From assembly GCF_018687785.1 (NCBI RefSeq), contig NZ_LTBL01000001.1:248001-312000 (forward strand): a stretch of 64,000 bases of DNA. Reading direction: 5' to 3'. The translations under genes were made by a program, and so were the position numbers. Under the pieces are notes generated by a model. That model was not told where the DNA came from. It saw only the letters and a list, made by a program, of their open reading frames with translations, and did not search any database. Shown here piece by piece: positions 1 to 64,000 of this stretch (within the stretch, counting starts at the first letter, position 1; every line of letters begins with the position of its first letter). The stretch comes from Methanovulcanius yangii. GTDB lineage: Archaea > Halobacteriota > Methanomicrobia > Methanomicrobiales > Methanomicrobiaceae.

Positions 1-588
1 GGCATCGGGGCCGGCGATCACCGACATGAGCGTGTTTACATCCATTACCGTCTTTCCGAGAGGGCCGATCTGTTCCAGCGAGTTGGAGTAGGCGATGAGG
101 CCGTACCGGGAAACACGCCCGAAGGTCGGCTTGAGACCGACCACGCCGCAGAACGCCGCCGGACAGCGGATGGACCCGCCGGTATCGCTCCCGAGCGCCA
201 TATCAACCATGCCGGATGCGACCGCTGCCGCACTGCCGCCGGACGATCCGCCGGGCACGCGAGTCGGGTCGACCGGGTTGGTGGTCGGCCCGAACGCACT
301 GTTCTCCGTCGTCGTTCCCATACCGAACTCGTCCATGTTTGTCTTCCCGACGATCGCCGCCCCGGCCTCCCGGAGGAGGGTTATCACATGAGCATCATAG
401 GGGGGAACATACCCTTCCAGGATGCGGGATGCACACGTCGTCGGCATCCCGGCGGTCGATATGTTGTCCTTGACCGCCACGGCTCTTCCTTCCAGCGGGC
501 CGCCGGTCGTCTCGAAGAGGGCCAGATCAAGGGTCGAGATGAAGGCGTTGTGCCGGTCTTTTTCATCAAAAATATATCCACCTTCCAC
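1..588 (-). CDS. gatA: Glu-tRNA(Gln)/Asp-tRNA(Asn) amidotransferase subunit A (3' end outside window)
   Basis: This is the amidase subunit of GatCAB, which releases ammonia from glutamine or asparagine and amidates misacylated Glu-tRNA(Gln) or Asp-tRNA(Asn). The visible 196 codons carry the amidase-signature landmarks: VAVKDNI with the catalytic lysine, [11 protein letters not shown], and GSDTGGSIR with the cis-serine and nucleophile serine. I place the start at the GTG directly after the gatC stop (TGA then GTG), because the reading frame is conserved from there ([11 protein letters not shown]) and a GGTGA motif lies just upstream inside gatC. The rest of the gene, and probably gatB, lie before position 1. 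In methanogens with GatDE for glutamine, GatCAB usually serves Asn-tRNA(Asn). Identification is firm; the exact start is inferred. Confidence 0.93.
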
Positions 589-858
589 TCACATCACCTT
601 CGGAGCCCTGATGAATCCGTCCTCGGTTTCCCCTGCATTGGCCGTAGCCTCTTCCTGTGAAAGCGACGGCGTCACAACGTCCTCGCGGAGCACATTCTCG
701 AGGTCCGGTATCCCCTCCTCGCCGGGAGGTACCTGATCCAGGATATCAAAATATTCAAGAATATCATTGAACTGTGAGGTAAATGCCCCCAGTTCCTCCT
801 TTGATATGGATATATCTGCAAGTTTTGCAATTCCTTCAACGTCGCTCTCGTTTACCAT
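589..858 (-). CDS. gatC: Asp/Glu-tRNA amidotransferase subunit C
   Basis: GatC is the small stabilising subunit that wraps around GatA in the GatCAB transamidosome. The 89-residue product has the usual size and pattern: an N-terminal helical half (VEGIAKLADISISKEELGAF), the central FNDILEYFDILDQV segment, and a C-terminal tail ending in DGFIRAPKVM, the typical GatC ending. It starts 4 bp after the stop of the asparagine-synthetase-like gene and abuts gatA with no gap, so asnB-like, gatC and gatA look like one operon. Confidence 0.93.
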   Translation of the reverse strand: MVNESDVEGIAKLADISISKEELGAFTSQFNDILEYFDILDQVPPGEEGIPDLENVLREDVVTPSLSQEEATANAGETEDGFIRAPKVM

Positions 859-862
859 GTTC

Positions 863-1858
863 TCAGGCCCTGGTTAATTGGTTTATGTACCCTTGCACGG
901 AATTTTTATAACCATTGTTACGTGCACATCGACGGATGACTTTCCATATGCCACTGCCGTACTGCATTGCCTTTTTTTCGTGACAGGCAATCTCTGCGGG
1001 CAGATAGTGCCGTGCGACCAGACGCAGCGGGCGTTTTCTCACCCCGCCGAAGACCCGTTCTGCGGCAGGAATGGCATGGGCAGCGCGCACAACCCGAACA
1101 TCGAGATAGGGGCAGGAAAGGGTGCACCCGAAGAGACCGGCGACTGCCTGGTCCCGTGCCCCCTGAATACGAAGCCCTTCAAAGTCCTGCCGGAAGAGGG
1201 CCTCGATATCGTCTGTCTCGAGATATCGTGCATAGCCTCCGAAGAGTTCATCGGCACCCTGCCCCGCGAGGATGCGGCGATGGCCGTTCTCCCCTGCCCA
1301 TCGTGCCACGAAGAAGAGGGTGGCCGCGATGGAGGCATCGACGGGCGACATTCTCGGGATGATCTCCGCGACCGCCTTCAGTGCCGGTTCGACCTCGTCC
1401 GGGGATACGATGACGCTGGTGTGATCAATGCCGATCTCCTCGGCGACACGTGCGGCGTGCAGAAGGTCATGCGATCCTTCGAGACCGACCGTCACGCAGG
1501 GGAGGTCTGCAATAGCGGCGATGAGTGCGGAGTCCACCCCGCCGGAGAAGGCAACCACCCCTTCGGTGTTTCGCAGACGGACAGCCGTTTCGATGGCATC
1601 CGCGAGGGGCAGTGCCGGCGGGTCGGGATGTACCGTGCCGATCACCGTTCCGTCGACGACGATCTCACCCGGGCCGCACCCGCCCTGGATGATGCCCATC
1701 CAGTCGCGGGCGCAGCCGTCGTCCCATGAAAGATAGAACTCTCCGCCGCATTCCCTGAGCCAGCCATACCCTTCACTCAGAGCGTCTGCAATATCGGCCC
1801 GTGTCATGACCCTGCCGTTTCGTTCGATCCAGCCGGTCAGCGAAAAATCATCCGTCAT
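863..1858 (-). CDS. Asparagine-synthetase-like ATP pyrophosphatase without a working glutaminase domain
   Basis: This 331-residue protein has the synthetase half of AsnB. The PP-loop SGGVDS sits at residues 105-110, and downstream AGQGADELFGGYARY is the AsnB signature; SCPYLDVRVV and the KKAMQYGSGI ending also fit. The N-terminal 100 residues retain only the tail of a class-II glutamine amidotransferase fold (CGGEFYLSWDDG then ARDWMG); the catalytic Cys2 and most of the domain are absent. Free ammonia, or ammonia from a partner, would therefore be the nitrogen source if it makes asparagine. It sits 4 bp upstream of gatC-gatA, whose complex makes asparagine on tRNA, so a regulatory or alternative adenylating role is possible. 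Family assignment is firm; substrate is not. Confidence 0.82.
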   Translation of the reverse strand: MTDDFSLTGWIERNGRVMTRADIADALSEGYGWLRECGGEFYLSWDDGCARDWMGIIQGGCGPGEIVVDGTVIGTVHPDPPALPLADAIETAVRLRNTEGVVAFSGGVDSALIAAIADLPCVTVGLEGSHDLLHAARVAEEIGIDHTSVIVSPDEVEPALKAVAEIIPRMSPVDASIAATLFFVARWAGENGHRRILAGQGADELFGGYARYLETDDIEALFRQDFEGLRIQGARDQAVAGLFGCTLSCPYLDVRVVRAAHAIPAAERVFGGVRKRPLRLVARHYLPAEIACHEKKAMQYGSGIWKVIRRCARNNGYKNSVQGYINQLTRA

Positions 1859-1950
1859 TGGTATTCAGCAATCCGTACAGGGATATCCCTGTCCTATATG
1901 GGTTGCAGCCGGATACAGAAAAAGAGTGTGGAGTATACCTTTCCCGGGAA

Positions 1951-3294
1951 TTATTCGGCGGTGAGGGGACGAAGTTTTAGCTCCAGCCGTTCGACCTGCA
2001 CCACTGCCGTCCCGATATAGTTGTCCGGGTTGAGGAGGGCGGTGATCTCATCGGTCGTGAGAAGAGCGGCTACCGCCTCATCTTCGGTGAATACCTCAGC
2101 AACCGGACGCTTGTCTTCGAGGGCGGTCATGGAGGCGACCCGGACCCGTTCATGGGCATCCTGACGGTCCATGCCTCGTCTGGTCAGCTCGATCATGACC
2201 GACTCTGCCATGTTGACGCCGTGAAGGAGGTTCAGGTTCCGGCGGATATTCTCCTCGCGGATATTCAGGCCGGTCAGCACCTTCGTCATCACGGTGAGGA
2301 TGTGGTCGCAGAGGATGGAGGCCTCCGGGAAGGTTACCCGCTCGCATGAGGAGTTGGTCAGATCCCGTTCGTCCCATAGGGTGTTGTTCTGGAGGGCCGG
2401 TTCGACCATCGCCCGGACGATACGGGCAAGTCCGCAGACCTGTTCCGACTTGATGGGGTTTCTTTTGTGGGGCATTGTCGATGAGCCCACCTGTTTTGAG
2501 CCGAACGCCTCCTCCATTTCGCCGATCTCCGAGCGCTGCATCATGCGTATCTCAACGCCGATCTTGTCGAGCGTGGTCGCGAGATTCGCGAGGAACATGA
2601 CATACTCGGCAAACCTGTCGCGCTGGATGATCTGGTTGGAGACATCCACGGGGGTCAGCTCAAGATACCGCATCATCTCAGCCATCACCACGTCTCCCTT
2701 GTCGCCGAGGGAGGCCTGCGTCCCGACGGCGCCGGTCATCTGTCCGACGGCGACGCGGGGACGCATCTGTTCCAGCCGTTCGAGGTGGCGGGCGACCTCG
2801 GATGCCCAGATGGCAAACCGGAGGCCGTAGGTTGTCGGCACCCCGATCTGTCCATGGGTTCGTCCGGCGCAGACCACGTATTTCGTTTCGACGCTGCGAT
2901 CAAGGAGTACCCCGAGGAGGATTTTGATCTTCTTCTCGAAGATGGCGAGGCTCTCCTTGAGCTGGAGGCCGGTTGCCGTGTCGAGAATATCGTTTGACGT
3001 CGCACCGTAGTGGACCCAGCGCCCGGCATCGCCGCAGACTTCGGTCATTGCCCGGACGACTGCCATCATGTCGTGGTTGATCTCCTCCTCGATTGCCTTC
3101 GCGCGTTCGAGAGATGCATCATGGGCCCGGGTTTCTATTGCTGCCGCGTCTGATTCAGGAATAATCCCGGTCCGTCCCTCGGCGACCGCCAAGGCGACCT
3201 CCGCACTGATAATGGACCTGAACCGGTTCTCTTCGTCCCAGACAGCCCGCATCTCCGGTGTCCCGTACCGGAAGTCAATGGGGTGAATTGCCAT
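1951..3294 (-). CDS. purB: Adenylosuccinate lyase
   Basis: PurB cleaves SAICAR to AICAR and adenylosuccinate to AMP in purine synthesis. The 447-residue product shows the fumarase/aspartase-superfamily landmarks: YGATSNDILDTATGLQ with the substrate-binding TSND region, GRTHGQIGVPTTYG with the catalytic histidine, and the signature GSSTMPHKRNP whose flexible loop carries the catalytic serine. The length is normal for archaeal PurB. The start ATG gives the expected beginning MAIHPIDFRYGTPEM. It is separated from the downstream asparagine-synthetase-like gene by about 90 bp, so it may be a separate transcript. Confidence 0.96.
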   Translation of the reverse strand: MAIHPIDFRYGTPEMRAVWDEENRFRSIISAEVALAVAEGRTGIIPESDAAAIETRAHDASLERAKAIEEEINHDMMAVVRAMTEVCGDAGRWVHYGATSNDILDTATGLQLKESLAIFEKKIKILLGVLLDRSVETKYVVCAGRTHGQIGVPTTYGLRFAIWASEVARHLERLEQMRPRVAVGQMTGAVGTQASLGDKGDVVMAEMMRYLELTPVDVSNQIIQRDRFAEYVMFLANLATTLDKIGVEIRMMQRSEIGEMEEAFGSKQVGSSTMPHKRNPIKSEQVCGLARIVRAMVEPALQNNTLWDERDLTNSSCERVTFPEASILCDHILTVMTKVLTGLNIREENIRRNLNLLHGVNMAESVMIELTRRGMDRQDAHERVRVASMTALEDKRPVAEVFTEDEAVAALLTTDEITALLNPDNYIGTAVVQVERLELKLRPLTAE

Positions 3295-3344
3295 AGTACC
3301 CCAGTATTGGGGCTGTGGAGGTAAAATTGGTTTGGCGAAGGTAG

Positions 3345-3575
3345 TTAGTCTTTGACCTGGTACTCCGCCTCGATGACGTCATCATCCTTATCCTGTTCGG
3401 GGATGATGACGGCAGCAATGATATAGAGGGCGACGCCGAGAATGACATAGGTCAGAAGGGTGAATGCAATCCATGCGAGACGCACAAGGTTCGGGTCGAT
3501 ATCATAGGCTTCACCAATGCCACCGCATACACCCGAAATCATTCGGTTCTTCCGTGACAGTTTCACTTCTTTCAT
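3345..3575 (-). CDS. PspC-domain small membrane protein
   Basis: This 76-residue protein consists of one PspC domain: KLSRKNRMISGVCGGIGEAYDIDPNLVRLAWIA matches the family pattern in order, followed by one hydrophobic membrane segment (about residues 32-57) and an acidic tail (EQDKDDDVIEAEY). In bacteria PspC works in the phage-shock membrane-stress response, but in archaea the role is unknown and no pspA is seen nearby. The start is supported by GGAG 10 bases upstream. It is divergent from the helicase gene that follows. Confidence 0.85.
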   Translation of the reverse strand: MKEVKLSRKNRMISGVCGGIGEAYDIDPNLVRLAWIAFTLLTYVILGVALYIIAAVIIPEQDKDDDVIEAEYQVKD

Positions 3576-3691
3576 CGAATGAACACTCCAATATTAGTGT
3601 GGAACCATGGACATATGTTCTTTCCGCGCGGCAGGGGCAGCTATCCAATACCAATAGTACATGTTACAGGAACCCAAATATCTGAAGAGCA

Positions 3692-5695
3692 ATGGGCACC
3701 CTTGATGATTTCTTCCCCTACCCTGCCTTCCGGCCGCACCAGCAGGAGATGCTTGCGACCGTAGCCGGTGTTGCACGTAACGGCGGCATAGCCATGATAG
3801 ACGCCCCGACGGGAAGCGGTAAATCGAGCGTCATCGCCTCGCTTCTCTCCGAGGCGAACGGGAGAAAAATTGTGGTCGCGGTCAGGACCAAATCCCAGCT
3901 GACCACATTTATCAGGGAACTCGAACTCATCCGTAAAAAACAGCCCGGCCTGCGCTATGCCTATCTGATCGGCAAACGCCAGATGTGCCCTGCCACGGGG
4001 GAGGGGGATACCTATCGGGTCTGTGAGGGACTCAAGTCGTTTTCAACGGCTCTGCTTCGTGACCGGGCAAAAGCGGGATCCCTCATCCCTGCAAAGGACC
4101 GGGTTATCGAGGAGCAGCTTCGGAGGCAGGATCCCGAACACCCTCTCATATGCCCGTATTTCATCAAAAGCAGGGTCTTTGTTGATTCAGGGGAAGGACT
4201 GCGCATGGTCCCGTCGGCTTCGCTTCGGACCCGTGCGGAGCAGGTGTCCAAGCAGAGAATTCCTCCCGATAAATTGCATGAATTCTGCGGAGGGCTCTGC
4301 CCGTACGAGGTGATGATGCAGGCAGCCCGTGATGCCGATGTGCTCCTGCTCAATTTTCATCATATCTTCAATGGGGACATCCGCGACCAGCTGTATCAGT
4401 CACTGGGTATCGAGCCGGAACAGACTTTTCTTCTCGTTGATGAGGCCCATAACTGCGGGGATACCGTCGAGGCCATCCAGAGTGTCACCATCGCCCGTGC
4501 GACGATGGATCAGGCGATGAACGAGCTCGGGCGCATGCGGGGAAGGACGCCCGGTGTCGATGCGCTGATCAACCTCTCCCCGAGGGTGATGAATTTTATG
4601 GATTCCCTCTCCCGTTCGTTCAAGGAGGAGGACTGGTTCGACCCCAAGAACTTCGAGCGCTTTGTTCTCAACGGAACGCTGTATTCCACGGTGGACGAGA
4701 TTGTCGACGACCTCCTGCGGGTCGACGAGGTGCACCGCGAGGCACAGATCCAGGCGGGAGACTTCAAGGAGAGTGCCATCGAGCGGCTGACGGAGTTTTT
4801 TTACCGGATCATGCGTGCCAAGGACGACCCTGCGTTCCTGACGGTGTACCGCAAGCGCGACGGCGAGGTGTCCCTGCAGGTGCGAAGCATCGATCCCTCG
4901 TCCACCCTGAAGGATATCGCTTCATTCCATGCGTGTGCGGTGTTCATCAGCGGCACACTCTCCCCGCTGGAGAGTTATCGCCGCCTCTATTTCGAGGATC
5001 TCCCCGTCACTACGCTCTCGCTCCCGAATTCGTTTCCGCCCGAGAACAGGCGGCTCTTCTGTGCGGGGGATATCACGTCCGCCTACAGCATGCGGCGTGA
5101 CCGCGACCACACTGAACTGGTGGACGGCTATATCCGTGCATATGCCCGTCTTCCCGGCAATCTTGCGGTCTATTTCCCCTCGTATGATCTGATGCACCGG
5201 TTCACCGAGAACCTCCCCTCGCGCCTGAACGGCAAGGAAGTCTTTATCGAGCCGCCATCGGCAGGCGATGCCGATGCGGCGCTGAAGCGGTTTGTTGCCC
5301 TCCCCTCCACGGGCAGGGAAGGGATCCTCTTCGGAGTCTGCGGGGGGAAATGGTCGGAAGGGCTCGACTACCGCGGGGACCAGCTCTCAGGGGCATTCGT
5401 CTTCGGTCTCCCTCTTGCCCCCTTCAATGATGTTCGGAAGATGGTCATCCAGTACTTCAAAAACAAGTTCGGTCCGGAAGGGGAGTTTATCAGTTATACC
5501 CTGCCGGCGGTCAACCGGGTGCTTCAGGCCCTTGGCCGTGTCCTCAGAACCCCGGAAGACAGGGGGGTGCTCATCATCGGAGAGTCGCGGTTCCTCGAAA
5601 AGGGGGTGCGTCCCGGTCTTCCGGAGTGGATGACGGATGAAATGGAGGTCTGCACCTTCGCTGAATTCCGTTCCGAGGTACAGAAATGGCGGTGA
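3692..5695 (+). CDS. XPD/DinG-type superfamily 2 DNA helicase, probably Fe-S containing
   Basis: This 667-residue protein is an ATP-dependent 5'-3' DNA helicase of the XPD/Rad3/DinG group. Motif I is DAPTGSGKSS near residue 40, motif II is LVDEAHN, and motif VI is the QALGRVLRTPEDRG segment near the C-terminus; ISGTLSP is the typical motif III region. Between motifs I and II are cysteines at about residues 99, 111, 154, 199 and 203, in the position where XPD and DinG bind a 4Fe-4S cluster; which four are ligands cannot be told from sequence. The product is likely used in repair or replication-fork rescue. Its 3' end overlaps the DNA alkyltransferase gene by 10 bp, which suggests a shared repair transcript. 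Confidence 0.88.
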   Translation: MGTLDDFFPYPAFRPHQQEMLATVAGVARNGGIAMIDAPTGSGKSSVIASLLSEANGRKIVVAVRTKSQLTTFIRELELIRKKQPGLRYAYLIGKRQMCPATGEGDTYRVCEGLKSFSTALLRDRAKAGSLIPAKDRVIEEQLRRQDPEHPLICPYFIKSRVFVDSGEGLRMVPSASLRTRAEQVSKQRIPPDKLHEFCGGLCPYEVMMQAARDADVLLLNFHHIFNGDIRDQLYQSLGIEPEQTFLLVDEAHNCGDTVEAIQSVTIARATMDQAMNELGRMRGRTPGVDALINLSPRVMNFMDSLSRSFKEEDWFDPKNFERFVLNGTLYSTVDEIVDDLLRVDEVHREAQIQAGDFKESAIERLTEFFYRIMRAKDDPAFLTVYRKRDGEVSLQVRSIDPSSTLKDIASFHACAVFISGTLSPLESYRRLYFEDLPVTTLSLPNSFPPENRRLFCAGDITSAYSMRRDRDHTELVDGYIRAYARLPGNLAVYFPSYDLMHRFTENLPSRLNGKEVFIEPPSAGDADAALKRFVALPSTGREGILFGVCGGKWSEGLDYRGDQLSGAFVFGLPLAPFNDVRKMVIQYFKNKFGPEGEFISYTLPAVNRVLQALGRVLRTPEDRGVLIIGESRFLEKGVRPGLPEWMTDEMEVCTFAEFRSEVQKWR

Positions 5696-6129
5696 TCGAG
5701 GGTGCCTGCAGGTTTGGGCTCTGGTGGGTGCATGTCACCTGGTCGAAGGGGACTGTCTACTCGGTCAGGTTTGCACGCGAAGGAGTCGACGGCCCCGTCC
5801 CCTCCCAACTGCGTTCGTATCTGAACGGCAGAGCCTGCCGCCTCGGAGAACTCTCCAGTGTGGCCACGGCACAGGGTGCCCCGTATGCCGCGGTGTATCA
5901 GGCTGTCCGCCAGATTCCCTGCGGGGAAACCCGTACCTATGCCGAAGTGGGTACCCGGGCCGGAACCAGCCCCCGCGTTGTGGGGGTGGCAATGCGGCGA
6001 AACCCTACCCCGCTCATCGTTCCATGTCACAGGGTGGTTGCCGCAGGGGGCATCGGTGGGTTCACCCCCGACATCTCTCTCAAAATGGACCTTTTGAAGC
6101 TTGAAAAGAATATTCTGTCGCATATTTAA
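5686..6129 (+). CDS. ogt: Methylated-DNA-protein-cysteine methyltransferase
   Basis: This protein transfers alkyl groups from O6-alkylguanine in DNA to its own cysteine and is then spent. The 147-residue product has the C-terminal AGT domain: CGETRTYAEVGTRAG is the winged-helix region, RVVGVAMRRNP contains the arginine finger, and IVPCHRVV is the active-site motif with the acceptor cysteine. After it come the GGIGGFTPDISLKMDLLKLE features of the guanine-binding lid. The N-terminal domain is short, as in many archaeal forms. It overlaps the helicase gene by 10 bp, so translation is probably coupled. Confidence 0.92.
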   Translation: MAVIEGACRFGLWWVHVTWSKGTVYSVRFAREGVDGPVPSQLRSYLNGRACRLGELSSVATAQGAPYAAVYQAVRQIPCGETRTYAEVGTRAGTSPRVVGVAMRRNPTPLIVPCHRVVAAGGIGGFTPDISLKMDLLKLEKNILSHI

Positions 6130-6164
6130 GGCAGGAAGGCGTATATGTTTCATTGAGGTTTCGT

Positions 6165-7079
6165 ATGAGGATTGCAGTTCTTGGCGCTGGTGCAGTTGGT
6201 CTCTCGATAGCCGCACGGCTTTCCACCGCCTGTGATGTATATGCGGTGGCCCGGCCGCGACATATTGCGGCTATAGAGCGGGGGGCCCTGCGTCTCACCG
6301 GCCTCTGGGGCGATGAGCTGTATACCTTCCCCTGCGGGACGGATCTTCCGGCAGATGACTATGATTATATCCTAATCACTTCCAAGTCTCTGGCCACCCG
6401 CTCCATCTGCGAGGAATTCGGGGGCCGGTTCGGCGATGCGGAGGTTGTCTCTATCCAGAATGGCATAGGGAACGAGGAGATCATCCATGAATATACGCCG
6501 AATGTCATCGGCGGGATGATCATCACCGGGTTTGAATGGAGGGGTGATGCCGATGTGCATGTGTCGGTCATCGGAGGGAATGCAAATTTTGGGCGGTTCC
6601 CGGACGGGGAGGATGAACCGGTATGTCGTCTGGTATCCCTCTTTGAGGAGGTCGGCATCGGCGCAGAGAGTCATCCGTCGATCCGGACTGCGTTGTGGGG
6701 CAAGACTCTCTACAATGCAGCCCTTAATCCCCTTGGTGCCATCATGAACGTTCCCTATGGTGCCCTGAAAGAGCCGCATGCATGGCATATCATCGAGCAG
6801 GTTGTGACGGAAGGGTTTGCCGCCGCATCCGCAGATGGTGTCATGTTGGAATGGGCATCACCGGAAGAATACCTTGAGTACCTCGCAAACATACAGATTC
6901 CTGCAACCGCACAGCATCGCTCGTCGATGCTCCAGGATATCACTGCAGGCAGGATCACCGAGATCGATTTTATCAACGGCGCCATCGTGAGGATTGGTGA
7001 ACGATACGGCATTGATACAACGGTGAACAATCTGATCTGCGACCTGATCCATTTCCGTGAATCTTCGATGAAGAAATGA
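6165..7079 (+). CDS. panE: 2-dehydropantoate (ketopantoate) 2-reductase
   Basis: The enzyme reduces ketopantoate to pantoate with NAD(P)H on the way to coenzyme A. The 304-residue product begins with the Rossmann motif MRIAVLGAGAVGLSIAARL and includes LITSKS, SIQNGIGNEE, and the conserved GKTLYNAALNPLGAI with the catalytic lysine, all in family order. I choose the ATG at 6165, preceded by GAGG 5 bases upstream, rather than an upstream in-frame TTG. Some ApbA-family members act on other oxo-acids, but the full motif set favours PanE. It heads a run of close genes: panE, mobA, rlmH. Confidence 0.87.
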   Translation: MRIAVLGAGAVGLSIAARLSTACDVYAVARPRHIAAIERGALRLTGLWGDELYTFPCGTDLPADDYDYILITSKSLATRSICEEFGGRFGDAEVVSIQNGIGNEEIIHEYTPNVIGGMIITGFEWRGDADVHVSVIGGNANFGRFPDGEDEPVCRLVSLFEEVGIGAESHPSIRTALWGKTLYNAALNPLGAIMNVPYGALKEPHAWHIIEQVVTEGFAAASADGVMLEWASPEEYLEYLANIQIPATAQHRSSMLQDITAGRITEIDFINGAIVRIGERYGIDTTVNNLICDLIHFRESSMKK

Positions 7080-7101
7080 TGTGATGAAGGGGGAATACGT
7101 G

Positions 7102-7713
7102 ATGCGGTCGGCGATAATTCTTGTTGGAGGGCAGGGGCGGCGCGCTGGAGGCCGGGAGAAGTTCAGGTTCATCTATGAGGGGGAGACCTTCCTATCGCGC
7201 CTCATCATCACGCTGGATGAGGTGGTCGATGAGATCCTTATCGTTGCCCGTGATACCGCACAGTGCGCCCGTGTAGCGGAGATGACGCATGTGCGCATCG
7301 TTCCCGACCGTCACCAGGGAGTCGGACCCGCAGGGGGACTGCAGGCAGGTGCCTTGGAGGCACGGGGCGATCTGGTTTTTGGTGTGGCATGCGATATGCC
7401 CTGCGTCAAAGCTGAGGTCGTCGACCGTCTCTTCAGGCTGGTAGACGGGTACGATGCGGTCATCCCCTGCTGGGGGGGTACAACCATGCTTGAACCTCTT
7501 CATGCGGTCTACCGGCCCCGGGCCCTCCTCTCGGCATATGAAGCGTCAACGTCGCATTCCCTTCGCAGTCTGACTCATCATCTCAATGTCCGATATGTCG
7601 ATGTGGACACCTTCAGGGATGTCGATCCGGAGCTTCGAACCTTTACCAATATCAACCGGCTGGAGGATCTGGAGGAGATTCAGGCCTGCCTGGAGGATGA
7701 TGCCACCGTATGA
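7102..7713 (+). CDS. mobA: Molybdenum cofactor guanylyltransferase-like nucleotidyltransferase
   Basis: MobA attaches GMP to molybdopterin. The 203-residue product has the nucleotidyltransferase-like fold: MRSAIILVGGQGRRAGGREKF is the nucleotide-binding loop (GG-x3-R-x-G-x2-K type), ACDMPCVKAEVVDRL is the DMP metal-binding motif, and PLHAVYRPRALLSA is also typical. Bis-MGD-type cofactors are needed by formylmethanofuran dehydrogenase and formate dehydrogenase in methanogens. I place the start at 7102, after a G-rich ribosome binding site, rather than at the GTG/ATG pair just upstream. The 3' end overlaps rlmH. Related enzymes such as CofC use other substrates, but the sequence looks most like MobA. 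Confidence 0.8.
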   Translation: MRSAIILVGGQGRRAGGREKFRFIYEGETFLSRLIITLDEVVDEILIVARDTAQCARVAEMTHVRIVPDRHQGVGPAGGLQAGALEARGDLVFGVACDMPCVKAEVVDRLFRLVDGYDAVIPCWGGTTMLEPLHAVYRPRALLSAYEASTSHSLRSLTHHLNVRYVDVDTFRDVDPELRTFTNINRLEDLEEIQACLEDDATV

Positions 7714-8192
7714 TGCAGGTGAGGATCATCGCCGTCGGCCGGGCGAAGGAGCCCTTTTTCCGGCAGGGTGTAGAGGAGTACATAAAACGGCTGACCGGGA
7801 CGGCGAAGGTCACCATCGTCGAACTTGCGGATGAACCTACTCCTGCGGGAGCATCCGCGGCAGAGAAGGCGAAGGTCCTCGATGTGGAAGGGTCCCGGAT
7901 TATGAAAACCATTCACCCCGGGGAATACTGCATTCTTCTGGACCTTGCCGGGACAGCCATGACATCCGAGGTATTCGCAGGGAAAATTGAGGAGCTCACC
8001 CTTGCCGGGACCTCCAGGTTTGCCTATGTCATCGGGGGGAGTCTCGGTGTCTCGGATGATGTGAGGCGGCGTGCCGATCTTCGGCTATCCCTCGGCCCGA
8101 TGACCTACCCCCACCAGATGGTCCGCCTCATCATTGCCGAACAGCTCTACCGCGCATGCATGATTGCAAAGGGCGCCCAGTATCACAAATAA
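7710..8192 (+). CDS. rlmH: 23S rRNA (pseudouridine1915-N3)-methyltransferase RlmH
   Basis: RlmH is a SPOUT-class methyltransferase that modifies the tip of helix 69 of large-subunit rRNA. The 160-residue product has the length of the family and its trefoil-knot signatures: YCILLDLAGTAMTSE, FAYVIGGSLGVSDDVRRRAD and the C-terminal LSLGPMTYPHQMVRLII, ending in KGAQYHK, which matches the YH-K ending of bacterial RlmH. It overlaps mobA by 4 bp (ATGA). RlmH is patchily distributed in archaea. Confidence 0.93.
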   Translation: MMQVRIIAVGRAKEPFFRQGVEEYIKRLTGTAKVTIVELADEPTPAGASAAEKAKVLDVEGSRIMKTIHPGEYCILLDLAGTAMTSEVFAGKIEELTLAGTSRFAYVIGGSLGVSDDVRRRADLRLSLGPMTYPHQMVRLIIAEQLYRACMIAKGAQYHK

Positions 8193-8438
8193 GGGTGCAT
8201 GTACCATCGTCCGACGATGATGCGCGGGCACTATTTTCATCCGATACGATTCGCATTTCGCTGTGTCCGCCAGGCGACATGGATGGCATCATTTTTCATC
8301 GTTCCGATAGGAACGAAGGCATTTCCTGATTGTCGGGAGTGTGGGGCGTGCTCTCGTTTCTCTGACAACCGATGCCATGGATTGATCGGGAAGAGGCGGG
8401 AAAAATAACGGTGGGCGCGTCCGAAAAGAAGAGAATTT

Positions 8439-9209
8439 TTAAAACAGAACCTTTCTTCCGGAGGCATCCCTGCTGTAGCTGCCAAACTCAGTGCTCTGGA
8501 GGAGGGCATCACCGGTAAAGACCGGGCCGTCGCGGCATACCCTGAGGCCGGACGGGTCACAGCAGCAGGATCCGCAGATTCCAACCCCGCATTTCATGTA
8601 CCTGTGCAGGGAGAACTGTCCCCGCCCGGCGATCCCGTGAGCGTCGAGGATGCCAAGCACCGCCTTCATCATCATCTCGGGTCCGCAGACGCAGATGGTA
8701 TCATAGGATGCCGGGTCCGCCTCTTCCAGGAGTGCCGTGACAAACCCGTGGTGTCCACGGGTTCCATCGTCGGTTGCGATTCTCAGGTCAACCTCCCCAT
8801 CCAGTTCACCCGCATAGAGGAGTTCCTCTGCCGTCCGGGCGCCGAGGATGAAGGTGTCTGCCAGGCCGTCGGTCACCAGCGGCCGGAGCGGTGCGGCTCC
8901 GACACCGCCTGCAACGGCAAGGACCCGTCCGGTCGGGGAAAAGCCGTTGCCGAGTGGTCCCTTGATGCCAATGAGATCCCCCTCGCTGCGCGAGAAGAGG
9001 GCTTCCGTCGCCTCGCCAACCTTCTGGACCGTGATAGCGTTTCGTGCGGAGAGGGCCATCGGTACTTCATCGACTCCGGGAATCCAGACCATGCAGAACT
9101 GCCCTGCCCCCGCATCGAAGCGGCGGGAGAACTCAAAGGTCCTTATGGACGGCGTCTCATGGATGATATGGGTGATGACGACCGGTTCGGATGGAATCTC
9201 TTCAATCAT
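8439..9209 (-). CDS. pyrK: Dihydroorotate dehydrogenase electron-transfer subunit
   Basis: PyrK is the FAD and 2Fe-2S subunit that passes electrons from class 1B dihydroorotate dehydrogenase to NAD. The product has an N-terminal FAD domain (IHETPSIRTFEFSRRFDAGAGQF), an NAD-binding domain (LAVAGGVGAAPLRPL) and a C-terminal cysteine cluster CGVGICGSCCCDPSGLRVC that binds the iron-sulfur cluster. I start it at the ATG at 9209, which overlaps the pyrD stop by 8 bp (ATGATTGA); a longer in-frame extension would intrude further into pyrD. Confidence 0.93.
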   Translation of the reverse strand: MIEEIPSEPVVITHIIHETPSIRTFEFSRRFDAGAGQFCMVWIPGVDEVPMALSARNAITVQKVGEATEALFSRSEGDLIGIKGPLGNGFSPTGRVLAVAGGVGAAPLRPLVTDGLADTFILGARTAEELLYAGELDGEVDLRIATDDGTRGHHGFVTALLEEADPASYDTICVCGPEMMMKAVLGILDAHGIAGRGQFSLHRYMKCGVGICGSCCCDPSGLRVCRDGPVFTGDALLQSTEFGSYSRDASGRKVLF

Positions 9210-10092
9210 GGGCGCACCCCACAATGGCGCAGGGGTCTTCGCCCCCGTCGACACGATACAGCTCCTCTGCTATGGCGGTAAAGACATTTTCAGATTCGAC
9301 AATAGCGCTGCCGATTTCAACGGCGGACGCTCCGGCCATCATCAGCTCTGCGACATTATCTGCCGTCGCAACGCCGCCGCACCCGATAATCGGGATATCA
9401 CATGCCTCATACAGCTCCCAGACACAGCGAACCGCGATGGGGAATATCGCCGGGCCCGAGAGGCCGCCCATTCCGTTGCCGAGGAGCGGGCGGCGCATCC
9501 CGGTGGAAATGCGCATAGCCTTGACGGTATTGATGGCGACGACGGCATCGGCACCTCCTTCCTCTGCCGCAATTCCGAAATCCGCAATCGAGCAGACATT
9601 CGGGGTGAGTTTGACCCATACCGGAAGGCCGGTGCGCTTCGCAGCACGGGTGCATTCCCGGACCATCTCAGGGTCCGACCCTATTGCAGCACCATACCCC
9701 TCTGCGTGCGGGCAGGAGAGATTGAGTTCGAGCGCCTGGACCCTGCCGGCAAACCATGTTGCCACTTCTGCAAATTCCTCCGGTGTTCCTCCGAAGATGC
9801 TGGCGATGACGGGCTTGCCGATGAGCTGGTCGAGTTCACCGACAAAGTCCTTTGAAGGGTTGGGTAGCCCCATGGCGTTCAGGACTCCTCCGTCGAGTAC
9901 GGCGACACAGGGTCCCGCATGACCGGTTTTTGGTTCAGGGCCAATCGACTTGGTAACAACTCCTCCTGCACCGAGCGAGAGCATACGGGCAAGTGATGCC
10001 CCGGTTGTACCCAACACCCCTGCGGCCAGGATAAGGTGATTGTTCAGCCGGACGCCGGCAACATCTACCGGTCCGGGACATAAGACGACCAT
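9202..10092 (-). CDS. pyrD: Dihydroorotate dehydrogenase, catalytic subunit (class 1B)
   Basis: PyrD oxidises dihydroorotate to orotate in pyrimidine synthesis using FMN. The 296-residue TIM-barrel protein shows LILAAGVLGTTGASL near the N-terminus, LNLSCPHAEGYGAAIG with the active-site cysteine of class 1B enzymes, WVKLTPNV, VVAINTVKAM, and the FMN phosphate-binding PIIGCGGVATADNVAELMMAGASAVEIGSA. It is the first gene of a pyrD-pyrK pair whose ends overlap, which agrees with the heterotetrameric class 1B complex. Confidence 0.95.
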   Translation of the reverse strand: MVVLCPGPVDVAGVRLNNHLILAAGVLGTTGASLARMLSLGAGGVVTKSIGPEPKTGHAGPCVAVLDGGVLNAMGLPNPSKDFVGELDQLIGKPVIASIFGGTPEEFAEVATWFAGRVQALELNLSCPHAEGYGAAIGSDPEMVRECTRAAKRTGLPVWVKLTPNVCSIADFGIAAEEGGADAVVAINTVKAMRISTGMRRPLLGNGMGGLSGPAIFPIAVRCVWELYEACDIPIIGCGGVATADNVAELMMAGASAVEIGSAIVESENVFTAIAEELYRVDGGEDPCAIVGCAHD

Positions 10093-10141
10093 CTGGTAAA
10101 AAATTGTAGTTATTTATTATTAGCATACCCATACTTGATCC

Positions 10142-11008
10142 ATGACCAGCCTTGCGGTGATGGGGGCGGGCCGGATCGGCGGAGAGGTTGCATATCTCGC
10201 GACGGTCCTCGGCCTTGCCGATGAGATCACCCTTTATGACATAAATCGTCCTCTGTTGGAGGCACAGATTCTGGAGCTATCACATACAGGGCTGGATGTC
10301 CATCTATCAACCGATCCAGCGGCCATCAGTGGGGCTGATATTGCCGTCTTCGCCGCCGGTTCGCCGCGAAATCCGGGTGTGAAGACACGGGCCGACCTTC
10401 TTGGGGTGAATCTTCCGGTCGCCGATCAATGCTGCCGCCTGCTGGAGGGATTTTCGGGGGTCCTTGTGACGATCACAAACCCCATGGACGCAAATAATTA
10501 CTACTTCTGGAAGAAGACGGGTCTTCCCCGGGAGCGGTGCATAGGATTCGGCGGACAGCTGGACTCGGCGCGGTTTGGGATGTTCCTGAAGGAACGCGGG
10601 ATCGGCGGGCCTGCATGGGTCCTTGGGGAACACGGGGAGCATCAGGTCCCGCTGTTTTCCCGGCTGGACCGTGAGGTGCCTGCTGAAGAGCGTAATGAAA
10701 TACTGGCCCGGATGCGGGGGTCGAGCATGCCAATCATCAAAGGGAAGGGCGGTACGGTCTTTGGACCTGCCTGGCATATCTCCGCACTCCTGAAATGCAT
10801 CGCCCGTGATGAGAGAGAGGTACTGCCGGTCTCCTGTATCCTTGATGGTGAATATGGCGTAAGTGACTGCTCGCTCGGGGTGCCGGCACGTGTCGGCCGC
10901 AATGGCTGGGATGAGATATTTGAATGGACGCTCGATGAATGGGAGGAGGACCGTTTCCGTGACGCAGCAGAGTCTTCAAGTGTTCTGTGCCGGCGATCAG
11001 ACGGCTGA
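10142..11008 (+). CDS. mdh: Malate dehydrogenase (LDH/MDH superfamily)
   Basis: This NAD(P)-dependent 2-hydroxyacid dehydrogenase probably interconverts malate and oxaloacetate in the incomplete TCA cycle. The 288-residue product has GAGRIGGEVAYLATVLGLADEI for the dinucleotide fold, AGSPRNPGVKTRADLL with the mobile-loop arginines, VTITNPMD, and the catalytic WVLGEHGEHQVPLFSR histidine. It is divergent from pyrD with about 50 bp between. DNA polymerase B starts inside its last 50 bases, on the same strand. Confidence 0.88.
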   Translation: MTSLAVMGAGRIGGEVAYLATVLGLADEITLYDINRPLLEAQILELSHTGLDVHLSTDPAAISGADIAVFAAGSPRNPGVKTRADLLGVNLPVADQCCRLLEGFSGVLVTITNPMDANNYYFWKKTGLPRERCIGFGGQLDSARFGMFLKERGIGGPAWVLGEHGEHQVPLFSRLDREVPAEERNEILARMRGSSMPIIKGKGGTVFGPAWHISALLKCIARDEREVLPVSCILDGEYGVSDCSLGVPARVGRNGWDEIFEWTLDEWEEDRFRDAAESSSVLCRRSDG

Positions 11009-13385
11009 GGACGACCGTCTCCGCCTTGCGATCAATCAGGTGGAGTATTCGAACAGCCCCGAAGGCCCGGTCATCCATATCTTCGGTCGGGATGCCGCAG
11101 GGACTGCAGCCCATGTTCAGGTGACCGGTTTTCGTCCCTACTTCTATGCAACGGCGGAACGGGCGGATGGTCTTCCGCCGCACCCGAAGACCGAAGTGGA
11201 CCGCGATGCCTCATTCAGGTCCATTCGCGGGGAGCTCCTGCGCAGGATCTACACCTTCACGCCGGGTGACGTCCGCGAGGTCCGGGACTATTATGCTCCG
11301 CATTTTGAGGCGGACATCCCGTTTGCGACGAGATATCTCATTGATATGGGCATAACAGGCGGAATTGAAACCCACGGATGTGATACGGACTTCAGCGGGA
11401 TCATCCCTGCAGAGGTAAATGCCCCGGCACGTGTCTGCATGATGGATATCGAGTGCGAGGACGAACGGGGATTTCCTGACGCTGACCGCGACAGGATTAT
11501 CTGCATTACCTGCTGGGACTCCTTTGATGATGTCTATGTGACCTTCTATGCCCACCCGCCGCAGGGAATGAAGGGTCCGGACCCCCGACCGGTCCGTGAG
11601 AACCATGAAGTGAAGATCTGTTCCGGAGAATCCTCACTTCTTGAGGCCCTTTCGGAATACATCGCCGACCGCGACCCCGACATCCTCTCCGGGTGGAATT
11701 TTGTGGACTTTGATATCCCCTATACCATCCGGCGCATGGAGGTCCTCGGTCTTGCCCCTGACGCCCTCTCAAGAATTCCCGGAGCGGGTGCGAGAAACGC
11801 CCTTCGCGGCCGTGCACTCTTTGATCTCCTTACCGGCTATAAGAAGATGCAGGGGGCAAGAAAGGAATCCTATCGCCTCGATGCAATCGCCGAGGATGAA
11901 CTGGGGGAGGGGAAGGTGAGGTATACGGGGACCCTCAGCCACCTGTGGAGAACTGATCCCGGCCTTCTGGTGGAATACAATGTCAAGGATGTCGAGCTCT
12001 GCGTTGGTATCGATACCAAGAACAATATCATCGGGTTTTACCGGGAGATCGCAAGATATGTCGGGTGCCCCCTTGACCGGACCCTCAACTCGTCCAACGT
12101 GATTGACATATTCGTGCTCAGGAAGGCCTTTGGGCGGTACGTCCTCCCCTCGAAGGGGTTTGCCGAGGGAGATGAGTTCGAGGGAGCGACTGTCTTCGAA
12201 CCGTCCCTCGGCGTGAGAGAAAATGTGGTGGTGCTGGATCTCAAGTCCCTTTATCCCATGTGCATGATGACCATCAATGCCTCCATGGAGACGAAGGACC
12301 CTACGGGGGAGCTCCGTGCGCCGAATGGTATCCGGTTCAGGAAGAAACCCGACGGACTTACCCGGAGCATCATCGCTGATCTCCTGAACGAGCGTGATGA
12401 GAAGAAGGCCCTGCGCGACCGCTATGCGTACGGGTCGCCGGAATACCAGCTCTATGATATCCAGCAGAATGTCCTCAAGGTCATCATGAACACCTACTAT
12501 GGTGTTTCGGGGTATGCACGTTTCCGCCTCTATGACCGGGAAATTGGTTCTGCGGTCACTTCCGTCGGTCGTGCCATCATTGCACACACGCGTGACATCA
12601 TCACCGCGATGGGCTACTCGGTCATCTACGGGGACACGGACTCCTGCATGGTGCAGCTGCCGGAATCGCCCCTTGATGAGACGATTGCGGGGGCGCGGGC
12701 GATTGAGGCACGGGTCAATGAGAGCTATTCGGTCTTTGCCCGTGAGACACTGGGTGCCGAGAATCACTACTTTTCAATCAAGTTTGAGAAGGTGTACCGC
12801 CGCTTTTTCCAGGCCGGCAAGAAGAAACGGTATGCCGGACATCTGGTATGGAAAGAAGGCAAGGATGTGGATCAGATCGATATCGTCGGGTTTGAGATGA
12901 AGCGGAGTGACTCTCCCCACATCACCAAGGAAGTCCAGAAACATGTGATGGAGCTGATCCTGATGGGCGCCGGCAAAACCGAGGTGAAACAGTACCTCGG
13001 CGGCATCATCACCGACTTTCGGGCAGGGAGATATTCACTCGATGATATTGGGATTCCCGGGGGAATCAGCAAGTCCCTGGAGAGCTATAAGACAAAGGAT
13101 GCGCAGGTGAGGGGAGCGATCTATTCGAATGACAATCTTGGAACGGATTTCAAGTCAGGAAGCAAGCCTAAGCGGGTGTATATCCGGAATGTGAAGGCGA
13201 AGTACCCGAAGACGGATGTCATCTGCTTCGAATATGCCGACCAGGTCCCTCCTGAATTCGAAGTGGATATTGACCGGATGCTGGAGCGTGCGTTGGAGCA
13301 GCCGATAAGCCGCATCATCGAAGCCGTGGGGTGGAAATGGTCGGAAATGGACCCGTCGCACAGGACACTGGCTGACTTCTTTTAG
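10959..13385 (+). CDS. polB: Family-B replicative DNA polymerase
   Basis: This archaeal PolB elongates DNA with 3'-5' proofreading. Exonuclease motifs are MDIECED (Exo I), GWNFVDFDIPY (Exo II) and YNVKDVELC (Exo III). Polymerase motifs are DLKSLYPMCM (A), KVIMNTYYGVSGY (B), YGDTDSCMV (C) and AGKKKRYAG. The length of about 808 residues is usual. I place the start at the GTG at 10959, because GGGAGGAGGA ends 8 bases before it and the product then begins VTQQSLQVF; upstream in-frame ATGs would overlap mdh further. The 50-bp overlap with mdh is unusual but both frames are clearly coding. No intein is visible. Confidence 0.95.
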   Translation: MTQQSLQVFCAGDQTAEDDRLRLAINQVEYSNSPEGPVIHIFGRDAAGTAAHVQVTGFRPYFYATAERADGLPPHPKTEVDRDASFRSIRGELLRRIYTFTPGDVREVRDYYAPHFEADIPFATRYLIDMGITGGIETHGCDTDFSGIIPAEVNAPARVCMMDIECEDERGFPDADRDRIICITCWDSFDDVYVTFYAHPPQGMKGPDPRPVRENHEVKICSGESSLLEALSEYIADRDPDILSGWNFVDFDIPYTIRRMEVLGLAPDALSRIPGAGARNALRGRALFDLLTGYKKMQGARKESYRLDAIAEDELGEGKVRYTGTLSHLWRTDPGLLVEYNVKDVELCVGIDTKNNIIGFYREIARYVGCPLDRTLNSSNVIDIFVLRKAFGRYVLPSKGFAEGDEFEGATVFEPSLGVRENVVVLDLKSLYPMCMMTINASMETKDPTGELRAPNGIRFRKKPDGLTRSIIADLLNERDEKKALRDRYAYGSPEYQLYDIQQNVLKVIMNTYYGVSGYARFRLYDREIGSAVTSVGRAIIAHTRDIITAMGYSVIYGDTDSCMVQLPESPLDETIAGARAIEARVNESYSVFARETLGAENHYFSIKFEKVYRRFFQAGKKKRYAGHLVWKEGKDVDQIDIVGFEMKRSDSPHITKEVQKHVMELILMGAGKTEVKQYLGGIITDFRAGRYSLDDIGIPGGISKSLESYKTKDAQVRGAIYSNDNLGTDFKSGSKPKRVYIRNVKAKYPKTDVICFEYADQVPPEFEVDIDRMLERALEQPISRIIEAVGWKWSEMDPSHRTLADFF

Positions 13386-13937
13386 GTGGGATGAACAGTT
13401 GGGCGGCGGAAGGGTGTATCCATTCTGCAACCCATATGATTCCCTTCTTTTGGTGAACCGATTTGTTTGGGAAGGAAAAACGAGTGCGTATTTTCTGAGC
13501 ATGTTGGTATGCATCCTTTAATTCACAATTGAATTTTCGGGCGATAGCGCTGTATGTTCCAATTTTCCATTATTTTAGGTATAGGACTCCGGTACGCCGT
13601 ATAAATGCGCTCTCCGTTGATCAAGGCGGGGAAAAATCTATGAATTGAATGAAAAAAATGTGTCCGGGTTATCCTATGGTGAGAATGAGATCGTTCTGAT
13701 GGCACAGAACATCCTGCAATACAGACGTCACTGTTGTTTGCGGGCTTATGGGTGGTATCATGGATTTCAAATGCTGTCCAGTTCTTTGCGGTTTCACCTC
13801 CTTTCTGTCCAGTATTCTGATTCAGAAAAAGGAGGATATACTATTTACGATTTGATATATATTGGGAACAATGAATTATTGAGATCTATAGGCGCGGAAT
13901 TCTCCCAAACCCCGCATCCCCTTTGAAAGTACATTGT
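13386..13937. other. Non-coding gap after polB with one hairpin
   Basis: These 552 bases lie between polB and the flavodoxin gene and are poorer in G+C than the flanks. I see no recognisable gene. One open frame (13645-13926, plus) has no ribosome binding site and no familiar motif. The region holds an imperfect hairpin at 13797-13835 and several T-rich or A-rich runs. It may contain the 3' ends of two converging transcripts. Confidence 0.6.
13797..13835 (+). repeat. Imperfect inverted repeat (hairpin) of CCTCC/GGAGG type
   Basis: The arms are CCTCCTTTCTG (13797-13807) and CAGAAAAAGGAGG (13823-13835). They pair as 5 + 3 + 3 bp with two extra adenines bulged, around a 15-base loop. The right arm is a perfect Shine-Dalgarno core and would be masked by the left arm in RNA, but no start codon follows at a useful distance, so a translational role is not supported. 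It could be a processed transcript end. Confidence 0.4.
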
Positions 13938-14447
13938 CTACATATGAAGAAGACGGAGATCAATCAGGCCCCGTGTCCATGAACGGATGGTTTCCATATT
14001 GCGGAAATCGCCGGGCTTTATTCCCTCCATTTTCATGGCTGCTTTTTCCCGAAGGCTGAACCCGTCATCCAAGACTTTTCCCGCAAAATACCCGGTTTCC
14101 CGGATATCAGTGTAAACCCGGACATCATCGAAAGCATTTGATGCGGCTTTCTTGCGTTCGGGAGAGATATCAATGAGGGTATACCCGCTTAGAAACCCGA
14201 GAACCGGGATCTCACGGAGCATATTCTGGTGATCCCGTACAAACGCGGTGATTTCGGGGAGGGCCTTATGATAATAAATGGGACTGCCGAGAATGATTGT
14301 CGTATAGGGAGTGATGTCGTAGATATCATGGATGGGTTTTGCTTCTGCGTCTTTCCCGTTTTCCCGTAATGTTGCTGCAATGGTTTCGGCTATTTCGCCC
14401 GTCGCACCGAATTTTGTTGCATACGCCACCAGAATTTTCTCTATCAT
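13938..14447 (-). CDS. Flavodoxin-domain protein (HemG-like Flavodoxin_5 type)
   Basis: This 169-residue protein begins with the FMN phosphate-binding loop VAYATKFGATGEIAETIA and has TTIILGSPIYYHKALPEITAFV in the second FMN-contact position. The pattern is that of the flavodoxin_5 group that includes HemG protoporphyrinogen oxidase, with a C-terminal extension. Methanogens use such proteins as electron carriers or quinone-type reductases; the partner is unknown. A second related gene lies 160 bp upstream on the same strand, so the two may be an old duplication. Function beyond flavin binding is inference. Confidence 0.78.
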   Translation of the reverse strand: MIEKILVAYATKFGATGEIAETIAATLRENGKDAEAKPIHDIYDITPYTTIILGSPIYYHKALPEITAFVRDHQNMLREIPVLGFLSGYTLIDISPERKKAASNAFDDVRVYTDIRETGYFAGKVLDDGFSLREKAAMKMEGIKPGDFRNMETIRSWTRGLIDLRLLHM

Positions 14448-14604
14448 ATGTCCTCGTAATCCATGGAATGCTCACCCTGCAGGATATACTCCCTGGAGGG
14501 AAATGCAGGTAGGAGAATTTTTGCAGTGTAATCTAATGAATGCTTTTATTAAGTTAAAAAAAATTTGGAAAATGTGTATTATTTTGAGCCTGTTGTTGAA
14601 TCTG

Positions 14605-15120
14605 TCATAACTCTGTAATTTTCTGTGCGATATCCGTTGCCCATGCACGGACCTCTTCCGGGGTGGAAAAATCCCCCTCCGGTGCGCCGGCCATGGTAGC
14701 TATCTGCATGTCCGATTCACTGAGAACCCCGAAATTAAGTTTTCCACCGAAGGCAGCCTTCTCTTCGATCAGAATATAGAGGAGCATGTCATCGATTGCG
14801 GAAAACATGGATTTCAGGCTCTTTTCGTCTTTTTTGCAGAGGGAAACCCCGTCGACAAAAAAGGCAATCCATTTGCCCTCGAGATAGGGTTTGTACTGTT
14901 TACAAAATTCGCGTGCTTCCACCAGAATTTTTCCCATATAGACCGGGCTTCCGATGATGATGGCATCGTAGTCATCCACTTTACCTACTTCCATGACCGG
15001 GATGAGATCGATATCCAGCCCGGAATCGACGAGAATCTGAGCAATCTGTCCGGCAATTTCCTCTGTTGTCCCGTATTTGGTGGCGTAGGTGACAAGAACC
15101 TTTTTGGCACACATATGCAT
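14605..15120 (-). CDS. Flavodoxin-domain protein, paralogue of the neighbour
   Basis: This product of about 171 residues has VLVTYATKYGTTEEIAGQIA at the N-terminus and AIIIGSPVYMGKILVEAREFC for the second FMN loop, again the flavodoxin_5/HemG-like pattern. I place the start at the ATG at 15120 (MHMCAKKV), with AGGA 7 bases upstream; the ATG two codons later is also possible. It shares arrangement with the gene at 13938 but differs enough to suggest a separate partner. The role is probably redox, with oxidative-stress defence or haem-like chemistry as possibilities. Confidence 0.78.
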   Translation of the reverse strand: MHMCAKKVLVTYATKYGTTEEIAGQIAQILVDSGLDIDLIPVMEVGKVDDYDAIIIGSPVYMGKILVEAREFCKQYKPYLEGKWIAFFVDGVSLCKKDEKSLKSMFSAIDDMLLYILIEEKAAFGGKLNFGVLSESDMQIATMAGAPEGDFSTPEEVRAWATDIAQKITEL

Positions 15121-15353
15121 CCCGGTATCCTGTTGAAATGTGTTAAATATTGTGTAATGTCGAGGAGTCGGGGGGTTGGTGATGGAAACGGCTTCTGACA
15201 ATCCGGTGAACTGCCTGAGGCGCAATCCCTCCATGGGCCCGATTGTAAGAAACCAGCTCCCGGCGGAATCACGAACATGCCCCCCTCCCCGAATCGGGGA
15301 GAAGCACAGATTTGAATTGTCGTCGGAATCAATTTCACATGAGGAATGGCAAA

Positions 15354-16106
15354 ATGCCGGTCACGGAGATGAAAATCGTTCAAAAGGGGAGCATTCTTGT
15401 CGAAGCCTTTGAGAAGGCATACTCTCCCGCTATCGCCCTGAAGAAGTTGTGCGGTGTCGGCGGCGGTTCGACAGTTACCTATCTTCAGTCCGACAGAAGA
15501 ATCCTGGTTGATACCGGTTTTGATTTTGAGACAAACCGTTCTGTGGAGAATCGCTCGGCCAACGAGCGGCGTCTCCTTCAGTCGCTCCACAATGCGGGTC
15601 TTCGCCCGGAGGATATCGATGCCGTCTTTATTACCCACTGGCATGCCGATCATTTCCTGAATCTTTCCCTCTTCCCGGAAAGTGAATTTCTCCTCTCCCG
15701 CACGGCAGTTGAGCGACATGCCCCTGACTATACTGGTGTAAGGGATGGAGAGATGATTGCCGACGGGGTGCAGGTTGTATATACGCCCGGCCATACTATT
15801 GATCACGCATCCCTGCTCGTGACAACCGGGCCCCTTCGTTTTCATGAAAGGACACAGAGGGGCGGCAGCATCTCAGGCATAGGTCCCTCGACAATTGCCA
15901 TAGCCGGCGATGCAGTCATCGATGCCACGTACTATGCACTTGGACGGGTATGGGACTACAACAGTGATTTTTATTCGCACGAGCAGACACTTGAAAGCGA
16001 GCGTCTTCTCTGTTCTGCTGCAGATTTCATCATTCCGGGGCATGGCTCAATCTTCATGAATACCAAAAAAACCAGTGCTCCCGGACCTGGTGTGGGTGTC
16101 CCGTGA
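15354..16106 (+). CDS. Metallo-beta-lactamase-fold hydrolase
   Basis: The product of about 250 residues has the metal-binding motif ITHWHADHFLNL (HxHxDH), then YTPGHTIDHASLL, AIAGDAVIDATYY with the bridging aspartate, and PGHGSIFM for the last histidine. These cover all positions for a dinuclear metal site. An N-terminal segment VGGGSTVTYLQSDRRILVDTGFDF is typical of the fold. The chosen start (MPVTEMKIV) has GAGG about 9 bases upstream. Substrate cannot be named: the superfamily includes thioester hydrolases, nucleases and lactonases. It stands alone between flavodoxin genes and an exported protein. Confidence 0.8.
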   Translation: MPVTEMKIVQKGSILVEAFEKAYSPAIALKKLCGVGGGSTVTYLQSDRRILVDTGFDFETNRSVENRSANERRLLQSLHNAGLRPEDIDAVFITHWHADHFLNLSLFPESEFLLSRTAVERHAPDYTGVRDGEMIADGVQVVYTPGHTIDHASLLVTTGPLRFHERTQRGGSISGIGPSTIAIAGDAVIDATYYALGRVWDYNSDFYSHEQTLESERLLCSAADFIIPGHGSIFMNTKKTSAPGPGVGVP

Positions 16107-16191
16107 TTTTTGGTGAACAGCACACCACATCATGGCTACACAAACGCTCTTGTCGTAATACACCCAATCAGCATTACCTTGGGATGATTCC

Positions 16192-17004
16192 ATGATGGGA
16201 ATCGGAAACAATTGGCTCCTTGCTGTGTTCATCGCCGCCATCTGCATGACAGTGCCTGCATCTTCGATTGTTTCTGCCACGATTGGTGAAACGGTCGTTC
16301 TTTCCGGTAGCGCAGGAGGATATGATGAGATGTACCTCTTTCTCACAGGACCGAACCTCCCCCCCGGAGGGGTACGGATGGACAGCATACCATCGTCAGT
16401 GGTATCAGGTGACCCTGCAACCTTTACCCGAACGGTCGTGGACGGAGGACGCTGGGAATACTCCTGGGACACCCGATACGCAGGAGGTATGCTGGACGCG
16501 GGGACCTATCTTGTCTGGGCGGCACCGGTTCCGCTCGGCCGGTATGATCTCATCAGCTCCGGAGCGAGTTTTGCCACTATAAGCGTCACTCTCACCAAAC
16601 CGGACCTTACAGCAGTTATCGCTACGGACCCCACCGGATCGATCCACGTGACCAGTGATCCTTCCGGTGCGATGGTAACAGTAAACACAATGCCGTACGG
16701 AACGACCCCCCTTGTGATCGAGTATCTACCTGGCGGCAACATAGATGTGACTGTTTCCAAAGCCGGATATGCAGTCTTTGAAGCGGAGGTCGTCATCCGG
16801 ACGGGCACTATGGCTGTTTTGGATGTAACGCTCTCGCCGGAAAAGACGCCGACAGCGACACCTGTTGGAACGGAATCCATACCAGTATCCCGGACAGCCC
16901 CCTCCGTGCCACCGTCATCTCCTGCGCCCTCGTGCTGGACCATTGCCGGAATTGCCCTTGCAGTCTCCGTGACCGGTATCCTGCGCACATTAAAGGGAAA
17001 ATAG
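16192..17004 (+). CDS. Exported PEGA-domain surface protein
   Basis: This 270-residue protein has an N-terminal signal peptide (LLAVFIAAICMTVPASSIVSA). An Ig-like middle part follows, then a PEGA domain (about residues 148-215: GSIHVTSDPSGAMVTVNTMPYG, TTPLVIEYLPGGNIDVTVSKAGY). Next comes a Thr/Pro/Ser-rich linker and a C-terminal hydrophobic segment with a Lys/Arg tail (AGIALAVSVTGILRTLKGK). It should be displayed outside the cell, anchored at its C-terminus. PEGA domains are common in Methanomicrobiales surface proteins; ligands are unknown. GGGATGATTCC precedes the ATG. Confidence 0.8.
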   Translation: MMGIGNNWLLAVFIAAICMTVPASSIVSATIGETVVLSGSAGGYDEMYLFLTGPNLPPGGVRMDSIPSSVVSGDPATFTRTVVDGGRWEYSWDTRYAGGMLDAGTYLVWAAPVPLGRYDLISSGASFATISVTLTKPDLTAVIATDPTGSIHVTSDPSGAMVTVNTMPYGTTPLVIEYLPGGNIDVTVSKAGYAVFEAEVVIRTGTMAVLDVTLSPEKTPTATPVGTESIPVSRTAPSVPPSSPAPSCWTIAGIALAVSVTGILRTLKGK

Positions 17005-17005
17005 A

Positions 17006-17488
17006 TTATTCTGATTTTTTCAGGCTGACGCCATTCAGGTCGCACGACCCTGCACAGCTTTCTTCCTGTTCTTTTCCATCTCCATTTCCGTTACTGTTGC
17101 CGTTTCCTGCATCGATTACCCTATAGGCATCAGCAAGTACTGCCGCCTGCGCAAGGGAGCCTGCGAGGAGTACTACCTCGAGGATCTCTTCCTTCGTTGC
17201 CCCCTTTTTTATGGCACCGTTCATATGATATTCTACGCAGTGGCGGCAATTGAGGGCGGCACCGACAGCAAGAGAGATCAATTCGACCATCTTCGGTTCG
17301 ATACTGGAGGTTTTTGCAATTGCCTCCTTGAAAAGGAGATGTGAGAGAAGAACCTCCGGTTTTTTTGCCATCTTCTTATAAATCAGGGGGACGGCGCCGT
17401 ATTCTTCCTTGATGACATTAAGCCACTCTGCAGATGCACCGGCGGTTCCCCGGTCGATTATTTCCTGTAAAGTTTCTTCGTACTTCAA
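17006..17488 (-). CDS. AhpD/carboxymuconolactone-decarboxylase-like protein
   Basis: The product of about 160 residues has the CMD fold: EPKMVELISLAVGAALNCRHCVEYHMNGAIKKGAT with the CxxC-x3-H redox site of AhpD-type alkylhydroperoxidases, then EEILEVVLLAGSLAQAAVLADAY. It ends in an Asn/Gly-rich tail with two more cysteines (CAGSC). There is no ATG; I choose the TTG at 17488 because a TATA-like CATAAAA lies about 30 bp upstream, which would make the message almost leaderless. A TTG at 17509 is the alternative. It probably reduces peroxides or disulfides. It lies downstream of the MCR-activation genes but has its own promoter signal. Confidence 0.75.
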   Translation of the reverse strand: MKYEETLQEIIDRGTAGASAEWLNVIKEEYGAVPLIYKKMAKKPEVLLSHLLFKEAIAKTSSIEPKMVELISLAVGAALNCRHCVEYHMNGAIKKGATKEEILEVVLLAGSLAQAAVLADAYRVIDAGNGNSNGNGDGKEQEESCAGSCDLNGVSLKKSE

Positions 17489-17549
17489 TATGCACCAATC
17501 CAGTCGCAAAAAAAGGTTTTATGTACTCCGTAAAATACCTGCTTATTCT

Positions 17550-18494
17550 TCACACCATAATCTTCGTTTCAGAGAATGGACGGATGCGTATGAGGATATA
17601 GTTGCGCATACGGGACGGAAGGAGTTCGGCGACATCCCCGATCCGCACACCGTTTTCAATCTCAATCTCCTTCATCAGAGCCGCATAGGGTTCGTAGGGC
17701 ACTTTCACCCGCAACCCGGCAATCTGTACCGTGATGGGCGTCGGATGCGTCGAACCTGCGGTGATCTCCATTGCATCATCGATGACCGTCATCAGACGGG
17801 CAGGACTTACCGAGAGCGGGTCCTTCGCCACCTCTTCGCGACGGATGTTAAGGACCTGTGATATTTCATCCACGAGGGCATCAAGCCGGTCAATCTCTCC
17901 CTCCTGCTGGCGCATACGATGGCCGATTCTTCCAATCCCCCCGACATATCCATCAACCGGCGGGTCGATAATTCTCCTGAGTGCCTCGGTGTCCGGACGC
18001 CCGGTCAGAATAATCGGCACTTTTATCCCCCGTCTCAGGGCCGGCATCTTGTATTCGATGCACGATTCGAAATTACCGAGAAGAATGACGGCACAGTCAT
18101 GTTCGTTGATGATGTCGCGTTCCTCGATGTTGAGATTGGCAATCCTCTTTCCGTATCCGCGGGCGAGGCCGACCATATTCGTCTTTGCCCCTGCCTGGCG
18201 GAGATATTCTGCAACATCACAGGAGGAGTGGGGGAGATGATGGATCTCAAGACTCGGGGAGACGACGGCAATCTCCGTCCCCACCAGCGGGGATTCGAAG
18301 ACCTCCCCCCCGAGAGGTCTGCTGATCTTTCGTATCAGCTCAATATCATCTTTGGGAACGAGCGACTGAAGGACGACATCCTGTGCAATCATGTGTTTTT
18401 GTACGATGTACCCGCCAAGGTCGTCGATCAGGTCGATGACGATATCATGGCGGTATACACCGCCCTTATAGGTGATGGGAACAAGTGTTGTCAT
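17550..18494 (-). CDS. mmp7: Methanogenesis marker protein 7
   Basis: This 314-residue protein matches the methanogen-specific family called methanogenesis marker 7. Recognisable stretches are YRHDIVIDLIDDLGGYIVQKH, LARGYGKRIANLNIEERDIINEHDCAVILLGNF and PVDGYVGGIGRIGHRMR. From published work as I recall it, Mmp7 is part of the ATP-driven complex that activates methyl-coenzyme M reductase together with Mmp3, Mmp17, McrC and AtwA, and that complex carries complex Fe-S clusters. Cysteines in SSCDVAEYL and NFESCIEY could contribute ligands. It is the last gene of the operon and overlaps mmp17 by 4 bp. Confidence 0.9.
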   Translation of the reverse strand: MTTLVPITYKGGVYRHDIVIDLIDDLGGYIVQKHMIAQDVVLQSLVPKDDIELIRKISRPLGGEVFESPLVGTEIAVVSPSLEIHHLPHSSCDVAEYLRQAGAKTNMVGLARGYGKRIANLNIEERDIINEHDCAVILLGNFESCIEYKMPALRRGIKVPIILTGRPDTEALRRIIDPPVDGYVGGIGRIGHRMRQQEGEIDRLDALVDEISQVLNIRREEVAKDPLSVSPARLMTVIDDAMEITAGSTHPTPITVQIAGLRVKVPYEPYAALMKEIEIENGVRIGDVAELLPSRMRNYILIRIRPFSETKIMV

Positions 18495-19075
18495 TCCGCT
18501 TCCTCCATAAGCCTGAATTTCTCTGCAACAAGAGTCTCGACAAGATCTTCATCAAGGGTATTTTCCGATGCAAGGTAGAAAAATCGGCCTTTGCCTATTG
18601 ACTCCCGCCTCACCTTGAATCCCTCAGGAGCGATCCACTGAAGGGCATATATGATATCCCGGAACAAGCCTGCAGACGGGTCCATGACCTCGATCTTCTC
18701 TATCTCACGAGGATTCAGCCCCGGGACACGGATGAAGACCGTAAACCTGTCCGGCTGATCGATCTGGTCCCTGCCAAACATGTCCCAGAGTACAGTGAGC
18801 ATCTGGGAGAGATAGGTTTCTTCCCCGATATCGAGGACGATGCCGTCCTCCTTTGCGATGGCACTCGAGAAATCGCCGATCCTGACTCTGCCAGGGATCT
18901 GTTTGATGAGGCCGACGGCAAGAAAGAGCGGTGTCTCGGGATCAATATAAATATGGAGCCTTCCGATTGAGTGGCTCAGGTCGAGATCTTTCAGGATATT
19001 GTCGGCTATCTCGTGATAGGTCTGCCGTCCCACCTCTTCAGCACATTCAACCTCGAAGTACTCAAGTGCATCCAT
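18491..19075 (-). CDS. mmp17: Methanogenesis marker protein 17
   Basis: This 194-residue protein belongs to methanogenesis marker family 17, found only in methanogens and relatives. Characteristic segments are GRVRIGDFSSAIAKEDGIVLDIGEE and LTVLWDMFGRDQIDQPDRFTV, followed by APEGFKVRRESIGKGRFFYLAS. Published work as I recall it places Mmp17 in the MCR-activation complex with Mmp3, Mmp7, McrC and AtwA. It is sandwiched between mmp15 (4 bp away) and mmp7 (4-bp overlap), so the three are almost certainly co-translated. Confidence 0.9.
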   Translation of the reverse strand: MDALEYFEVECAEEVGRQTYHEIADNILKDLDLSHSIGRLHIYIDPETPLFLAVGLIKQIPGRVRIGDFSSAIAKEDGIVLDIGEETYLSQMLTVLWDMFGRDQIDQPDRFTVFIRVPGLNPREIEKIEVMDPSAGLFRDIIYALQWIAPEGFKVRRESIGKGRFFYLASENTLDEDLVETLVAEKFRLMEEAE

Positions 19076-19079
19076 GGTA

Positions 19080-20321
19080 CTACTCTCCCCTGATGAATCC
19101 GGATGACAGGAGCGCCGACCCGACAGAGCCGATATACTGCGAGTGATGGGGGACCACGATTTCAGTCTGAAGAAGCGAGCCCATCTCCTTGACGAGACCT
19201 TCGATGAGTGATGTCCCTCCCACCATGATCACAGGCTCCTTGATATCAACCTCCTGCAACTGCTGCTCAAAGACCTGTTCTGCAACACTGCGGCACGCAG
19301 CTGCCGCCACATCCTCTTTTGAATGTCCTTCCGCAAGGGCGTTGACAAGACTCTGTGTCCCGAAGACGATACAGTATGAATTCATGGGGACTTCCCGGGA
19401 GAGGCCTTTCATCGCAATGGGTCCGAGTTCGGTGATGTCAACGCCGATTCTCTTGGCGGTCATCTCCAGGAATCGTCCCGATGCACCGGCACAGATACCT
19501 CCCATTGTAAACGTTCCGGGTATTCCGTCCTGAACTGATATTGCCTTGTTGTCCATGCCTCCGATGTCGATGACCGTCGCTTCTCCGTGCTGCCGGTCGG
19601 CAAGAAAGACTGCTCCCTTCGAGTTGACCGTGAGCTCTTCCTGGATGAGATCTGCACCTATCTTCTCGCCGATAAGATATCTGCCGTACCCTGTCGTGCC
19701 AATCGCTTCAATGTCGCTTAATTTCAGTCCAGCTTCCGAGAGAGCGCTTTCCATGACCGTTTCTGCGCTCTTCAGCACTTCCGTCGTCGCTGTCCACCCG
19801 GTTCCGATGATCTCATTATCCTGCATGACGATGGCCTTCGTGGTGGATGATCCCGAATCAACGCCGAGCGTGATTCCGACCTGTTTTTCACGAGCGAGGA
19901 GTGCCCGCCTCCGTGCAATGGTCGTAAGGGCTTCCATCCTTGTCAGGAGCGTCCCTGCAGTGGTGCGTTCGGTAAATGAGTAACTGACGACCGGAAGGTC
20001 GGAATTCTCATGAATGTACCGGCGCAGTTCATTGCGGACGATTGCGGCTTCCGAACACCGGAAACAGGTGGCAATGAATACCGCATCTGCCTCAACGGAT
20101 CCTTCCACCAGTGCCATGGCCCGTGCAATGGCAAGTTTCAGGTCGCCGGAACGGGCTTCCAGTCCGAATTCATCATATGATCGTCGAATGTCGGCGAGGG
20201 TCACGTCAGGGAAGAACATCTCTGCATTGACCATCGCCGCCGCATCGTAGATTTCCTTCTGTACCCCGCTGTGTTCAGGGCCGCAGGAGAGTTGTGCCAC
20301 ACGCACCGGCTGCTCACTCAT
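19080..20321 (-). CDS. mmp15: Methanogenesis marker protein 15 (ASKHA/BcrAD-type ATPase)
   Basis: This product of about 413 residues is related to the activator ATPases of 2-hydroxyacyl-CoA dehydratases. The ASKHA phosphate-binding loops are [31 protein letters not shown] and [12 protein letters not shown]. The motif [21 protein letters not shown] corresponds to the activator's Cys-containing region that holds a bridging 4Fe-4S cluster. An N-terminal extension of about 145 residues includes CFRCSE. By analogy it could couple ATP hydrolysis to low-potential electron transfer in MCR activation; this is inference. I chose the ATG at 20321, whose codon overlaps the mmp5 stop and follows GGTGA. 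Confidence 0.9.
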
Positions 20322-20769
20322 TCGTCTCACCCCCGAGTGCTGTCAGAAATTCCTTTATCGAGGCGACGAACTCGATGCCTTCCTCGTCACTGGTGGGGTA
20401 TTTAATGTCGAGAAGGGGTATGTCCGACCGCTTTCTGAGGAGGTACATCACCAGTTCATTGGTGCGCGAACATCCCATGCACCCGAAGGCGAGATCGGCA
20501 TCATTGATGATGATGGCGGCATCCGCCTCATCTATCATCGGTCCATACAGGGCCATTCTGCCCCGTACTCCAGCCGGGACCTCAACTGCGGCCCATTTCA
20601 GTCCTTTCTTCGGGTCTTCGGGCGTCATCTGCAGGGGCGGGGAATCAAGACTTGCTGTCTGAATCCGTTCCCTGATGGCGATTGCAGCGCCCAGGGGCTC
20701 ATGGCCCCAGCGCTCCACCATATCGGAGAGCACCAGGCTTGTGGCAGGATAAATAAATACTTTTGCCAT
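20314..20769 (-). CDS. mmp5: Methanogenesis marker protein 5
   Basis: This 151-residue protein fits methanogenesis marker family 5: [23 protein letters not shown] at the start and [21 protein letters not shown] with a CxxC pair, followed by [10 protein letters not shown]. The fold looks like a Rossmann-type domain related to subunits of 2-hydroxyglutaryl-CoA dehydratase, matching the activator-like neighbour Mmp15; that relation is my inference. The biochemical role is not established. It lies between mmp6 and mmp15 with minimal spacing. Confidence 0.88.
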
Positions 20770-20775
20770 TATGAA

Positions 20776-21240
20776 TCAGTCCTCTTCATTATCGATGATT
20801 TCCAGAAGCCTCTCGACCGGCAGCTTCCCCTCATCCATTCTTTTCTTTTCAAATTTCCTGACAGGAGCGGTTTGTGAACCGATCTCTTCCAGTCCATGCG
20901 ATATATATCGCAGAATCCCGCTTTCAAATTCATGGCCGTAATAGCCGGGTCGTGCTCCCCCGAGGTTTGCACGACACCGCCGGGGGTCGCCGGGAGGAAA
21001 TCCCCGATCTTTGACAAAGATATGTGCCGGGTCCACCGTGCGGAGTTCACGTATGAGAGTTCGCACCTCATCGGGCTTCCCCGTGACCTGAAGGCCAAAA
21101 CACGTCTCCTTGATCATTACTCCTTCGGAGATTTCATAGGCCCGGATTGCGAGGGTCTGGGGAGTGACATTGGGAGAGTCGATGAAGACGTATTTCGTCA
21201 CCGTTCCCACGTATGAGGGAGTATACATCTTTTTTGTCAT
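20776..21240 (-). CDS. mmp6: Methanogenesis marker protein 6
   Basis: This 154-residue protein matches methanogenesis marker family 6: TKYVFIDSPNVTPQTLAIRAYEISEGVMIKETCFG, VDPAHIFVKDRGFPPGDPRRCRA and GGARPGYYGHEFESG are its conserved parts. No enzymatic motif is evident. It overlaps the end of mmp3 by 4 bp (ATGA) and is followed by mmp5 after 6 bp, so it belongs to the MCR-activation transcript. Its function is not known to me. Confidence 0.88.
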   Translation of the reverse strand: MTKKMYTPSYVGTVTKYVFIDSPNVTPQTLAIRAYEISEGVMIKETCFGLQVTGKPDEVRTLIRELRTVDPAHIFVKDRGFPPGDPRRCRANLGGARPGYYGHEFESGILRYISHGLEEIGSQTAPVRKFEKKRMDEGKLPVERLLEIIDNEED

Positions 21241-22793
21241 CGCTCTGCCTCCCTGAGATAGACCGGCTTTCCTTCCCTGAGTCCTTTAAGTTTTTCCGGG
21301 TCGAGAATTTTCCCGATAATGTTGGTGCTCTCCATCGGCTCTGAAGTAGGGCCGAATTCGGCGGAGGGGACTGTGCGAACGCCCACGAGGCCCGCGGTCT
21401 TGCGTGAATCGTTCGTCATTGCAAGGATGTTTGCGGGCACCTCACCCTCCGGAAGATTCTCCCGGTGGATAATCGTCTTTTTCGACACCTCCGGCTGGAA
21501 GAGATAGACATCTTCAAACTTCATGAGTAGCGGCATTTTTCCGATATCATACCACCGCAGTCCGGTAACCGACCTGAAGATATGGCAGGTCTTTGGGGCC
21601 TCGTCTTCGAAGAGTTCGATGGTGATGACCTGACTCAGGGGTACGGTGGTAAGGGCAACCTTCCCTTCGGCGAGAATTTCAAGGGTCGTTGCCGGTTTCT
21701 GTTCGAAGACGACACTCTGCATCTCTTCGGTGTCGGGTTCGGCGATGATGCCGCGCTCTTTGGCAAGCTTCAACGCATCGGCAAGTTCCATCCCGCGCAA
21801 ATCCAGCTGCTTCGGCTCCACCTTCACGATGAACGTCTCCCCGCCCCCCGCAAGGATGGGCAGTTCGATTCCCTGTTCTACCTGGCCGACAACCGTATGG
21901 TTTACACTTCCGGGGATGTCCTCCGTGTAGATATAGACCGACCCACGGTTTCGTCCCTGAACACGGGTGGTTATTGTTCCTTCAAACCGGGAATGCGGGT
22001 CTCCTTCGAATTCGACCGCGCTGTCTTTCATCCGATCATCCCTGATATGGGTGCTGGAGGCGAGGCTGACGGTCATTCGTTCACTCCCCATCGTCCGCAG
22101 GAGGTGTTCGACACTTGCCGCACGGGTTGTATCGATTCCTTCTTTCCGGTATCCGTTTGCCGAAGCTAGGACATGGCTGAATATCTGCATGCCCTCCGTC
22201 AGAGGAGTTGCCATATCCGTTGTGGTAAATGCGGTGGACGTGTCGGCACGGCTCATCATCCGTTCCATTCTCAGGATTTGATCTCCCTTTGTCCATTCTT
22301 CCAGCACTGCCATACCTGAGACCACGTGGGCAACGACACCGCCGTCGGCCTGTGCTCCATGATCGGCAATATGGGGGATGCGTGAAAAGATGAGGTATGA
22401 CGTTCTGGGATCATATCCGCCGCACCCAAGGATGACATCCCCCCGTGCATATCGATGCTGATGCCGATCGGGGATAATCTCTGAAGAAAATGGTCCAAAG
22501 GCAACAGACTGGCGGTCGGTCCATTTTACAGAAAGTTCTGCGGGTTCGCTTTCGCTGTTCAGATATCCGGCAAAATATTCCTCTGAGAAGATCGCTGCCC
22601 CTTCTTCCGGGATCTCGATAACAACCTCTCCGGCACTCGTCTGAAGCCTGATATTTCGTGTCAGCGCAGCCTGTGCTTCTGCCGGAGGGATGACTGCAAC
22701 ACTGCAGGAAGAAGGGTGCCCGGGGAGAATGTCCCCAAGGGTTGCACTATCGTCTATCTCCAGCCTCGTGCCATCGAGGCGGATTTCAAACAT
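21237..22793 (-). CDS. mmp3: Methanogenesis marker protein 3 (UPF0288)
   Basis: This 518-residue protein is methanogenesis marker 3. The N-terminus (MFEIRLDGTRLEIDDSATLGDIL) looks like a small beta-grasp domain. The C-terminal third (ITIELFEDEAPKTCHIFRSVTGL) resembles cyclophilin-type prolyl isomerase sequence, and the ending STNIIGKILDPEKLKGLREGKPVYLREA is typical of the family. As I recall the literature, Mmp3 co-purifies with the MCR-activation component A3a. It starts 15 bp after atwA and overlaps mmp6 by 4 bp. Confidence 0.9.
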   Translation of the reverse strand: MFEIRLDGTRLEIDDSATLGDILPGHPSSCSVAVIPPAEAQAALTRNIRLQTSAGEVVIEIPEEGAAIFSEEYFAGYLNSESEPAELSVKWTDRQSVAFGPFSSEIIPDRHQHRYARGDVILGCGGYDPRTSYLIFSRIPHIADHGAQADGGVVAHVVSGMAVLEEWTKGDQILRMERMMSRADTSTAFTTTDMATPLTEGMQIFSHVLASANGYRKEGIDTTRAASVEHLLRTMGSERMTVSLASSTHIRDDRMKDSAVEFEGDPHSRFEGTITTRVQGRNRGSVYIYTEDIPGSVNHTVVGQVEQGIELPILAGGGETFIVKVEPKQLDLRGMELADALKLAKERGIIAEPDTEEMQSVVFEQKPATTLEILAEGKVALTTVPLSQVITIELFEDEAPKTCHIFRSVTGLRWYDIGKMPLLMKFEDVYLFQPEVSKKTIIHRENLPEGEVPANILAMTNDSRKTAGLVGVRTVPSAEFGPTSEPMESTNIIGKILDPEKLKGLREGKPVYLREAER

Positions 22794-22808
22794 ATTCTTA
22801 TTACCCCA

Positions 22809-24419
22809 CTAGACATTCGTCATAATCTGGCGCTCCTGCTCCGAGAGTTCTTTGAGAACTTCCGCTGTGGGGCCCATCTTTACGATTTTGCCCCCCCTCA
22901 TGAGGATACAGCGGTCACAGATGTCGCGCACAAATTCCATGTCGTGGGAAACTACAATAAATGTTTCATCTATTTCTTCACGGGCCGTCATGATCGAGTG
23001 TTTCACATCGATCTTCGTGATTGGATCCATGGTCCCTGTCGGTTCGTCGAGAAGGACGATTCTGGGTTCCTTAATCAACACTTGGGCGAGGGCCACACGA
23101 TGCTTTTCACCTTCGGAAAGCTGATCAGGGCGTCTGCTGAGGATTTTCTTTGCCTTTTCCTCGGTGAATCCTGCCATCTTCAGCGTGATGATCGCCTTTC
23201 GCATCGCCAGTTCTTTCGGGAATTCCAGACCGATTGAGTCGGTCAGGTTATCGAGAACATTCCGGTGTGGATAGAGATCGTACTCCTGGTGCAGAAGGCC
23301 GATATATTTTTTCGCCCGACCACGCTGATTAATTCCCGGCTTTGTCATGTCGACACAGTCTTCACCGATGCGGACGTTCAGTTCTCCGTCCGTCGGCTCG
23401 ATGATCCCTGCAATCATCTTGGAAAGGGTTGTTTTCCCGGCACCTGATGTCCCGATAATGCCGAAAATCTCACGCTCTGATACTGTAAACGATACTTTGT
23501 CCACCGCTTTGATCATCCCGCGGTCTACGGAAATGTACCGTTTTGCAACATCGCGTGCCTGCAGGATCTGAGCCCCGAGTTTTGCCTCCTTCTGCCCATA
23601 AGCCATTTCGTCCTTGCCGGTGGCCATGAATGTGTCGATGATTTCACGGGGGTCCCCGATTGCTTCAATATTCCCGTCAACAAGAAGGATGGCCCGATTG
23701 CATGTATCTGTGATGACCTCCGGGAAGTGCGAGGAGATGACCATCGCCATATTATTGTTCTTTGCGGCTTCGTAGAGCATTTCATGGACAATCGCAGCGG
23801 TGCGGGGGTCAAGCGTGCCCGTCGGTTCATCCGCACAGAGGAGGAACGGCTCCTTTGCAAGCTGCCGGGCCAGAACGACGCGCTGTTTTTCACCGCCGGA
23901 GAGGTCACGTGCGATATGCATCATCCGGTGGGACAACCGGACTTCATCGAGAAGATCCGCCGCCCTGTTGATTGCCTTTTCACCAGGATATCCGATATCC
24001 GCGAGGGCATGAAGAACATTCTCGATAACGCGGTCATCGCCATATAATGCAAATGTCCTCTGGAACATGATTGCAGATCTGACCATGATCTGACGTTTTT
24101 TATGTGCATTTTCTTCTGCCCAGAAATCAACGTCCTCCGGAACGAGTTTCTTGCCACATTTCGGACATGCTTCTCCTGATTTGCTCGGGAGGTCGACATA
24201 GCCGCACCCTTCACATGCAGAGATATGGTAGATGATCTTTCCGCCTGTCGGGGGTTGATCCACCCCACGGAGAAGATGCATCAGCACCGTTTTACCGGCA
24301 CCACTCCGGCCAATGATGCCCAGGATCTCACCCTCTGCTAGTTCAAAATTGATATTGTTGAGAACGACATTTCCACTAAATTCCATGGAAAGATTTTCAA
24401 CAGTCAGTAGAGGCGCCAT
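22809..24419 (-). CDS. atwA: Methyl-coenzyme M reductase activation ATPase, component A2
   Basis: AtwA is the ATPase that drives reductive activation of methyl-coenzyme M reductase. The 536-residue protein has two ABC domains. The first has Walker A GRSGAGKT, a zinc-ribbon insert (CEGCG and CPKCG, about residues 70-90), signature LSGGEKQR and Walker [13 protein letters not shown]. The second has Walker A GTSGAGKT, signature LSEGEKHR and Walker [13 protein letters not shown]. No membrane segment is present, so it is a soluble ABC protein. It heads the operon atwA-mmp3-mmp6-mmp5-mmp15-mmp17-mmp7. A TTTAAA element sits about 35 bp before the start codon. Confidence 0.94.
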
Positions 24420-24452
24420 CTTTATTCCGATTAGCTTTTCATTCTATGCTTG

Positions 24453-24458
24453 TTTAAA
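24453..24458 (-). promoter_or_regulatory. TATA element of the MCR-activation operon
   Basis: On the minus strand TTTAAA follows ATAAGC and lies about 35 bp before the atwA start codon. Transcription would begin near 24428, leaving a leader of roughly ten bases that holds GGAA before the ATG. This is the only clear promoter seen upstream of the seven tightly packed genes. Confidence 0.5.
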
Positions 24459-24498
24459 GCTTATTATTCGATCATAAAATTGCGCTTATGAGTAACAA

Positions 24499-25305
24499 TC
24501 AGGCGAATGACCGTATGATATCCACCACCTCGCGCACAGATTCGATGACATAATCGGCAGTTTTGAAAAGGGGTGCCGGTTTATCCCGCGTCTGTTGAAG
24601 AGAAAGGATGGCAAAGTCCGCGCGCTTCATGGCACGGAGATCATTGATGCCGTCACCGACCATGACAACGGTGTCAAACTGGCGCCGCAGATCGTCGACC
24701 ACCTGCTCCTTGATGGCCGGAGTCGCAAGACCATAGACATTGTCCTGTGGGACGCCGAGATAATCCGCCATCTTCAAAAGTTTGTTAGTCCGGTCCCCGG
24801 AGGCGATATACGTCGCAACTCCCATCTTCTGGAGGTCGCTGATGGTTGAGCGGGCGCCGGTGAACGGCCTGCCACCCGAAGTTACCACAAATTCGATTCC
24901 TCCGATATCCCTGTTGACGACCACACCGGAGTTCAGAGCCACAATCGATTCTTTTTTGCATGATTCCCAGACCTTTCTGATGCAAATCTGCAGATCCCCG
25001 ACCGTTGCCCGACGGTCATTATGAAGAAGATCCTGGATTTCCTGTGCCGTCACTGCCTTGCATGCACATGCAATGCCAAATCCGGTCATGCGCTCGCGCA
25101 GGAAATCCGAAAGCAGTTTATCCGGATCTTCCCTGATTATTTCCATGGAATGCAGATAGAGGACGACAAGAGCACGTTCTTCGCATGAAAAGGTGAGGGT
25201 AATCGTCTCGACGCCCTCCTCGACGACATCGTGGACGACGTCCTTGGTAACCCTGTATGTCCTGAGGAGTGTGCCTGCACTGTCAAAAACAACGGCGATG
25301 CTCAA
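24499..25305 (-). CDS. HAD-superfamily phosphatase, related to P-type ATPase P-domains
   Basis: The product of about 268 residues has HAD motifs: IAVVFDSAGTLLRTY near the start (motif I, with serine in place of the second acid DxD residue), TYIASGDRTNKL (motif II) and VVMVGDGINDLRAMKRADFAI (motifs III/IV). The TGDGxNDxxAL-like end is typical of P-type ATPase P-domains, but no membrane part exists. The start is a TTG at 25305, preceded by GGAG 7 bases upstream; a TATATA at 25329-25334 lies about 27 bp before it. Replacement of the general-acid position suggests altered chemistry. It is divergent from R15P isomerase and RuBisCO, so a sugar or glycolate phosphate substrate is possible but unproven. 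Confidence 0.75.
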   Translation of the reverse strand: MSIAVVFDSAGTLLRTYRVTKDVVHDVVEEGVETITLTFSCEERALVVLYLHSMEIIREDPDKLLSDFLRERMTGFGIACACKAVTAQEIQDLLHNDRRATVGDLQICIRKVWESCKKESIVALNSGVVVNRDIGGIEFVVTSGGRPFTGARSTISDLQKMGVATYIASGDRTNKLLKMADYLGVPQDNVYGLATPAIKEQVVDDLRRQFDTVVMVGDGINDLRAMKRADFAILSLQQTRDKPAPLFKTADYVIESVREVVDIIRSFA

Positions 25306-25327
25306 AATATCGTCTCCAAGGCAGATC

Positions 25328-25335
25328 GTATATAG
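25328..25335. promoter_or_regulatory. Shared TATA element between HAD gene and R15P isomerase
   Basis: The symmetrical TATATA at 25329-25334 is about 33 bp before the R15P isomerase ATG on the plus strand and about 25 bp before the HAD TTG on the minus strand. It is the only good TATA box in the 59-bp divergent gap, so one element may serve both genes. Mapping of start sites would be needed to be sure. Confidence 0.45.
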
Positions 25336-25364
25336 AGCCTTGTTGTCTATTGTAATGAAATAAT

Positions 25365-26321
25365 ATGGTACTTGAAGATACTGCCAGGCGAATTCGTACA
25401 ATGGAGATACGTGGCGCCGGAAGGATAGCCCGTGCGGCAGCGGAAGCACTGCGCGATCATGCCGCAGCACTCCAGTGTACGAACCTGGAGGAATTTCGGC
25501 AGGAGATGCACCGGGCAGCAACCATCCTGACCGAAACCCGTCCGACAGCGGTTTCCCTGCCAAATGCCGTACGGTTCGTCATCAGCAGGATGGATGCGTC
25601 CGACTCGGCGGAGGAGGCCCGGACAACTCTCATGGAAAGTGCCGATGAATTCATTTCACGGTCGCATCAGGCTGTCGACATGATTGCAGAATATGGCTCC
25701 CGGGCAATACCCGAGGATTCGGTCATCATGACGCATTGCAATTCCGAAGTGGCCGTTGCAACTGCCGTAAAGGCGTGGGAGAAGGGCCGTGTGCGAGAGG
25801 CATTTGCAACCGAGGTCCGGCCCCGCAACCAGGGATATATCACAGCAAAAGCTCTCGGAGATGCAGGAATTCCAACGAATTTCATCGTCGATTCTGCAGC
25901 ACGGTATTTTATGCGTGATATTGACGTGGTGATAACCGGTGCGGATGCAGTGACCGGTGCTGGCGCCGTCGTCAATAAGATCGGCACCTCACAGATTGCT
26001 CTTGCGGCGCATGAGGCACGCGTTCCCTTTCTGGTAACCACCGAGACCTATAAATTTGCTCCCGGTACCCTTCTGGGAGATCGTATCCCAATTGAGGAGC
26101 GCCCACCCGGTGAGGTGATGGGTGATGATATTACCGCAGGGATGCCGAATGTCCGGGTGAGAAATCCTGCGTTTGACGTAACCCCCGCGGCGTATGTCGA
26201 CATGATCGTCACCGAGGCAGGTGCCATACCTCCCGGAATGGCTTATGTCATTATCCGTGATTATCTCGGGTGGAAACCTGATGTATGGCAAAAGAATTTT
26301 TTGATTGATCACAAAGAGTGA
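25365..26321 (+). CDS. Ribose-1,5-bisphosphate isomerase
   Basis: This enzyme converts ribose-1,5-bisphosphate, made by AMP phosphorylase, to ribulose-1,5-bisphosphate for RuBisCO. The 318-residue protein belongs to the eIF2B/MtnA-like isomerase family. The catalytic cysteine is in IMTHCNSEVA (about residue 125) and the aspartate in ITGADAVTGAGAVVNKIGT (about residue 194); EVRPRNQGYITAKAL is the substrate-contact loop. The RuBisCO gene begins only 5 bp downstream, which strongly supports R15P isomerase over a general initiation-factor homologue. Confidence 0.92.
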   Translation: MVLEDTARRIRTMEIRGAGRIARAAAEALRDHAAALQCTNLEEFRQEMHRAATILTETRPTAVSLPNAVRFVISRMDASDSAEEARTTLMESADEFISRSHQAVDMIAEYGSRAIPEDSVIMTHCNSEVAVATAVKAWEKGRVREAFATEVRPRNQGYITAKALGDAGIPTNFIVDSAARYFMRDIDVVITGADAVTGAGAVVNKIGTSQIALAAHEARVPFLVTTETYKFAPGTLLGDRIPIEERPPGEVMGDDITAGMPNVRVRNPAFDVTPAAYVDMIVTEAGAIPPGMAYVIIRDYLGWKPDVWQKNFLIDHKE

Positions 26322-26326
26322 ACAAT

Positions 26327-27526
26327 ATGCCAGATGTCAAAGCGACCTATTACTTCCGTCCTGACCGGCGGACCACTGCATCGGAAGCGGCTCAGGCCAT
26401 AGCTGAGGAAGAGACGACCGGAACCTGGACGCGGCTTACGACCAGGCAGGATTACGTCCGGGCTCTGGATGGAGAGGTTCTGGATGTTGAGTCTTCAGGT
26501 GCGGGATATGTGACGACCATCCGATACCCTTCCGAGATTTTCGAGCCCGGTAATGTATCGCAGTACCTCTCGGTTGTCGCAGGCAATCTCTTCGGTCTTG
26601 GCCGGCTGGAGGCGGTCCGTCTTCTGGACATGGAGTTTCCCGAGACACTGTCGGATTTCCGGGGTCCGAATTTTGGCATTGAAGGGGTGCGTCACCTCAT
26701 TGGCAGCCGCGACCGTCCTCATGTGGGAACGATCATCAAGCCAAAGGTGGGGCTTTCTCCGGAAGATACGGCGATGGTCGCCTATCAGGCAGCGGTGGGC
26801 GGTGTCGACTTTATCAAGGATGATGAGACCCTGACGGATCAGGCATTCTGCCCAATGGAGGACCGTGTTGAGGCGGTGATGGGCCGGCTGGATGAAGCGC
26901 GCGATGAAACCGGGCGGATGGTCCTGTATGCGGTGAATGTCTCCGATCGTGCGGACCGGATAGTGGAACGGGCGGAACGGGCGATTGAGCGTGGAGCAAA
27001 CACCATCATGGTCGATGTGATTACCTGTGGGTTTGGCGCTCTGCAGGCGCTTTCTGAATCTCCTTCGATATCGGTGCCCATCCATGTCCACCGGACAATG
27101 CATGCGGCAATGACCCGGAATCCTGAGCATGGGATTGCCATGCGTCCCATCGCCCGGCTCGTGAGGATGATGGGGGGTGATCAGCTGCATACCGGGACCG
27201 TTTCAGGGAAAATGGGTCATAATCCCGAGGAACTCATTGGAGACAATGCGGTCCTTACGCAGCCGTACTATGGGTTCAGGGAGGTGTTTCCCGTTGCAAG
27301 CGGTGGTCTGCACCCCGGAAAGGTTCATGCAGAACTTGCGGCACTTGGAACGGATATCGTTCTCCAGGCAGGAGGCGGCATCCATGGGCACCCGGATGGG
27401 ACTGCCGCAGGGGCGCGGGCAATGCGTCAGGCGGTTGATGCGTTTCTCGAAGGAGTGTCTGCGGAAGAATATGCGGAGGATCACGTCGAATTGCGGCATG
27501 CGATTTCATTATGGGGCGCAGAATGA
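26327..27526 (+). CDS. rbcL: Ribulose-1,5-bisphosphate carboxylase, archaeal form III
   Basis: The enzyme carboxylates RuBP to two 3-phosphoglycerates. The roughly 399-residue protein keeps the active-site residues: GTIIKPKVGL, GGVDFIKDDE with the carbamylated lysine (about residue 164), HVHRTMHAAM, GKMGHN of loop 6, ASGGLHPG and QAGGGIHGHPDG. It is shorter than most form III large subunits and there is no small-subunit gene. I use the ATG at 26327; a GTG three codons earlier overlaps the isomerase stop. Next to R15P isomerase, it serves AMP/nucleoside salvage; in some Methanomicrobiales a phosphoribulokinase feeds it instead, but none is visible here. Confidence 0.95.
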   Translation: MPDVKATYYFRPDRRTTASEAAQAIAEEETTGTWTRLTTRQDYVRALDGEVLDVESSGAGYVTTIRYPSEIFEPGNVSQYLSVVAGNLFGLGRLEAVRLLDMEFPETLSDFRGPNFGIEGVRHLIGSRDRPHVGTIIKPKVGLSPEDTAMVAYQAAVGGVDFIKDDETLTDQAFCPMEDRVEAVMGRLDEARDETGRMVLYAVNVSDRADRIVERAERAIERGANTIMVDVITCGFGALQALSESPSISVPIHVHRTMHAAMTRNPEHGIAMRPIARLVRMMGGDQLHTGTVSGKMGHNPEELIGDNAVLTQPYYGFREVFPVASGGLHPGKVHAELAALGTDIVLQAGGGIHGHPDGTAAGARAMRQAVDAFLEGVSAEEYAEDHVELRHAISLWGAE

Positions 27527-27674
27527 GCGTTCCGGGAAGGGAAAGAACCCCTTTTTATCCCCCACGACATAATTCGTATGGATGTACTACTCCTCTTGTC
27601 CGACCTGCGGAATTCTCCCGCCGCAGGTACAGTGGGGCCGTGATTGTGGGAGGATGGCAGACAGGAGCCTGAAT

Positions 27675-28496
27675 ATGGAAATACCATTTACAAAATTGCA
27701 CGGGAACGGGAATGATTTCATTCTGATCGATGAGACCGGTTCAGTGGTCATTCCTGATGAAATGAAGGGTGAATTTGCCCGCCTTTTCTGCGACCGCAGG
27801 TTTGGAATCGGAGGTGACGGCGTCCTTTTTCTGGTGAATGCCGAGGAGGCGGATTATGGGATGCGGTTGTTCCAGCCTGATGCGAGTGAGGCGGAGATGT
27901 GCGGGAACGGCATACGGTGCATTGCAAAGTATGCCTTCGACCAGGAATACGCCAGCGAAATATGCACCATTCAGACTCTTGCCGGCATTATGGAGGTCAC
28001 GATGGGCTATGATGACGAGGGGAACTTCACCGCCGCAATTGACATGGGCGAAATTCTCTTCGACTGTGCCGATATACCGGCAACAGGTGAAGGAGAATAT
28101 CAGAAGGAGATTGAAGGGTATACGGTCTATGCGGTCAACACCGGCGTACCCCATGCCATCGCGTTCGTCGATGACATAGAATCCGCTCCTCTTTCCGACG
28201 TTGCACCGAAGATTCGTTTTGATGCATCCTTTCCCGAAGGAGCAAATGTCAATTTTGTTCAGGTCATGAGTGATGGAGCCATCACTATCAGGACCTATGA
28301 GCGCGGCGTTGAGGAAGAGACATGGTCATGTGGAACCGGTGCAACAGCAAGCGCTGCGGTGGCCCATCATCTCGGCAAAACCGGAAATGAAGTCGTTGTC
28401 ACAACAAAAGGCGGACTCCTGACCATTCACCTGAATGATCATGCGACCATGGAAGGGCCTGCAGAGACGGTATTTGAGGGACAGATTGTCTTTTAG
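27675..28496 (+). CDS. dapF: Diaminopimelate epimerase
   Basis: DapF interconverts LL- and meso-diaminopimelate in lysine synthesis. The product of about 273 residues begins MEIPFTKLHGNGNDFILID, the family start. The two catalytic cysteines are in SEAEMCGNGIRCIAKYA and EEETWSCGTGATASAA. GGAG lies 7 bases before the ATG. The frame stays open upstream to an ATG at 27582, which lies about 27 bp after a TTTTTAT element; that would add 31 residues including CPTCG and DCGRM. I prefer the internal start because of its ribosome binding site and family length. It converges with radB, overlapping by 4 bp. Confidence 0.94.
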   Translation: MEIPFTKLHGNGNDFILIDETGSVVIPDEMKGEFARLFCDRRFGIGGDGVLFLVNAEEADYGMRLFQPDASEAEMCGNGIRCIAKYAFDQEYASEICTIQTLAGIMEVTMGYDDEGNFTAAIDMGEILFDCADIPATGEGEYQKEIEGYTVYAVNTGVPHAIAFVDDIESAPLSDVAPKIRFDASFPEGANVNFVQVMSDGAITIRTYERGVEEETWSCGTGATASAAVAHHLGKTGNEVVVTTKGGLLTIHLNDHATMEGPAETVFEGQIVF

Positions 28497-29161
28497 ACCT
28501 CCCTCATCCCGTCTTCGGTGATAATAAACGAGAATGACTCCCCGTCCGGGCGTGAGCGGTGTTTTTCCAGGATTGCCCGTCTTCCTACTCCTTTTTTTTC
28601 AAAACGGACGATGACCTTGGAGAGATGGGAAAGGACCGTGCCTCCGAGTCCCCGAAGCGTCCCTGTATCAACATCCATGAAGACCTGATTCGTCACAATA
28701 ACCGGGATGTCATAGCGTTTTGCATATCCCAGGAGAAGGATCATCTGGCGTGCCAGTCGTTTCTGGGGTTCTCCGGCAGGACCACCTTCGGCACGGTAGA
28801 GTCCCGTGAATGAATCGACGACGATCAGCCTGATGTCCCGGTTCTTTTTCAGTGTGGTTGCGCAGTCAGCAACCGCCGCTTCCTGTTCGACAAAATCGGC
28901 GGGTTCATAGATGAACAAATGAGCAGCCAACGACTCTGTATTCTCCCCGGCAATCTGACGAAACCGTTCGGTGGAGAACCCTTCCGTGTCGATGTAGATG
29001 ACACATCCACCGTCCCGGAGGGCAGCTACTGCACTGGCTATCGCTGCGGTGCTCTTCCCGCTCGCCGGTTCCCCGTAAAATTGGGTGATGGTCCGGGGAG
29101 TGAGCCCTCCTCCTATCAGGCGGTCGAGAGGAGGTATACCCGTCGTATGGGGTTCAGTCAC
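28493..29161 (-). CDS. radB: DNA repair and recombination protein RadB
   Basis: RadB is the small euryarchaeal RecA-family paralogue that assists RadA. The 222-residue protein lacks the helix-hairpin-helix N-terminus of RadA. It has GIPPLDRLIGGGLTPRTITQFYG, Walker A GEPASGKST, Walker B RLIVVDSFTGLYR, and VTNQVFMDVDTGTLRGLGG as the L2-like loop region. The ending EKHRSRPDGESFSFIITEDGM is typical. It overlaps larC by 8 bp on the same strand, so both are probably on one transcript. Confidence 0.94.
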   Translation of the reverse strand: MTEPHTTGIPPLDRLIGGGLTPRTITQFYGEPASGKSTAAIASAVAALRDGGCVIYIDTEGFSTERFRQIAGENTESLAAHLFIYEPADFVEQEAAVADCATTLKKNRDIRLIVVDSFTGLYRAEGGPAGEPQKRLARQMILLLGYAKRYDIPVIVTNQVFMDVDTGTLRGLGGTVLSHLSKVIVRFEKKGVGRRAILEKHRSRPDGESFSFIITEDGMREV

Positions 29162-30338
29162 ACTTTCCCCCCATTACCTGCTCCCATACCTTATCTTCGG
29201 CTATGCGTGCAACCGCCTGGTATCTTGTCCCTGTCATCTCTGAAAAACGGCGGGTATCCTCATATTCTGCTTTCACGGAGAGTGCAATTCCGTTCTTCCA
29301 TCCGATCTTCACGGGTATCAGACATCTCTGGTCCCCAATGGCGACTTCAGTCGCAATGAAAGAGCGTTCAATAACGGACCGATGCACTCCCTGAATACAC
29401 CTTATCCCAAGGGTACCAAGTTCTTCAGAGAGGATGGCACAGAAACGGTCGCTGTCGCCGTGGCCGCAGATGACGCGTATCATTGTTCCCGGGCGCCCTT
29501 TTTTCATAATCAGGGGGCTGGCGGTTGCATCCCGTGCGCCTTCCCGCATAAGGCGTTCAAGGGTATAGGCAATCACCTCGCCGGTAGCATCGTCAACATT
29601 GGTTTCCAGGATATCTATTGTCCCGACCTCACGGGATTCATTACCGTACAGGACCGCGCGCAATACATTTGGTGAATCTGCCGGATTGCGCGTCCCCGCA
29701 CCATAGCCGATTCCGAGAATGGTGCCTTCCCCCGAATCTCCCTTACCACGGGACGCAAATTCAGCCAGGATGGCGGCGCCGGTCGGGGTGCAGAGTTCAC
29801 GGTCCGCGTCGGTGAATCTCGCCGGAATCCTTCCTTCCCGAAGTATCTCGATGGTGGCGGGTGACGGGATTGGATAATTTCCATGCGATCCCCTGAGGGT
29901 TCCTGTTCCTAGGTGGACCGGTCTGATAATCACATGGTCGACAGCAAGTGAGCAGAATGCTGTACAGGCACCCACAACGTCGGCGATCGCATCATCTGCC
30001 CCGACTTCATGGAAATGGACATGCTCTCCGTGAATCACTGATTCTCCCGCATGGATTCTCAGAAAGATCCGCTCGGCCATAGCGATGACTTCGTCCGGTG
30101 CATTTGCTTCACCAAGTCTCTCCAGAACCTCTTCAATGGTGGCCCTTTTCTTCCCCGCACCGGTCTTTACCTGCACCGCCCTGATGCCGCACCGGTCTGT
30201 CATTGTGATTGCGGGGGGACCAACGACCGATGCCATCGCTGTCGTTACTGCCGTGGTGTCAGCCCCGCATCCGAGGAGTGCACCTATTATCATATCGCCC
30301 GCGGCCCCGGAAAACGGGTCAAGAAGGAGAGTCTTCAT
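29154..30338 (-). CDS. larC: LarC-family nickel insertion protein
   Basis: LarC inserts nickel into the pincer cofactor of lactate racemase; archaeal members (former DUF111) are less studied. The 394-residue protein shows LLLDPFSGAAGDMIIGALL, EHVHFHEVGADDAIADVVGA with a histidine-rich metal-binding motif, GSHGNYPIPSPATIEIL and LETNVDDATGEVIAYTLE, all in family order. LarB and LarE are not in this window. Methanogens have other nickel demands, so its role here may differ from lactate racemase maturation. It precedes radB with an 8-bp overlap. Confidence 0.9.
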   Translation of the reverse strand: MKTLLLDPFSGAAGDMIIGALLGCGADTTAVTTAMASVVGPPAITMTDRCGIRAVQVKTGAGKKRATIEEVLERLGEANAPDEVIAMAERIFLRIHAGESVIHGEHVHFHEVGADDAIADVVGACTAFCSLAVDHVIIRPVHLGTGTLRGSHGNYPIPSPATIEILREGRIPARFTDADRELCTPTGAAILAEFASRGKGDSGEGTILGIGYGAGTRNPADSPNVLRAVLYGNESREVGTIDILETNVDDATGEVIAYTLERLMREGARDATASPLIMKKGRPGTMIRVICGHGDSDRFCAILSEELGTLGIRCIQGVHRSVIERSFIATEVAIGDQRCLIPVKIGWKNGIALSVKAEYEDTRRFSEMTGTRYQAVARIAEDKVWEQVMGGKCD

Positions 30339-30396
30339 GCAATACCAGTAATTATTATCAAGAGCATTAATAAGAAGGTAAGGTGAGGGCGAGACA

Positions 30397-32943
30397 ATGT
30401 ATCTGAAAGTAGATAGTGCGTACCCGGAGGATCAAGGCATGGGAAGATGCCGTCTCGATCTGACGACTATGCAGCAGCTGAGGCTGGTCCCCGGAGATCT
30501 GGTCTATCTCGAAGGCCAGCGCAAAACTGTGGCGAAGGTCTGGAGGATGCAGTCGCAGGACTGGGGCCAGGAAAAGATAAAGATCGATAATTTCATCCGG
30601 CTCAATGCCGGTGTGAGCATAGGGGACAGAATTCAGATACGCCCGGTTGAAGACGAGATAGAGGCGCAGCGAATCCTCATCGCCCCTCCTGAGGACCTGA
30701 CCCGCCAGATGCCGATAAATTATAATCAGGCGTCCCTCAAACTCATTGGCTTTCCTGCCATGAAGAATGACACCATTCCCATCGTAGCAGGGTTACCCTT
30801 CATGCAGCAGCAGCTGGTCGCCTTTAAGGTAGTCGATATCGAACCCGCAGAAGCGGTGATCATCACTGCCGACACCGAGATTGAGTTCTCGGAGAAACCA
30901 GCCGAAGGATTCGAGGGTGTCAGAAAGATATCATATGAGGACATCGGCGGACTGAAAGGGGAACTGCAGAATGTGCGGGAAACGATTGAACTTCCGATGC
31001 GCCATCCCGAACTCTTCCGCAAACTCGGCATTGAACCTCCCAAGGGGGTCCTCCTCTACGGGCCGCCGGGAACAGGAAAGACCCTGATCGCAAAAGCCGT
31101 CGCAAACGAGAGCGGAGCGCATTTCATCTCCATTGCCGGCCCGGAGGTGATTTCAAAATATTATGGTGAATCCGAACAGCGTCTTCGTGAGATCTTTGAA
31201 GAGGCTGAGGAGAATGCCCCTGCCATCATCTTCATTGACGAACTGGATTCGATCACCCCGAAACGAGAGGATGTGACCGGGGAGGTCGAACGGCGGGTCG
31301 TTGCCCAGCTCCTGACGATGATGGATGGACTGGAGGAGCGCGGACAGGTGCTCGTCATAGGAGCCACGAATCGCCTCGATGCAATCGATCAGGCACTCCG
31401 CCGGCCCGGGCGCTTCGACCGTGAGATTGAGATTGGGGTGCCGGATGAACATGACCGGCTGGAAATCCTGAAAATTCACACCCGGGGGATGCCTCTTGAG
31501 GGGGAGGCCCGACTGATAAAACTCCGGAAGGAGGAGGAGGATGCCGACGAGGAGGCACGTGAAATCCTCTCGCAGAAGACGAGTGCGGTTGCAGAAGAAA
31601 TCGAAGCAAACCAGGATCGGCTGTTGGTTTTTCTGGCTTCCAAAACGCACGGATTCGTCGGGGCGGATATTCAGGCTCTGGCACGTGAGGCTGCAATGCG
31701 ATCCCTCAGACGATACCTTCCGGAAATCGATCTCGACAACGATGAAATTCCGGAGGAGATCATGGAATCGCTGGAAGTGACCGGGCGTGATTTCCGCGAG
31801 GCCCTGCGCGATGTGAGCCCGAGCGCGATGCGTGAAGTCTTCATCGAGGTGCCAAATATTACCTGGAATGATATTGGTGGCCTGGTGCAGGAAAAAGAGG
31901 AGATCCGGGAGGCAGTCGAGTATCCGCTTACGCAACCGGAACGTTTTGAGAACCTTGGTATCGAACCGCCAAACGGCGTTCTCCTCTACGGACCTCCCGG
32001 CACCGGGAAAACCCTGATCGCAAAGGCAGTTGCGACCGAAAGCGGTGCGAATTTCATCCCGGTTCGCGGCCCCCAGCTCCTCTCAAAGTGGGTAGGAGAG
32101 AGCGAACGTGCAGTCCGGGAAATCTTCCGCAAGGCGCGGCAGGTGGCACCGTCCATTATATTCTTTGATGAACTCGATGCCATTGCTCCCGCACGTGGAA
32201 GCGGTTCGGACAGCCATGTCATCGAGAGTGTCGTCAACCAGATCCTGACCGAATTCGACGGGATAGATGAGACGAAAGGTGTGGTGATTGTCGGTGCAAC
32301 CAACCGTCCTGATATCATTGATCCGGCCCTTCTCCGTGCCGGCCGTTTTGACAGACTGGTCGCCATCACCGAACCCGAGGAGGCAGCGCGCCGGGAGATT
32401 CTTTCCATTCATACACGCTACATCCCTCTCGAAGGTTCTGCAATAGAGACCCTTGTCGAGAAGACGAAGGACTTTGATGAAACCGGTCTTGAAGCACTCT
32501 TCGATCGGTGCAGGGAGGACAGACGGCATGAAACCGGCCAATCAAGGATCACCGTCGAAGAATTCCTCGCCTGCAAAGTGGACATGCCCGCCATCACCGG
32601 AGACCTGCTCAGCAGGAGCAGGCGTCGTCGCCTGATAAGGGGCCTTCTGGACAGTCATGGATTTATCCTCCATGATCCGGTGCGTGATGCCTTTCTATCG
32701 GATATTGCCTCACGAACATCGTCCTATGTGGGATCCGATCTCGACCTGCTCTGCAGGGAGGCAGCGATGATTTCGATGCGCTCGGGGAGGGATTCGGTTC
32801 AGATGACTGATTTTGAAGAGGCCCTCAGGAAGGTGCGCCCTATGATGAACGAGCGCGTCCGTGAGCAGTATCGCCGCATCCAGCAGTATTTCAAAGGAGG
32901 TCTCCCTTCACAGATGCAGGTGAACCTTCCTGAATACCAATAA
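30397..32943 (+). CDS. CDC48/VAT-type AAA+ ATPase with extra lid segment in D2
   Basis: This 848-residue protein is an archaeal p97-like unfoldase. The N-domain covers about residues 1-170, followed by D1 (Walker [10 protein letters not shown], Walker [11 protein letters not shown]) and D2 ([19 protein letters not shown], with [19 protein letters not shown]). D1 carries an acidic, helical insert near residues 375-410 ([17 protein letters not shown]). D2 differs from the usual form: after [18 protein letters not shown] come about 65 residues that look like a decayed lid. A second, canonical lid follows ([21 protein letters not shown], then [16 protein letters not shown]). The C-terminus ends in NLPEYQ. 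It probably feeds the proteasome; the effect of the extra segment is unknown. Confidence 0.92.
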
Positions 32944-33018
32944 TTCCTTTTTCGAATCTTCCAAATGATTATTCGTTAATGCTCACAAACATACATTCAG
33001 GAGTGAGAAGAAGCCCTT

Positions 33019-34566
33019 ATGTCCAATTGTACGGCCTTTCTTGATGTGAATGCACGGCTGGGTGAAAAACCTGCCCTGATTTTTCCCTCAACCGGCGAAG
33101 TGTTCAGTTTTCGGGCGCTCCTTGAGGATGCCTGCAGAATTGGCGGGCGCCTGAAACAACGGGGAGTTGTACCGGGCGACAGGGTCTGCCTGTATCTTGC
33201 ACCGGGAGCACGGTATGTTCTCTGGTATTTTGCCCTCTGGAGAATTGGTGCGGTGGCAGTCCCCCTCAATAATGTGCTGAGAGCAGATGAGGTGGTAAGC
33301 ATGCTCGACGATTCGGGTTCGATGATCCTTGTCACGGATGCTGTCGGATATGTGGAAACAGCGGAGTCTGTACAAAATCACTGCTCAGCTATTGATATCA
33401 TCCTCGACGATTCGGCTGAATGGAAATCCGAATGTGCGGGAGAGGCACCGTTCATTCGGCCCGTTCATTGTTCCTGTGATCAAATCTGCCAGCTCCAGTA
33501 TACATCTGGAACGACCGGAAAGCAGAAAGGTGCAATTCTGACCCACGGCAACTGGATGGCGGCTATGGATGCCGAGGTCGATGTGCTGGGTCTTCGCGAA
33601 AAGGACATTTATCTCGGCATTTACCCGATGGCTCATGTTGGTGTCTCATGGGGCATCTCTGCACTGAAGGCGGGGGCTACCTGGGTCATTCTCGAGCGGT
33701 TTGATCTCGATCGATACATTTCGCTGATAGAGGAGTATAGGGCAACGGTGATTGCCGGCATGCCACCGGTGATACACTCGCTTACGCGGACGCCAGAAGG
33801 AACGGAAGAGAGGATGGCGTCTGCCCGTGAGATGATCTCCGGCGGGGGACCGCTTCATCCCAGCATCTGGAAAGAGTTCCATCGGCGGTTTGGCATTCCT
33901 GTCATAAACGCATATGGCCTCTCGGAGACCATCGTCGTGGGGACCGGAACGGCAATCCGGCCCGAGGATTATGTCTATGCCACGGAATTCAGGAGTGTGG
34001 GTATGCCGGTCGGTTACAGCGAGGTAAAGATCGTCGATATCGAGGACCCGTCCCGGGAAATGCCGGTGGGAGATACCGGTGAGATTGCCCTCCGGGGTCC
34101 GGGTGTCGCCCGTGGGTACTGGAATATGCCGGAGGAGACTGCTGAGGTGTTCATCGAAGACGGCTGGTTCCTGACCGGAGATGTCGGGCATCTCCAAGAA
34201 AACGGAATGCTCTCCATTACGGACAGAAAGAAGGATATGATTGTCATGTCCGGGTGGAAAATATATCCGACTGAAGTGGAGAAGACCCTTATCGAGCATC
34301 CCGCTATAGATGATATTGCCATATTCGGGGTACCCGATGATCACCGGGGGGAGATTCCTTTCGCTGCTGTGGTGCCAAAGGTCGGACAATTCATCACCCT
34401 TGAGGATCTCCAGACATACAGCCGTGAGCGGCTTGCGGGATATAAAGTCCCGAGAAAAATGGTGCTTGTTGCCGAACTTCCCCGTGTGGGGGGATGGAAA
34501 CTTCTTCGCCGGGAACTCAGGGAACGGTACATGGACGGAAGCCTGTGCGGGAAGGATAATTCCTGA
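33019..34566 (+). CDS. Acyl-CoA synthetase-like AMP-forming ligase
   Basis: This 515-residue member of the ANL family activates a carboxylate with ATP. It has the P-loop YTSGTTGKQKGAILTH (A3), NAYGLSETIVVGTG (A5), the GDTGEIALRGPGVARGYW and GWFLTGDVGHLQENGMLSITDRKKDMI region (A7-A8), and the hinge SGWKIYPTEVEKTL. The A10 segment, normally PRTxxGKILRRELR, reads PRVGGWKLLRRELR, keeping the lysine but losing the glycine before it. Substrate is unknown; medium-chain or aromatic acids are typical. It lies directly upstream of a RecA/KaiC-fold gene. Confidence 0.85.
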   Translation: MSNCTAFLDVNARLGEKPALIFPSTGEVFSFRALLEDACRIGGRLKQRGVVPGDRVCLYLAPGARYVLWYFALWRIGAVAVPLNNVLRADEVVSMLDDSGSMILVTDAVGYVETAESVQNHCSAIDIILDDSAEWKSECAGEAPFIRPVHCSCDQICQLQYTSGTTGKQKGAILTHGNWMAAMDAEVDVLGLREKDIYLGIYPMAHVGVSWGISALKAGATWVILERFDLDRYISLIEEYRATVIAGMPPVIHSLTRTPEGTEERMASAREMISGGGPLHPSIWKEFHRRFGIPVINAYGLSETIVVGTGTAIRPEDYVYATEFRSVGMPVGYSEVKIVDIEDPSREMPVGDTGEIALRGPGVARGYWNMPEETAEVFIEDGWFLTGDVGHLQENGMLSITDRKKDMIVMSGWKIYPTEVEKTLIEHPAIDDIAIFGVPDDHRGEIPFAAVVPKVGQFITLEDLQTYSRERLAGYKVPRKMVLVAELPRVGGWKLLRRELRERYMDGSLCGKDNS

Positions 34567-34641
34567 CCCGGAAGGTATGTAAATGAAATTTCTGAGATAG
34601 GAGAGAAACTATTTACCTTTTCTTTTAATACATATTGCAGA

Positions 34642-35259
34642 ATGAGTTCCGGTGTTGAGAACATTGAGATAATGGCATCGAACAAGGTGTCGACCGGAAT
34701 CGCCGGCCTGGACTTTCAGTTGGGGGGAGGGTATCCGGCAGGTTCGATCATCGTTCTCCATGGATCTCCCCTTTCCGGGATTGAGGAGATGGCCGCACAG
34801 TTCTGGAAGACACCTGGCGATGGCACGCACTACTACCTCATGATAGACGGACTGGTGGAGGAAGGGATGGTCAAGGTGTCGACGGCGGATGTTGAGGAGG
34901 CCATCAACGCCTGCTCTTCGTCAAAACGTGTGATCGTCGATTCCCTGTCGAGCGTTGTGCTGAAGGAAGGAGTCGACGAAGCAATTCGTCTGATGAAAGA
35001 GACTTCCCGCCCGATTGTGGAGCATGGGGGGAATACCCTTTTTGTTCTCTATTCGGGCGTCCATCCCGATATTGAGGAGATCCGGATAGCACGTCATGCG
35101 GATGTTTTTGTCACCTGTGTGGAAGAGATCCACGGCAGTGAAGTCGAAAGGAAACTGATGATTCGTAAGCTCAGGGATGCGGAAGTGCCGAACCGGATGT
35201 ATCCCTACAATATCTCATCCGAAGGAATTGACCTGTCGACGACGGCAAGGGTCGTGTAA
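34642..35259 (+). CDS. RecA/KaiC-fold protein without a functional P-loop
   Basis: This 205-residue protein has the KaiC/RadA-type beginning KVSTGIAGLDFQLGGGYPAGSIIVLHG, but the Walker A loop reads GSPLSGIEEM instead of GxxGxGKT/S, so the phosphate-binding lysine is lost. The Walker B-like strand SKRVIVDSLSSVVLK remains. The C-terminal half is shaped like KaiC domains (GGNTLFVLYSGVHPD, RHADVFVTCVEE, RKLMIRKLRDAEVP). It may be a regulatory protein that binds a partner rather than ATP. The promoter is probably ACTATTTACC about 30 bp upstream, making it leaderless. Confidence 0.72.
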   Translation: MSSGVENIEIMASNKVSTGIAGLDFQLGGGYPAGSIIVLHGSPLSGIEEMAAQFWKTPGDGTHYYLMIDGLVEEGMVKVSTADVEEAINACSSSKRVIVDSLSSVVLKEGVDEAIRLMKETSRPIVEHGGNTLFVLYSGVHPDIEEIRIARHADVFVTCVEEIHGSEVERKLMIRKLRDAEVPNRMYPYNISSEGIDLSTTARVV

Positions 35260-35264
35260 AAAAA
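35258..35264 (-). terminator. T-tract after the metE-like gene
   Basis: Read on the minus strand, the metE-like stop is followed by ATTATTTTTTTAC within a few bases. A run of seven thymines like this is the usual archaeal termination signal. It lies at the stop codon of the converging KaiC-like gene, so transcripts from both sides meet here. Confidence 0.4.
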
Positions 35265-35268
35265 TAAT

Positions 35269-36162
35269 TCAGAGTTCTGTGCGGCAATTTGCTGCCGCCC
35301 GGACCATATTTTCAAGTTTTTTGTATGCGGTTTCACGCGAATGCATCCGGAGTCCGCAGTCCGGGTCGATGAAAAGCGCTTCCGGGCCGAAAATATCGAT
35401 CCCTTTCTCTATTCTGGACTGAATGACGGCAACACTCTCCACCCCGGTGCTTGCCGAGTCGACAACCCCGTATCCGATTTTTTTCCCTTTCAGGTCCTTT
35501 TCGCTGAAAAGATCGTGATTTTGTGGATTGTTGGAAAACTCAAAATCCAGGATGTCGACCGGGAAGGTGAGGAGATCATCGATCACAGCGGTAAGATCGC
35601 CGCATACATGCATGCAGGTGGGAGTTCTCACCACCGAGGTGATCGTGCCGATGGCCTGACGGGCAGCATGGAGATCTGCTGCACCGGTCGAGAGGATCGG
35701 TTCATCGATCTGAAGGATGGTCACTCCTGCGGATGCGAGGCTTCGTGCTTCCGTGGCAAGTGCCTCGCCGATGTCGAGAACGGCTTCCGTCCGGTCACGG
35801 TAAATGGGGGTACGGATTTTCAGGCCATGGGCAATCGTCGATGGACCGGTGATAATTCCCTTGACTTTCGGATGACGGGAAAGGGCATATTTGACTCCCT
35901 GCAATGTAATCGGCCTCTGTGATGGCTGAATTTTTCCGATGATTTCCTGCCCCTTGACTCCGGGAAGGTAATCGGCGATGAGTGAGATCATGTCTCCTCC
36001 CACCTGCCCGTCCGATATGATATCAATACCGGCATGAATCTGATCGGACACCGCAGTCTCCTGTGCCCCGGCAAGGGGGTTGAAGAGGGCCCTGATGCCT
36101 CCTGTCTTCACTGCGGGATAACTTCCCACGACGGTCGTGGGGAGCAGTTTTGTACTGATCAT
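35269..36162 (-). CDS. Methionine synthase, archaeal MetE C-terminal-domain type
   Basis: This 297-residue TIM-barrel protein corresponds to the catalytic C-terminal half of cobalamin-independent methionine synthase. Zinc ligands appear as TCMHVCGDLT (His-x-Cys) and FIDPDCGLRMHS (second Cys). LPTTVVGSYPA at the start is family-typical. Archaeal short MetE proteins are thought to take the methyl group from a corrinoid protein rather than from folate, because they lack the N-terminal domain. It overlaps the 3' end of aspS by 4 bp (ATGA). Confidence 0.85.
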   Translation of the reverse strand: MISTKLLPTTVVGSYPAVKTGGIRALFNPLAGAQETAVSDQIHAGIDIISDGQVGGDMISLIADYLPGVKGQEIIGKIQPSQRPITLQGVKYALSRHPKVKGIITGPSTIAHGLKIRTPIYRDRTEAVLDIGEALATEARSLASAGVTILQIDEPILSTGAADLHAARQAIGTITSVVRTPTCMHVCGDLTAVIDDLLTFPVDILDFEFSNNPQNHDLFSEKDLKGKKIGYGVVDSASTGVESVAVIQSRIEKGIDIFGPEALFIDPDCGLRMHSRETAYKKLENMVRAAANCRTEL

Positions 36163-37448
36163 GGTGTTACACGGTGCCGGTCACGCGGGAAGAGAACCGC
36201 TTCACGGATATTCGGAAGGTCAAGCATGGTCATGACCAGACGTTCCATTCCGAGTCCCCATCCGGCGTGCGGTGGCATGCCATATTTGAATGGCTTGAGG
36301 TAAAATTCAAAACTATCCGGGGAGAGACCCTTCGCCTCTATCTGTTCAACAAGCAGGTCGTGCTGATGAATACGCTGTGCACCGCTGGAGAGTTCCATCC
36401 GCGGGTGCATCAAATCGAATGCCTTGCATATCGAAGGGTCGTCTTCGAAGGGCATCGCATAGTAGGGTTTGATGGATGTGGGCCAGTCGGTGATGAAATA
36501 GTGCTCTCCCATCTCGTCGCCGATTGCCTTCTCGGCCGCGGTTGAGAGATCATCCCCGTATGCGATATCTTCTTCGATGGATAGTGCGGCAATATCGATG
36601 GCTTCTGCATAGGTTATGCGTGGGAAGGGCGCCTTCGGGACGGCAAAATCAATGCCCAGAGCTTCGATGGCCGTCGGACACTCTTCAGCCACCCTAGTAT
36701 AGCAACTGACGACGACCCGTTCAAGAAGATCCATGACATCCTCGTGGTCTGCAAACGAGACCTCGACATCGATCGAGGTGGCCTCATTGAGGTGGCGGGT
36801 GGTATTGTGCTCTTCTGCACGGAAAATCGGTGCAATTTCAAAGACTTTTTCGAACCCGGCAGCCATCATCATCTGCTTGTAAAGCTGGGGACTCTGGTTC
36901 AGGAAAGCCTCCTTCTCAAAGTATGCAAGAGGGAAGAGTTCGGTACCCCCCTCGGTAGCAGCCGCAACAATTTTTGAGGTCGTGATATTGATGAACCCTT
37001 CCTGGAAGAAGAGGTCCGTTATTGCGTGCTGCACCGCACTCCTGATCTGAAAGATACCGGCCACTCTCGGCCTGCGTGCATCAAGGAACCGGTTATCAAG
37101 CCGGGTATCGATTTCGGCGGGTACCTTCTCTGCGACATCCAGCGGGAGCGGGGTCTCCGCTCTTGCTATGACCTCAAAGGTCTCCGGGATGATCTCCCGT
37201 CCCCCGGGGGCTTTCTCCGTTGCCTTTACCACACCGGTGATCCTCACAACGGATTCGCGCGATGCATCCTTAGCAGCCAGAAGGACGGATTCGGATGCTT
37301 TCTTCTTCACAATGGTCGCCTGCAAAAAACCGGTCCGGTCGCGGAGAATGTAAAAGGCAAGTCCTCCAAGATCGCGGACTTCGTGAACCCATCCGATGAC
37401 CTCTGCCTCGGTCGTTTCGGGTGTTACAGCTGATATCGGAACTCTCAT
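36159..37448 (-). CDS. aspS: Aspartyl-tRNA synthetase, probably non-discriminating
   Basis: AspRS charges tRNA(Asp), and in non-discriminating forms also tRNA(Asn). The 429-residue archaeal-type enzyme has an OB-fold anticodon domain (about 1-105) and a class II core with [20 protein letters not shown] (motif 1), [21 protein letters not shown] (motif 2) and [18 protein letters not shown] (motif 3). In the anticodon domain, His22 (GWVHEVRD) and Pro81 (KAPGGREI) match residues I recall from the non-discriminating Methanothermobacter enzyme, where discriminating homologues have Trp and Lys. With GatCA at the start of the window this fits tRNA-dependent asparagine synthesis. The last 4 bp overlap the metE-like gene. 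Confidence 0.95.
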
Positions 37449-37564
37449 GGATATTTCCTGAGTATCATTTTGTTCTCCTACGGTATCTTATTTTGTACAC
37501 CGCCAAAGGTAGGGATGCAAACAATTAACTGCTTATCTGGTGAAAAAATCAAAATTGGTGCAAT

Positions 37565-38020
37565 GTGATATCTACAATTCTTGTTGCGACGGATGGTTCG
37601 GCGACATCATCGGCCGCACTGGATGTGGCAATAGATGAAGCCGGGGTGCACCGTGCCGACCTTCATGTGCTCTGTGTCGTTGACTCCTCCATCCCGCAGT
37701 CCACAATGGCCGGTCCGCAGAGTGATGTACTGGATGTCAATTATCAGATCATCACCGATGCCCTCACAACCGAGGCGGAGCAGGTGCTTGAGGCAGCATC
37801 GGCAGCCGCAGAAACAGCCGGAATCAGGGCTCATCTTCACCTTGAATACGGGGACCCGAGGAGGGTGATCATCGCAACCGCAGAAGAGATGGGGGCAGAT
37901 CTTATTGTAATCGGGTCAACAGGGCGTACAGGTCTTGAAGCTCTCCTCCTGGGCAGTGTCTCTTCGTCGGTGGTAACCCATGCAAAGATATCGACCCTGG
38001 TAGTACGCCAAAGGACATAG
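37565..38020 (+). CDS. Universal stress protein (UspA family)
   Basis: This 151-residue single-domain Usp begins ISTILVATDGSATSSAALDVAIDEA and ends with the ATP-binding loop VIGSTGRTGLEALLLGSVSSSVVTHA (Gly-x2-Gly-x9-Gly-Ser type), so it probably binds ATP. The start codon is GTG at 37565; the overlapping ATG is immediately followed by a stop in its own frame. It is followed after 10 bp by the HEAT-repeat gene, which suggests a two-gene transcript. Confidence 0.88.
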   Translation: MISTILVATDGSATSSAALDVAIDEAGVHRADLHVLCVVDSSIPQSTMAGPQSDVLDVNYQIITDALTTEAEQVLEAASAAAETAGIRAHLHLEYGDPRRVIIATAEEMGADLIVIGSTGRTGLEALLLGSVSSSVVTHAKISTLVVRQRT

Positions 38021-38030
38021 GTCGCCGCGA

Positions 38031-40775
38031 ATGGGTATTTTCAGAAAATCAGCGCCGGAAATTTCCCAATGCATCCGGGACGGAGATGCGGAAGGGCTCT
38101 GTTTTTTCCTCGTCAGTGGTTCGGATGAAGAGAAGAGGGAAGCGGCGGACGCCTTTCTCAGGCTGGCGATGAAAGATCCTCGACACGCCACCGGGGGTCT
38201 TTTGACTATAAGGGAGGGGAGCCTGCATGGAGTTGCCGGGGCCCTGATAGAGACTGCCGGGCCGTTGCATGGCTCCATACTCAGTCTTGCCTGTTATGGC
38301 AGCGATGCATTCCGGGCCTCTCTGGTCAAATACTATAAGAAACGCCTGGAAAACCCCTATGAAGAGGTGCTCAATGCTGTCCGTTCGAAAAGGAATCCTG
38401 CAGCATGTGGGGCCCTTCACGTCCTCATGGCAATGGGACGAAATGCAATACCGTATGTTGCCGCACTGCTTCCCGATCTGAATGGCGACTTGGAGCATGG
38501 CGCAGCCTGTTTTTTGAAGAGCCACGGGTGGGCTCCTAAAAATCCCGCAGATCGCCCCTATTTCTTCTTCATCTGTAAGGAATGGGATGATATCGCGGAT
38601 CAGGGGTCATATGCCCTCCCCCTTCTGCGACATCTTGCCATATCGGATGATCCCGGCATCCGGTGCAGGGCGATACAAACGCTGGGGGTCATTGGGGATT
38701 CGGGTGAGATTGCCACCATTCATCGGGCCCTCTCCGATGCAGACGGAAATGTTCGTAGTGCAGCGGTAGAGGCTTTGGGAAAATATCCTCTGGATTCCAC
38801 CGGTTCCATGCTTCGCGATGCTCTTGATCACCGGGATCCCCAGGTCAGGCTCAATGCGGCATGGGTCCTGCATCACAGGGGATGGGAACCCATGACGGAG
38901 ATGGAACATCTGAAATACCTTATTGCCAGGATGGAATGGGAAAAGGTCGCGAATTTCGGCGAGGGAGCCATACGTGAGTGCAGCCGGCTGATACGTGGCC
39001 GCGATCCCGAAGCGGAAGGAGCGGTTCGTGCCCTGACGATGATGGGTACACCCGGCATCACTGCCCTGGAGGCAGTGACCGCCCCGCTCTCGACACCGGA
39101 ACAGATCTCTGCAAGGGACACGGCACAGGAGACGATAACTGATCTAAAAAAGCGGCGTGAGCGCGAGGAAATCCGGCAGAGGCAACATATTGAGGAGCTG
39201 GAACAGAGGAATCGGGAACTGGAAGAAAAAGAACGAAAAGCGAAGGAGGGCGTTCCGGGGCAGGAGGAGATCCAAAAGAGCGAGATTCGGGTCCTTGAGG
39301 GGTTCCGCCGTCTTCGGGCGAAAAAGAACGCAGAGAAGAAAATTGCCGCCGTCTGTGAGGGGAAGGAAAAACCCGAAATGGTTCCCTTCGAATATGCTGT
39401 TCTTGCCCTCGAATCGAACAATCCAGCAATCCGGGCCTCCGCCGTGGATGTCCTTGCAATTATGGGGGCCAGGGCGCATGGCTACATTGCCATGGCCTCG
39501 GGTGATGAGAGCCCCCTCGTTCGAACGGCAGCCGCTGAAGCGATGGGATTTCTTGGCACTGTCGCTATGCTGAAATACCTTCTGGTGCTCCTAAAGGATT
39601 CAAGCGCTGAGGTTCGTACTGCTGCCGTACAGAGCCTCGGGTTGCTGCAGGACGCTCGGGCGATCAGCGCCATTATGGGAATGTTCGGGGACGGCGACCC
39701 CGAGGTCAGGCAGGCCGCTTCCACCACGGTGGTTCTCTTCGGGGAAGCAGTATATCCCCTCCTTCTCAGGACCCTCAATGACAAAGATCCCGAGGTTAAG
39801 ATCTGCGCCGTTCAGGCACTCGGGGAGCTTCGTTTTTCCGACGGCATTCCCGTTCTCATCTCACACCTGTATGAACAGGACGGCAATGTAAGGAGTGCGG
39901 TATCGCATACACTTGCCCTCCATGATGGGCGTGCGGTTGGGCCTCTCACGGCGTTTGCCGAACAGGCCGTGGGCGATCCTCTGGATGCAGCGGTATCCGC
40001 ATTGTATGAGATCGATCCGATATATGCTGCCCCCTTCATCTCACTGGGAGAGCAGGGAATACCTGAAGAGATGATGACGTCCAAACGGGGTCAATCAGAG
40101 GTGTCTGGTCAAAAAACAGGAGCTGGTTCCGATGGTTCAATGAGGAAGGATAAGGAAGCATCAGGGCAGATATACGAGGATGGCTCTTCCACAAAGAGTA
40201 ATGAAAATACGGTGGACCACCGGGATATGGCCACAGATGCCGATTCTATCGTAGATGCCCTCGTCCGGATAGAGCAGGGCGATCAGGATCTCTCACAGGA
40301 ACTTCTGCTTCAGATGTATGATGAAGAAAGTCCGTTCCTGCATAATATCATGGATGCGTTTATGGGCAGTGATCGCAACCAGGCGTATTTTGCTGCAAAC
40401 CTTGTCGATACTCTTGGCTGGTCCCCGCAAAATGCGCGTGAAACGTTCCTGTACAGGATTGCCAAAGGGGAAATCGATGCGGTGCACGAAGGAGGAGAAG
40501 AGGTGGTGCCGGTTGTTCTTGAGCTTGTGTTCCAGCTTGAACCGGATATCCAAAGACGGCTGATTCACGAAATCAAAAGAATTGGGGGGGAAGCTGGCTC
40601 TGACGGTCTGGCCCGCCTGCTGGCCGGGCCGGACAGCACCCTTGCGGATGCTGCGGAAACTGCCCTGAGGGACATGGGGCCATCCGTTCTTCATTCACTG
40701 AGAAAGATGGAATCGGATGCCGATGTAACAACCAGCGGACGAATCCGTCGGATTATCCAGGAGATATCAACATGA
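38031..40775 (+). CDS. Large HEAT-repeat protein with internal coiled coil
   Basis: This 914-residue protein is built of HEAT-type helical repeats. Clear units lie around residues 205-290 (GIRCRAIQTLGVIGDSGEI, NVRSAAVEALGKY, QVRLNAAWVLHHRGWE) and 460-640 (LVRTAAAEAMGFLGTV, EVRTAAVQSLGLLQDAR, EVRQAASTTVVLFGEA, EVKICAVQALGEL). A charged coiled coil at about 375-420 (KKRREREEIRQRQHIEELEQ) separates them. A Ser/Gly/Lys linker follows near 680-730, then a C-terminal helical region. No signal peptide or membrane segment is seen. It is probably a scaffold; the partner is unknown. Confidence 0.8.
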   Translation: MGIFRKSAPEISQCIRDGDAEGLCFFLVSGSDEEKREAADAFLRLAMKDPRHATGGLLTIREGSLHGVAGALIETAGPLHGSILSLACYGSDAFRASLVKYYKKRLENPYEEVLNAVRSKRNPAACGALHVLMAMGRNAIPYVAALLPDLNGDLEHGAACFLKSHGWAPKNPADRPYFFFICKEWDDIADQGSYALPLLRHLAISDDPGIRCRAIQTLGVIGDSGEIATIHRALSDADGNVRSAAVEALGKYPLDSTGSMLRDALDHRDPQVRLNAAWVLHHRGWEPMTEMEHLKYLIARMEWEKVANFGEGAIRECSRLIRGRDPEAEGAVRALTMMGTPGITALEAVTAPLSTPEQISARDTAQETITDLKKRREREEIRQRQHIEELEQRNRELEEKERKAKEGVPGQEEIQKSEIRVLEGFRRLRAKKNAEKKIAAVCEGKEKPEMVPFEYAVLALESNNPAIRASAVDVLAIMGARAHGYIAMASGDESPLVRTAAAEAMGFLGTVAMLKYLLVLLKDSSAEVRTAAVQSLGLLQDARAISAIMGMFGDGDPEVRQAASTTVVLFGEAVYPLLLRTLNDKDPEVKICAVQALGELRFSDGIPVLISHLYEQDGNVRSAVSHTLALHDGRAVGPLTAFAEQAVGDPLDAAVSALYEIDPIYAAPFISLGEQGIPEEMMTSKRGQSEVSGQKTGAGSDGSMRKDKEASGQIYEDGSSTKSNENTVDHRDMATDADSIVDALVRIEQGDQDLSQELLLQMYDEESPFLHNIMDAFMGSDRNQAYFAANLVDTLGWSPQNARETFLYRIAKGEIDAVHEGGEEVVPVVLELVFQLEPDIQRRLIHEIKRIGGEAGSDGLARLLAGPDSTLADAAETALRDMGPSVLHSLRKMESDADVTTSGRIRRIIQEIST

Positions 40776-40857
40776 GGCTTTATCTGCGCGCTCCTTCAGT
40801 CTGTGCGGGTCGGCAAAACAGATGGATTAAATTGTTATTCGAAAAAATATTCTCCTG

Positions 40858-42072
40858 ATGTCCGGGTACGAGCATACCAACATGAAGTCTGCACATTCCT
40901 TCCCTCTGATATTCATCGTTTTTCTCCTCTTCGGGTTCACATGCGTTTTTCCCGTCGTTGCACTTCAGATGGCGGGCAACCCGGATATTCTTCCGGGGGA
41001 TATCCTCATTGCAGGCGATGAGGCATCTGTTACTCTTGAGGTTCTCTACTCTGTCTCATCGATGAGCGAATACATGGATCTTACCACCGGACTCTCCGAT
41101 GCCAGGTGGCGTGTGGAGATACTCAGCGACGGGCGGGTTGTCGGGGATGTTTCCCGATCTGGGCGATACGCCGGAATAACAGGTTTTGAGCTATTTAATG
41201 GCGGATATACCCGGCTTATTGTGCACCTGAACGGGACCGTCACGGAAGGTTTCTACGGTTCTGGTGAGCAGACGCTGATGAGTATCGACCATATTGCTGC
41301 CGATGGGGTCACGGTCATGGATACGGTCGAGGTCACGGCGGTATTCCTGACTGCGGACGATGTTGAGGGATTGAGGATGTCTGCAGAAGCGGATCTCAGG
41401 GGTTTGGGAGACCTGATATCGCTTGCGTATGACGATGGAACGGATACAACTGCCGTGGAGGAAACCTATGCCGAAGCTGAGGATCTCATCGCTGCATCAT
41501 CGACGATGCCTACTGTGCAGGCATTTTCAGTCATTACGTCAGCCGGTGAAATGATTGCCGAAGCAACGTCTGAATTGTCGGAGAGAATGTATCTTCAGAC
41601 GATAACCGAGGCTGAAGGTTCGATATCCCGGACCGAAACCCTCCTCGGGCAATATGAACAGATCCCCGGATACGACCCGGATGGTGTAATGATCGTCCGT
41701 TCGGGGCTTGAGAACGCCGGAACCCTTCTCATACTGGCAGAGGAAAAGAAAAACAGTGGTGATGACAGTTCTGCACTTTCATATGCACAGGAAGGACGCT
41801 CGAAAGCTGAGAATGCACAGGAGTATCTGGGGGCCCTTACCGCGGGGACGCACTCTTCCGGGGAAATGACCCCGACCCCGTCATCAACCTCCAACGACAC
41901 GGCTGACCGGACGCCCCTGTTCATAGATCCCGGAATGATGAATTCATCGGATTCTGAGGGGCCGGATTTTGCCGCGATTACGGAGCTGCTGGGGACACTC
42001 TGGGGAGGAGTCACCGGTGGTGTGGAATGGATATATCAGCTTGCAGACGTGGTGAATGATCTAATCGGCTGA
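40858..42072 (+). CDS. Exported protein of unknown function with C-terminal amphipathic end
   Basis: This 404-residue protein has a signal peptide (FPLIFIVFLLFGFTCVFPVVALQ). The mature part begins with a beta-rich domain of about 130 residues (ASVTLEVLYSVSSMSEYMDL onwards), then a long helical segment (about 165-330) and a Thr/Pro/Ser linker. I do not recognise the family. The beta-rich part may be an adhesion or Ig-like module. A GATTAAATTG TATA-like element about 27 bp before the ATG suggests a leaderless message from 40858. Its stop abuts the converging CofD-like gene with no spacer. Confidence 0.7.
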   Translation: MSGYEHTNMKSAHSFPLIFIVFLLFGFTCVFPVVALQMAGNPDILPGDILIAGDEASVTLEVLYSVSSMSEYMDLTTGLSDARWRVEILSDGRVVGDVSRSGRYAGITGFELFNGGYTRLIVHLNGTVTEGFYGSGEQTLMSIDHIAADGVTVMDTVEVTAVFLTADDVEGLRMSAEADLRGLGDLISLAYDDGTDTTAVEETYAEAEDLIAASSTMPTVQAFSVITSAGEMIAEATSELSERMYLQTITEAEGSISRTETLLGQYEQIPGYDPDGVMIVRSGLENAGTLLILAEEKKNSGDDSSALSYAQEGRSKAENAQEYLGALTAGTHSSGEMTPTPSSTSNDTADRTPLFIDPGMMNSSDSEGPDFAAITELLGTLWGGVTGGVEWIYQLADVVNDLIG

Positions 42073-42978
42073 TTATTGGCGGCCTTTGATTGTCAGGCTT
42101 CGTATTGTTGCAAGGAGGTCCCACGCATGCGATTCTCTCTGCCGCTTGGTATCGGTCCTGGTATCCATACGCAGAGCACCATCAATAATCGCGGGGTCCC
42201 TTGTGTCAGCGATAAGGACGTCAGCATACCCGTCAAAGAAGGGGAAGGTCATGTGTTCTGGTTTTTCATATTGTTTTTCCCTCCATCCGGCTGCCCGCTC
42301 GCGGGTATACGGTGCATAGGCTACGACATTTGTTTCGCGAAGTGCCTCCTTCATACCCTTGCAGGCCAGGATTGTTACGAGAGAACTTACCGGATTTCCC
42401 GGCCCGATGATGACGACGTCTGCATCGGAAACGGCCTGTATAACTGCATCGGTTGCAGGGGGCGGGCGGCGTATGATCAACGAACAGGCGTGGTCCGGCC
42501 TCTCTTCCCCGTACATCTCCCGGTAATCGGGGAGTGACAAACTCTCTCCCGTAGAAGTCGAGACCAGCGTTTCCGGGATGCTGTCTGCCACCGGCAGGAC
42601 CGAGGCCTCGACATGGTATCCCGCGGCTCCGTTCATCACCGCCCGAGTCAGGGACTCACCTCCGTCAAGGAGTACCGAACGCATGATATGGAGAGCCCGT
42701 TCCCTGTCGCCATAGGAGGGATACTCAGGATATCCGATGCGTTCGAGCGTCTTTCCCGTTATCGAGGTGTCACCGTCAATCCCCTGCCAGTTTCGTTCAT
42801 TTATGATACCAGCATAGAGGTAGATGACGCTGTCGATGGTGGGAAGGGCTAGGCCCGAAGGTCCCCACCTCCCATCAGCCGTGGAGCATACGACGGTCAC
42901 CTGATGATCATCGAGAATGGATCGCATTCCCGAGAGAATCTTCAGTGTATCCTGCCCTCCTACGAGTACGGTTATCAT
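42073..42978 (-). CDS. Diverged CofD paralogue (2-phospho-L-lactate transferase family)
   Basis: This 301-residue protein aligns along its length with the CofD encoded at 44019. Examples are RWGPSGLALPTIDSVIYLYAGIIN against MWFSGSHLSPDIDTVMYLFADML, YGDRERALHIMRS against LGDRDRAVNIARA, and VVIIGPGNPVSSLVTIL against AVIIGPSNPVTSISPIL. The N-terminal SGGTGTPK nucleotide or substrate loop of CofD is replaced by VGGQDTLK, so the active site differs. It may transfer another phosphoryl moiety in F420 or a related cofactor. It shares the strand with the membrane protein and cofD. Confidence 0.82.
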   Translation of the reverse strand: MITVLVGGQDTLKILSGMRSILDDHQVTVVCSTADGRWGPSGLALPTIDSVIYLYAGIINERNWQGIDGDTSITGKTLERIGYPEYPSYGDRERALHIMRSVLLDGGESLTRAVMNGAAGYHVEASVLPVADSIPETLVSTSTGESLSLPDYREMYGEERPDHACSLIIRRPPPATDAVIQAVSDADVVIIGPGNPVSSLVTILACKGMKEALRETNVVAYAPYTRERAAGWREKQYEKPEHMTFPFFDGYADVLIADTRDPAIIDGALRMDTRTDTKRQRESHAWDLLATIRSLTIKGRQ

Positions 42979-43020
42979 GGAATTGTTACGTTATATCGTT
43001 CACTCGCATCCATGTTGGTT

Positions 43021-43992
43021 TCACCGGTCCGGGTGTTGCTGCCTGAACTCCCCAAAGACTTCGTACCCGGGGTTCAGGTATTCCAGTACATAAAGGGAGT
43101 AGCACCGGAGGAAGGTGATGAATGGAACGCTAAAGAGAAGGCCGGAAAATGCCACCAGGCAGATATAGGCTGCGAAAAGAACTGTATACCAACCGATACC
43201 CACAGATGGCCATCCTTCTCCGGCAAGTATGAGAAACACCGGGACCCCTACACAACCTGCGGTGATTGCCACCATCAATCCGACGACGATGCTCATCAAC
43301 AGTACAAACAGGATTTTCATTCCTGCATAGACCGCTGCCTGATTCCACATTCCTTCAAACAGGCGGACACACCGGCTCCATCCTGCCAGAATTCCGCAAC
43401 GGCCAATACGCATTATCGGAACAACAAAATCGGTGGTAAACATGACTATCATCAGATATGGGAACCCGAGGATCACAGCGTATGCAATGTAGCCGATGAC
43501 GAGGACTACCCTTTGAAAGACGGTTCCTGCGTCCACGATGACCATCCCGGAGAGTACGAGCGCTGCCGGAATGAACAGGAGAAAGAATAACAATGCTGAA
43601 ATGGCAAACAGAAAACCAAAGTAACGCATTCCATTTCTGATTTCTTTGCGAAAATAATCTTTAATGACAATTCTATCTTCACGTATCGCATCGAAGAAGA
43701 CGAACTGGAATATCCCTGAAATGAGTGCATAGGCAATGCCGAAAGCAATTATTGCCAAAGCAACTGCCGGTAGTTCCTGCCCGAAAGCCGACAGGTCGAT
43801 GGTGTCGAGTCCCTGCGGGAAAGTGGGGGCATCATTCTGCCATCCCATCTCGAAACCACCTGCGCTTCCACCTACAAACAAGGCTATAAGCGCCAGACGT
43901 AGCCACACTCCCCGCTGTACGGGGAGGAGAATATTTTTCGTCCGGACCACCGCCTGATCGATGGCACGAAAGGCATAGTAATCAGTACTCAT
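43021..43992 (-). CDS. Multi-pass membrane protein of unknown function
   Basis: This 323-residue protein has about six hydrophobic membrane segments, near residues 27-46, 75-98, 127-150, 162-185, 210-250 and 262-290, with basic loops such as REDRIVIKDYFRKEIRNG. It resembles archaeal DUF4013/DUF7544-like membrane proteins in the VFFDAIREDRIVIKDYF and PYLMIVMFTTDFVVPIM regions; that link is a recollection, not a firm match. No catalytic motif is visible. It lies between two CofD-family genes on the same strand, with short gaps, and may be co-transcribed with them. Confidence 0.7.
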   Translation of the reverse strand: MSTDYYAFRAIDQAVVRTKNILLPVQRGVWLRLALIALFVGGSAGGFEMGWQNDAPTFPQGLDTIDLSAFGQELPAVALAIIAFGIAYALISGIFQFVFFDAIREDRIVIKDYFRKEIRNGMRYFGFLFAISALLFFLLFIPAALVLSGMVIVDAGTVFQRVVLVIGYIAYAVILGFPYLMIVMFTTDFVVPIMRIGRCGILAGWSRCVRLFEGMWNQAAVYAGMKILFVLLMSIVVGLMVAITAGCVGVPVFLILAGEGWPSVGIGWYTVLFAAYICLVAFSGLLFSVPFITFLRCYSLYVLEYLNPGYEVFGEFRQQHPDR

Positions 43993-44018
43993 CCACGTTC
44001 ACACCGGGGTAGTCCTTC

Positions 44019-44912
44019 TCAGAGAAGTCCCAGTATCTCCTCTGCAAGAGCCTCTGCGGCCTCAAGGCCGGTCATCAGGGTGTCCAGCTGAATGGCGTAG
44101 GGGAGGGCATCAGGGTCACGAATGTCCTGGATGTAGATGTCTGCAAATTCCCTGTACAGATCAAAGGTGGATGCGGTGGCGGGGGGCATCCCCCATGCTT
44201 CCATGAGAGCCGCCGCAGGGCCGCTTACCGGGGCATCTCCGATGAATGGGCTGACGACAACGACGGTCTGATTCCTGAGTGCATCAACGACCCCTTCACA
44301 TTCCAGGATGGGTGAAATGCTCGTTACCGGATTTGAAGGCCCGATGATCACGGCCTCTGCATCCCGGATGGCAGTGAGGACCTCATCGGTGGCAACAGGA
44401 GGTACTTCACAGGTCCGCATGATTTCGGAGATCTCTACATTTCCCTTACGTCCGACCCAGTACTCCTGGAAATGGAGTATTTCATCCCCGCTTCTGATGC
44501 AGGTGGTCACTTCCGTATCGCACATCGGAAGAACGGTGGCATCAACACCGAGGCGGACGCACAGTGTCTGTGTGGCATGCGTCAGTGTATGCCCACCCCT
44601 CAGCAGCTCGGCGCGTGCGATGTTGACCGCCCGATCCCTGTCCCCCAAAGTGACCTTCTCCGGAAAGCCAATCTTCTTGAGAAAATCAGATGTGTAGGTG
44701 GTATCGTCCTCGATTCCCCACCAACGCTTTATATCGAGCATGTCTGCAAAGAGATACATCACGGTGTCAATATCGGGGGAGAGGTGACTGCCGGAGAACC
44801 ACATGTCCTCGGCAGTGTTGACAATCACTGCCATCTCATGGTCGGCATACGACGTGCGAAATCCCCGGATAAGTTTGGGCGTTCCCGTTCCGCCCGAGAG
44901 GAAAGTTATCAT
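44019..44912 (-). CDS. cofD: 2-phospho-L-lactate transferase
   Basis: CofD joins the phospholactyl (or phosphoenolpyruvyl) group to Fo, forming F420-0. The product of about 297 residues begins MITFLSGGTGTPKLIRGF, the family start, and shows VIVNTAEDMWFSGSHLSPDIDTVMYLF, EDDTTYTSDFL, TLGDRDRAVNIARAELLRGG and AVIIGPSNPVTSI. The ATG at 44912 is about 27 bp downstream of a TATA element, so the message may be leaderless. F420 is the central hydride carrier of methanogenesis. The gene is divergent from an HD phosphohydrolase. Confidence 0.94.
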   Translation of the reverse strand: MITFLSGGTGTPKLIRGFRTSYADHEMAVIVNTAEDMWFSGSHLSPDIDTVMYLFADMLDIKRWWGIEDDTTYTSDFLKKIGFPEKVTLGDRDRAVNIARAELLRGGHTLTHATQTLCVRLGVDATVLPMCDTEVTTCIRSGDEILHFQEYWVGRKGNVEISEIMRTCEVPPVATDEVLTAIRDAEAVIIGPSNPVTSISPILECEGVVDALRNQTVVVVSPFIGDAPVSGPAAALMEAWGMPPATASTFDLYREFADIYIQDIRDPDALPYAIQLDTLMTGLEAAEALAEEILGLL

Positions 44913-44928
44913 GTCACACAATAGTTTT

Positions 44929-44948
44929 ATCAACAAATATATGTTGAT
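44929..44948. promoter_or_regulatory. Palindromic divergent promoter shared by cofD and the HD gene
   Basis: ATCAACA (44929-44935) and TGTTGAT (44942-44948) form a perfect 7-bp inverted repeat around AATATA. The AT-rich centre, at about 44938, is near 27 bp from the cofD ATG on one side and 28 bp from the HD gene ATG on the other. One TATA box inside a palindrome could therefore drive two leaderless, divergent transcripts, and a dimeric repressor bound to the repeat would block both. Confidence 0.5.
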
Positions 44949-44966
44949 TCTTAACAAAGGGCGCGA

Positions 44967-46172
44967 ATGAAGACGATTAAGGACCCCGTGCACGGGCATG
45001 TGCGCGTACAAAAAGAGCTCCTCTCCCTTCTTGATGCACCTCCGGTCCAGCGTTTACGATATATCCGGCAGCTTGGATTTTCGCATCTGGTCTATCCCGG
45101 AGCAAACCACAGCCGGTATGAACATTCTCTCGGGACGATGCACCTGGCAGGGTCAATGGCGGCGCATCTTGAGCTTGATGAGGGCGACCAGCTTCTGGTG
45201 AAAGCGGCAGGTCTTTTGCATGATGTGGGACACGGTCCGTTTTCCCACGCCACCGAGTTTCTGATGGAGGAGTACTGCGGGCGTGGCCACCAGGATGTCT
45301 CCAGGATTGTAAAACAGAGCGACGTAAGCGAGGCCCTTGACTCAGTCGGTATAGACCCTGCCGAAATCTGTGAAATTGTCAATGGCGAGCACCATCTTGC
45401 GGGGATAATTCATGGGGACCTGGATGTCGATCGCATGGACTATCTCATGCGGGATGCGCACTACACAGGAGTCCCCTATGGTACCGTTGATCCGGACCGG
45501 CTTATCCACAGCACTGCGTATACCATTGACTCCGGCCTCCATTTGAGGGAAAGTGGGATAAATTCTGCAGAATCCCTGTTGATTGCCCGTACTCTGATGC
45601 GACCCGCGGTATATTTTCACCACGTATCACGCATTGCTGAGGCGATGGCAATCTTTGCACTGAAATGCCATATCGAAGAGAGCGGAACAGATCCCGAACT
45701 ACTCTTTGGAATGGATGACGATGCCTTTATCTGCACGCTCCTGACATCTCCGTCGTCAATCGCGAAGGATATGGCCGGGAGGCTGAAGTCCCGCCGCCTG
45801 TATAAACGAGCACTCTATGTCGGCAAGGATCGGGTCAACCCTGCCTCATATGCACAGGATATTTCCTCAGCAGATGGACGACGCATTGCCGCGGAGATTG
45901 CGGAGAGGGCCGGTGTTGCAGAGGAAAGTGTTCTGGTGGACATACCTGCCTTTCCCTCGGATATGAGGATGGGTGTGCAGGTGGAAAATCTCCACGACCT
46001 GACCAGTCTTGATGAGATCTCTCCCCTCATGCGCACACTCAATGAGACAAGGAAACGTCAGTGGCGCCTGGGGGTGTATACCCTTCCCGAGCAGAGAAAA
46101 TCGGTGGAGGATGCTGCCTCGGAGGTGCTCTCCATCAAAAAACCCACTAAGCAGTACAGACTAATACCATAG
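44967..46172 (+). CDS. HD-domain phosphohydrolase of the dNTPase/SAMHD1 type
   Basis: This 401-residue protein starts KTIKDPVHGHVRVQKELLSLLD, and the H...HD...D metal site is visible: SRYEHSLGTMHLAG, AAGLLHDVGHGPFSH and DLDVDRMDYLMRDAHYTG. Proteins of this group hydrolyse dNTPs to deoxynucleoside and triphosphate, or act on other phosphoesters. It is followed 15 bp later by ubiX, and shares a divergent promoter with cofD. dNTP hydrolysis is the best guess; the actual substrate is not shown. Confidence 0.86.
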   Translation: MKTIKDPVHGHVRVQKELLSLLDAPPVQRLRYIRQLGFSHLVYPGANHSRYEHSLGTMHLAGSMAAHLELDEGDQLLVKAAGLLHDVGHGPFSHATEFLMEEYCGRGHQDVSRIVKQSDVSEALDSVGIDPAEICEIVNGEHHLAGIIHGDLDVDRMDYLMRDAHYTGVPYGTVDPDRLIHSTAYTIDSGLHLRESGINSAESLLIARTLMRPAVYFHHVSRIAEAMAIFALKCHIEESGTDPELLFGMDDDAFICTLLTSPSSIAKDMAGRLKSRRLYKRALYVGKDRVNPASYAQDISSADGRRIAAEIAERAGVAEESVLVDIPAFPSDMRMGVQVENLHDLTSLDEISPLMRTLNETRKRQWRLGVYTLPEQRKSVEDAASEVLSIKKPTKQYRLIP

Positions 46173-46187
46173 GAGAATGAGGGGACC

Positions 46188-46742
46188 ATGAAAAAAAGAT
46201 TCGTAGTAGCAGTCACCGGTGCGTCAGGAATACTGTATGCACGGCGACTTCTCGAGGTACTGACCCCCGCAGCGGAGGTACATATTATCATCTCGGATGT
46301 CGCGGAGAGGATTGCGCAGCTGGAGGGTGTTGACCTGAGCGGATTTGATGCCGTTTATGCAAACAATGAGGACATGTTTGCCGCACTTGCCAGCGGTTCA
46401 TTCCGCTATGACGGTATGGTTGTCGTTCCATGCAGCATGAAGACGCTTGCGGCCATTACGGCAGGGGTATCGGATAATCTGATCACACGGGCTGCGGATG
46501 TCTGCCTCAAGGAAGGACGGACCTGCCTCCTGATGCCGCGCGAGATGCCGCTTTCCCGTATTCATCTGAGAAATATGCTTGAAGCAGACGAAGCCGGGGC
46601 CACCGTGATGGTGATCTCACCCGCATTTTATACCAAACCGAAGACCATCGACGACCTTGTTGATATGGTCGTTGCCCGGGTTCTCGATCACCTCGGTGTA
46701 GAGCATGATCTCAGCTCACGATGGGGGGAGGAAAATGCGTAA
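46188..46742 (+). CDS. ubiX: Flavin prenyltransferase UbiX
   Basis: UbiX prenylates FMN to make prFMN, the cofactor of UbiD-type decarboxylases. The 184-residue protein has FVVAVTGASGILYARRLLEVL, VVVPCSMKTLAAITAGVSDNLITRAADVCLKEGR and LLMPREMPLSRIHLRNML, the conserved order. It overlaps the start of ubiD by 8 bp, so enzyme and cofactor supply are coupled. Confidence 0.95.
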   Translation: MKKRFVVAVTGASGILYARRLLEVLTPAAEVHIIISDVAERIAQLEGVDLSGFDAVYANNEDMFAALASGSFRYDGMVVVPCSMKTLAAITAGVSDNLITRAADVCLKEGRTCLLMPREMPLSRIHLRNMLEADEAGATVMVISPAFYTKPKTIDDLVDMVVARVLDHLGVEHDLSSRWGEENA

Positions 46743-47976
46743 TTTCATCGAGGCCATGCGGGAGGCCGGGAAGGTCGTTGACTACAAAGAACCTGTTTCA
46801 ACGGTATACGACGCCCCGAAGATCGCTAGCTCTACGGATGACATGGTTTTCTTCCACGATCTCGACGGCATGGGAAGGGGTGTCATGAATGTAACCGCGT
46901 CACGCAGTTCTCTTGCAATTGCCCTTGGCATCCCTGAACGTGAAGTCGTCCACCGTCTTGCGGAGAAAGACTACACCGGGACGACCACTGACGGGGGAAG
47001 TCTCACCATGCAGGCACCCACGCTCACCGATTTGCCGGTGATGAAACATTACCCTCTTGACGCCGGCAGATACCTGACATCAGCAGTGGTCTATTCGGCG
47101 TACGGAGGGGTGGAGAATGCCTCGATTCATCGGATGCTGGTTATCGATGACAATCATCTTGCGGCACGGATTGTGGAGGGAAGACACACCCACAATCTTC
47201 TCCAGCAGGCCATTTCCGAAGGCGAGTCCCTTCCGGTGGCGATCACCATAGGGACGCATCCTGCGGTTACGTTTGCTTCCTGCACCCGTGTTCCGGAAGG
47301 AAGGGAAATGGGGTATGCCGCAGAACTACTTGGTGGTGAAATGCCGCTCTTTGAATGTCCAAACGGTATCAGGGTTCCGGATGCGGAGATTGTGCTTGAG
47401 GGGTACATGGGCGGCGAAACGACGGATGAAGGGCCGTTCGTGGACATAACCGGCACCTATGATCCCGTTCGCCAGGGACCGGTTATCACGCTCACCGGCA
47501 TGCATACGAAAAAGGATCCCATCTATCACGGCATCCTTCCGGGTGGCAATGAGCATAAAATCCTGATGGGGATGCCCTATGAACCAAAAATATTCCGTGC
47601 AGTCGCGGGAGTCACCAGAGTGAGGAATGTTGTCCTTACGACGGGCGGTGCCGGGTACCTTCATGCTGTCATCCAGGTCAGGAAGAGCACCCAGGGTGAT
47701 GCAAAAAATGCAATTATGGCAGCATTTGCGGCCCACACCTCTCTCAAGCATGTGGTGGTCATCGATGAGGACATTGACCCCTTCGATATGGAAGACGTGG
47801 AATATGCAGTGGCGACCCGCGTCCGCGCGGACCGCGATGTGATGATCATCGAAGGTGTCCGCGGTTCTTCGCTGGACCCATGCCGTACAGGAGACGGGAT
47901 GAATGTCAAGATGGGAATTGATGCCACAATGGTCATGGGCGAAGAAGAGAAATTTATTCGTGCAGGTTGGGACTGA
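46735..47976 (+). CDS. UbiD-family decarboxylase, probable trans-anhydromevalonate 5-phosphate decarboxylase
   Basis: This product of about 413 residues is a prFMN-dependent decarboxylase of the UbiD family. Visible landmarks are MRNFIEAMREAGKVVDY at the start, VYSAYGGVENASIHRMLV, GYMGGETTDEGPFVDITGTYD with the acidic active-site region, and GGAGYLHAVIQVRKSTQGDAKN. In many archaea this UbiD, paired with aconitase X, makes isopentenyl phosphate in the modified mevalonate pathway. Direct linkage to ubiX upstream and aconitase X 5 bp downstream favours that role over aromatic-acid decarboxylation. I use the ATG at 46735, overlapping ubiX. Confidence 0.88.
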   Translation: MRNFIEAMREAGKVVDYKEPVSTVYDAPKIASSTDDMVFFHDLDGMGRGVMNVTASRSSLAIALGIPEREVVHRLAEKDYTGTTTDGGSLTMQAPTLTDLPVMKHYPLDAGRYLTSAVVYSAYGGVENASIHRMLVIDDNHLAARIVEGRHTHNLLQQAISEGESLPVAITIGTHPAVTFASCTRVPEGREMGYAAELLGGEMPLFECPNGIRVPDAEIVLEGYMGGETTDEGPFVDITGTYDPVRQGPVITLTGMHTKKDPIYHGILPGGNEHKILMGMPYEPKIFRAVAGVTRVRNVVLTTGGAGYLHAVIQVRKSTQGDAKNAIMAAFAAHTSLKHVVVIDEDIDPFDMEDVEYAVATRVRADRDVMIIEGVRGSSLDPCRTGDGMNVKMGIDATMVMGEEEKFIRAGWD

Positions 47977-47981
47977 AGCAA

Positions 47982-49157
47982 ATGTACCTTGAAGCAGAAG
48001 ACGAAAAGATTCTCGCCGGCGAATATGGTGAGACGCGCCGGAAAATGATGGAAATACTTGTCGCACTCGGCAAGGTGTTCGGGGCCGAGAAGATGGTCCC
48101 GATCACCAGTGCACAGGTGGCAGGGGCCTCCTACAAGACCATTGGCAAATGGGGTCTGGAGTGGATTCGCAGTCTCGACGCCAGGGTCGCGGTCCCGACG
48201 GTCCTGAATCCGATTGGGATGTCACGGGACGGATGGCGCGAGATGGGAATTGACGAAGAATTCGCCGCAAAACAGCTCGAAGTCATTGATGCATACCGCC
48301 GTCTGGGGATCAAACTGGAATGTACCTGCACACCCTACTACCTGAATATCACCCGGTATGGGGATCATCTTGCATGGTCGGAGTCATCGGCGGTCAGCTA
48401 CGCGAATTCCGTCATCGGAGCGCGGACAAACAGGGAAGGCGGCCCGTCCGCACTTGCAGCCGCAATCATCGGAAAAACGCCGTATTATGGCCTTCATGTC
48501 TGGGAAAACCGGATGCCGCAGGTTATTGTCAACGTGGAGGGGGCAGAGGATCTCCACCCCGACCAGTATGGGGCCCTTGGATATCTGGCAGGAAAGGAGG
48601 TGGGCAACCGTATTCCGCTCTTCCGTGGTATCCGCCCGAACCGTGATCAGCTCAAGGCACTTGGTGCCGCCATGGCCGCGACGGGGGCGGTGGCGCTCTA
48701 CCACGTCGAGGGCATAACGCCCGAGTCCCGCGTCCTCAAAGAACGGGGGGCGGACCTGTCGGCAATTGAAACGATTACGATATCGGCATCGGATGTTCAG
48801 ACACTCTATACCGTGGCACCGGTGGATGCGGTCGCCATCGGATGCCCGCATTGTTCAGAGGATGAACTTGACGCTATTGCTGCCCTTCTGAAAGGGAAAA
48901 AGGTTACAAAACCTCTCTTTGTGTTTGCGGCAAGGGGAGTGATCGAGGCGAATCGCGACGCCGTGGCAACCATTGAAAAGAGCGGTGCTCGTGTGTGGGC
49001 AGACACCTGCATGGTGGTATCTCCGGCGATGGAGCGGTTCGATGCCATCATGGTGAATTCCGGAAAGGCATTGGCGTATGTTCCGAACATGTGCGGGGCG
49101 AAATCGCGGATCGGGACTCTGGAGGAATGTGTTGCCGAGGCGGTAGGGAAAGACTGA
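47982..49157 (+). CDS. Aconitase X catalytic subunit, probable phosphomevalonate dehydratase large subunit
   Basis: This protein of about 391 residues matches the aconitase X (former DUF521) catalytic domain: MYLEAEDEKILAGEYGETRRKMMEIL, VPITSAQVAGASYKTIG, LECTCTPYYLN, SESSAVSYANSVIGARTNREGGPSALAAAIIG and IGCPHCSEDELDAIAALL. Cysteines of the TCTPYY and GCPHCS motifs, with CMVVSPAMERF and NMCGAKSRIG, are the candidate Fe-S ligands. It would dehydrate phosphomevalonate. The small swivel subunit (former DUF126) is not encoded next to it. The ATG at 47982 is preferred over an upstream TTG. Confidence 0.88.
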   Translation: MYLEAEDEKILAGEYGETRRKMMEILVALGKVFGAEKMVPITSAQVAGASYKTIGKWGLEWIRSLDARVAVPTVLNPIGMSRDGWREMGIDEEFAAKQLEVIDAYRRLGIKLECTCTPYYLNITRYGDHLAWSESSAVSYANSVIGARTNREGGPSALAAAIIGKTPYYGLHVWENRMPQVIVNVEGAEDLHPDQYGALGYLAGKEVGNRIPLFRGIRPNRDQLKALGAAMAATGAVALYHVEGITPESRVLKERGADLSAIETITISASDVQTLYTVAPVDAVAIGCPHCSEDELDAIAALLKGKKVTKPLFVFAARGVIEANRDAVATIEKSGARVWADTCMVVSPAMERFDAIMVNSGKALAYVPNMCGAKSRIGTLEECVAEAVGKD

Positions 49158-49371
49158 AGCGGTGATTTGTCAGGAGAGGAAGCGGCCTCTTCCCTTCCGT
49201 AAATGAACCCCTTTCCGCCTCGCCGGGTGCGCCAGTCTTCGAGTTTAAAGCCGGGGTATCGCACAAAAATCCATTCTATCGGTTCAGTATACATGAGTGT
49301 TCCGTGAATGTGGGGGAGGAGGAAATGTCCATGCCGTCGATGAGGGGAGTGTCCATGAGGAAACAGGAACA

Positions 49372-49944
49372 ATGCTCATAAAAATATGTGGGATAACAAC
49401 CAAGGAAGACGCGCTTGCAGCCGAAGCAGCAGGGGCGGATGCAATTGGAGTGATCCTCTTCAGTGACTCCCTCCGGGAGATCGGTCTTGACGATGCCGCA
49501 GGGATTTTTCGTGTCCTGAAACCGTCGACACGAAAGGTCTGCGTCAGCCACACCTCATCTGAAGACGATCTTCGTGCCATCCTGACGACTGGCCCGGATG
49601 CAGTTCAGATATCATCGCGTGACCTGATCTCACCGGAGGGAGTGCAGGTCATTCGGGTGGTGGAACCCGGTGACAGTATCCCGGATGATGCCGACGCCGT
49701 CATAATCGACAGCAGTCGAGGCCATGGAACTCCATTTGATCCTGTCTATGCCTGTTCGGTGGTAAGGAAGGCCGGGGTCCCGGTTATCCTTGCGGGGGGG
49801 CTTACTCCAGAGAATGTCTGTGAAGCCATTTGCCGGGTACGGCCCTCCATGGTGGATGTGGCAACCGGGGTTGAATATGCTCCGGGAAAAAAGGATCATG
49901 AAAAAGTGCGCATGTTTATCGCAGCGGTCCGCGGCTGCAGGTGA
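49372..49944 (+). CDS. trpF: Phosphoribosylanthranilate isomerase
   Basis: TrpF converts phosphoribosylanthranilate to CdRP in tryptophan synthesis. The product of about 190 residues starts MLIKICGITTKEDALAAEAAGADAIGVI, with the catalytic cysteine in KICG. DAVIIDSSRGHGTPFD carries the catalytic aspartate, and ILAGGLTPENVCEAI the phosphate-binding loop. The protein is slightly short, mainly in the middle. It is not near other trp genes in this window. The start ATG has AGGA a few bases upstream; an in-frame GTG further up is less likely. Confidence 0.9.
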   Translation: MLIKICGITTKEDALAAEAAGADAIGVILFSDSLREIGLDDAAGIFRVLKPSTRKVCVSHTSSEDDLRAILTTGPDAVQISSRDLISPEGVQVIRVVEPGDSIPDDADAVIIDSSRGHGTPFDPVYACSVVRKAGVPVILAGGLTPENVCEAICRVRPSMVDVATGVEYAPGKKDHEKVRMFIAAVRGCR

Positions 49945-50047
49945 GGATTGCTGTACTGGGAGTCGATTTGGTTTTGGTTGCGCAGCACAATTGTTCCGCC
50001 GGAGAGAGGGTATTCACAAAAATAGTATGGGTCCACAGGCTGCATAA

Positions 50048-51418
50048 TCAGGGAGCCTGGAGGACAGGATCGATTGCAGAGAGGATCTCGTCGGCAAATT
50101 TTCGTGCGTCCGATTCTTCAGCGGCTTCGACATAGAGACGCATGAACGGTTCCGTCCCCGAGGGACGCAGCAGCGCCCACGCGTCCTCCCTGTTGATACG
50201 GATGCCATCGGTTTCGTCAAGCATTTCTTTCGAAAATATCTTCCGTGCATGATCAAGGATCGTTGCTGCATTTTTTGTATGGATTTTTTCCTTTACCATA
50301 TAATGAGAGGGGAGCGAGGCGACCAGTTCTGAGAGGGGTTTGTTCTCTGCAGCAAGAAGTGCCACCATCGCCGCCGCCGTCATACCTCCATCACGACAAT
50401 GCTGGTGGAATGGGAAGATAATGCCGCCGTTACCTTCGCCACCGAATGTGACTTTGACTCCGTCTGCGGCAAGACTGAGCATCCTGCGGGCAACATAAAT
50501 ACTCCCCACCTCGGTATACACAACCTTTGAGTTTGTCTCCGCTGCAATTTTTTCTGCAAGGAATGATGTGCTTACGGGAGTGACAATGGTTCCGCCGGGA
50601 TTGTTCTTACAGATAAACCGCTGCATTAGAGCGAATTCTTCATTTTCCTCAATGAAATTCCCTTTCTCATCAATAAAGACGGCCCTGTCCGCATCACCGT
50701 CGTGTGCGACACCAAATGCAGCGCCGGTATCTACCACCAACTGAGAGAGCGCTTTGAGGCCCTCCGGAGAGGGTTCGGGCAACCTTCCCGGGAAAGTCCC
50801 GTCCATGGTTCCATTGATGGTATGAACTCTGCAGCCAAGATGTGAGAGTATGTCCGGTGTGGTTGCACAGGCAGGGCCGGACCCCGGGTCGACGGCAACA
50901 ATTATGTTCCCGGCATGAAGGCCGGGGAATGCTTCAGCAACCGCGACACAGTACTCACGCAGCATCTCAGGAGCCTCCCAGTAATTGCCGACGGTCTCCC
51001 AGGTCTGGATGTCAAAGTCCTCATTGAAGATGCGTTCCTCGAGTGTGATGACCCCTGTATCATCCATCTCCGTCCCGTCCCCTTCGATGATTTTTACACC
51101 GTTGTATTCCGGCGGATTGTGGGATGCGGTGACGACTGCACCTGCGTCAAAATGATTCTTTACAATGTATTGGAGTGCCGGGGTGGGAAGCACGCCGAGA
51201 TCAACGACGTCAGCACCACAGGCGAGAACCCCGGCACTTACGGCACTGGAGAGGGCCGGTCCCGAGGTCCGGGTATCCCGGCCCAGTGCAATGACCGGTC
51301 CCCGTTCCGAGGCGAGGGCCATTCCAATCTTCATTGCAAGATGAGGGGTCATTGAATCACCGATGACTCCACGGACACCGTTGGTTCCGAATAATCGTTT
51401 CGTCTTTTGCTCAATCAT
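50048..51418 (-). CDS. glmM: Phosphoglucosamine mutase / phosphomannomutase family protein
   Basis: The product of about 456 residues is an alpha-D-phosphohexomutase. RLFGTNGVRGVIGDSMTP is the GlmM-like start, VVTASHNPPEYNGVKI has the phosphoserine, AFGVAHDGDADRAVFID the metal-binding DGDAD, FGGEGNGGIIFPFHQHCRDG the sugar-binding loop and LLRPSGTEPFMRLYVEA the phosphate-binding loop. FGTNGVRG is typical of GlmM. The start is the ATG at 51418 with GGTGA just upstream. It lies 4 bp after the MobB-MoaE gene. Confidence 0.88.
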   Translation of the reverse strand: MIEQKTKRLFGTNGVRGVIGDSMTPHLAMKIGMALASERGPVIALGRDTRTSGPALSSAVSAGVLACGADVVDLGVLPTPALQYIVKNHFDAGAVVTASHNPPEYNGVKIIEGDGTEMDDTGVITLEERIFNEDFDIQTWETVGNYWEAPEMLREYCVAVAEAFPGLHAGNIIVAVDPGSGPACATTPDILSHLGCRVHTINGTMDGTFPGRLPEPSPEGLKALSQLVVDTGAAFGVAHDGDADRAVFIDEKGNFIEENEEFALMQRFICKNNPGGTIVTPVSTSFLAEKIAAETNSKVVYTEVGSIYVARRMLSLAADGVKVTFGGEGNGGIIFPFHQHCRDGGMTAAAMVALLAAENKPLSELVASLPSHYMVKEKIHTKNAATILDHARKIFSKEMLDETDGIRINREDAWALLRPSGTEPFMRLYVEAAEESDARKFADEILSAIDPVLQAP

Positions 51419-51422
51419 AATA

Positions 51423-52196
51423 TCACCCGTCAATAGTCATGCCTTTGTCATGCAATTCTGATTTCATTCGGTTTATTCCGGTGGAAAGGGCTGAAAACGC
51501 TTCTTCCCTATGCCGTGCAATGACTGCAATATAGGTTATGTCCTCTCCGGGATAGAGGATGCCGGTCTGATGTCGGACAGCGGCCCCAAGTATTCCCGGA
51601 ATGGATTCCATATGTTCCTGTACATTGGCACAGAGGTTATGAATTGCATACTCATCGGGAAAATCGAGAAATTCCGTGCGTGTATCGTCGGTGAATTCCC
51701 GTACAATCCCATTGAAGGAGGCAATGCATCCCGCCTCGGACATGGGACACCTGCGCCGCAGTTCGTGGATGCACCCCTGCATCGAATAATAGTCGGCAAA
51801 GAATTCCATTGATGCACTGACATCATCCACGGATGGATTCCGGAGCACGGCGTTGTCGATTTCAAGGTTGCCAATGACGACCTTGGGGTATGCATAGGTC
51901 TTGTGCCCCTCGATAATTACATATTCCACTCCCATATCGCTGAGCAGGCGAAGTTGTCCGGGGAGATCCCCGCTACGTATAGCAACAACTGCTTTTTCCG
52001 GGTCGATGCCGGAGACAACGTCGGCCCCGTGTTCATAATGTGTCGTGGTATCTTTCCCTTCTTCAAGCGAATAGAGGTGGGAATGAAGGTGTTTTATCAC
52101 CGCGGTGGTACCGAGATTACTGAGGGCGGGGAGAAGTTTGTGGATAAAGGTGGTCTTTCCGCTGTTGTGACCACCGACAACATGGATGATTTTCAT
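51423..52196 (-). CDS. MobB-MoaE-like fusion protein
   Basis: This 257-residue protein joins two molybdopterin-synthesis modules. Residues about 1-130 are MobB-like: Walker A VVGGHNSGKTTFIHKL, VIKHLHSHLYSLEEGKDTTTHYEHGADVV and EYVIIEGHKTYAYPKVVIG. Residues 145-257 resemble MoaE, the large subunit of molybdopterin synthase: AGCIASFNGIVREF and AVRHQTGILYPGEDITYIAVIARHREEAFSAL. However, the usual C-terminal lysine-rich end (PIWKKE type) is missing: the protein ends SELHDKGMTIDG. It may scaffold MPT synthase rather than catalyse. It overlaps the upstream DUF5806-like gene by 4 bp. Confidence 0.82.
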   Translation of the reverse strand: MKIIHVVGGHNSGKTTFIHKLLPALSNLGTTAVIKHLHSHLYSLEEGKDTTTHYEHGADVVSGIDPEKAVVAIRSGDLPGQLRLLSDMGVEYVIIEGHKTYAYPKVVIGNLEIDNAVLRNPSVDDVSASMEFFADYYSMQGCIHELRRRCPMSEAGCIASFNGIVREFTDDTRTEFLDFPDEYAIHNLCANVQEHMESIPGILGAAVRHQTGILYPGEDITYIAVIARHREEAFSALSTGINRMKSELHDKGMTIDG

Positions 52197-53170
52197 GTTT
52201 CGTCCTCTTCTGTATCGGAGCCTTTGTTTTCAGGCGGTTCATGATCTTCGCTTCTGATTCTCGATGCTGCTTCGGCAACCCCCCGCATCACCTCGGTGAT
52301 GCGATCCTCGATATCGATCTCATCATCGATATCGATGGAAGTACCCTCGACTTCCAGGAGGAAACGGGCCACCTCGCTCGCCTCAAAGAGGATGTCGTCC
52401 AGTTCATCGGCAGTAAAAAATCCGCACAGGGCGCCGTAAAAGAAGGTGGCTCCTGACTTGCGCACTTTTTTCTTAAAGGATGACCGTGCCTGATTGACAG
52501 CCTGTGGGGAGTAGGTATCTGTCATGAAAGGGACAAGATCTGGCAGATTTTCCCCGATGAAGGTCATTTCAGCACCTCCTCGTGTACTAAAATCTGCACA
52601 AAGCCTGGCGATTGCCCACTCCCGTGCAGTGACGTAGGTGTGTTTTCGCAGGAACTGGTTGACCCGGCGGTAGGCCGCTCCGTCGACTTTCTGAAATTTG
52701 CGGTATTTGTTGATCCTTTCTTCATCCTCGGGAGAGAGGGAGGGGCGTCCCGGCATCAATACGGGCTGGGTGGGATCGATGCCGAGGATCATCTGTGTGG
52801 AGGAGATAGGTATATTCACCTGCGGTATATGGGGTAGTTCTTCATCTTCGTCGGGGCTATCTCCTTGGAATGAATCAGGGGGTAAATGAGGTTCTAATGC
52901 CGTATCTGCCCCCTCTGAATCATCAAATTCCGGAGATCCGGAGGTAGGGATGGAAGAGGGTTCATCCATGGGGGGGGTGGGGGGCGGTGTGGTGGTTTCT
53001 CTCCCGTACTCCTGTTCAGGTGTCATGGTGAATGGGTGCTCCTGGCAATCATCAGCGTCATTCCGGGATGGTGAGGGAAGTATTGAATCGGAGCCATCAT
53101 ATCCTTCATGACTGCGATTACCGGACAATTCGTCATCTGATTTGGAAATTTCCGTCCTGTTTTCCTCCAT
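52193..53170 (-). CDS. DUF5806-like protein with long acidic, proline-rich N-terminus
   Basis: This 325-residue protein has an N-terminal 150 residues rich in acidic residues, Ser and Pro (TTTPPPTPPMDEPSSIPTSG), probably disordered. The C-terminal half is conserved-looking: INKYRKFQKVDGAAYRRVNQ, THVTAREWAIARLCADF-like (here KHTYVTAREWAIARLCADF), GENLPDLVPFMTDTYSPQAV and FYGALCGFFTADELDDILFE. I recall a haloarchaeal family of unknown function (DUF5806) with very similar phrases. No catalytic motif is visible; a helical DNA- or protein-binding role is possible. Its stop overlaps the MobB-MoaE start. Confidence 0.7.
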   Translation of the reverse strand: MEENRTEISKSDDELSGNRSHEGYDGSDSILPSPSRNDADDCQEHPFTMTPEQEYGRETTTPPPTPPMDEPSSIPTSGSPEFDDSEGADTALEPHLPPDSFQGDSPDEDEELPHIPQVNIPISSTQMILGIDPTQPVLMPGRPSLSPEDEERINKYRKFQKVDGAAYRRVNQFLRKHTYVTAREWAIARLCADFSTRGGAEMTFIGENLPDLVPFMTDTYSPQAVNQARSSFKKKVRKSGATFFYGALCGFFTADELDDILFEASEVARFLLEVEGTSIDIDDEIDIEDRITEVMRGVAEAASRIRSEDHEPPENKGSDTEEDET

Positions 53171-53778
53171 TATGGTTAATATGAGTCGGATACGTTCATC
53201 AACCTTACTGGAATTTGTCCTTTGAATTCTGCCTATGGATGAATCTTCATATAGTTTATTCCCGGCAGAAGAGAGGCTGAAGACCCATCGAAGACGGTTG
53301 GGGGGTCATATTTCATATTCTGAATTGAGCCATCGAATTTCAGATAAACCAAAGCGGTGGTTGTGTGGCTGATCCATCCTCACCCCCCTTACCTGCGAAC
53401 GACCTGCATTCAATGACGATATAAGTCATGGAAGATTCGGGGTATCATGACAAATTCTTCTGGGGATTGGGATTTCAGGGTTTGATCCTCTCATTGCTCT
53501 GATATCCGGAAAGTCATTGATGATTGCGCAATTCACATCTGAATTCTGCGATGGCGATGCCGTTTTTCATTATTCGCTTGAATATCTTAATAACTCACAA
53601 AAAAGGCGTAATTCAGGATTATTTTGAATAATTAAGAATTGCAGATCTCCAGGTTCCGACATCTCTGCTATGTATAGCATCATATGGTTTATTTGAATAT
53701 TGTCCAAAGGGGGACTTATGGTGAAATGGGCCACGATGCTCATCATTGAAGTGAAATAAGGCTATATCCTTTGATTAA

Positions 53779-54045
53779 TCTCAGGTATGTGGTGGGTGGG
53801 ACAAGGAACTTGTTCTGCCGTTTTCGCGTGATGGGGTGCCTGTATCAAATGAAATCCCTGATATTGCGGAATGTGGGGTTATACCGGCCAAAAGTGCAGC
53901 TAATGGCCGGGCTATGGGTATGTGTGCAGCCAGGTTTCACAGGAATGCTGAAAAATTGAAAAATCGCTGTATTGTATGTCAATTATTCTATGATAGAATC
54001 CGGGAGGCCGATTTGGCTGACCAATTCGAGATAGGGGTATTTTGA
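53779..54045 (+). pseudogene. Possible gene remnant with paired cysteines
   Basis: From a stop codon at 53776 the frame is open for 88 codons without a good start near its beginning. The translation looks protein-like: GWDKELVLPFSRDG, IPDIAECGVIPAKSAANG, MGMCAARFHRNAEKLKNRCI and ending DLADQFEIGVF. Cysteines in ECG, MCAA and RCIVC might bind metal. I do not recognise the family. Lack of a start and of a ribosome binding site suggests a decayed or truncated gene, or chance. Confidence 0.25.
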
Positions 54046-54261
54046 ACTGATTTTAACTAATGGTTCGTCATTAAATATTCAATTGAGTCATATGGGTGTC
54101 AGAAGGACATCGCTGTACGCCTCGAAGGGGGCAGTGAAATTCTCTTCTGCTATATGTGGTGTAGAATATTTCCTCACGGTTGGGAATATTTTGGGTTTTT
54201 GAGGGGAAATGGGGCGGGTTCGTCGAACTCCTTCGGCCGCTGGCATTCGGGGGGGCGTGGA

Positions 54262-54271
54262 CTATATAAAA
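54262..54271 (+). promoter_or_regulatory. Strong isolated TATA box
   Basis: CTATATAAAA is a near-perfect archaeal TATA box. Transcription would start near 54293, but no credible gene begins within 150 bp: the first ATG (54301) ends after seven codons. A hairpin GCGGC-GGAAAG-GCCGC follows at 54342-54357. A small untranslated RNA is possible. Confidence 0.4.
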
Positions 54272-54573
54272 GACCTCCATAGTTTCATTTTAACGGCTTT
54301 CATGGAATGTCTGGACTTCTGACCCTTTATCCAAAAAAGATGCGGCGGAAAGGCCGCTATATCGATCGTTGAAAGGGAAGGTTTCCTCTAGGACAGGCGG
54401 GAAGTAGTTCAGTTTCACGCCGCATATGGCATATGGTAGTATACTTTCATTCTCTCGGTTTAGGGTGGATAAGAAGCAGATTTTAAGTGGAAATGGAAAA
54501 TTCCGCTGTGATACCTGCATTATTTACTCGTGGTTCTGCGGGCATCCGACCGGTTCCGGGGATCCTGAAATTG

Positions 54574-54587
54574 CCCGGTTTACCGGG
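54574..54587. repeat. Perfect 6-bp inverted repeat CCCGGT-TT-ACCGGG
   Basis: The repeat has arms CCCGGT and ACCGGG with a 2-base spacer. A related sequence, ACCGGTTCCGGGGAT, lies about 24 bp upstream at 54549-54563, so the two are imperfect direct repeats. They could be operator sites before the Xer gene or decayed mobile-element ends. Confidence 0.35.
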
Positions 54588-54726
54588 AATTCAATGGTCC
54601 GGATGAATAAGCATTCAGGCCATTTGTGGGATTTTTTCGGGAGTCCGGTCGTATTGGTGCGGACAAATCGTACCGTGACTTTTGAATTTTTGAATGTGTA
54701 TCGCCCCTGGTGGTGTGGTGATTTTT

Positions 54727-54754
54727 TTTGCGCAGAATAGAGATTCTGCGCAAA
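54727..54754. repeat. Perfect 28-bp palindrome, candidate dif-like or Xer-binding site
   Basis: The arms TTTGCGCAGAAT (54727-54738) and ATTCTGCGCAAA (54743-54754) are perfect reverse complements around AGAG. Read as 11 + 6 + 11 bp it has exactly the size of a Xer dif site, and TTTGCGCAGAA agrees at 8 of 11 positions with the XerC arm of Escherichia coli dif (GGTGCGCATAA, from memory). It ends 18 bp before the start codon of a Xer-type recombinase. It could instead be an operator for that gene. A T-run precedes it rather than follows it on the plus strand, so it is not a normal terminator. Confidence 0.5.
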
Positions 54755-54772
54755 GGGTTTATACGGTGAGCA

Positions 54773-55705
54773 ATGAAAAAAATAAGCATGGAGGGCGATT
54801 ATTTCTCAGAGTGGCTTCCGCGCTTCTCTCATCACCTGAAAATGAGAAATTATTCGCCCCGTACAATCGCGAGTTATGAGCGGGTTATCAGGAAATTCGG
54901 CTATTATCTTTGGATTCGTCGGAACAAGGGTCCGGAGAAACTCGTCATATACTGGAAGGACCTTGCCCATGCAAGGATGGATACGGAAGTGGACGCAACA
55001 GCGATTCAGATTGATGATTTCCTGGGATTTATGACTTCTATCAGGGATTACAAGGCCACAACGCTGCATCGGATCATTTCGTCACTCTCTTCATTTTACC
55101 GGTATCTCTATGCTCAGGGAGTGATCGAGGCAAACCCCCTTGCTGCGGTGGACCGGCCGAGAATCAAAGAGAAGGAGATCAAATATCTCAAGCATAATCA
55201 GGTGATGAGGCTTATTGAATCGATTCCTGAGGATAATTCGCGGGATAGGTTGATAATCAGGCTTATTTATGCCACTGGTGTCCGTGTCTCGGAATTGTGT
55301 TCCATGGACATTGGAGATATTGATTTCGAAGATAATACAATCCGTGTACGGGGAAAAGGGGGTAAAATTCGGGTTGTTTTTGTTGATGAGGATACTTTGG
55401 AGGAAATCGACAATTTCTCGGCAGGCCGGATTGCCGGTCCGCTTTTTGTCGGACAATTGGGTCATGCGATTTCCCCGCGGACTGTGCAGCATATCTTTAA
55501 AAAATGGGCTCCTGAAGGAATTACGCCTCATAAAATCCGTCATTCCTATGCAAGTGAATTATACAAGCGATCGAAAAATCTCCGTGTCGTCCAGGAGAAC
55601 CTCGGACATTCCTCCATACAGACCACTGAGATTTATCTCCATACTGATGTGGATGAACGTCGTGAAGTATACCGCAAACATTTCCCTCTTGGAAACGGGA
55701 AATAG
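54773..55705 (+). CDS. xerA: Xer-type tyrosine recombinase
   Basis: This 310-residue protein has an N-terminal core-binding SAM-like domain (FSHHLKMRNYSPRTIASYERVIRKF) and the full tyrosine-recombinase catalytic set: Arg171 (TGVRVSEL), Lys195 (GKGGKIRVV), His253 and Arg256 (HKIRHSYAS), His279 (LGHSSIQTT) and Tyr288 (EIYLHTD). The size and lack of extra domains fit XerA, which resolves chromosome dimers in archaea, better than a typical virus integrase. GGTGAGCA precedes the ATG; an in-frame ATG five codons on would be leaderless from the GTTTATAC element. The neighbourhood is gene-poor and AT-rich, so a mobile-element integrase is not excluded. Confidence 0.85.
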   Translation: MKKISMEGDYFSEWLPRFSHHLKMRNYSPRTIASYERVIRKFGYYLWIRRNKGPEKLVIYWKDLAHARMDTEVDATAIQIDDFLGFMTSIRDYKATTLHRIISSLSSFYRYLYAQGVIEANPLAAVDRPRIKEKEIKYLKHNQVMRLIESIPEDNSRDRLIIRLIYATGVRVSELCSMDIGDIDFEDNTIRVRGKGGKIRVVFVDEDTLEEIDNFSAGRIAGPLFVGQLGHAISPRTVQHIFKKWAPEGITPHKIRHSYASELYKRSKNLRVVQENLGHSSIQTTEIYLHTDVDERREVYRKHFPLGNGK

Positions 55706-56016
55706 CCAAAATTACTCTCTTTTTTTCTGATTGATACTGAAATGAGCTGATTTTCCTCAGATTGTTCGTAGATTTATTGCCTGTGGTATTTACCAATAAA
55801 CCGTATGATGCTATAAATGCGGGACGTTTTGCGGCATCTTTGCTGATTGATATATCTGTGCATGGAGGTGGACGAGGAGGATGGCTCTGAAAGCATCATA
55901 TGGTATATTGAATTCAGTGGATCTCAGTAGGGGGAGAAAATGAAGACGGGCTGGTAAAGGGATTTGGGCATAGCCTCCTCCTGAAAAATTGAGAAAAAGA
56001 AGGGAATGAATCCGTT
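55706..56016. other. Gene-free stretch downstream of xerA
   Basis: These 311 bases separate the Xer gene from the converging nspC gene. Apart from the T-tract near 55717 I see only very short open frames (about 20 codons near 55860-55945, one behind a GAGGAGG) and A/G-rich sequence near the nspC end. No motif or RNA gene is recognisable. Confidence 0.6.
55717..55728 (+). terminator. T-tract terminator of xerA
   Basis: CTCTTTTTTTCTG follows the xerA stop by about a dozen bases. A run of seven thymines within a pyrimidine-rich context is typical of archaeal termination. No strong hairpin is needed or seen. Confidence 0.5.
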
Positions 56017-57189
56017 TCAGTTCAGGCGGTTCACGAAATCCTCATACCCGAATTTTCTCAGGGTAATGAGTTCTCCCTCGGAGCAGTTCCAAGTCGCGAT
56101 GGAAGGGAGAGGGACACCGTTGAAGATGGTGTTTTTCACCATCGTATAATGAGCCATATCGGTAAAGACGATGTGATCTCCCGGTTTCAGGGGGGAATCA
56201 AATGAGTATTCGCCGATGTCGTCACCCGAGAGGCATGTGGGTCCGCCCAGACGGTATGTATACTTTTTTTCTCCCGGCAAGCCGGCTCCGATAATCTCCG
56301 GCCTGTAGGGCATCTCAAGTATATCGGGCATATGTGCGACTGCCGAGGCATCGATGATCGCAATCATGCCATTGTTCTCGACGATATCGATGACCTCAGA
56401 TACCATCCATCCGGCATTCAGTGCACATGCCTCGCCGGGTTCGAGATACACCTCGACTCCCCATTCCTCCCTAAATTCACGGACGAGGCGGATAAGAAGG
56501 TCAGTGTCATAATCTTCGCGGGTGATATGGTGGCCGCCGCCAAAGTTCACCCACTTCATATCACCTAACCAGGGGCCGAAACGGGCGGTGAAAGCGTCGA
56601 GAGTTCTTTCAAGTGCATCCGCACCGCTTTCGCAGAGACTGTGAAAATGCAGCCCTTCAAGGCCGGTCATATCCGCCCCCTCCAGTTCTTTCAACAGTAT
56701 GCCGAATCGTGATCCGGGTTTACAGGGATTATATATTTCTGTAGTTACCTCGCTATGCTCCGGATTTACCCTGAGTCCGCATGATACTTCACTCCCGGAG
56801 GAAAGAATCATGTCGCGGTGGCGATCCCATTGTGAAAGCGAATTGAATGACAAATGGCTGCAGTATTTCAGATACTCCTCCATTTCGCTTTCCTTGAAAG
56901 CCGGGGAGAATGCATGCACTTCTCCTTTGAAGGTTTCATATCCGAGACGTGCCTCGTTGAGGGATGCACAGCAGGTGCCTGCATACTGTTCTTCAATCTC
57001 GTCAAAGACCTTCCATGCGGCGAAGGCTTTCAGGGCAAGAAGGATCTTTCCCCCGCTTTCCCTGGCGACCATACCCATAATGTCGGCGTTTCTTCGCAGG
57101 GCTTCACAATCGAGAAGATAGCAGGGGGTTTCAACCCGGCTGAAGTCCGGGAGGCGTGAAGGCTCGGTGTTATGACCCCGCCCTCTCAC
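56017..57189 (-). CDS. nspC: Carboxynorspermidine/carboxyspermidine decarboxylase
   Basis: This PLP-dependent decarboxylase of the alanine-racemase fold converts carboxyspermidine to spermidine (or the nor forms). The product of about 390 residues has ETPCYLLDCEALRRNADI, ILLALKAFAAWKVF with the PLP lysine, GLEGLHFHSLCESGADAL, WVNFGGGHHITREDYD, VEVYLEPGEACALNAG and GGPTCLSGDDIGEY with the catalytic cysteine region. I choose the GTG at 57189, which overlaps the upstream gene's stop (GTGA) and lies 7 bases after GGGGGG. It is coupled to the dehydrogenase, so the pair makes polyamine from aspartate semialdehyde and a diamine. Confidence 0.9.
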   Translation of the reverse strand: MRGRGHNTEPSRLPDFSRVETPCYLLDCEALRRNADIMGMVARESGGKILLALKAFAAWKVFDEIEEQYAGTCCASLNEARLGYETFKGEVHAFSPAFKESEMEEYLKYCSHLSFNSLSQWDRHRDMILSSGSEVSCGLRVNPEHSEVTTEIYNPCKPGSRFGILLKELEGADMTGLEGLHFHSLCESGADALERTLDAFTARFGPWLGDMKWVNFGGGHHITREDYDTDLLIRLVREFREEWGVEVYLEPGEACALNAGWMVSEVIDIVENNGMIAIIDASAVAHMPDILEMPYRPEIIGAGLPGEKKYTYRLGGPTCLSGDDIGEYSFDSPLKPGDHIVFTDMAHYTMVKNTIFNGVPLPSIATWNCSEGELITLRKFGYEDFVNRLN

Positions 57190-58400
57190 GGGCATACCCC
57201 CCTGCATGTTGCATCCACATCACTGAGCTTCCACGGCAGTCCGCGCTTTGCCACCTCCTCCAGGAATGGGCGTGTGTCAAACTCCTCAACATTCCAGACT
57301 CCGGGGCGCTCCCAGATTCCGTTGAGATACAGGGCGGCACCCGTTGCTGCGGGAACACCGGTGGTATAGGAGACCGCCTGTGCGCCGACTTCCGCATGCG
57401 CCTTGGCATGTTCACAGACATTATAGATCATCCTGCGGCGGATCTCGCCATCCGCTTCTCCTTCGAAGATGCATCCAATTGATGTTTTTCCGCTGTACCC
57501 TTCCGAGAGGGATCCGGGATCTGGAAGGATTGCTTTGAGGAACCGGAGGGGGACAATCTCATGTCCTTCAAAGCTCACCGGTTCGATGCCGGTCATCCCA
57601 ACATTCTGGAGGACCCTCAGATGAGTGAGATATTCGTCGCTGAATGTCATCCAGAACCGGATCCTTTCAAGTCCCGGGATATTATTGACAAGGGATTCCT
57701 CTTCTTCGTGATAAAGCAAATACGCTGTGCGTACGCCAACTTCTGGAAAATCGATTGAACGGGCAATTTCCATTGGCTCAGTCTCAATCCACTGCCCCTT
57801 TTCCCAGTATTTTCCTTTACTGGTGACTTCTCTGATATTGATCTCCGGATTGAAATTTGTGGCAAATGGAAGTCCGTGATCACCATCATTACAGTCAACG
57901 ATGTCGATGGTATGAATCCGATCAAAGAGCATGTCGCGCGCATATGCGCAATAGGCATTGGTAACCCCCGGATCAAAACCACACCCCAGTATTGCCGTGA
58001 TTCCTTCCCGTTCGAATTGCTCCCGGTAGGCCCATTGCCAGCTATATTCAAATTTTGCCTCCTCCGGAGGCTCATAATTTGCAGTGTCAAGGTAGGCTGT
58101 ACCGGTTGCAAGGCAGGCATCCATAATAGAAAGATCCTGATACGGAAGGGCGACATTGATGACGATGTCAGCCTCTGTTTCGCGAATTAGAAAAGCTACT
58201 TCTGAATCATCGTTGGCGTCAACCTGTGCCGTTGCGACATCAACGCCTGTTCGTGACTTCACTGAAGCTGCGATGGTATCGCATTTCTTTCTCGTTCTGC
58301 TTGCAATCGTAATTTCTTCAAATGTTTCCGGATCCTGGGCGCATTTATGTACAACGACATTGCCCACCCCTCCGGCACCTATGATAAGCACATTGCTCAT
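57186..58400 (-). CDS. Carboxynorspermidine/carboxyspermidine dehydrogenase
   Basis: The enzyme reductively condenses aspartate semialdehyde with putrescine or diaminopropane. The 404-residue protein belongs to the saccharopine-dehydrogenase family. It starts with the NAD(P) fold (VLIIGAGGVGNVVVHKCAQD), followed by TIASRTRKKCDTIAA, DIVINVALPYQDLSIMDACL, DTANYEPPEEAKFEYSWQW and LGCGFDPGVTNAYCAYA, which are typical of this subgroup rather than of lysine-pathway enzymes. It precedes nspC with a 4-bp overlap. This route is best known from bacteria, so transfer into this lineage is possible. Confidence 0.9.
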   Translation of the reverse strand: MSNVLIIGAGGVGNVVVHKCAQDPETFEEITIASRTRKKCDTIAASVKSRTGVDVATAQVDANDDSEVAFLIRETEADIVINVALPYQDLSIMDACLATGTAYLDTANYEPPEEAKFEYSWQWAYREQFEREGITAILGCGFDPGVTNAYCAYARDMLFDRIHTIDIVDCNDGDHGLPFATNFNPEINIREVTSKGKYWEKGQWIETEPMEIARSIDFPEVGVRTAYLLYHEEEESLVNNIPGLERIRFWMTFSDEYLTHLRVLQNVGMTGIEPVSFEGHEIVPLRFLKAILPDPGSLSEGYSGKTSIGCIFEGEADGEIRRRMIYNVCEHAKAHAEVGAQAVSYTTGVPAATGAALYLNGIWERPGVWNVEEFDTRPFLEEVAKRGLPWKLSDVDATCRGVCP

Positions 58401-58677
58401 GGCACTCTCCTTTTGAGTTTTTTACGCTTTGGATTGTTGTGGTACTGTGTGACCTGAAGGCCATCAGACATCGCCTCGTCAATAGCTCACACTCTTATTT
58501 GTTATTAGTAATTGCCGTAAAAGGTAAAAAGTGAGTCTATTGGATGCGACTATTGCCTCATTGTTCAATGAGGAAAGATACCAATTGCGCGGGGACCCAT
58601 TCTGTTTCAAATTCAGGGTAGCGGGGGCATTCAACAACACTCAATACGCAACAAACCGAACATATCAATGACGCAAG

Positions 58678-61296
58678 ATGAGTAAGGGACCAACTCCTGC
58701 GATGCGGCAGTTTTACGACATGAAGGCACAATACCCCGGCTGCGTTCTCTTCTTCCAGATGGGTGATTTTTATGAAACATTCGGGGAAGATGCGGAACTT
58801 GTCGCGCGTGAACTGGATATCACTCTGACCTCACGCGGAAGGACGATGGAAGGTGAGCGAATGCCACTTGCAGGCGTCCCCATTCATGCGGGTGAGGCAT
58901 ATATTGCCCGCCTTGTCAAGAAGGGATACCGCGTTGCAGTCTGTGATCAGGTAGAGGATCCGAAAAAGGCGAAAGGGGTAGTAAAACGTGATGTTGTCCG
59001 TGTGATCACCCCCGGTACTGTTATCGATTCTGCAATGCTGCATACCGCCGGACAGAGCTACCTGATGGGCCTGTCTGTGTCTAAAAAAGGAAAGCGCTTG
59101 GGGCTTGCGTTTCTTGATATTACGACGGGTGAATTTTTCATCACATCCTGCAGGAGTGAGGATGCCGCAGATCTCACTTCTGCTGTTGACAGGCATATGC
59201 CCTCTGAGTGCGTTGTTCCCGAGGATTCACCCGGCTGGATACCACGAATACTCAAAGAGCGCGGGGTTGTCGTCACGTCATATGATCCGTACCATTTCAC
59301 CCGCGATGCATCGATAAATCTCCTCTGCAGCCAGTTTTCTGTTGCGTCCCTGGAGGGGTTTGGATGCGCAGGGATGGAGGAGGGAGTGTGTGCTGCCGGA
59401 GGCTGTCTGGCCTATGCGAAGGAAACACAGAAATCCGAACTGTCGCATATCCGTACGATCTCGGCGATGGTTCCGTCCGGCACAATGGTGCTTGATTCCA
59501 TAACTCTTCGGAATCTGGAACTTGTCCGGGGAATACGTGAGGGAAGCGATTCAACGCTTCTCGCTGTTCTTGACCGTACACGGACGGCGATGGGAGGCCG
59601 ACAGTTACGCTCGGATATCATTGCGCCTCTCATCGACAAGGCCGGGATTGAGGAGAGGCTGGATGCGCTTGAATATCTCTTCAATGAACCTATGCAGCGG
59701 ACATCCCTGAGAGAAAGTCTCCATCGCTTTTCCGATATCGAGCGAATTGCCGGGCGGATATCATATGGGAATGCAGGTCCGCGGGATCTGGTGACGCTGC
59801 GGGATTCACTTGTGCGTATCCCTGTAATTCGCGGCGCCTGTATTCCACGCGGTGACACCCCCCTCCCGGATGCGCTGGCATCCTGCATCGAGGGCATGAG
59901 CACCCATGACACGATTGTATCGCTCATTGCCTCTGCTCTTACGGATGAGCCCCCCGTACTGGTGAAAACAGGAGGGGTGATCCGTGACGGATATGACCCC
60001 CGCCTCGATGAACTCCGGAGTATTTCCCATTCCGGAAAAGACTGGATTGCTGGGTTCCAGCAGGAAGAAAGGGAGAGAACCGGGATAAAATCCCTGAAAA
60101 TTGCATATAACAAGGTATTTGGGTATTATATCGAGGTGACGAAGGCAAATCTCCATCTAGTTCCTCCGGACTACATCCGAAAACAGACGATGTCCAATGG
60201 CGAGAGGTATACGCTTCCTGTCCTGCAGGAGATGGAGGCGAAGATCTCAAATGCGGAAGAACATCTCACGGCAATGGAGGCAGAAATTTTCAGTGAGATC
60301 ATCACCGCCCTGAATGAACATGTATCTGCACTTCAGGAAACGGCACGAAATATCGGCCGTATCGATGTTTTTGCCTCACTTGCAGAAGTTGCCGCACTCT
60401 ATGGATATGTGCGGCCGATTATCGAGGACTCGGGGCGCCTTCTTATTTCCGACGGGCGCCATCCGGTAGTCGAGCGGAGTCTTGAGTCGGGTTTTGTCCC
60501 AAATGATGCGGAACTTGATACCGGGGGAACACAGATTCTCATCATCACCGGGGCCAATATGGCAGGGAAGTCCACCTATATGCGTGAGGTGGCTCTCATC
60601 TGTATCATGGCCCAGATGGGGTGTTTCGTTCCCGCTGATCAGGCAGTGATCGGGATCACGGATCGCATTTTCACACGGGTGGGCGCCTTTGATGATCTTG
60701 CCAGTGGTCAGTCCACATTCATGGTGGAGATGATCGAGCTCGCAAATATCCTCAATAATGTGACTGACCGGAGTCTCGTTATCCTTGACGAAATCGGGCG
60801 GGGCACTTCGACACTGGACGGGTATTCCATCGCACGTGCCGTTCTCGAGTATCTTCATGGCAGGGGGAAATCCGGGCCGAGAACTCTCTTTGCCACACAT
60901 TTCCATGAGATTGTTGAGGTTGAGAGTGATCTAAAACGGGCGAAAAATTATCATTTTGCGGTGAGGGAAACCGGCAGTGATGTGATCTTTCTTCGCAAGC
61001 TTATCCCGGGCGCAACAGACCGCAGTTATGGTATCCACGTTGCGCGCCTTGCAGGCGTCCCAAAACCGGTCTCTGCACGGGCCGAGGACATTCTATCTAT
61101 CGAACGGACACGGGTCATGTCAACTGAAAGGGGGAAAACGCCCCGCTATACCCAGATGCTTCTCATCGATGCGCCGGGAGGGGTGAAAGAGACCACCGAC
61201 CCCGTGCTCATTGAGCTTCGGAACCTGGATCCGGACTCAATGACGCCCCGGGAAGCACTTGCAAAGCTATACGAACTTCAGAAAAAAGCACAGTAG
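58678..61296 (+). CDS. mutS: DNA mismatch repair protein MutS
   Basis: MutS recognises mismatches and signals through MutL. The 872-residue protein is full length: mismatch-binding Phe31-x-Glu33 (QMGDFYETF) in domain I, VCDQVEDPKKAKGVVKRDVVRVITPGTV, core and lever helices, then the ATPase with Walker A GANMAGKSTYMRE (about residue 625), DDLASGQSTFMVEM, Walker B VILDEIGRGTSTLDG and FATHFHEI. The C-terminal PREALAKLYELQ dimerisation tail is present. It lies 13 bp before mutL. In archaea MutS-MutL is limited to a few mesophilic groups and is thought to come from bacteria. Confidence 0.97.
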   Translation: MSKGPTPAMRQFYDMKAQYPGCVLFFQMGDFYETFGEDAELVARELDITLTSRGRTMEGERMPLAGVPIHAGEAYIARLVKKGYRVAVCDQVEDPKKAKGVVKRDVVRVITPGTVIDSAMLHTAGQSYLMGLSVSKKGKRLGLAFLDITTGEFFITSCRSEDAADLTSAVDRHMPSECVVPEDSPGWIPRILKERGVVVTSYDPYHFTRDASINLLCSQFSVASLEGFGCAGMEEGVCAAGGCLAYAKETQKSELSHIRTISAMVPSGTMVLDSITLRNLELVRGIREGSDSTLLAVLDRTRTAMGGRQLRSDIIAPLIDKAGIEERLDALEYLFNEPMQRTSLRESLHRFSDIERIAGRISYGNAGPRDLVTLRDSLVRIPVIRGACIPRGDTPLPDALASCIEGMSTHDTIVSLIASALTDEPPVLVKTGGVIRDGYDPRLDELRSISHSGKDWIAGFQQEERERTGIKSLKIAYNKVFGYYIEVTKANLHLVPPDYIRKQTMSNGERYTLPVLQEMEAKISNAEEHLTAMEAEIFSEIITALNEHVSALQETARNIGRIDVFASLAEVAALYGYVRPIIEDSGRLLISDGRHPVVERSLESGFVPNDAELDTGGTQILIITGANMAGKSTYMREVALICIMAQMGCFVPADQAVIGITDRIFTRVGAFDDLASGQSTFMVEMIELANILNNVTDRSLVILDEIGRGTSTLDGYSIARAVLEYLHGRGKSGPRTLFATHFHEIVEVESDLKRAKNYHFAVRETGSDVIFLRKLIPGATDRSYGIHVARLAGVPKPVSARAEDILSIERTRVMSTERGKTPRYTQMLLIDAPGGVKETTDPVLIELRNLDPDSMTPREALAKLYELQKKAQ

Positions 61297-61309
61297 GGGG
61301 TTTTCGCGA

Positions 61310-63112
61310 ATGAAGAAATCAGTGCCACGGATCACGCTCCTTGATGATGATACGATAAACCAGATCGCTGCAGGTGAGGTCGTTGAACGACCCGCCTCGG
61401 TGGTCAAGGAGCTGATTGAAAACTCCCTCGATGCAGGTGCCTCATCGATCAGTATCGAACTCCTTTCTGATACGAAGGGGATAACGCGAATCAAAATCAT
61501 CGATGATGGTTGTGGCATCCCCCCGGAAGATGTTGAAAAGGCGTTCCTCAGGCACGCAACCTCTAAGGTCAGGTATGCTGAGGACCTGCATGTCGTAACA
61601 TCCATGGGGTTCAGGGGCGAGGCACTCGCAAGTATATCCGCCATCTCCAGGGTCCTGATGGTCACCCGCACCAGGGGCGCCGATACCGCGACAACCATGG
61701 CCGTAAGCGGTGGTGAGGTGACGGGCTTCGGAGAAGTTGCCGCCCCCAGTGGAACGTCCGTCACCATAGAAGATCTGTTTTACAACACGCCTGCACGTCG
61801 TAAATTTCTGCGTTCCCGACAGACCGAACTGCTCCAGATCTATCTGGCCGTCGAGGCGGAGGCGCTTGCGCATCCGCATGTAGGATTTCTGCTGATGCAT
61901 AATGGCCAGGAACGTATACGGACGCAGGCAACCGAGAGGCTTATCGATACGGTCGGATTTCTCTTTGGGCATGAGCGGATACCCTCGCTTATCGGCATCT
62001 CTACGGGTTCGCCGTTCATGCGAATTGACGGATATGTCAGCCATCCCTCGGACTGCCGAACAAACAGGGCCGACACCTTCATCTCGATCAATCGTCGGCC
62101 GGTGGTATCAAAGACCATCGCGCGGGCGATACGGGCCGGGTATGGTACTCTGGTAGCAAAAGGGTCCTACCCGTCCGTCTTTCTGAACCTGACCATCGAC
62201 ACGGGACTGGTGGATGTCAACGTCCATCCCACCAAGCGTGAGGTACGCCTCTCCCGGGAACGTGAGATTCTGGAGGAGATCACCCGGGCGGTCTCCGAAA
62301 CTCTACACTCGACCGATATTCTGCGGAAAAGGACTAACAGGACTGAAGCTGAGATTGGTGAGAGGAACCTGATTTCTCCCCGTGTATCGGGCGTACGTGA
62401 AGAGACGCCGAAGAGCTATTCCGCTGGTGGTTCCGGTGTGCAGGCCGGTGGCCGTGTTCACCTGAAATTCTCAACGACAGACAAACAGCTGCGACTGACA
62501 GAGACGGTGTGCCTCGGAGATACACCCGGGCTCCTTCCCTCCCTGAGGGTAATTGGGCAGGTATGTGAACGGTACATTCTCGCCGGTTCGGTGGCTGATG
62601 ACGAACTATTCATTATCGATCAGCATGCCGCACATGAGCGAATCCTCTATGATCAGCTAAGTGCCGGGAGAGATGGTCGTCTCCAGCGCCAGGATTTGCT
62701 CGTCCCTCTGGTTGTATCCCTGAGACCGGCTGAACATGCCGCATTGAACGATGCCTCATCTGTTCTTGAGGATCAGGGTTTTGTCATTGAGGATTTTGGC
62801 GGTGGCAGCATCGCCGTGCGTTCAGTCCCCATGGTATTAGGAAAGAGGCTCGGGGCAGAAATAATTCGGGATATTGCCGGGGATCTCATTGCAGAAAAGT
62901 CCCTCTCTTCAGATGAGAGAAAGGAACAGATTACCTGTATGGTGGCCTGCCGGGGAGCGATTAAAGCCGGCACAACAATGAGCAATGAGCAGATGGAACG
63001 GCTACTGGATCAGCTCTCGCGGACCAGTGAACCCTATACCTGCCCGCACGGACGACCGGTTATCCTCTCATACACCATAAGCCAACTTGACCGCCTGTTC
63101 CACCGATCGTGA
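61310..63112 (+). CDS. mutL: DNA mismatch repair protein MutL with endonuclease motifs
   Basis: The 600-residue protein has the GHKL ATPase domain (NQIAAGEVVERPASVVKELIENSLDAGA, DDGCGIPPEDVEKAFLRHATSK, GFRGEALASISAI) and a C-terminal dimerisation/endonuclease domain. The metal-site motifs are DQHAAHERILYD, ACRGAIKAG, CPHGRPV and FHR. The first normally ends in Glu (DQHA-x2-E-x4-E) but here has Asp. The endonuclease is probably active, as in MutL proteins of organisms without MutH. The ATG at 61310 gives the standard N-terminus. Confidence 0.95.
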   Translation: MKKSVPRITLLDDDTINQIAAGEVVERPASVVKELIENSLDAGASSISIELLSDTKGITRIKIIDDGCGIPPEDVEKAFLRHATSKVRYAEDLHVVTSMGFRGEALASISAISRVLMVTRTRGADTATTMAVSGGEVTGFGEVAAPSGTSVTIEDLFYNTPARRKFLRSRQTELLQIYLAVEAEALAHPHVGFLLMHNGQERIRTQATERLIDTVGFLFGHERIPSLIGISTGSPFMRIDGYVSHPSDCRTNRADTFISINRRPVVSKTIARAIRAGYGTLVAKGSYPSVFLNLTIDTGLVDVNVHPTKREVRLSREREILEEITRAVSETLHSTDILRKRTNRTEAEIGERNLISPRVSGVREETPKSYSAGGSGVQAGGRVHLKFSTTDKQLRLTETVCLGDTPGLLPSLRVIGQVCERYILAGSVADDELFIIDQHAAHERILYDQLSAGRDGRLQRQDLLVPLVVSLRPAEHAALNDASSVLEDQGFVIEDFGGGSIAVRSVPMVLGKRLGAEIIRDIAGDLIAEKSLSSDERKEQITCMVACRGAIKAGTTMSNEQMERLLDQLSRTSEPYTCPHGRPVILSYTISQLDRLFHRS

Positions 63113-63154
63113 TTGTATTTTGCTCATCCGGCGAAGTTCGGGGAGACCCATCTC

Positions 63155-63781
63155 TTATGCCCGCATCCCCGCGCTCATACCGCAGAGGTCATGGATGATG
63201 CGAAGAACTATCAGCCGTTCCCCTTCGACGACGGTCTGTGCAACAATGAAGGTGAGAAATCCCTGTCTGCTGAAGATTTGCCGGACTTCGTCGATGCCGG
63301 TGAGGTCGGAGATGAGAAGCAGGGCCCTTCCATGTGGTGCAATAATATCGGAGAGGATATCTGCAAATCGTCGTATGGAGTCCCTGCCGTCTTCGCCGCC
63401 GTCAAGGGCGTGTTCGAGCCAGTCATCGATACGTTCGCCGGGTGCTGTAGGGAGATAGGGTGGATTGAAGAGTACGACATCAAATTGGTGACAGAGACCC
63501 GATGCCAGATCCGTCCTGATGACCTCCACTCTCTGGATTCGGGCAGATTTGCAGGCGTGGGGATTGATATCGGTCGCATAGCAACGGGTAACTGTCGCAA
63601 TATGCCTGGCAATATACCCGCTGCCGGTGCCTATCTCGAGTACTGTCTCTCCTGGATGCACCTCATGCATGGCTGCCTCCAGGAGAAGCATGGTGTCCGC
63701 TTCCGGCTGGTAGACCTGGGGATGCCATTGGGGGTGCCCCTCCCCGGGATTATCTGTTGCGTTATTCAATTTGGACTCCAT
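63155..63781 (-). CDS. HemK2/Mtq2-type protein methyltransferase
   Basis: The product of about 208 residues is a class I SAM methyltransferase: VLEIGTGSGYIARHIA is motif I, and VVLFNPPYLPTAPGERIDDWLEHALDGGEDGRDSI contains the NPPY motif that marks glutamine/lysine protein methyltransferases. Homologues modify the GGQ glutamine of release factor aRF1. The ATG at 63781 has AGGA 7 bases upstream and lies just after the start site predicted from a TTTAAA box; an ATG 11 codons earlier would be upstream of it. It is divergent from the last gene. Confidence 0.88.
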   Translation of the reverse strand: MESKLNNATDNPGEGHPQWHPQVYQPEADTMLLLEAAMHEVHPGETVLEIGTGSGYIARHIATVTRCYATDINPHACKSARIQRVEVIRTDLASGLCHQFDVVLFNPPYLPTAPGERIDDWLEHALDGGEDGRDSIRRFADILSDIIAPHGRALLLISDLTGIDEVRQIFSRQGFLTFIVAQTVVEGERLIVLRIIHDLCGMSAGMRA

Positions 63782-63858
63782 CTGGTGTTCCTTCTCAGTT
63801 ACGGCCCATGGCATTACCCTTTAAAGCCATGTACATGCTACATTGTAAATACGGACTT

Positions 63859-64000
63859 ATGGAGATTGTCATAGGAAAAGCAGCAGGCAGGGATTTTGCC
63901 ATCGATGCACAGGAACTGGTGACGGGAAGGACATGCATTATCGCCCAGTCAGGTGCCGGAAAAAGCTGGAGCATTGCGGTTTTATGTGAACAGCTGTGCC
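63859..64000 (+). CDS. P-loop ATPase of HerA/DUF87 type (5' end only)
   Basis: Only 47 codons are inside the window. They read MEIVIGKAAGRDFAIDAQEL, then LVTGRTCIIAQSGAGKSWSI with Walker A AQSGAGKS. The N-terminal strand pattern and the SGAGKSW loop resemble HerA-like helicases and related ATP-binding proteins of methanogens. With only the start visible, the family assignment is tentative. Confidence 0.55.
   Translation, partial: MEIVIGKAAGRDFAIDAQELVTGRTCIIAQSGAGKSWSIAVLCEQLC

Follow-up and report, generated by a model that had tools for sequence, protein, structure and literature searches.

What is the function of the long palindrome that stands in front of a Xer-type recombinase gene in Methanovulcanius yangii? 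A sequence-only reading had offered it as a candidate archaeal dif site or other Xer target. Here, we consider the palindrome within the window, by which we mean the whole 64,000-nucleotide stretch of DNA that was analysed, within its own genome and among related archaea.

The palindrome, xerA and the promoter between them

The palindrome is read directly from the window as TTTGCGCAGAAT-AGAG-ATTCTGCGCAAA, spanning 28 bp at positions 54727–54754, and the two 12-bp arms around AGAG that had been described are borne out at the same coordinates. It is the sole perfect inverted repeat with 12-bp arms in the window when gaps of 0–10 are scanned. Twenty shuffles produced one such repeat over the 11 gap sizes, which corresponds to ~0.0045 in 64 kb for any one fixed gap, in agreement with the earlier estimate of 0.004 per 64 kb. 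In the whole 2.29-Mb genome, the palindrome occurs once, with up to three mismatches allowed.

The total length of 28 bp fits the 11-6-11 geometry of dif, as the sequence-only reading had pointed out. The borders of arms and core were set by comparison with Escherichia coli dif, the reference sequence of which was verified by its presence in 5,384 of 5,426 E. coli genomes. Divided in this way, the site and E. coli dif have 18 of 28 positions in common on the better strand, a level that random perfect palindromes reach with p ~2–4 × 10−4, and the count of 8 of 11 positions shared between its left arm and the E. coli XerC arm is likewise correct. The features at the site are as follows:

54727–54737, left arm of the proposed dif site, TTTGCGCAGAA
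54738–54743, core of the proposed dif site, TAGAGA
54744–54754, right arm of the proposed dif site, TTCTGCGCAAA
54758–54763, + strand, putative TATA box (TTTATA) of the xerA promoter, from the sequence and the same arrangement before orthologues
54773, + strand, ATG, alternative upstream start of xerA
54788–55705, + strand, xerA, tyrosine recombinase (NF040815; PF00589; P. abyssi XerA, 4a8e), start set by comparison of orthologues

The product of the gene scores 277.6 bits for NCBIfam NF040815 (recomb_XerA_Arch; cut-off 220), which makes it a XerA equivalog, and it matches PF00589. In alignment with Pyrococcus abyssi XerA (4a8e), all six catalytic residues (R-K-H-R-H-Y) that had been claimed for it are in register. 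The distance of 18 bp first given between the palindrome and the gene is right when counted from ATG 54773, but orthologues share a later start, ATG 54788. With this start, the palindrome is placed directly upstream of the TATA box, at a distance of 3 bp, and the transcript of xerA, judged from its sequence, is probably leaderless. Divergent from xerA, at 52193–53170 of the window (− strand), is a gene for a DUF5806 protein; this gene, a MobB-like gene and a phosphoglucosamine mutase-like gene form a group across dif from xerA, and do so in a second genome, G193, too.

Conservation of the site in Methanomicrobiales

Of the 232 genomes of the order, 192 have XerA; among the 135 of good quality, 128 do. 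The same palindrome is found upstream of xerA in each family of the order that was examined (named records behind the genus names are those of Methanogenium, Methanomicrobium, Methanospirillum, Methanofollis and Methanoregulaceae); outside the order but in the same phylum, the search for it gave background-level matches only. In genus g19, which has its own version of the arms, the site occurs once per genome in 16 of 16 genomes, and where two copies are seen, in G193 and in G195, they are the two ends of an insert (see below). Since the palindrome is neither missing at orthologous xerA genes nor repeated many times on the chromosome, its reading as a dif site or Xer target holds. It is strengthened by the covariation with XerA, by the genera in which the intact palindrome is apart from the promoter and by an element inserted exactly at the orthologous site (see below).

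The two arms vary jointly, being TGCGCAGAAT in most genera, TGCGCATAAT in g17 and TGCGGGGAAT/ATTTACCGCA in g19, and the g17 sites match E. coli dif at 21–22 of 28 positions. The spacer is variable; its first base, in the direction of xerA, is always a purine, and none of the 24 kinds is self-complementary, an absence that taken alone is weak evidence (p ~0.21 for 24 distinct cores). A chance palindrome or a functionless RNA hairpin, in favour of which it can be said only that short inverted repeats occur, is refuted already by the conservation of the palindrome, with compensatory changes, at orthologous loci. It is opposed too by the low expected frequency given above and by the position upstream of the TATA box, which should keep the palindrome out of transcripts from the xerA promoter; we give this explanation practically no credence.

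Covariation with the arms singles out one residue of the recombinase. The normalised mutual information between XerA residues and the outer two bases of the arms peaks, among 196 variable alignment columns, at residue 235, the H in SPRTVQ-H-IFKKW (permutation p ~1 × 10−4, with phylogeny partly controlled by thinning to 75–90% identity). Arms with GCG-CA go with H or Y at this residue, those with GCG-AA mostly with L or M, and those with GCG-AC with R. Residue 235 sits in the dif-binding helix of XerA, next after the PRT triplet. Cortez et al. name the triplet at this position as the dif-binding motif and give the XRX type for XerC (PMC2958812); PRT belongs to the XRX type, in keeping with the resemblance of the arms to the XerC arm. 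XerA is on these grounds the likely binder of the palindrome.

In five genera, g32, g33, g37, g39 and g40, a conserved RNA-like gene also has a dif-like palindrome with a nearly fixed core (TATT) in front of its TATA box. Examples, each to be taken together with the ~350 bp downstream of it, are the following:

L149:5296–5319, palindrome at the RNA-like gene
L150:4444–4467, palindrome at the RNA-like gene
L151:4855–4878, palindrome at the RNA-like gene
L152:3285–3308, palindrome at the RNA-like gene

The RNA-like gene, which is probably non-coding, sits near a tRNA gene and in some genomes near trkH too, and it has no Rfam match. Its palindrome is possibly a second XerA target or a member of a XerA regulon.

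The spacing between the palindrome and xerA bears on whether recombination is involved at all. In nearly all genera, the 24-bp core pattern stops exactly 35 bp ahead of the start codon of xerA, and so fixed a distance is in favour of the site being an operator only, at which a dimeric regulator, XerA or another, controls xerA without recombination. The related palindrome at the RNA-like gene, in the same position before a TATA box, points the same way, as does the arrangement in g16 and g35, where the intact palindrome has moved to 0.6–1.2 kb upstream of xerA and the promoter retains the right half only (ATTCTGCGCAA plus TATA). The last two genera nevertheless also speak against an operator alone, because an intact palindrome detached from the promoter must be kept for some other reason than the promoter. 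Moreover, the spacing from palindrome to start codon varies from 44 to 52 bp in g17, the sequence and geometry are those of dif, and virus-like elements are inserted precisely at the core (see below). We therefore regard an operator without recombination as very unlikely. As a second role of the same palindrome, autoregulation of xerA is probable, given that most genera keep the palindrome at one set distance from the TATA box. The half-site ATTCTGCGCAA has four further copies in the M. yangii genome, none followed by an obvious TATA box, and thus no wider regulon is seen there.

The position of the site on the chromosome was assessed from GC skew, computed for forty 20-kb stretches of the M. 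yangii genome and the window. The skew minimum is at orc1 (1.70 Mb) and the maximum near 0.60 Mb. At 0.303 Mb, the site lies 139° from the origin, taken as orc1 and the skew minimum, and ~47° (0.3 Mb) off the skew maximum; GC skew, to which the sequence-only reading had looked as a check, thus does not place the site at the maximum. In 12 of the 13 genera with closed genomes, the median site angle exceeds 90°, from which it follows that the site is usually distal to the origin yet not at the terminus. The dif of Sulfolobus has been reported outside fork-fusion zones. For Thermococcales, Cortez et al. give dif sites at 122–142° from the origin (PMC2958812), a range that includes the angle found here. 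Most closed genomes of the order have a second Orc1/Cdc6 gene (G000:C1 209,201–210,247) at a distance of ~40–110 kb from xerA; it is at the other, main Orc1 gene that the skew minimum of the M. yangii genome falls.

Weighing this evidence, we conclude that the palindrome is very probably the XerA recombination site, that is dif, of its own chromosome. Among the points against this conclusion are the offset from the skew maximum; the similar palindrome at the RNA-like gene of five genera; and the fixed position before the TATA box, since a pure recombination site needs no such fixed spacing. The arrangement suggests that the palindrome serves in the first place as dif, and that in most genera it has a part in controlling xerA as well.

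Elements inserted in the site and motifs around it

Independent natural evidence that the orthologous site has recombined comes from genus g34. In G193, an element of 8,466 bp lies exactly within the palindrome, and G194, a closed genome and close relative, has an intact xerA locus with an empty site. The xerA-proximal junction in G193 consists of the element left arm ACCTCAGAA, the core TGTCTA and the chromosomal right arm; the distal junction consists of the chromosomal left arm, the same core TGTCTA and the element right arm. The DNA neighbouring the insert is 90–95% identical to that of G194 by BLAST. For the left flank, the valid figure is 90% over 3.3 kb by gapped BLAST, an ungapped comparison of 200 bp giving only 57% because of an indel. 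G195 has a related element of 8,697 bp with the core TAGGTA common to both junctions, and the two elements have their gene order in common. A similar foreign left arm stands beside xerA at a contig edge in G173, possibly a third g34 genome with an element. The virus-like elements of 8.5–8.7 kb located in dif are at:

L142:3534–12023, virus-like element in dif
L144:3503–12223, virus-like element in dif

Both elements encode a packaging-ATPase-like protein (phrog_2666; weak match to the STIV B204 ATPase), and no recombinase family was matched by those of their proteins that were scanned. They also carry a zinc-finger/membrane protein and conserved small proteins without an assigned family. Relatives of a 159-aa candidate coat protein are confined, among the 232 genomes, to G193 and G195. 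The viral_contigs set contains no exact match to the site or to the joined site of the elements, with no free form found, and relatives of the packaging ATPase are absent from viral_contigs and phages. A capsid label is not claimed for the candidate coat proteins, one predicted structure having a pLDDT of 38 and another, at pLDDT 65, being a modest beta-sandwich with weak, mixed matches.

With dif-like junctions at dif, no detectable recombinase of their own and a known empty site, the elements look as IMEXs, which are integrated by host Xer recombination, do in bacteria. The same logic of insertion revealed the dif site of Legionella through LME-1 (PMC9765430). This appears to be the first archaeal virus-like element to integrate by way of the host dif system; a search of the literature on archaeal IMEXs and XerA gave only a review and no earlier case.

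A sharply bounded, polar motif of 20 bp, RTATAGCATCATATGGTTTAT (130 instances), emerged when the surroundings of related loci were compared, and copies of it stand on both sides of the site in the window:

53674–53692, + strand, left flanking motif ATAGCATCATATGGTTTAT, directed towards dif, the centre of which is 1.06 kb away
55796–55814, − strand, right flanking motif with 1 mismatch, directed towards dif, the centre of which is 1.06 kb away
55890–55908, + strand, extra, weaker copy with 2 mismatches, 94 bp beyond the right motif

The motif is present in 53 of 55 sampled genomes of the order, mostly in 1–4 copies per genome at up to two mismatches. In 37 of the 55, dif lies between a + copy to its left and a − copy to its right whichever way xerA runs, the median distances being 1.4 and 1.1 kb (for a few genomes, the start of xerA stood in for the position of dif); away from dif, these genomes have hardly any copies of the motif. 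The g16 pair encloses dif and leaves xerA outside, and that of G193 remains outside the inserted element. A weaker second copy ~93–94 bp beyond one flank recurs in several family members. In other orders, 16 of 240 genomes have one or two copies, mostly weaker ones. In two of these 16, from other families of the phylum and probably haloarchaea, a version of the motif (L261:1501–1519 and L262:1501–1519) stands within 0.5 kb of a XerA-like gene. As far as we have found, a convergent motif around dif has not been reported previously.

The elements raise the further question of whether the palindrome is a XerA site mainly for the integration and excision of mobile DNA, with chromosome dimers resolved elsewhere or otherwise. 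The elements that two or three g34 genomes carry at the orthologous site would be in keeping with this, as would the distance of the M. yangii site from the GC-skew maximum. Such elements are present, however, in only 2 of 232 genomes, whereas the site and xerA are kept vertically in nearly all good genomes, and the flanking motifs are kept where there is no element. This explanation is accordingly most improbable in our judgement.

Returning to the palindrome as chromosomal dif, we envisage that two XerA monomers would occupy the two 11-bp arms, that two such sites would synapse and that strands would be exchanged across the 6-bp core TAGAGA. As the only asymmetric part, the core would set the direction. 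As at the dif of bacteria and Thermococcales, the purpose would be to convert chromosome dimers to monomers. Bound beside the TATA box, XerA may also tune its own transcription, and a partner that replaces FtsK/KOPS in controlling or directing the reaction could bind the convergent 20-bp motifs. Conserved flanks and inverted repeats at Thermococcales dif led Cortez et al. to suggest a partner protein (PMC2958812), and we propose by analogy the same role, at longer distance, for the motifs described here. A more inclusive scheme, which we advance tentatively and think rather more likely to fail than to hold in full, is that of a composite locus, in which dif would be the promoter switch of xerA, the 20-bp pair would recruit or orient a partner (a translocase, or a fork-stopping or bridging protein) as FtsK/KOPS does for XerCD, and XerA would regulate the RNA-like gene in five genera.

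Relation to known dif systems

The analysis provides a precisely defined and very probable dif site for the whole order Methanomicrobiales and a candidate specificity residue in XerA residue 235. The flanking pair offers a handle on the missing partner and on how archaea control XerA recombination without FtsK, and the locus bears on dimer resolution in such archaea and on the source of XerA directionality.

The nearest counterpart is XerA/dif of Thermococcales, described in Pyrococcus abyssi (Cortez et al. 2010, PMC2958812). Those sites are similarly of 28 bp, 11-6-11, with near-perfect arms and in one copy; they share 14–18 of 28 positions with bacterial dif, are alike in their angle from the origin and have conserved flanking sequences with a possible partner, and the system has a single recombinase and no FtsK. 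In contrast, Thermococcales dif does not adjoin xerA, and the site described here lies in the xerA promoter and has another arm sequence; the flanking motif here is 0.5–10 kb away and converges on dif.

A single recombinase with its site beside the gene is found also in the xerA-linked dif of Sulfolobales (PMC2958812) and in bacterial difSL/XerS and difH/XerH (PMC5357621). In the same source, difSL is 31 bp long with an 11-bp centre, unlike the 28-bp site here, difH has other arms and distant recombinases, and both bacterial systems depend on FtsK (PMC5357621). Overlap with the TATA region and convergent flanks are not described for Sulfolobales dif, difSL or difH in the available parts of PMC2958812 and PMC5357621.

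The similarity to XerCD/dif of E. coli extends to the g17 arm, which is identical to the XerC arm, to 18–22 of 28 positions in common and to a triplet of XerC's type. The two systems differ in that one recombinase and two like arms are found here, whereas XerC and XerD act there on unlike arms, at a dif site that is at the terminus and controlled by FtsK. Finally, the elements resemble the IMEX-type LME-1 (PMC9765430), in which a dif mimic is carried on the mobile element, host Xer inserts it at dif and two dif-like junctions result; here, the host is an archaeon and the element a small, virus-like one with a packaging-ATPase-like gene. Overall, we regard the locus as a known kind of dif site in a new arrangement, that of the xerA promoter with convergent flanks, and with insertions that give natural evidence for its use by mobile elements.
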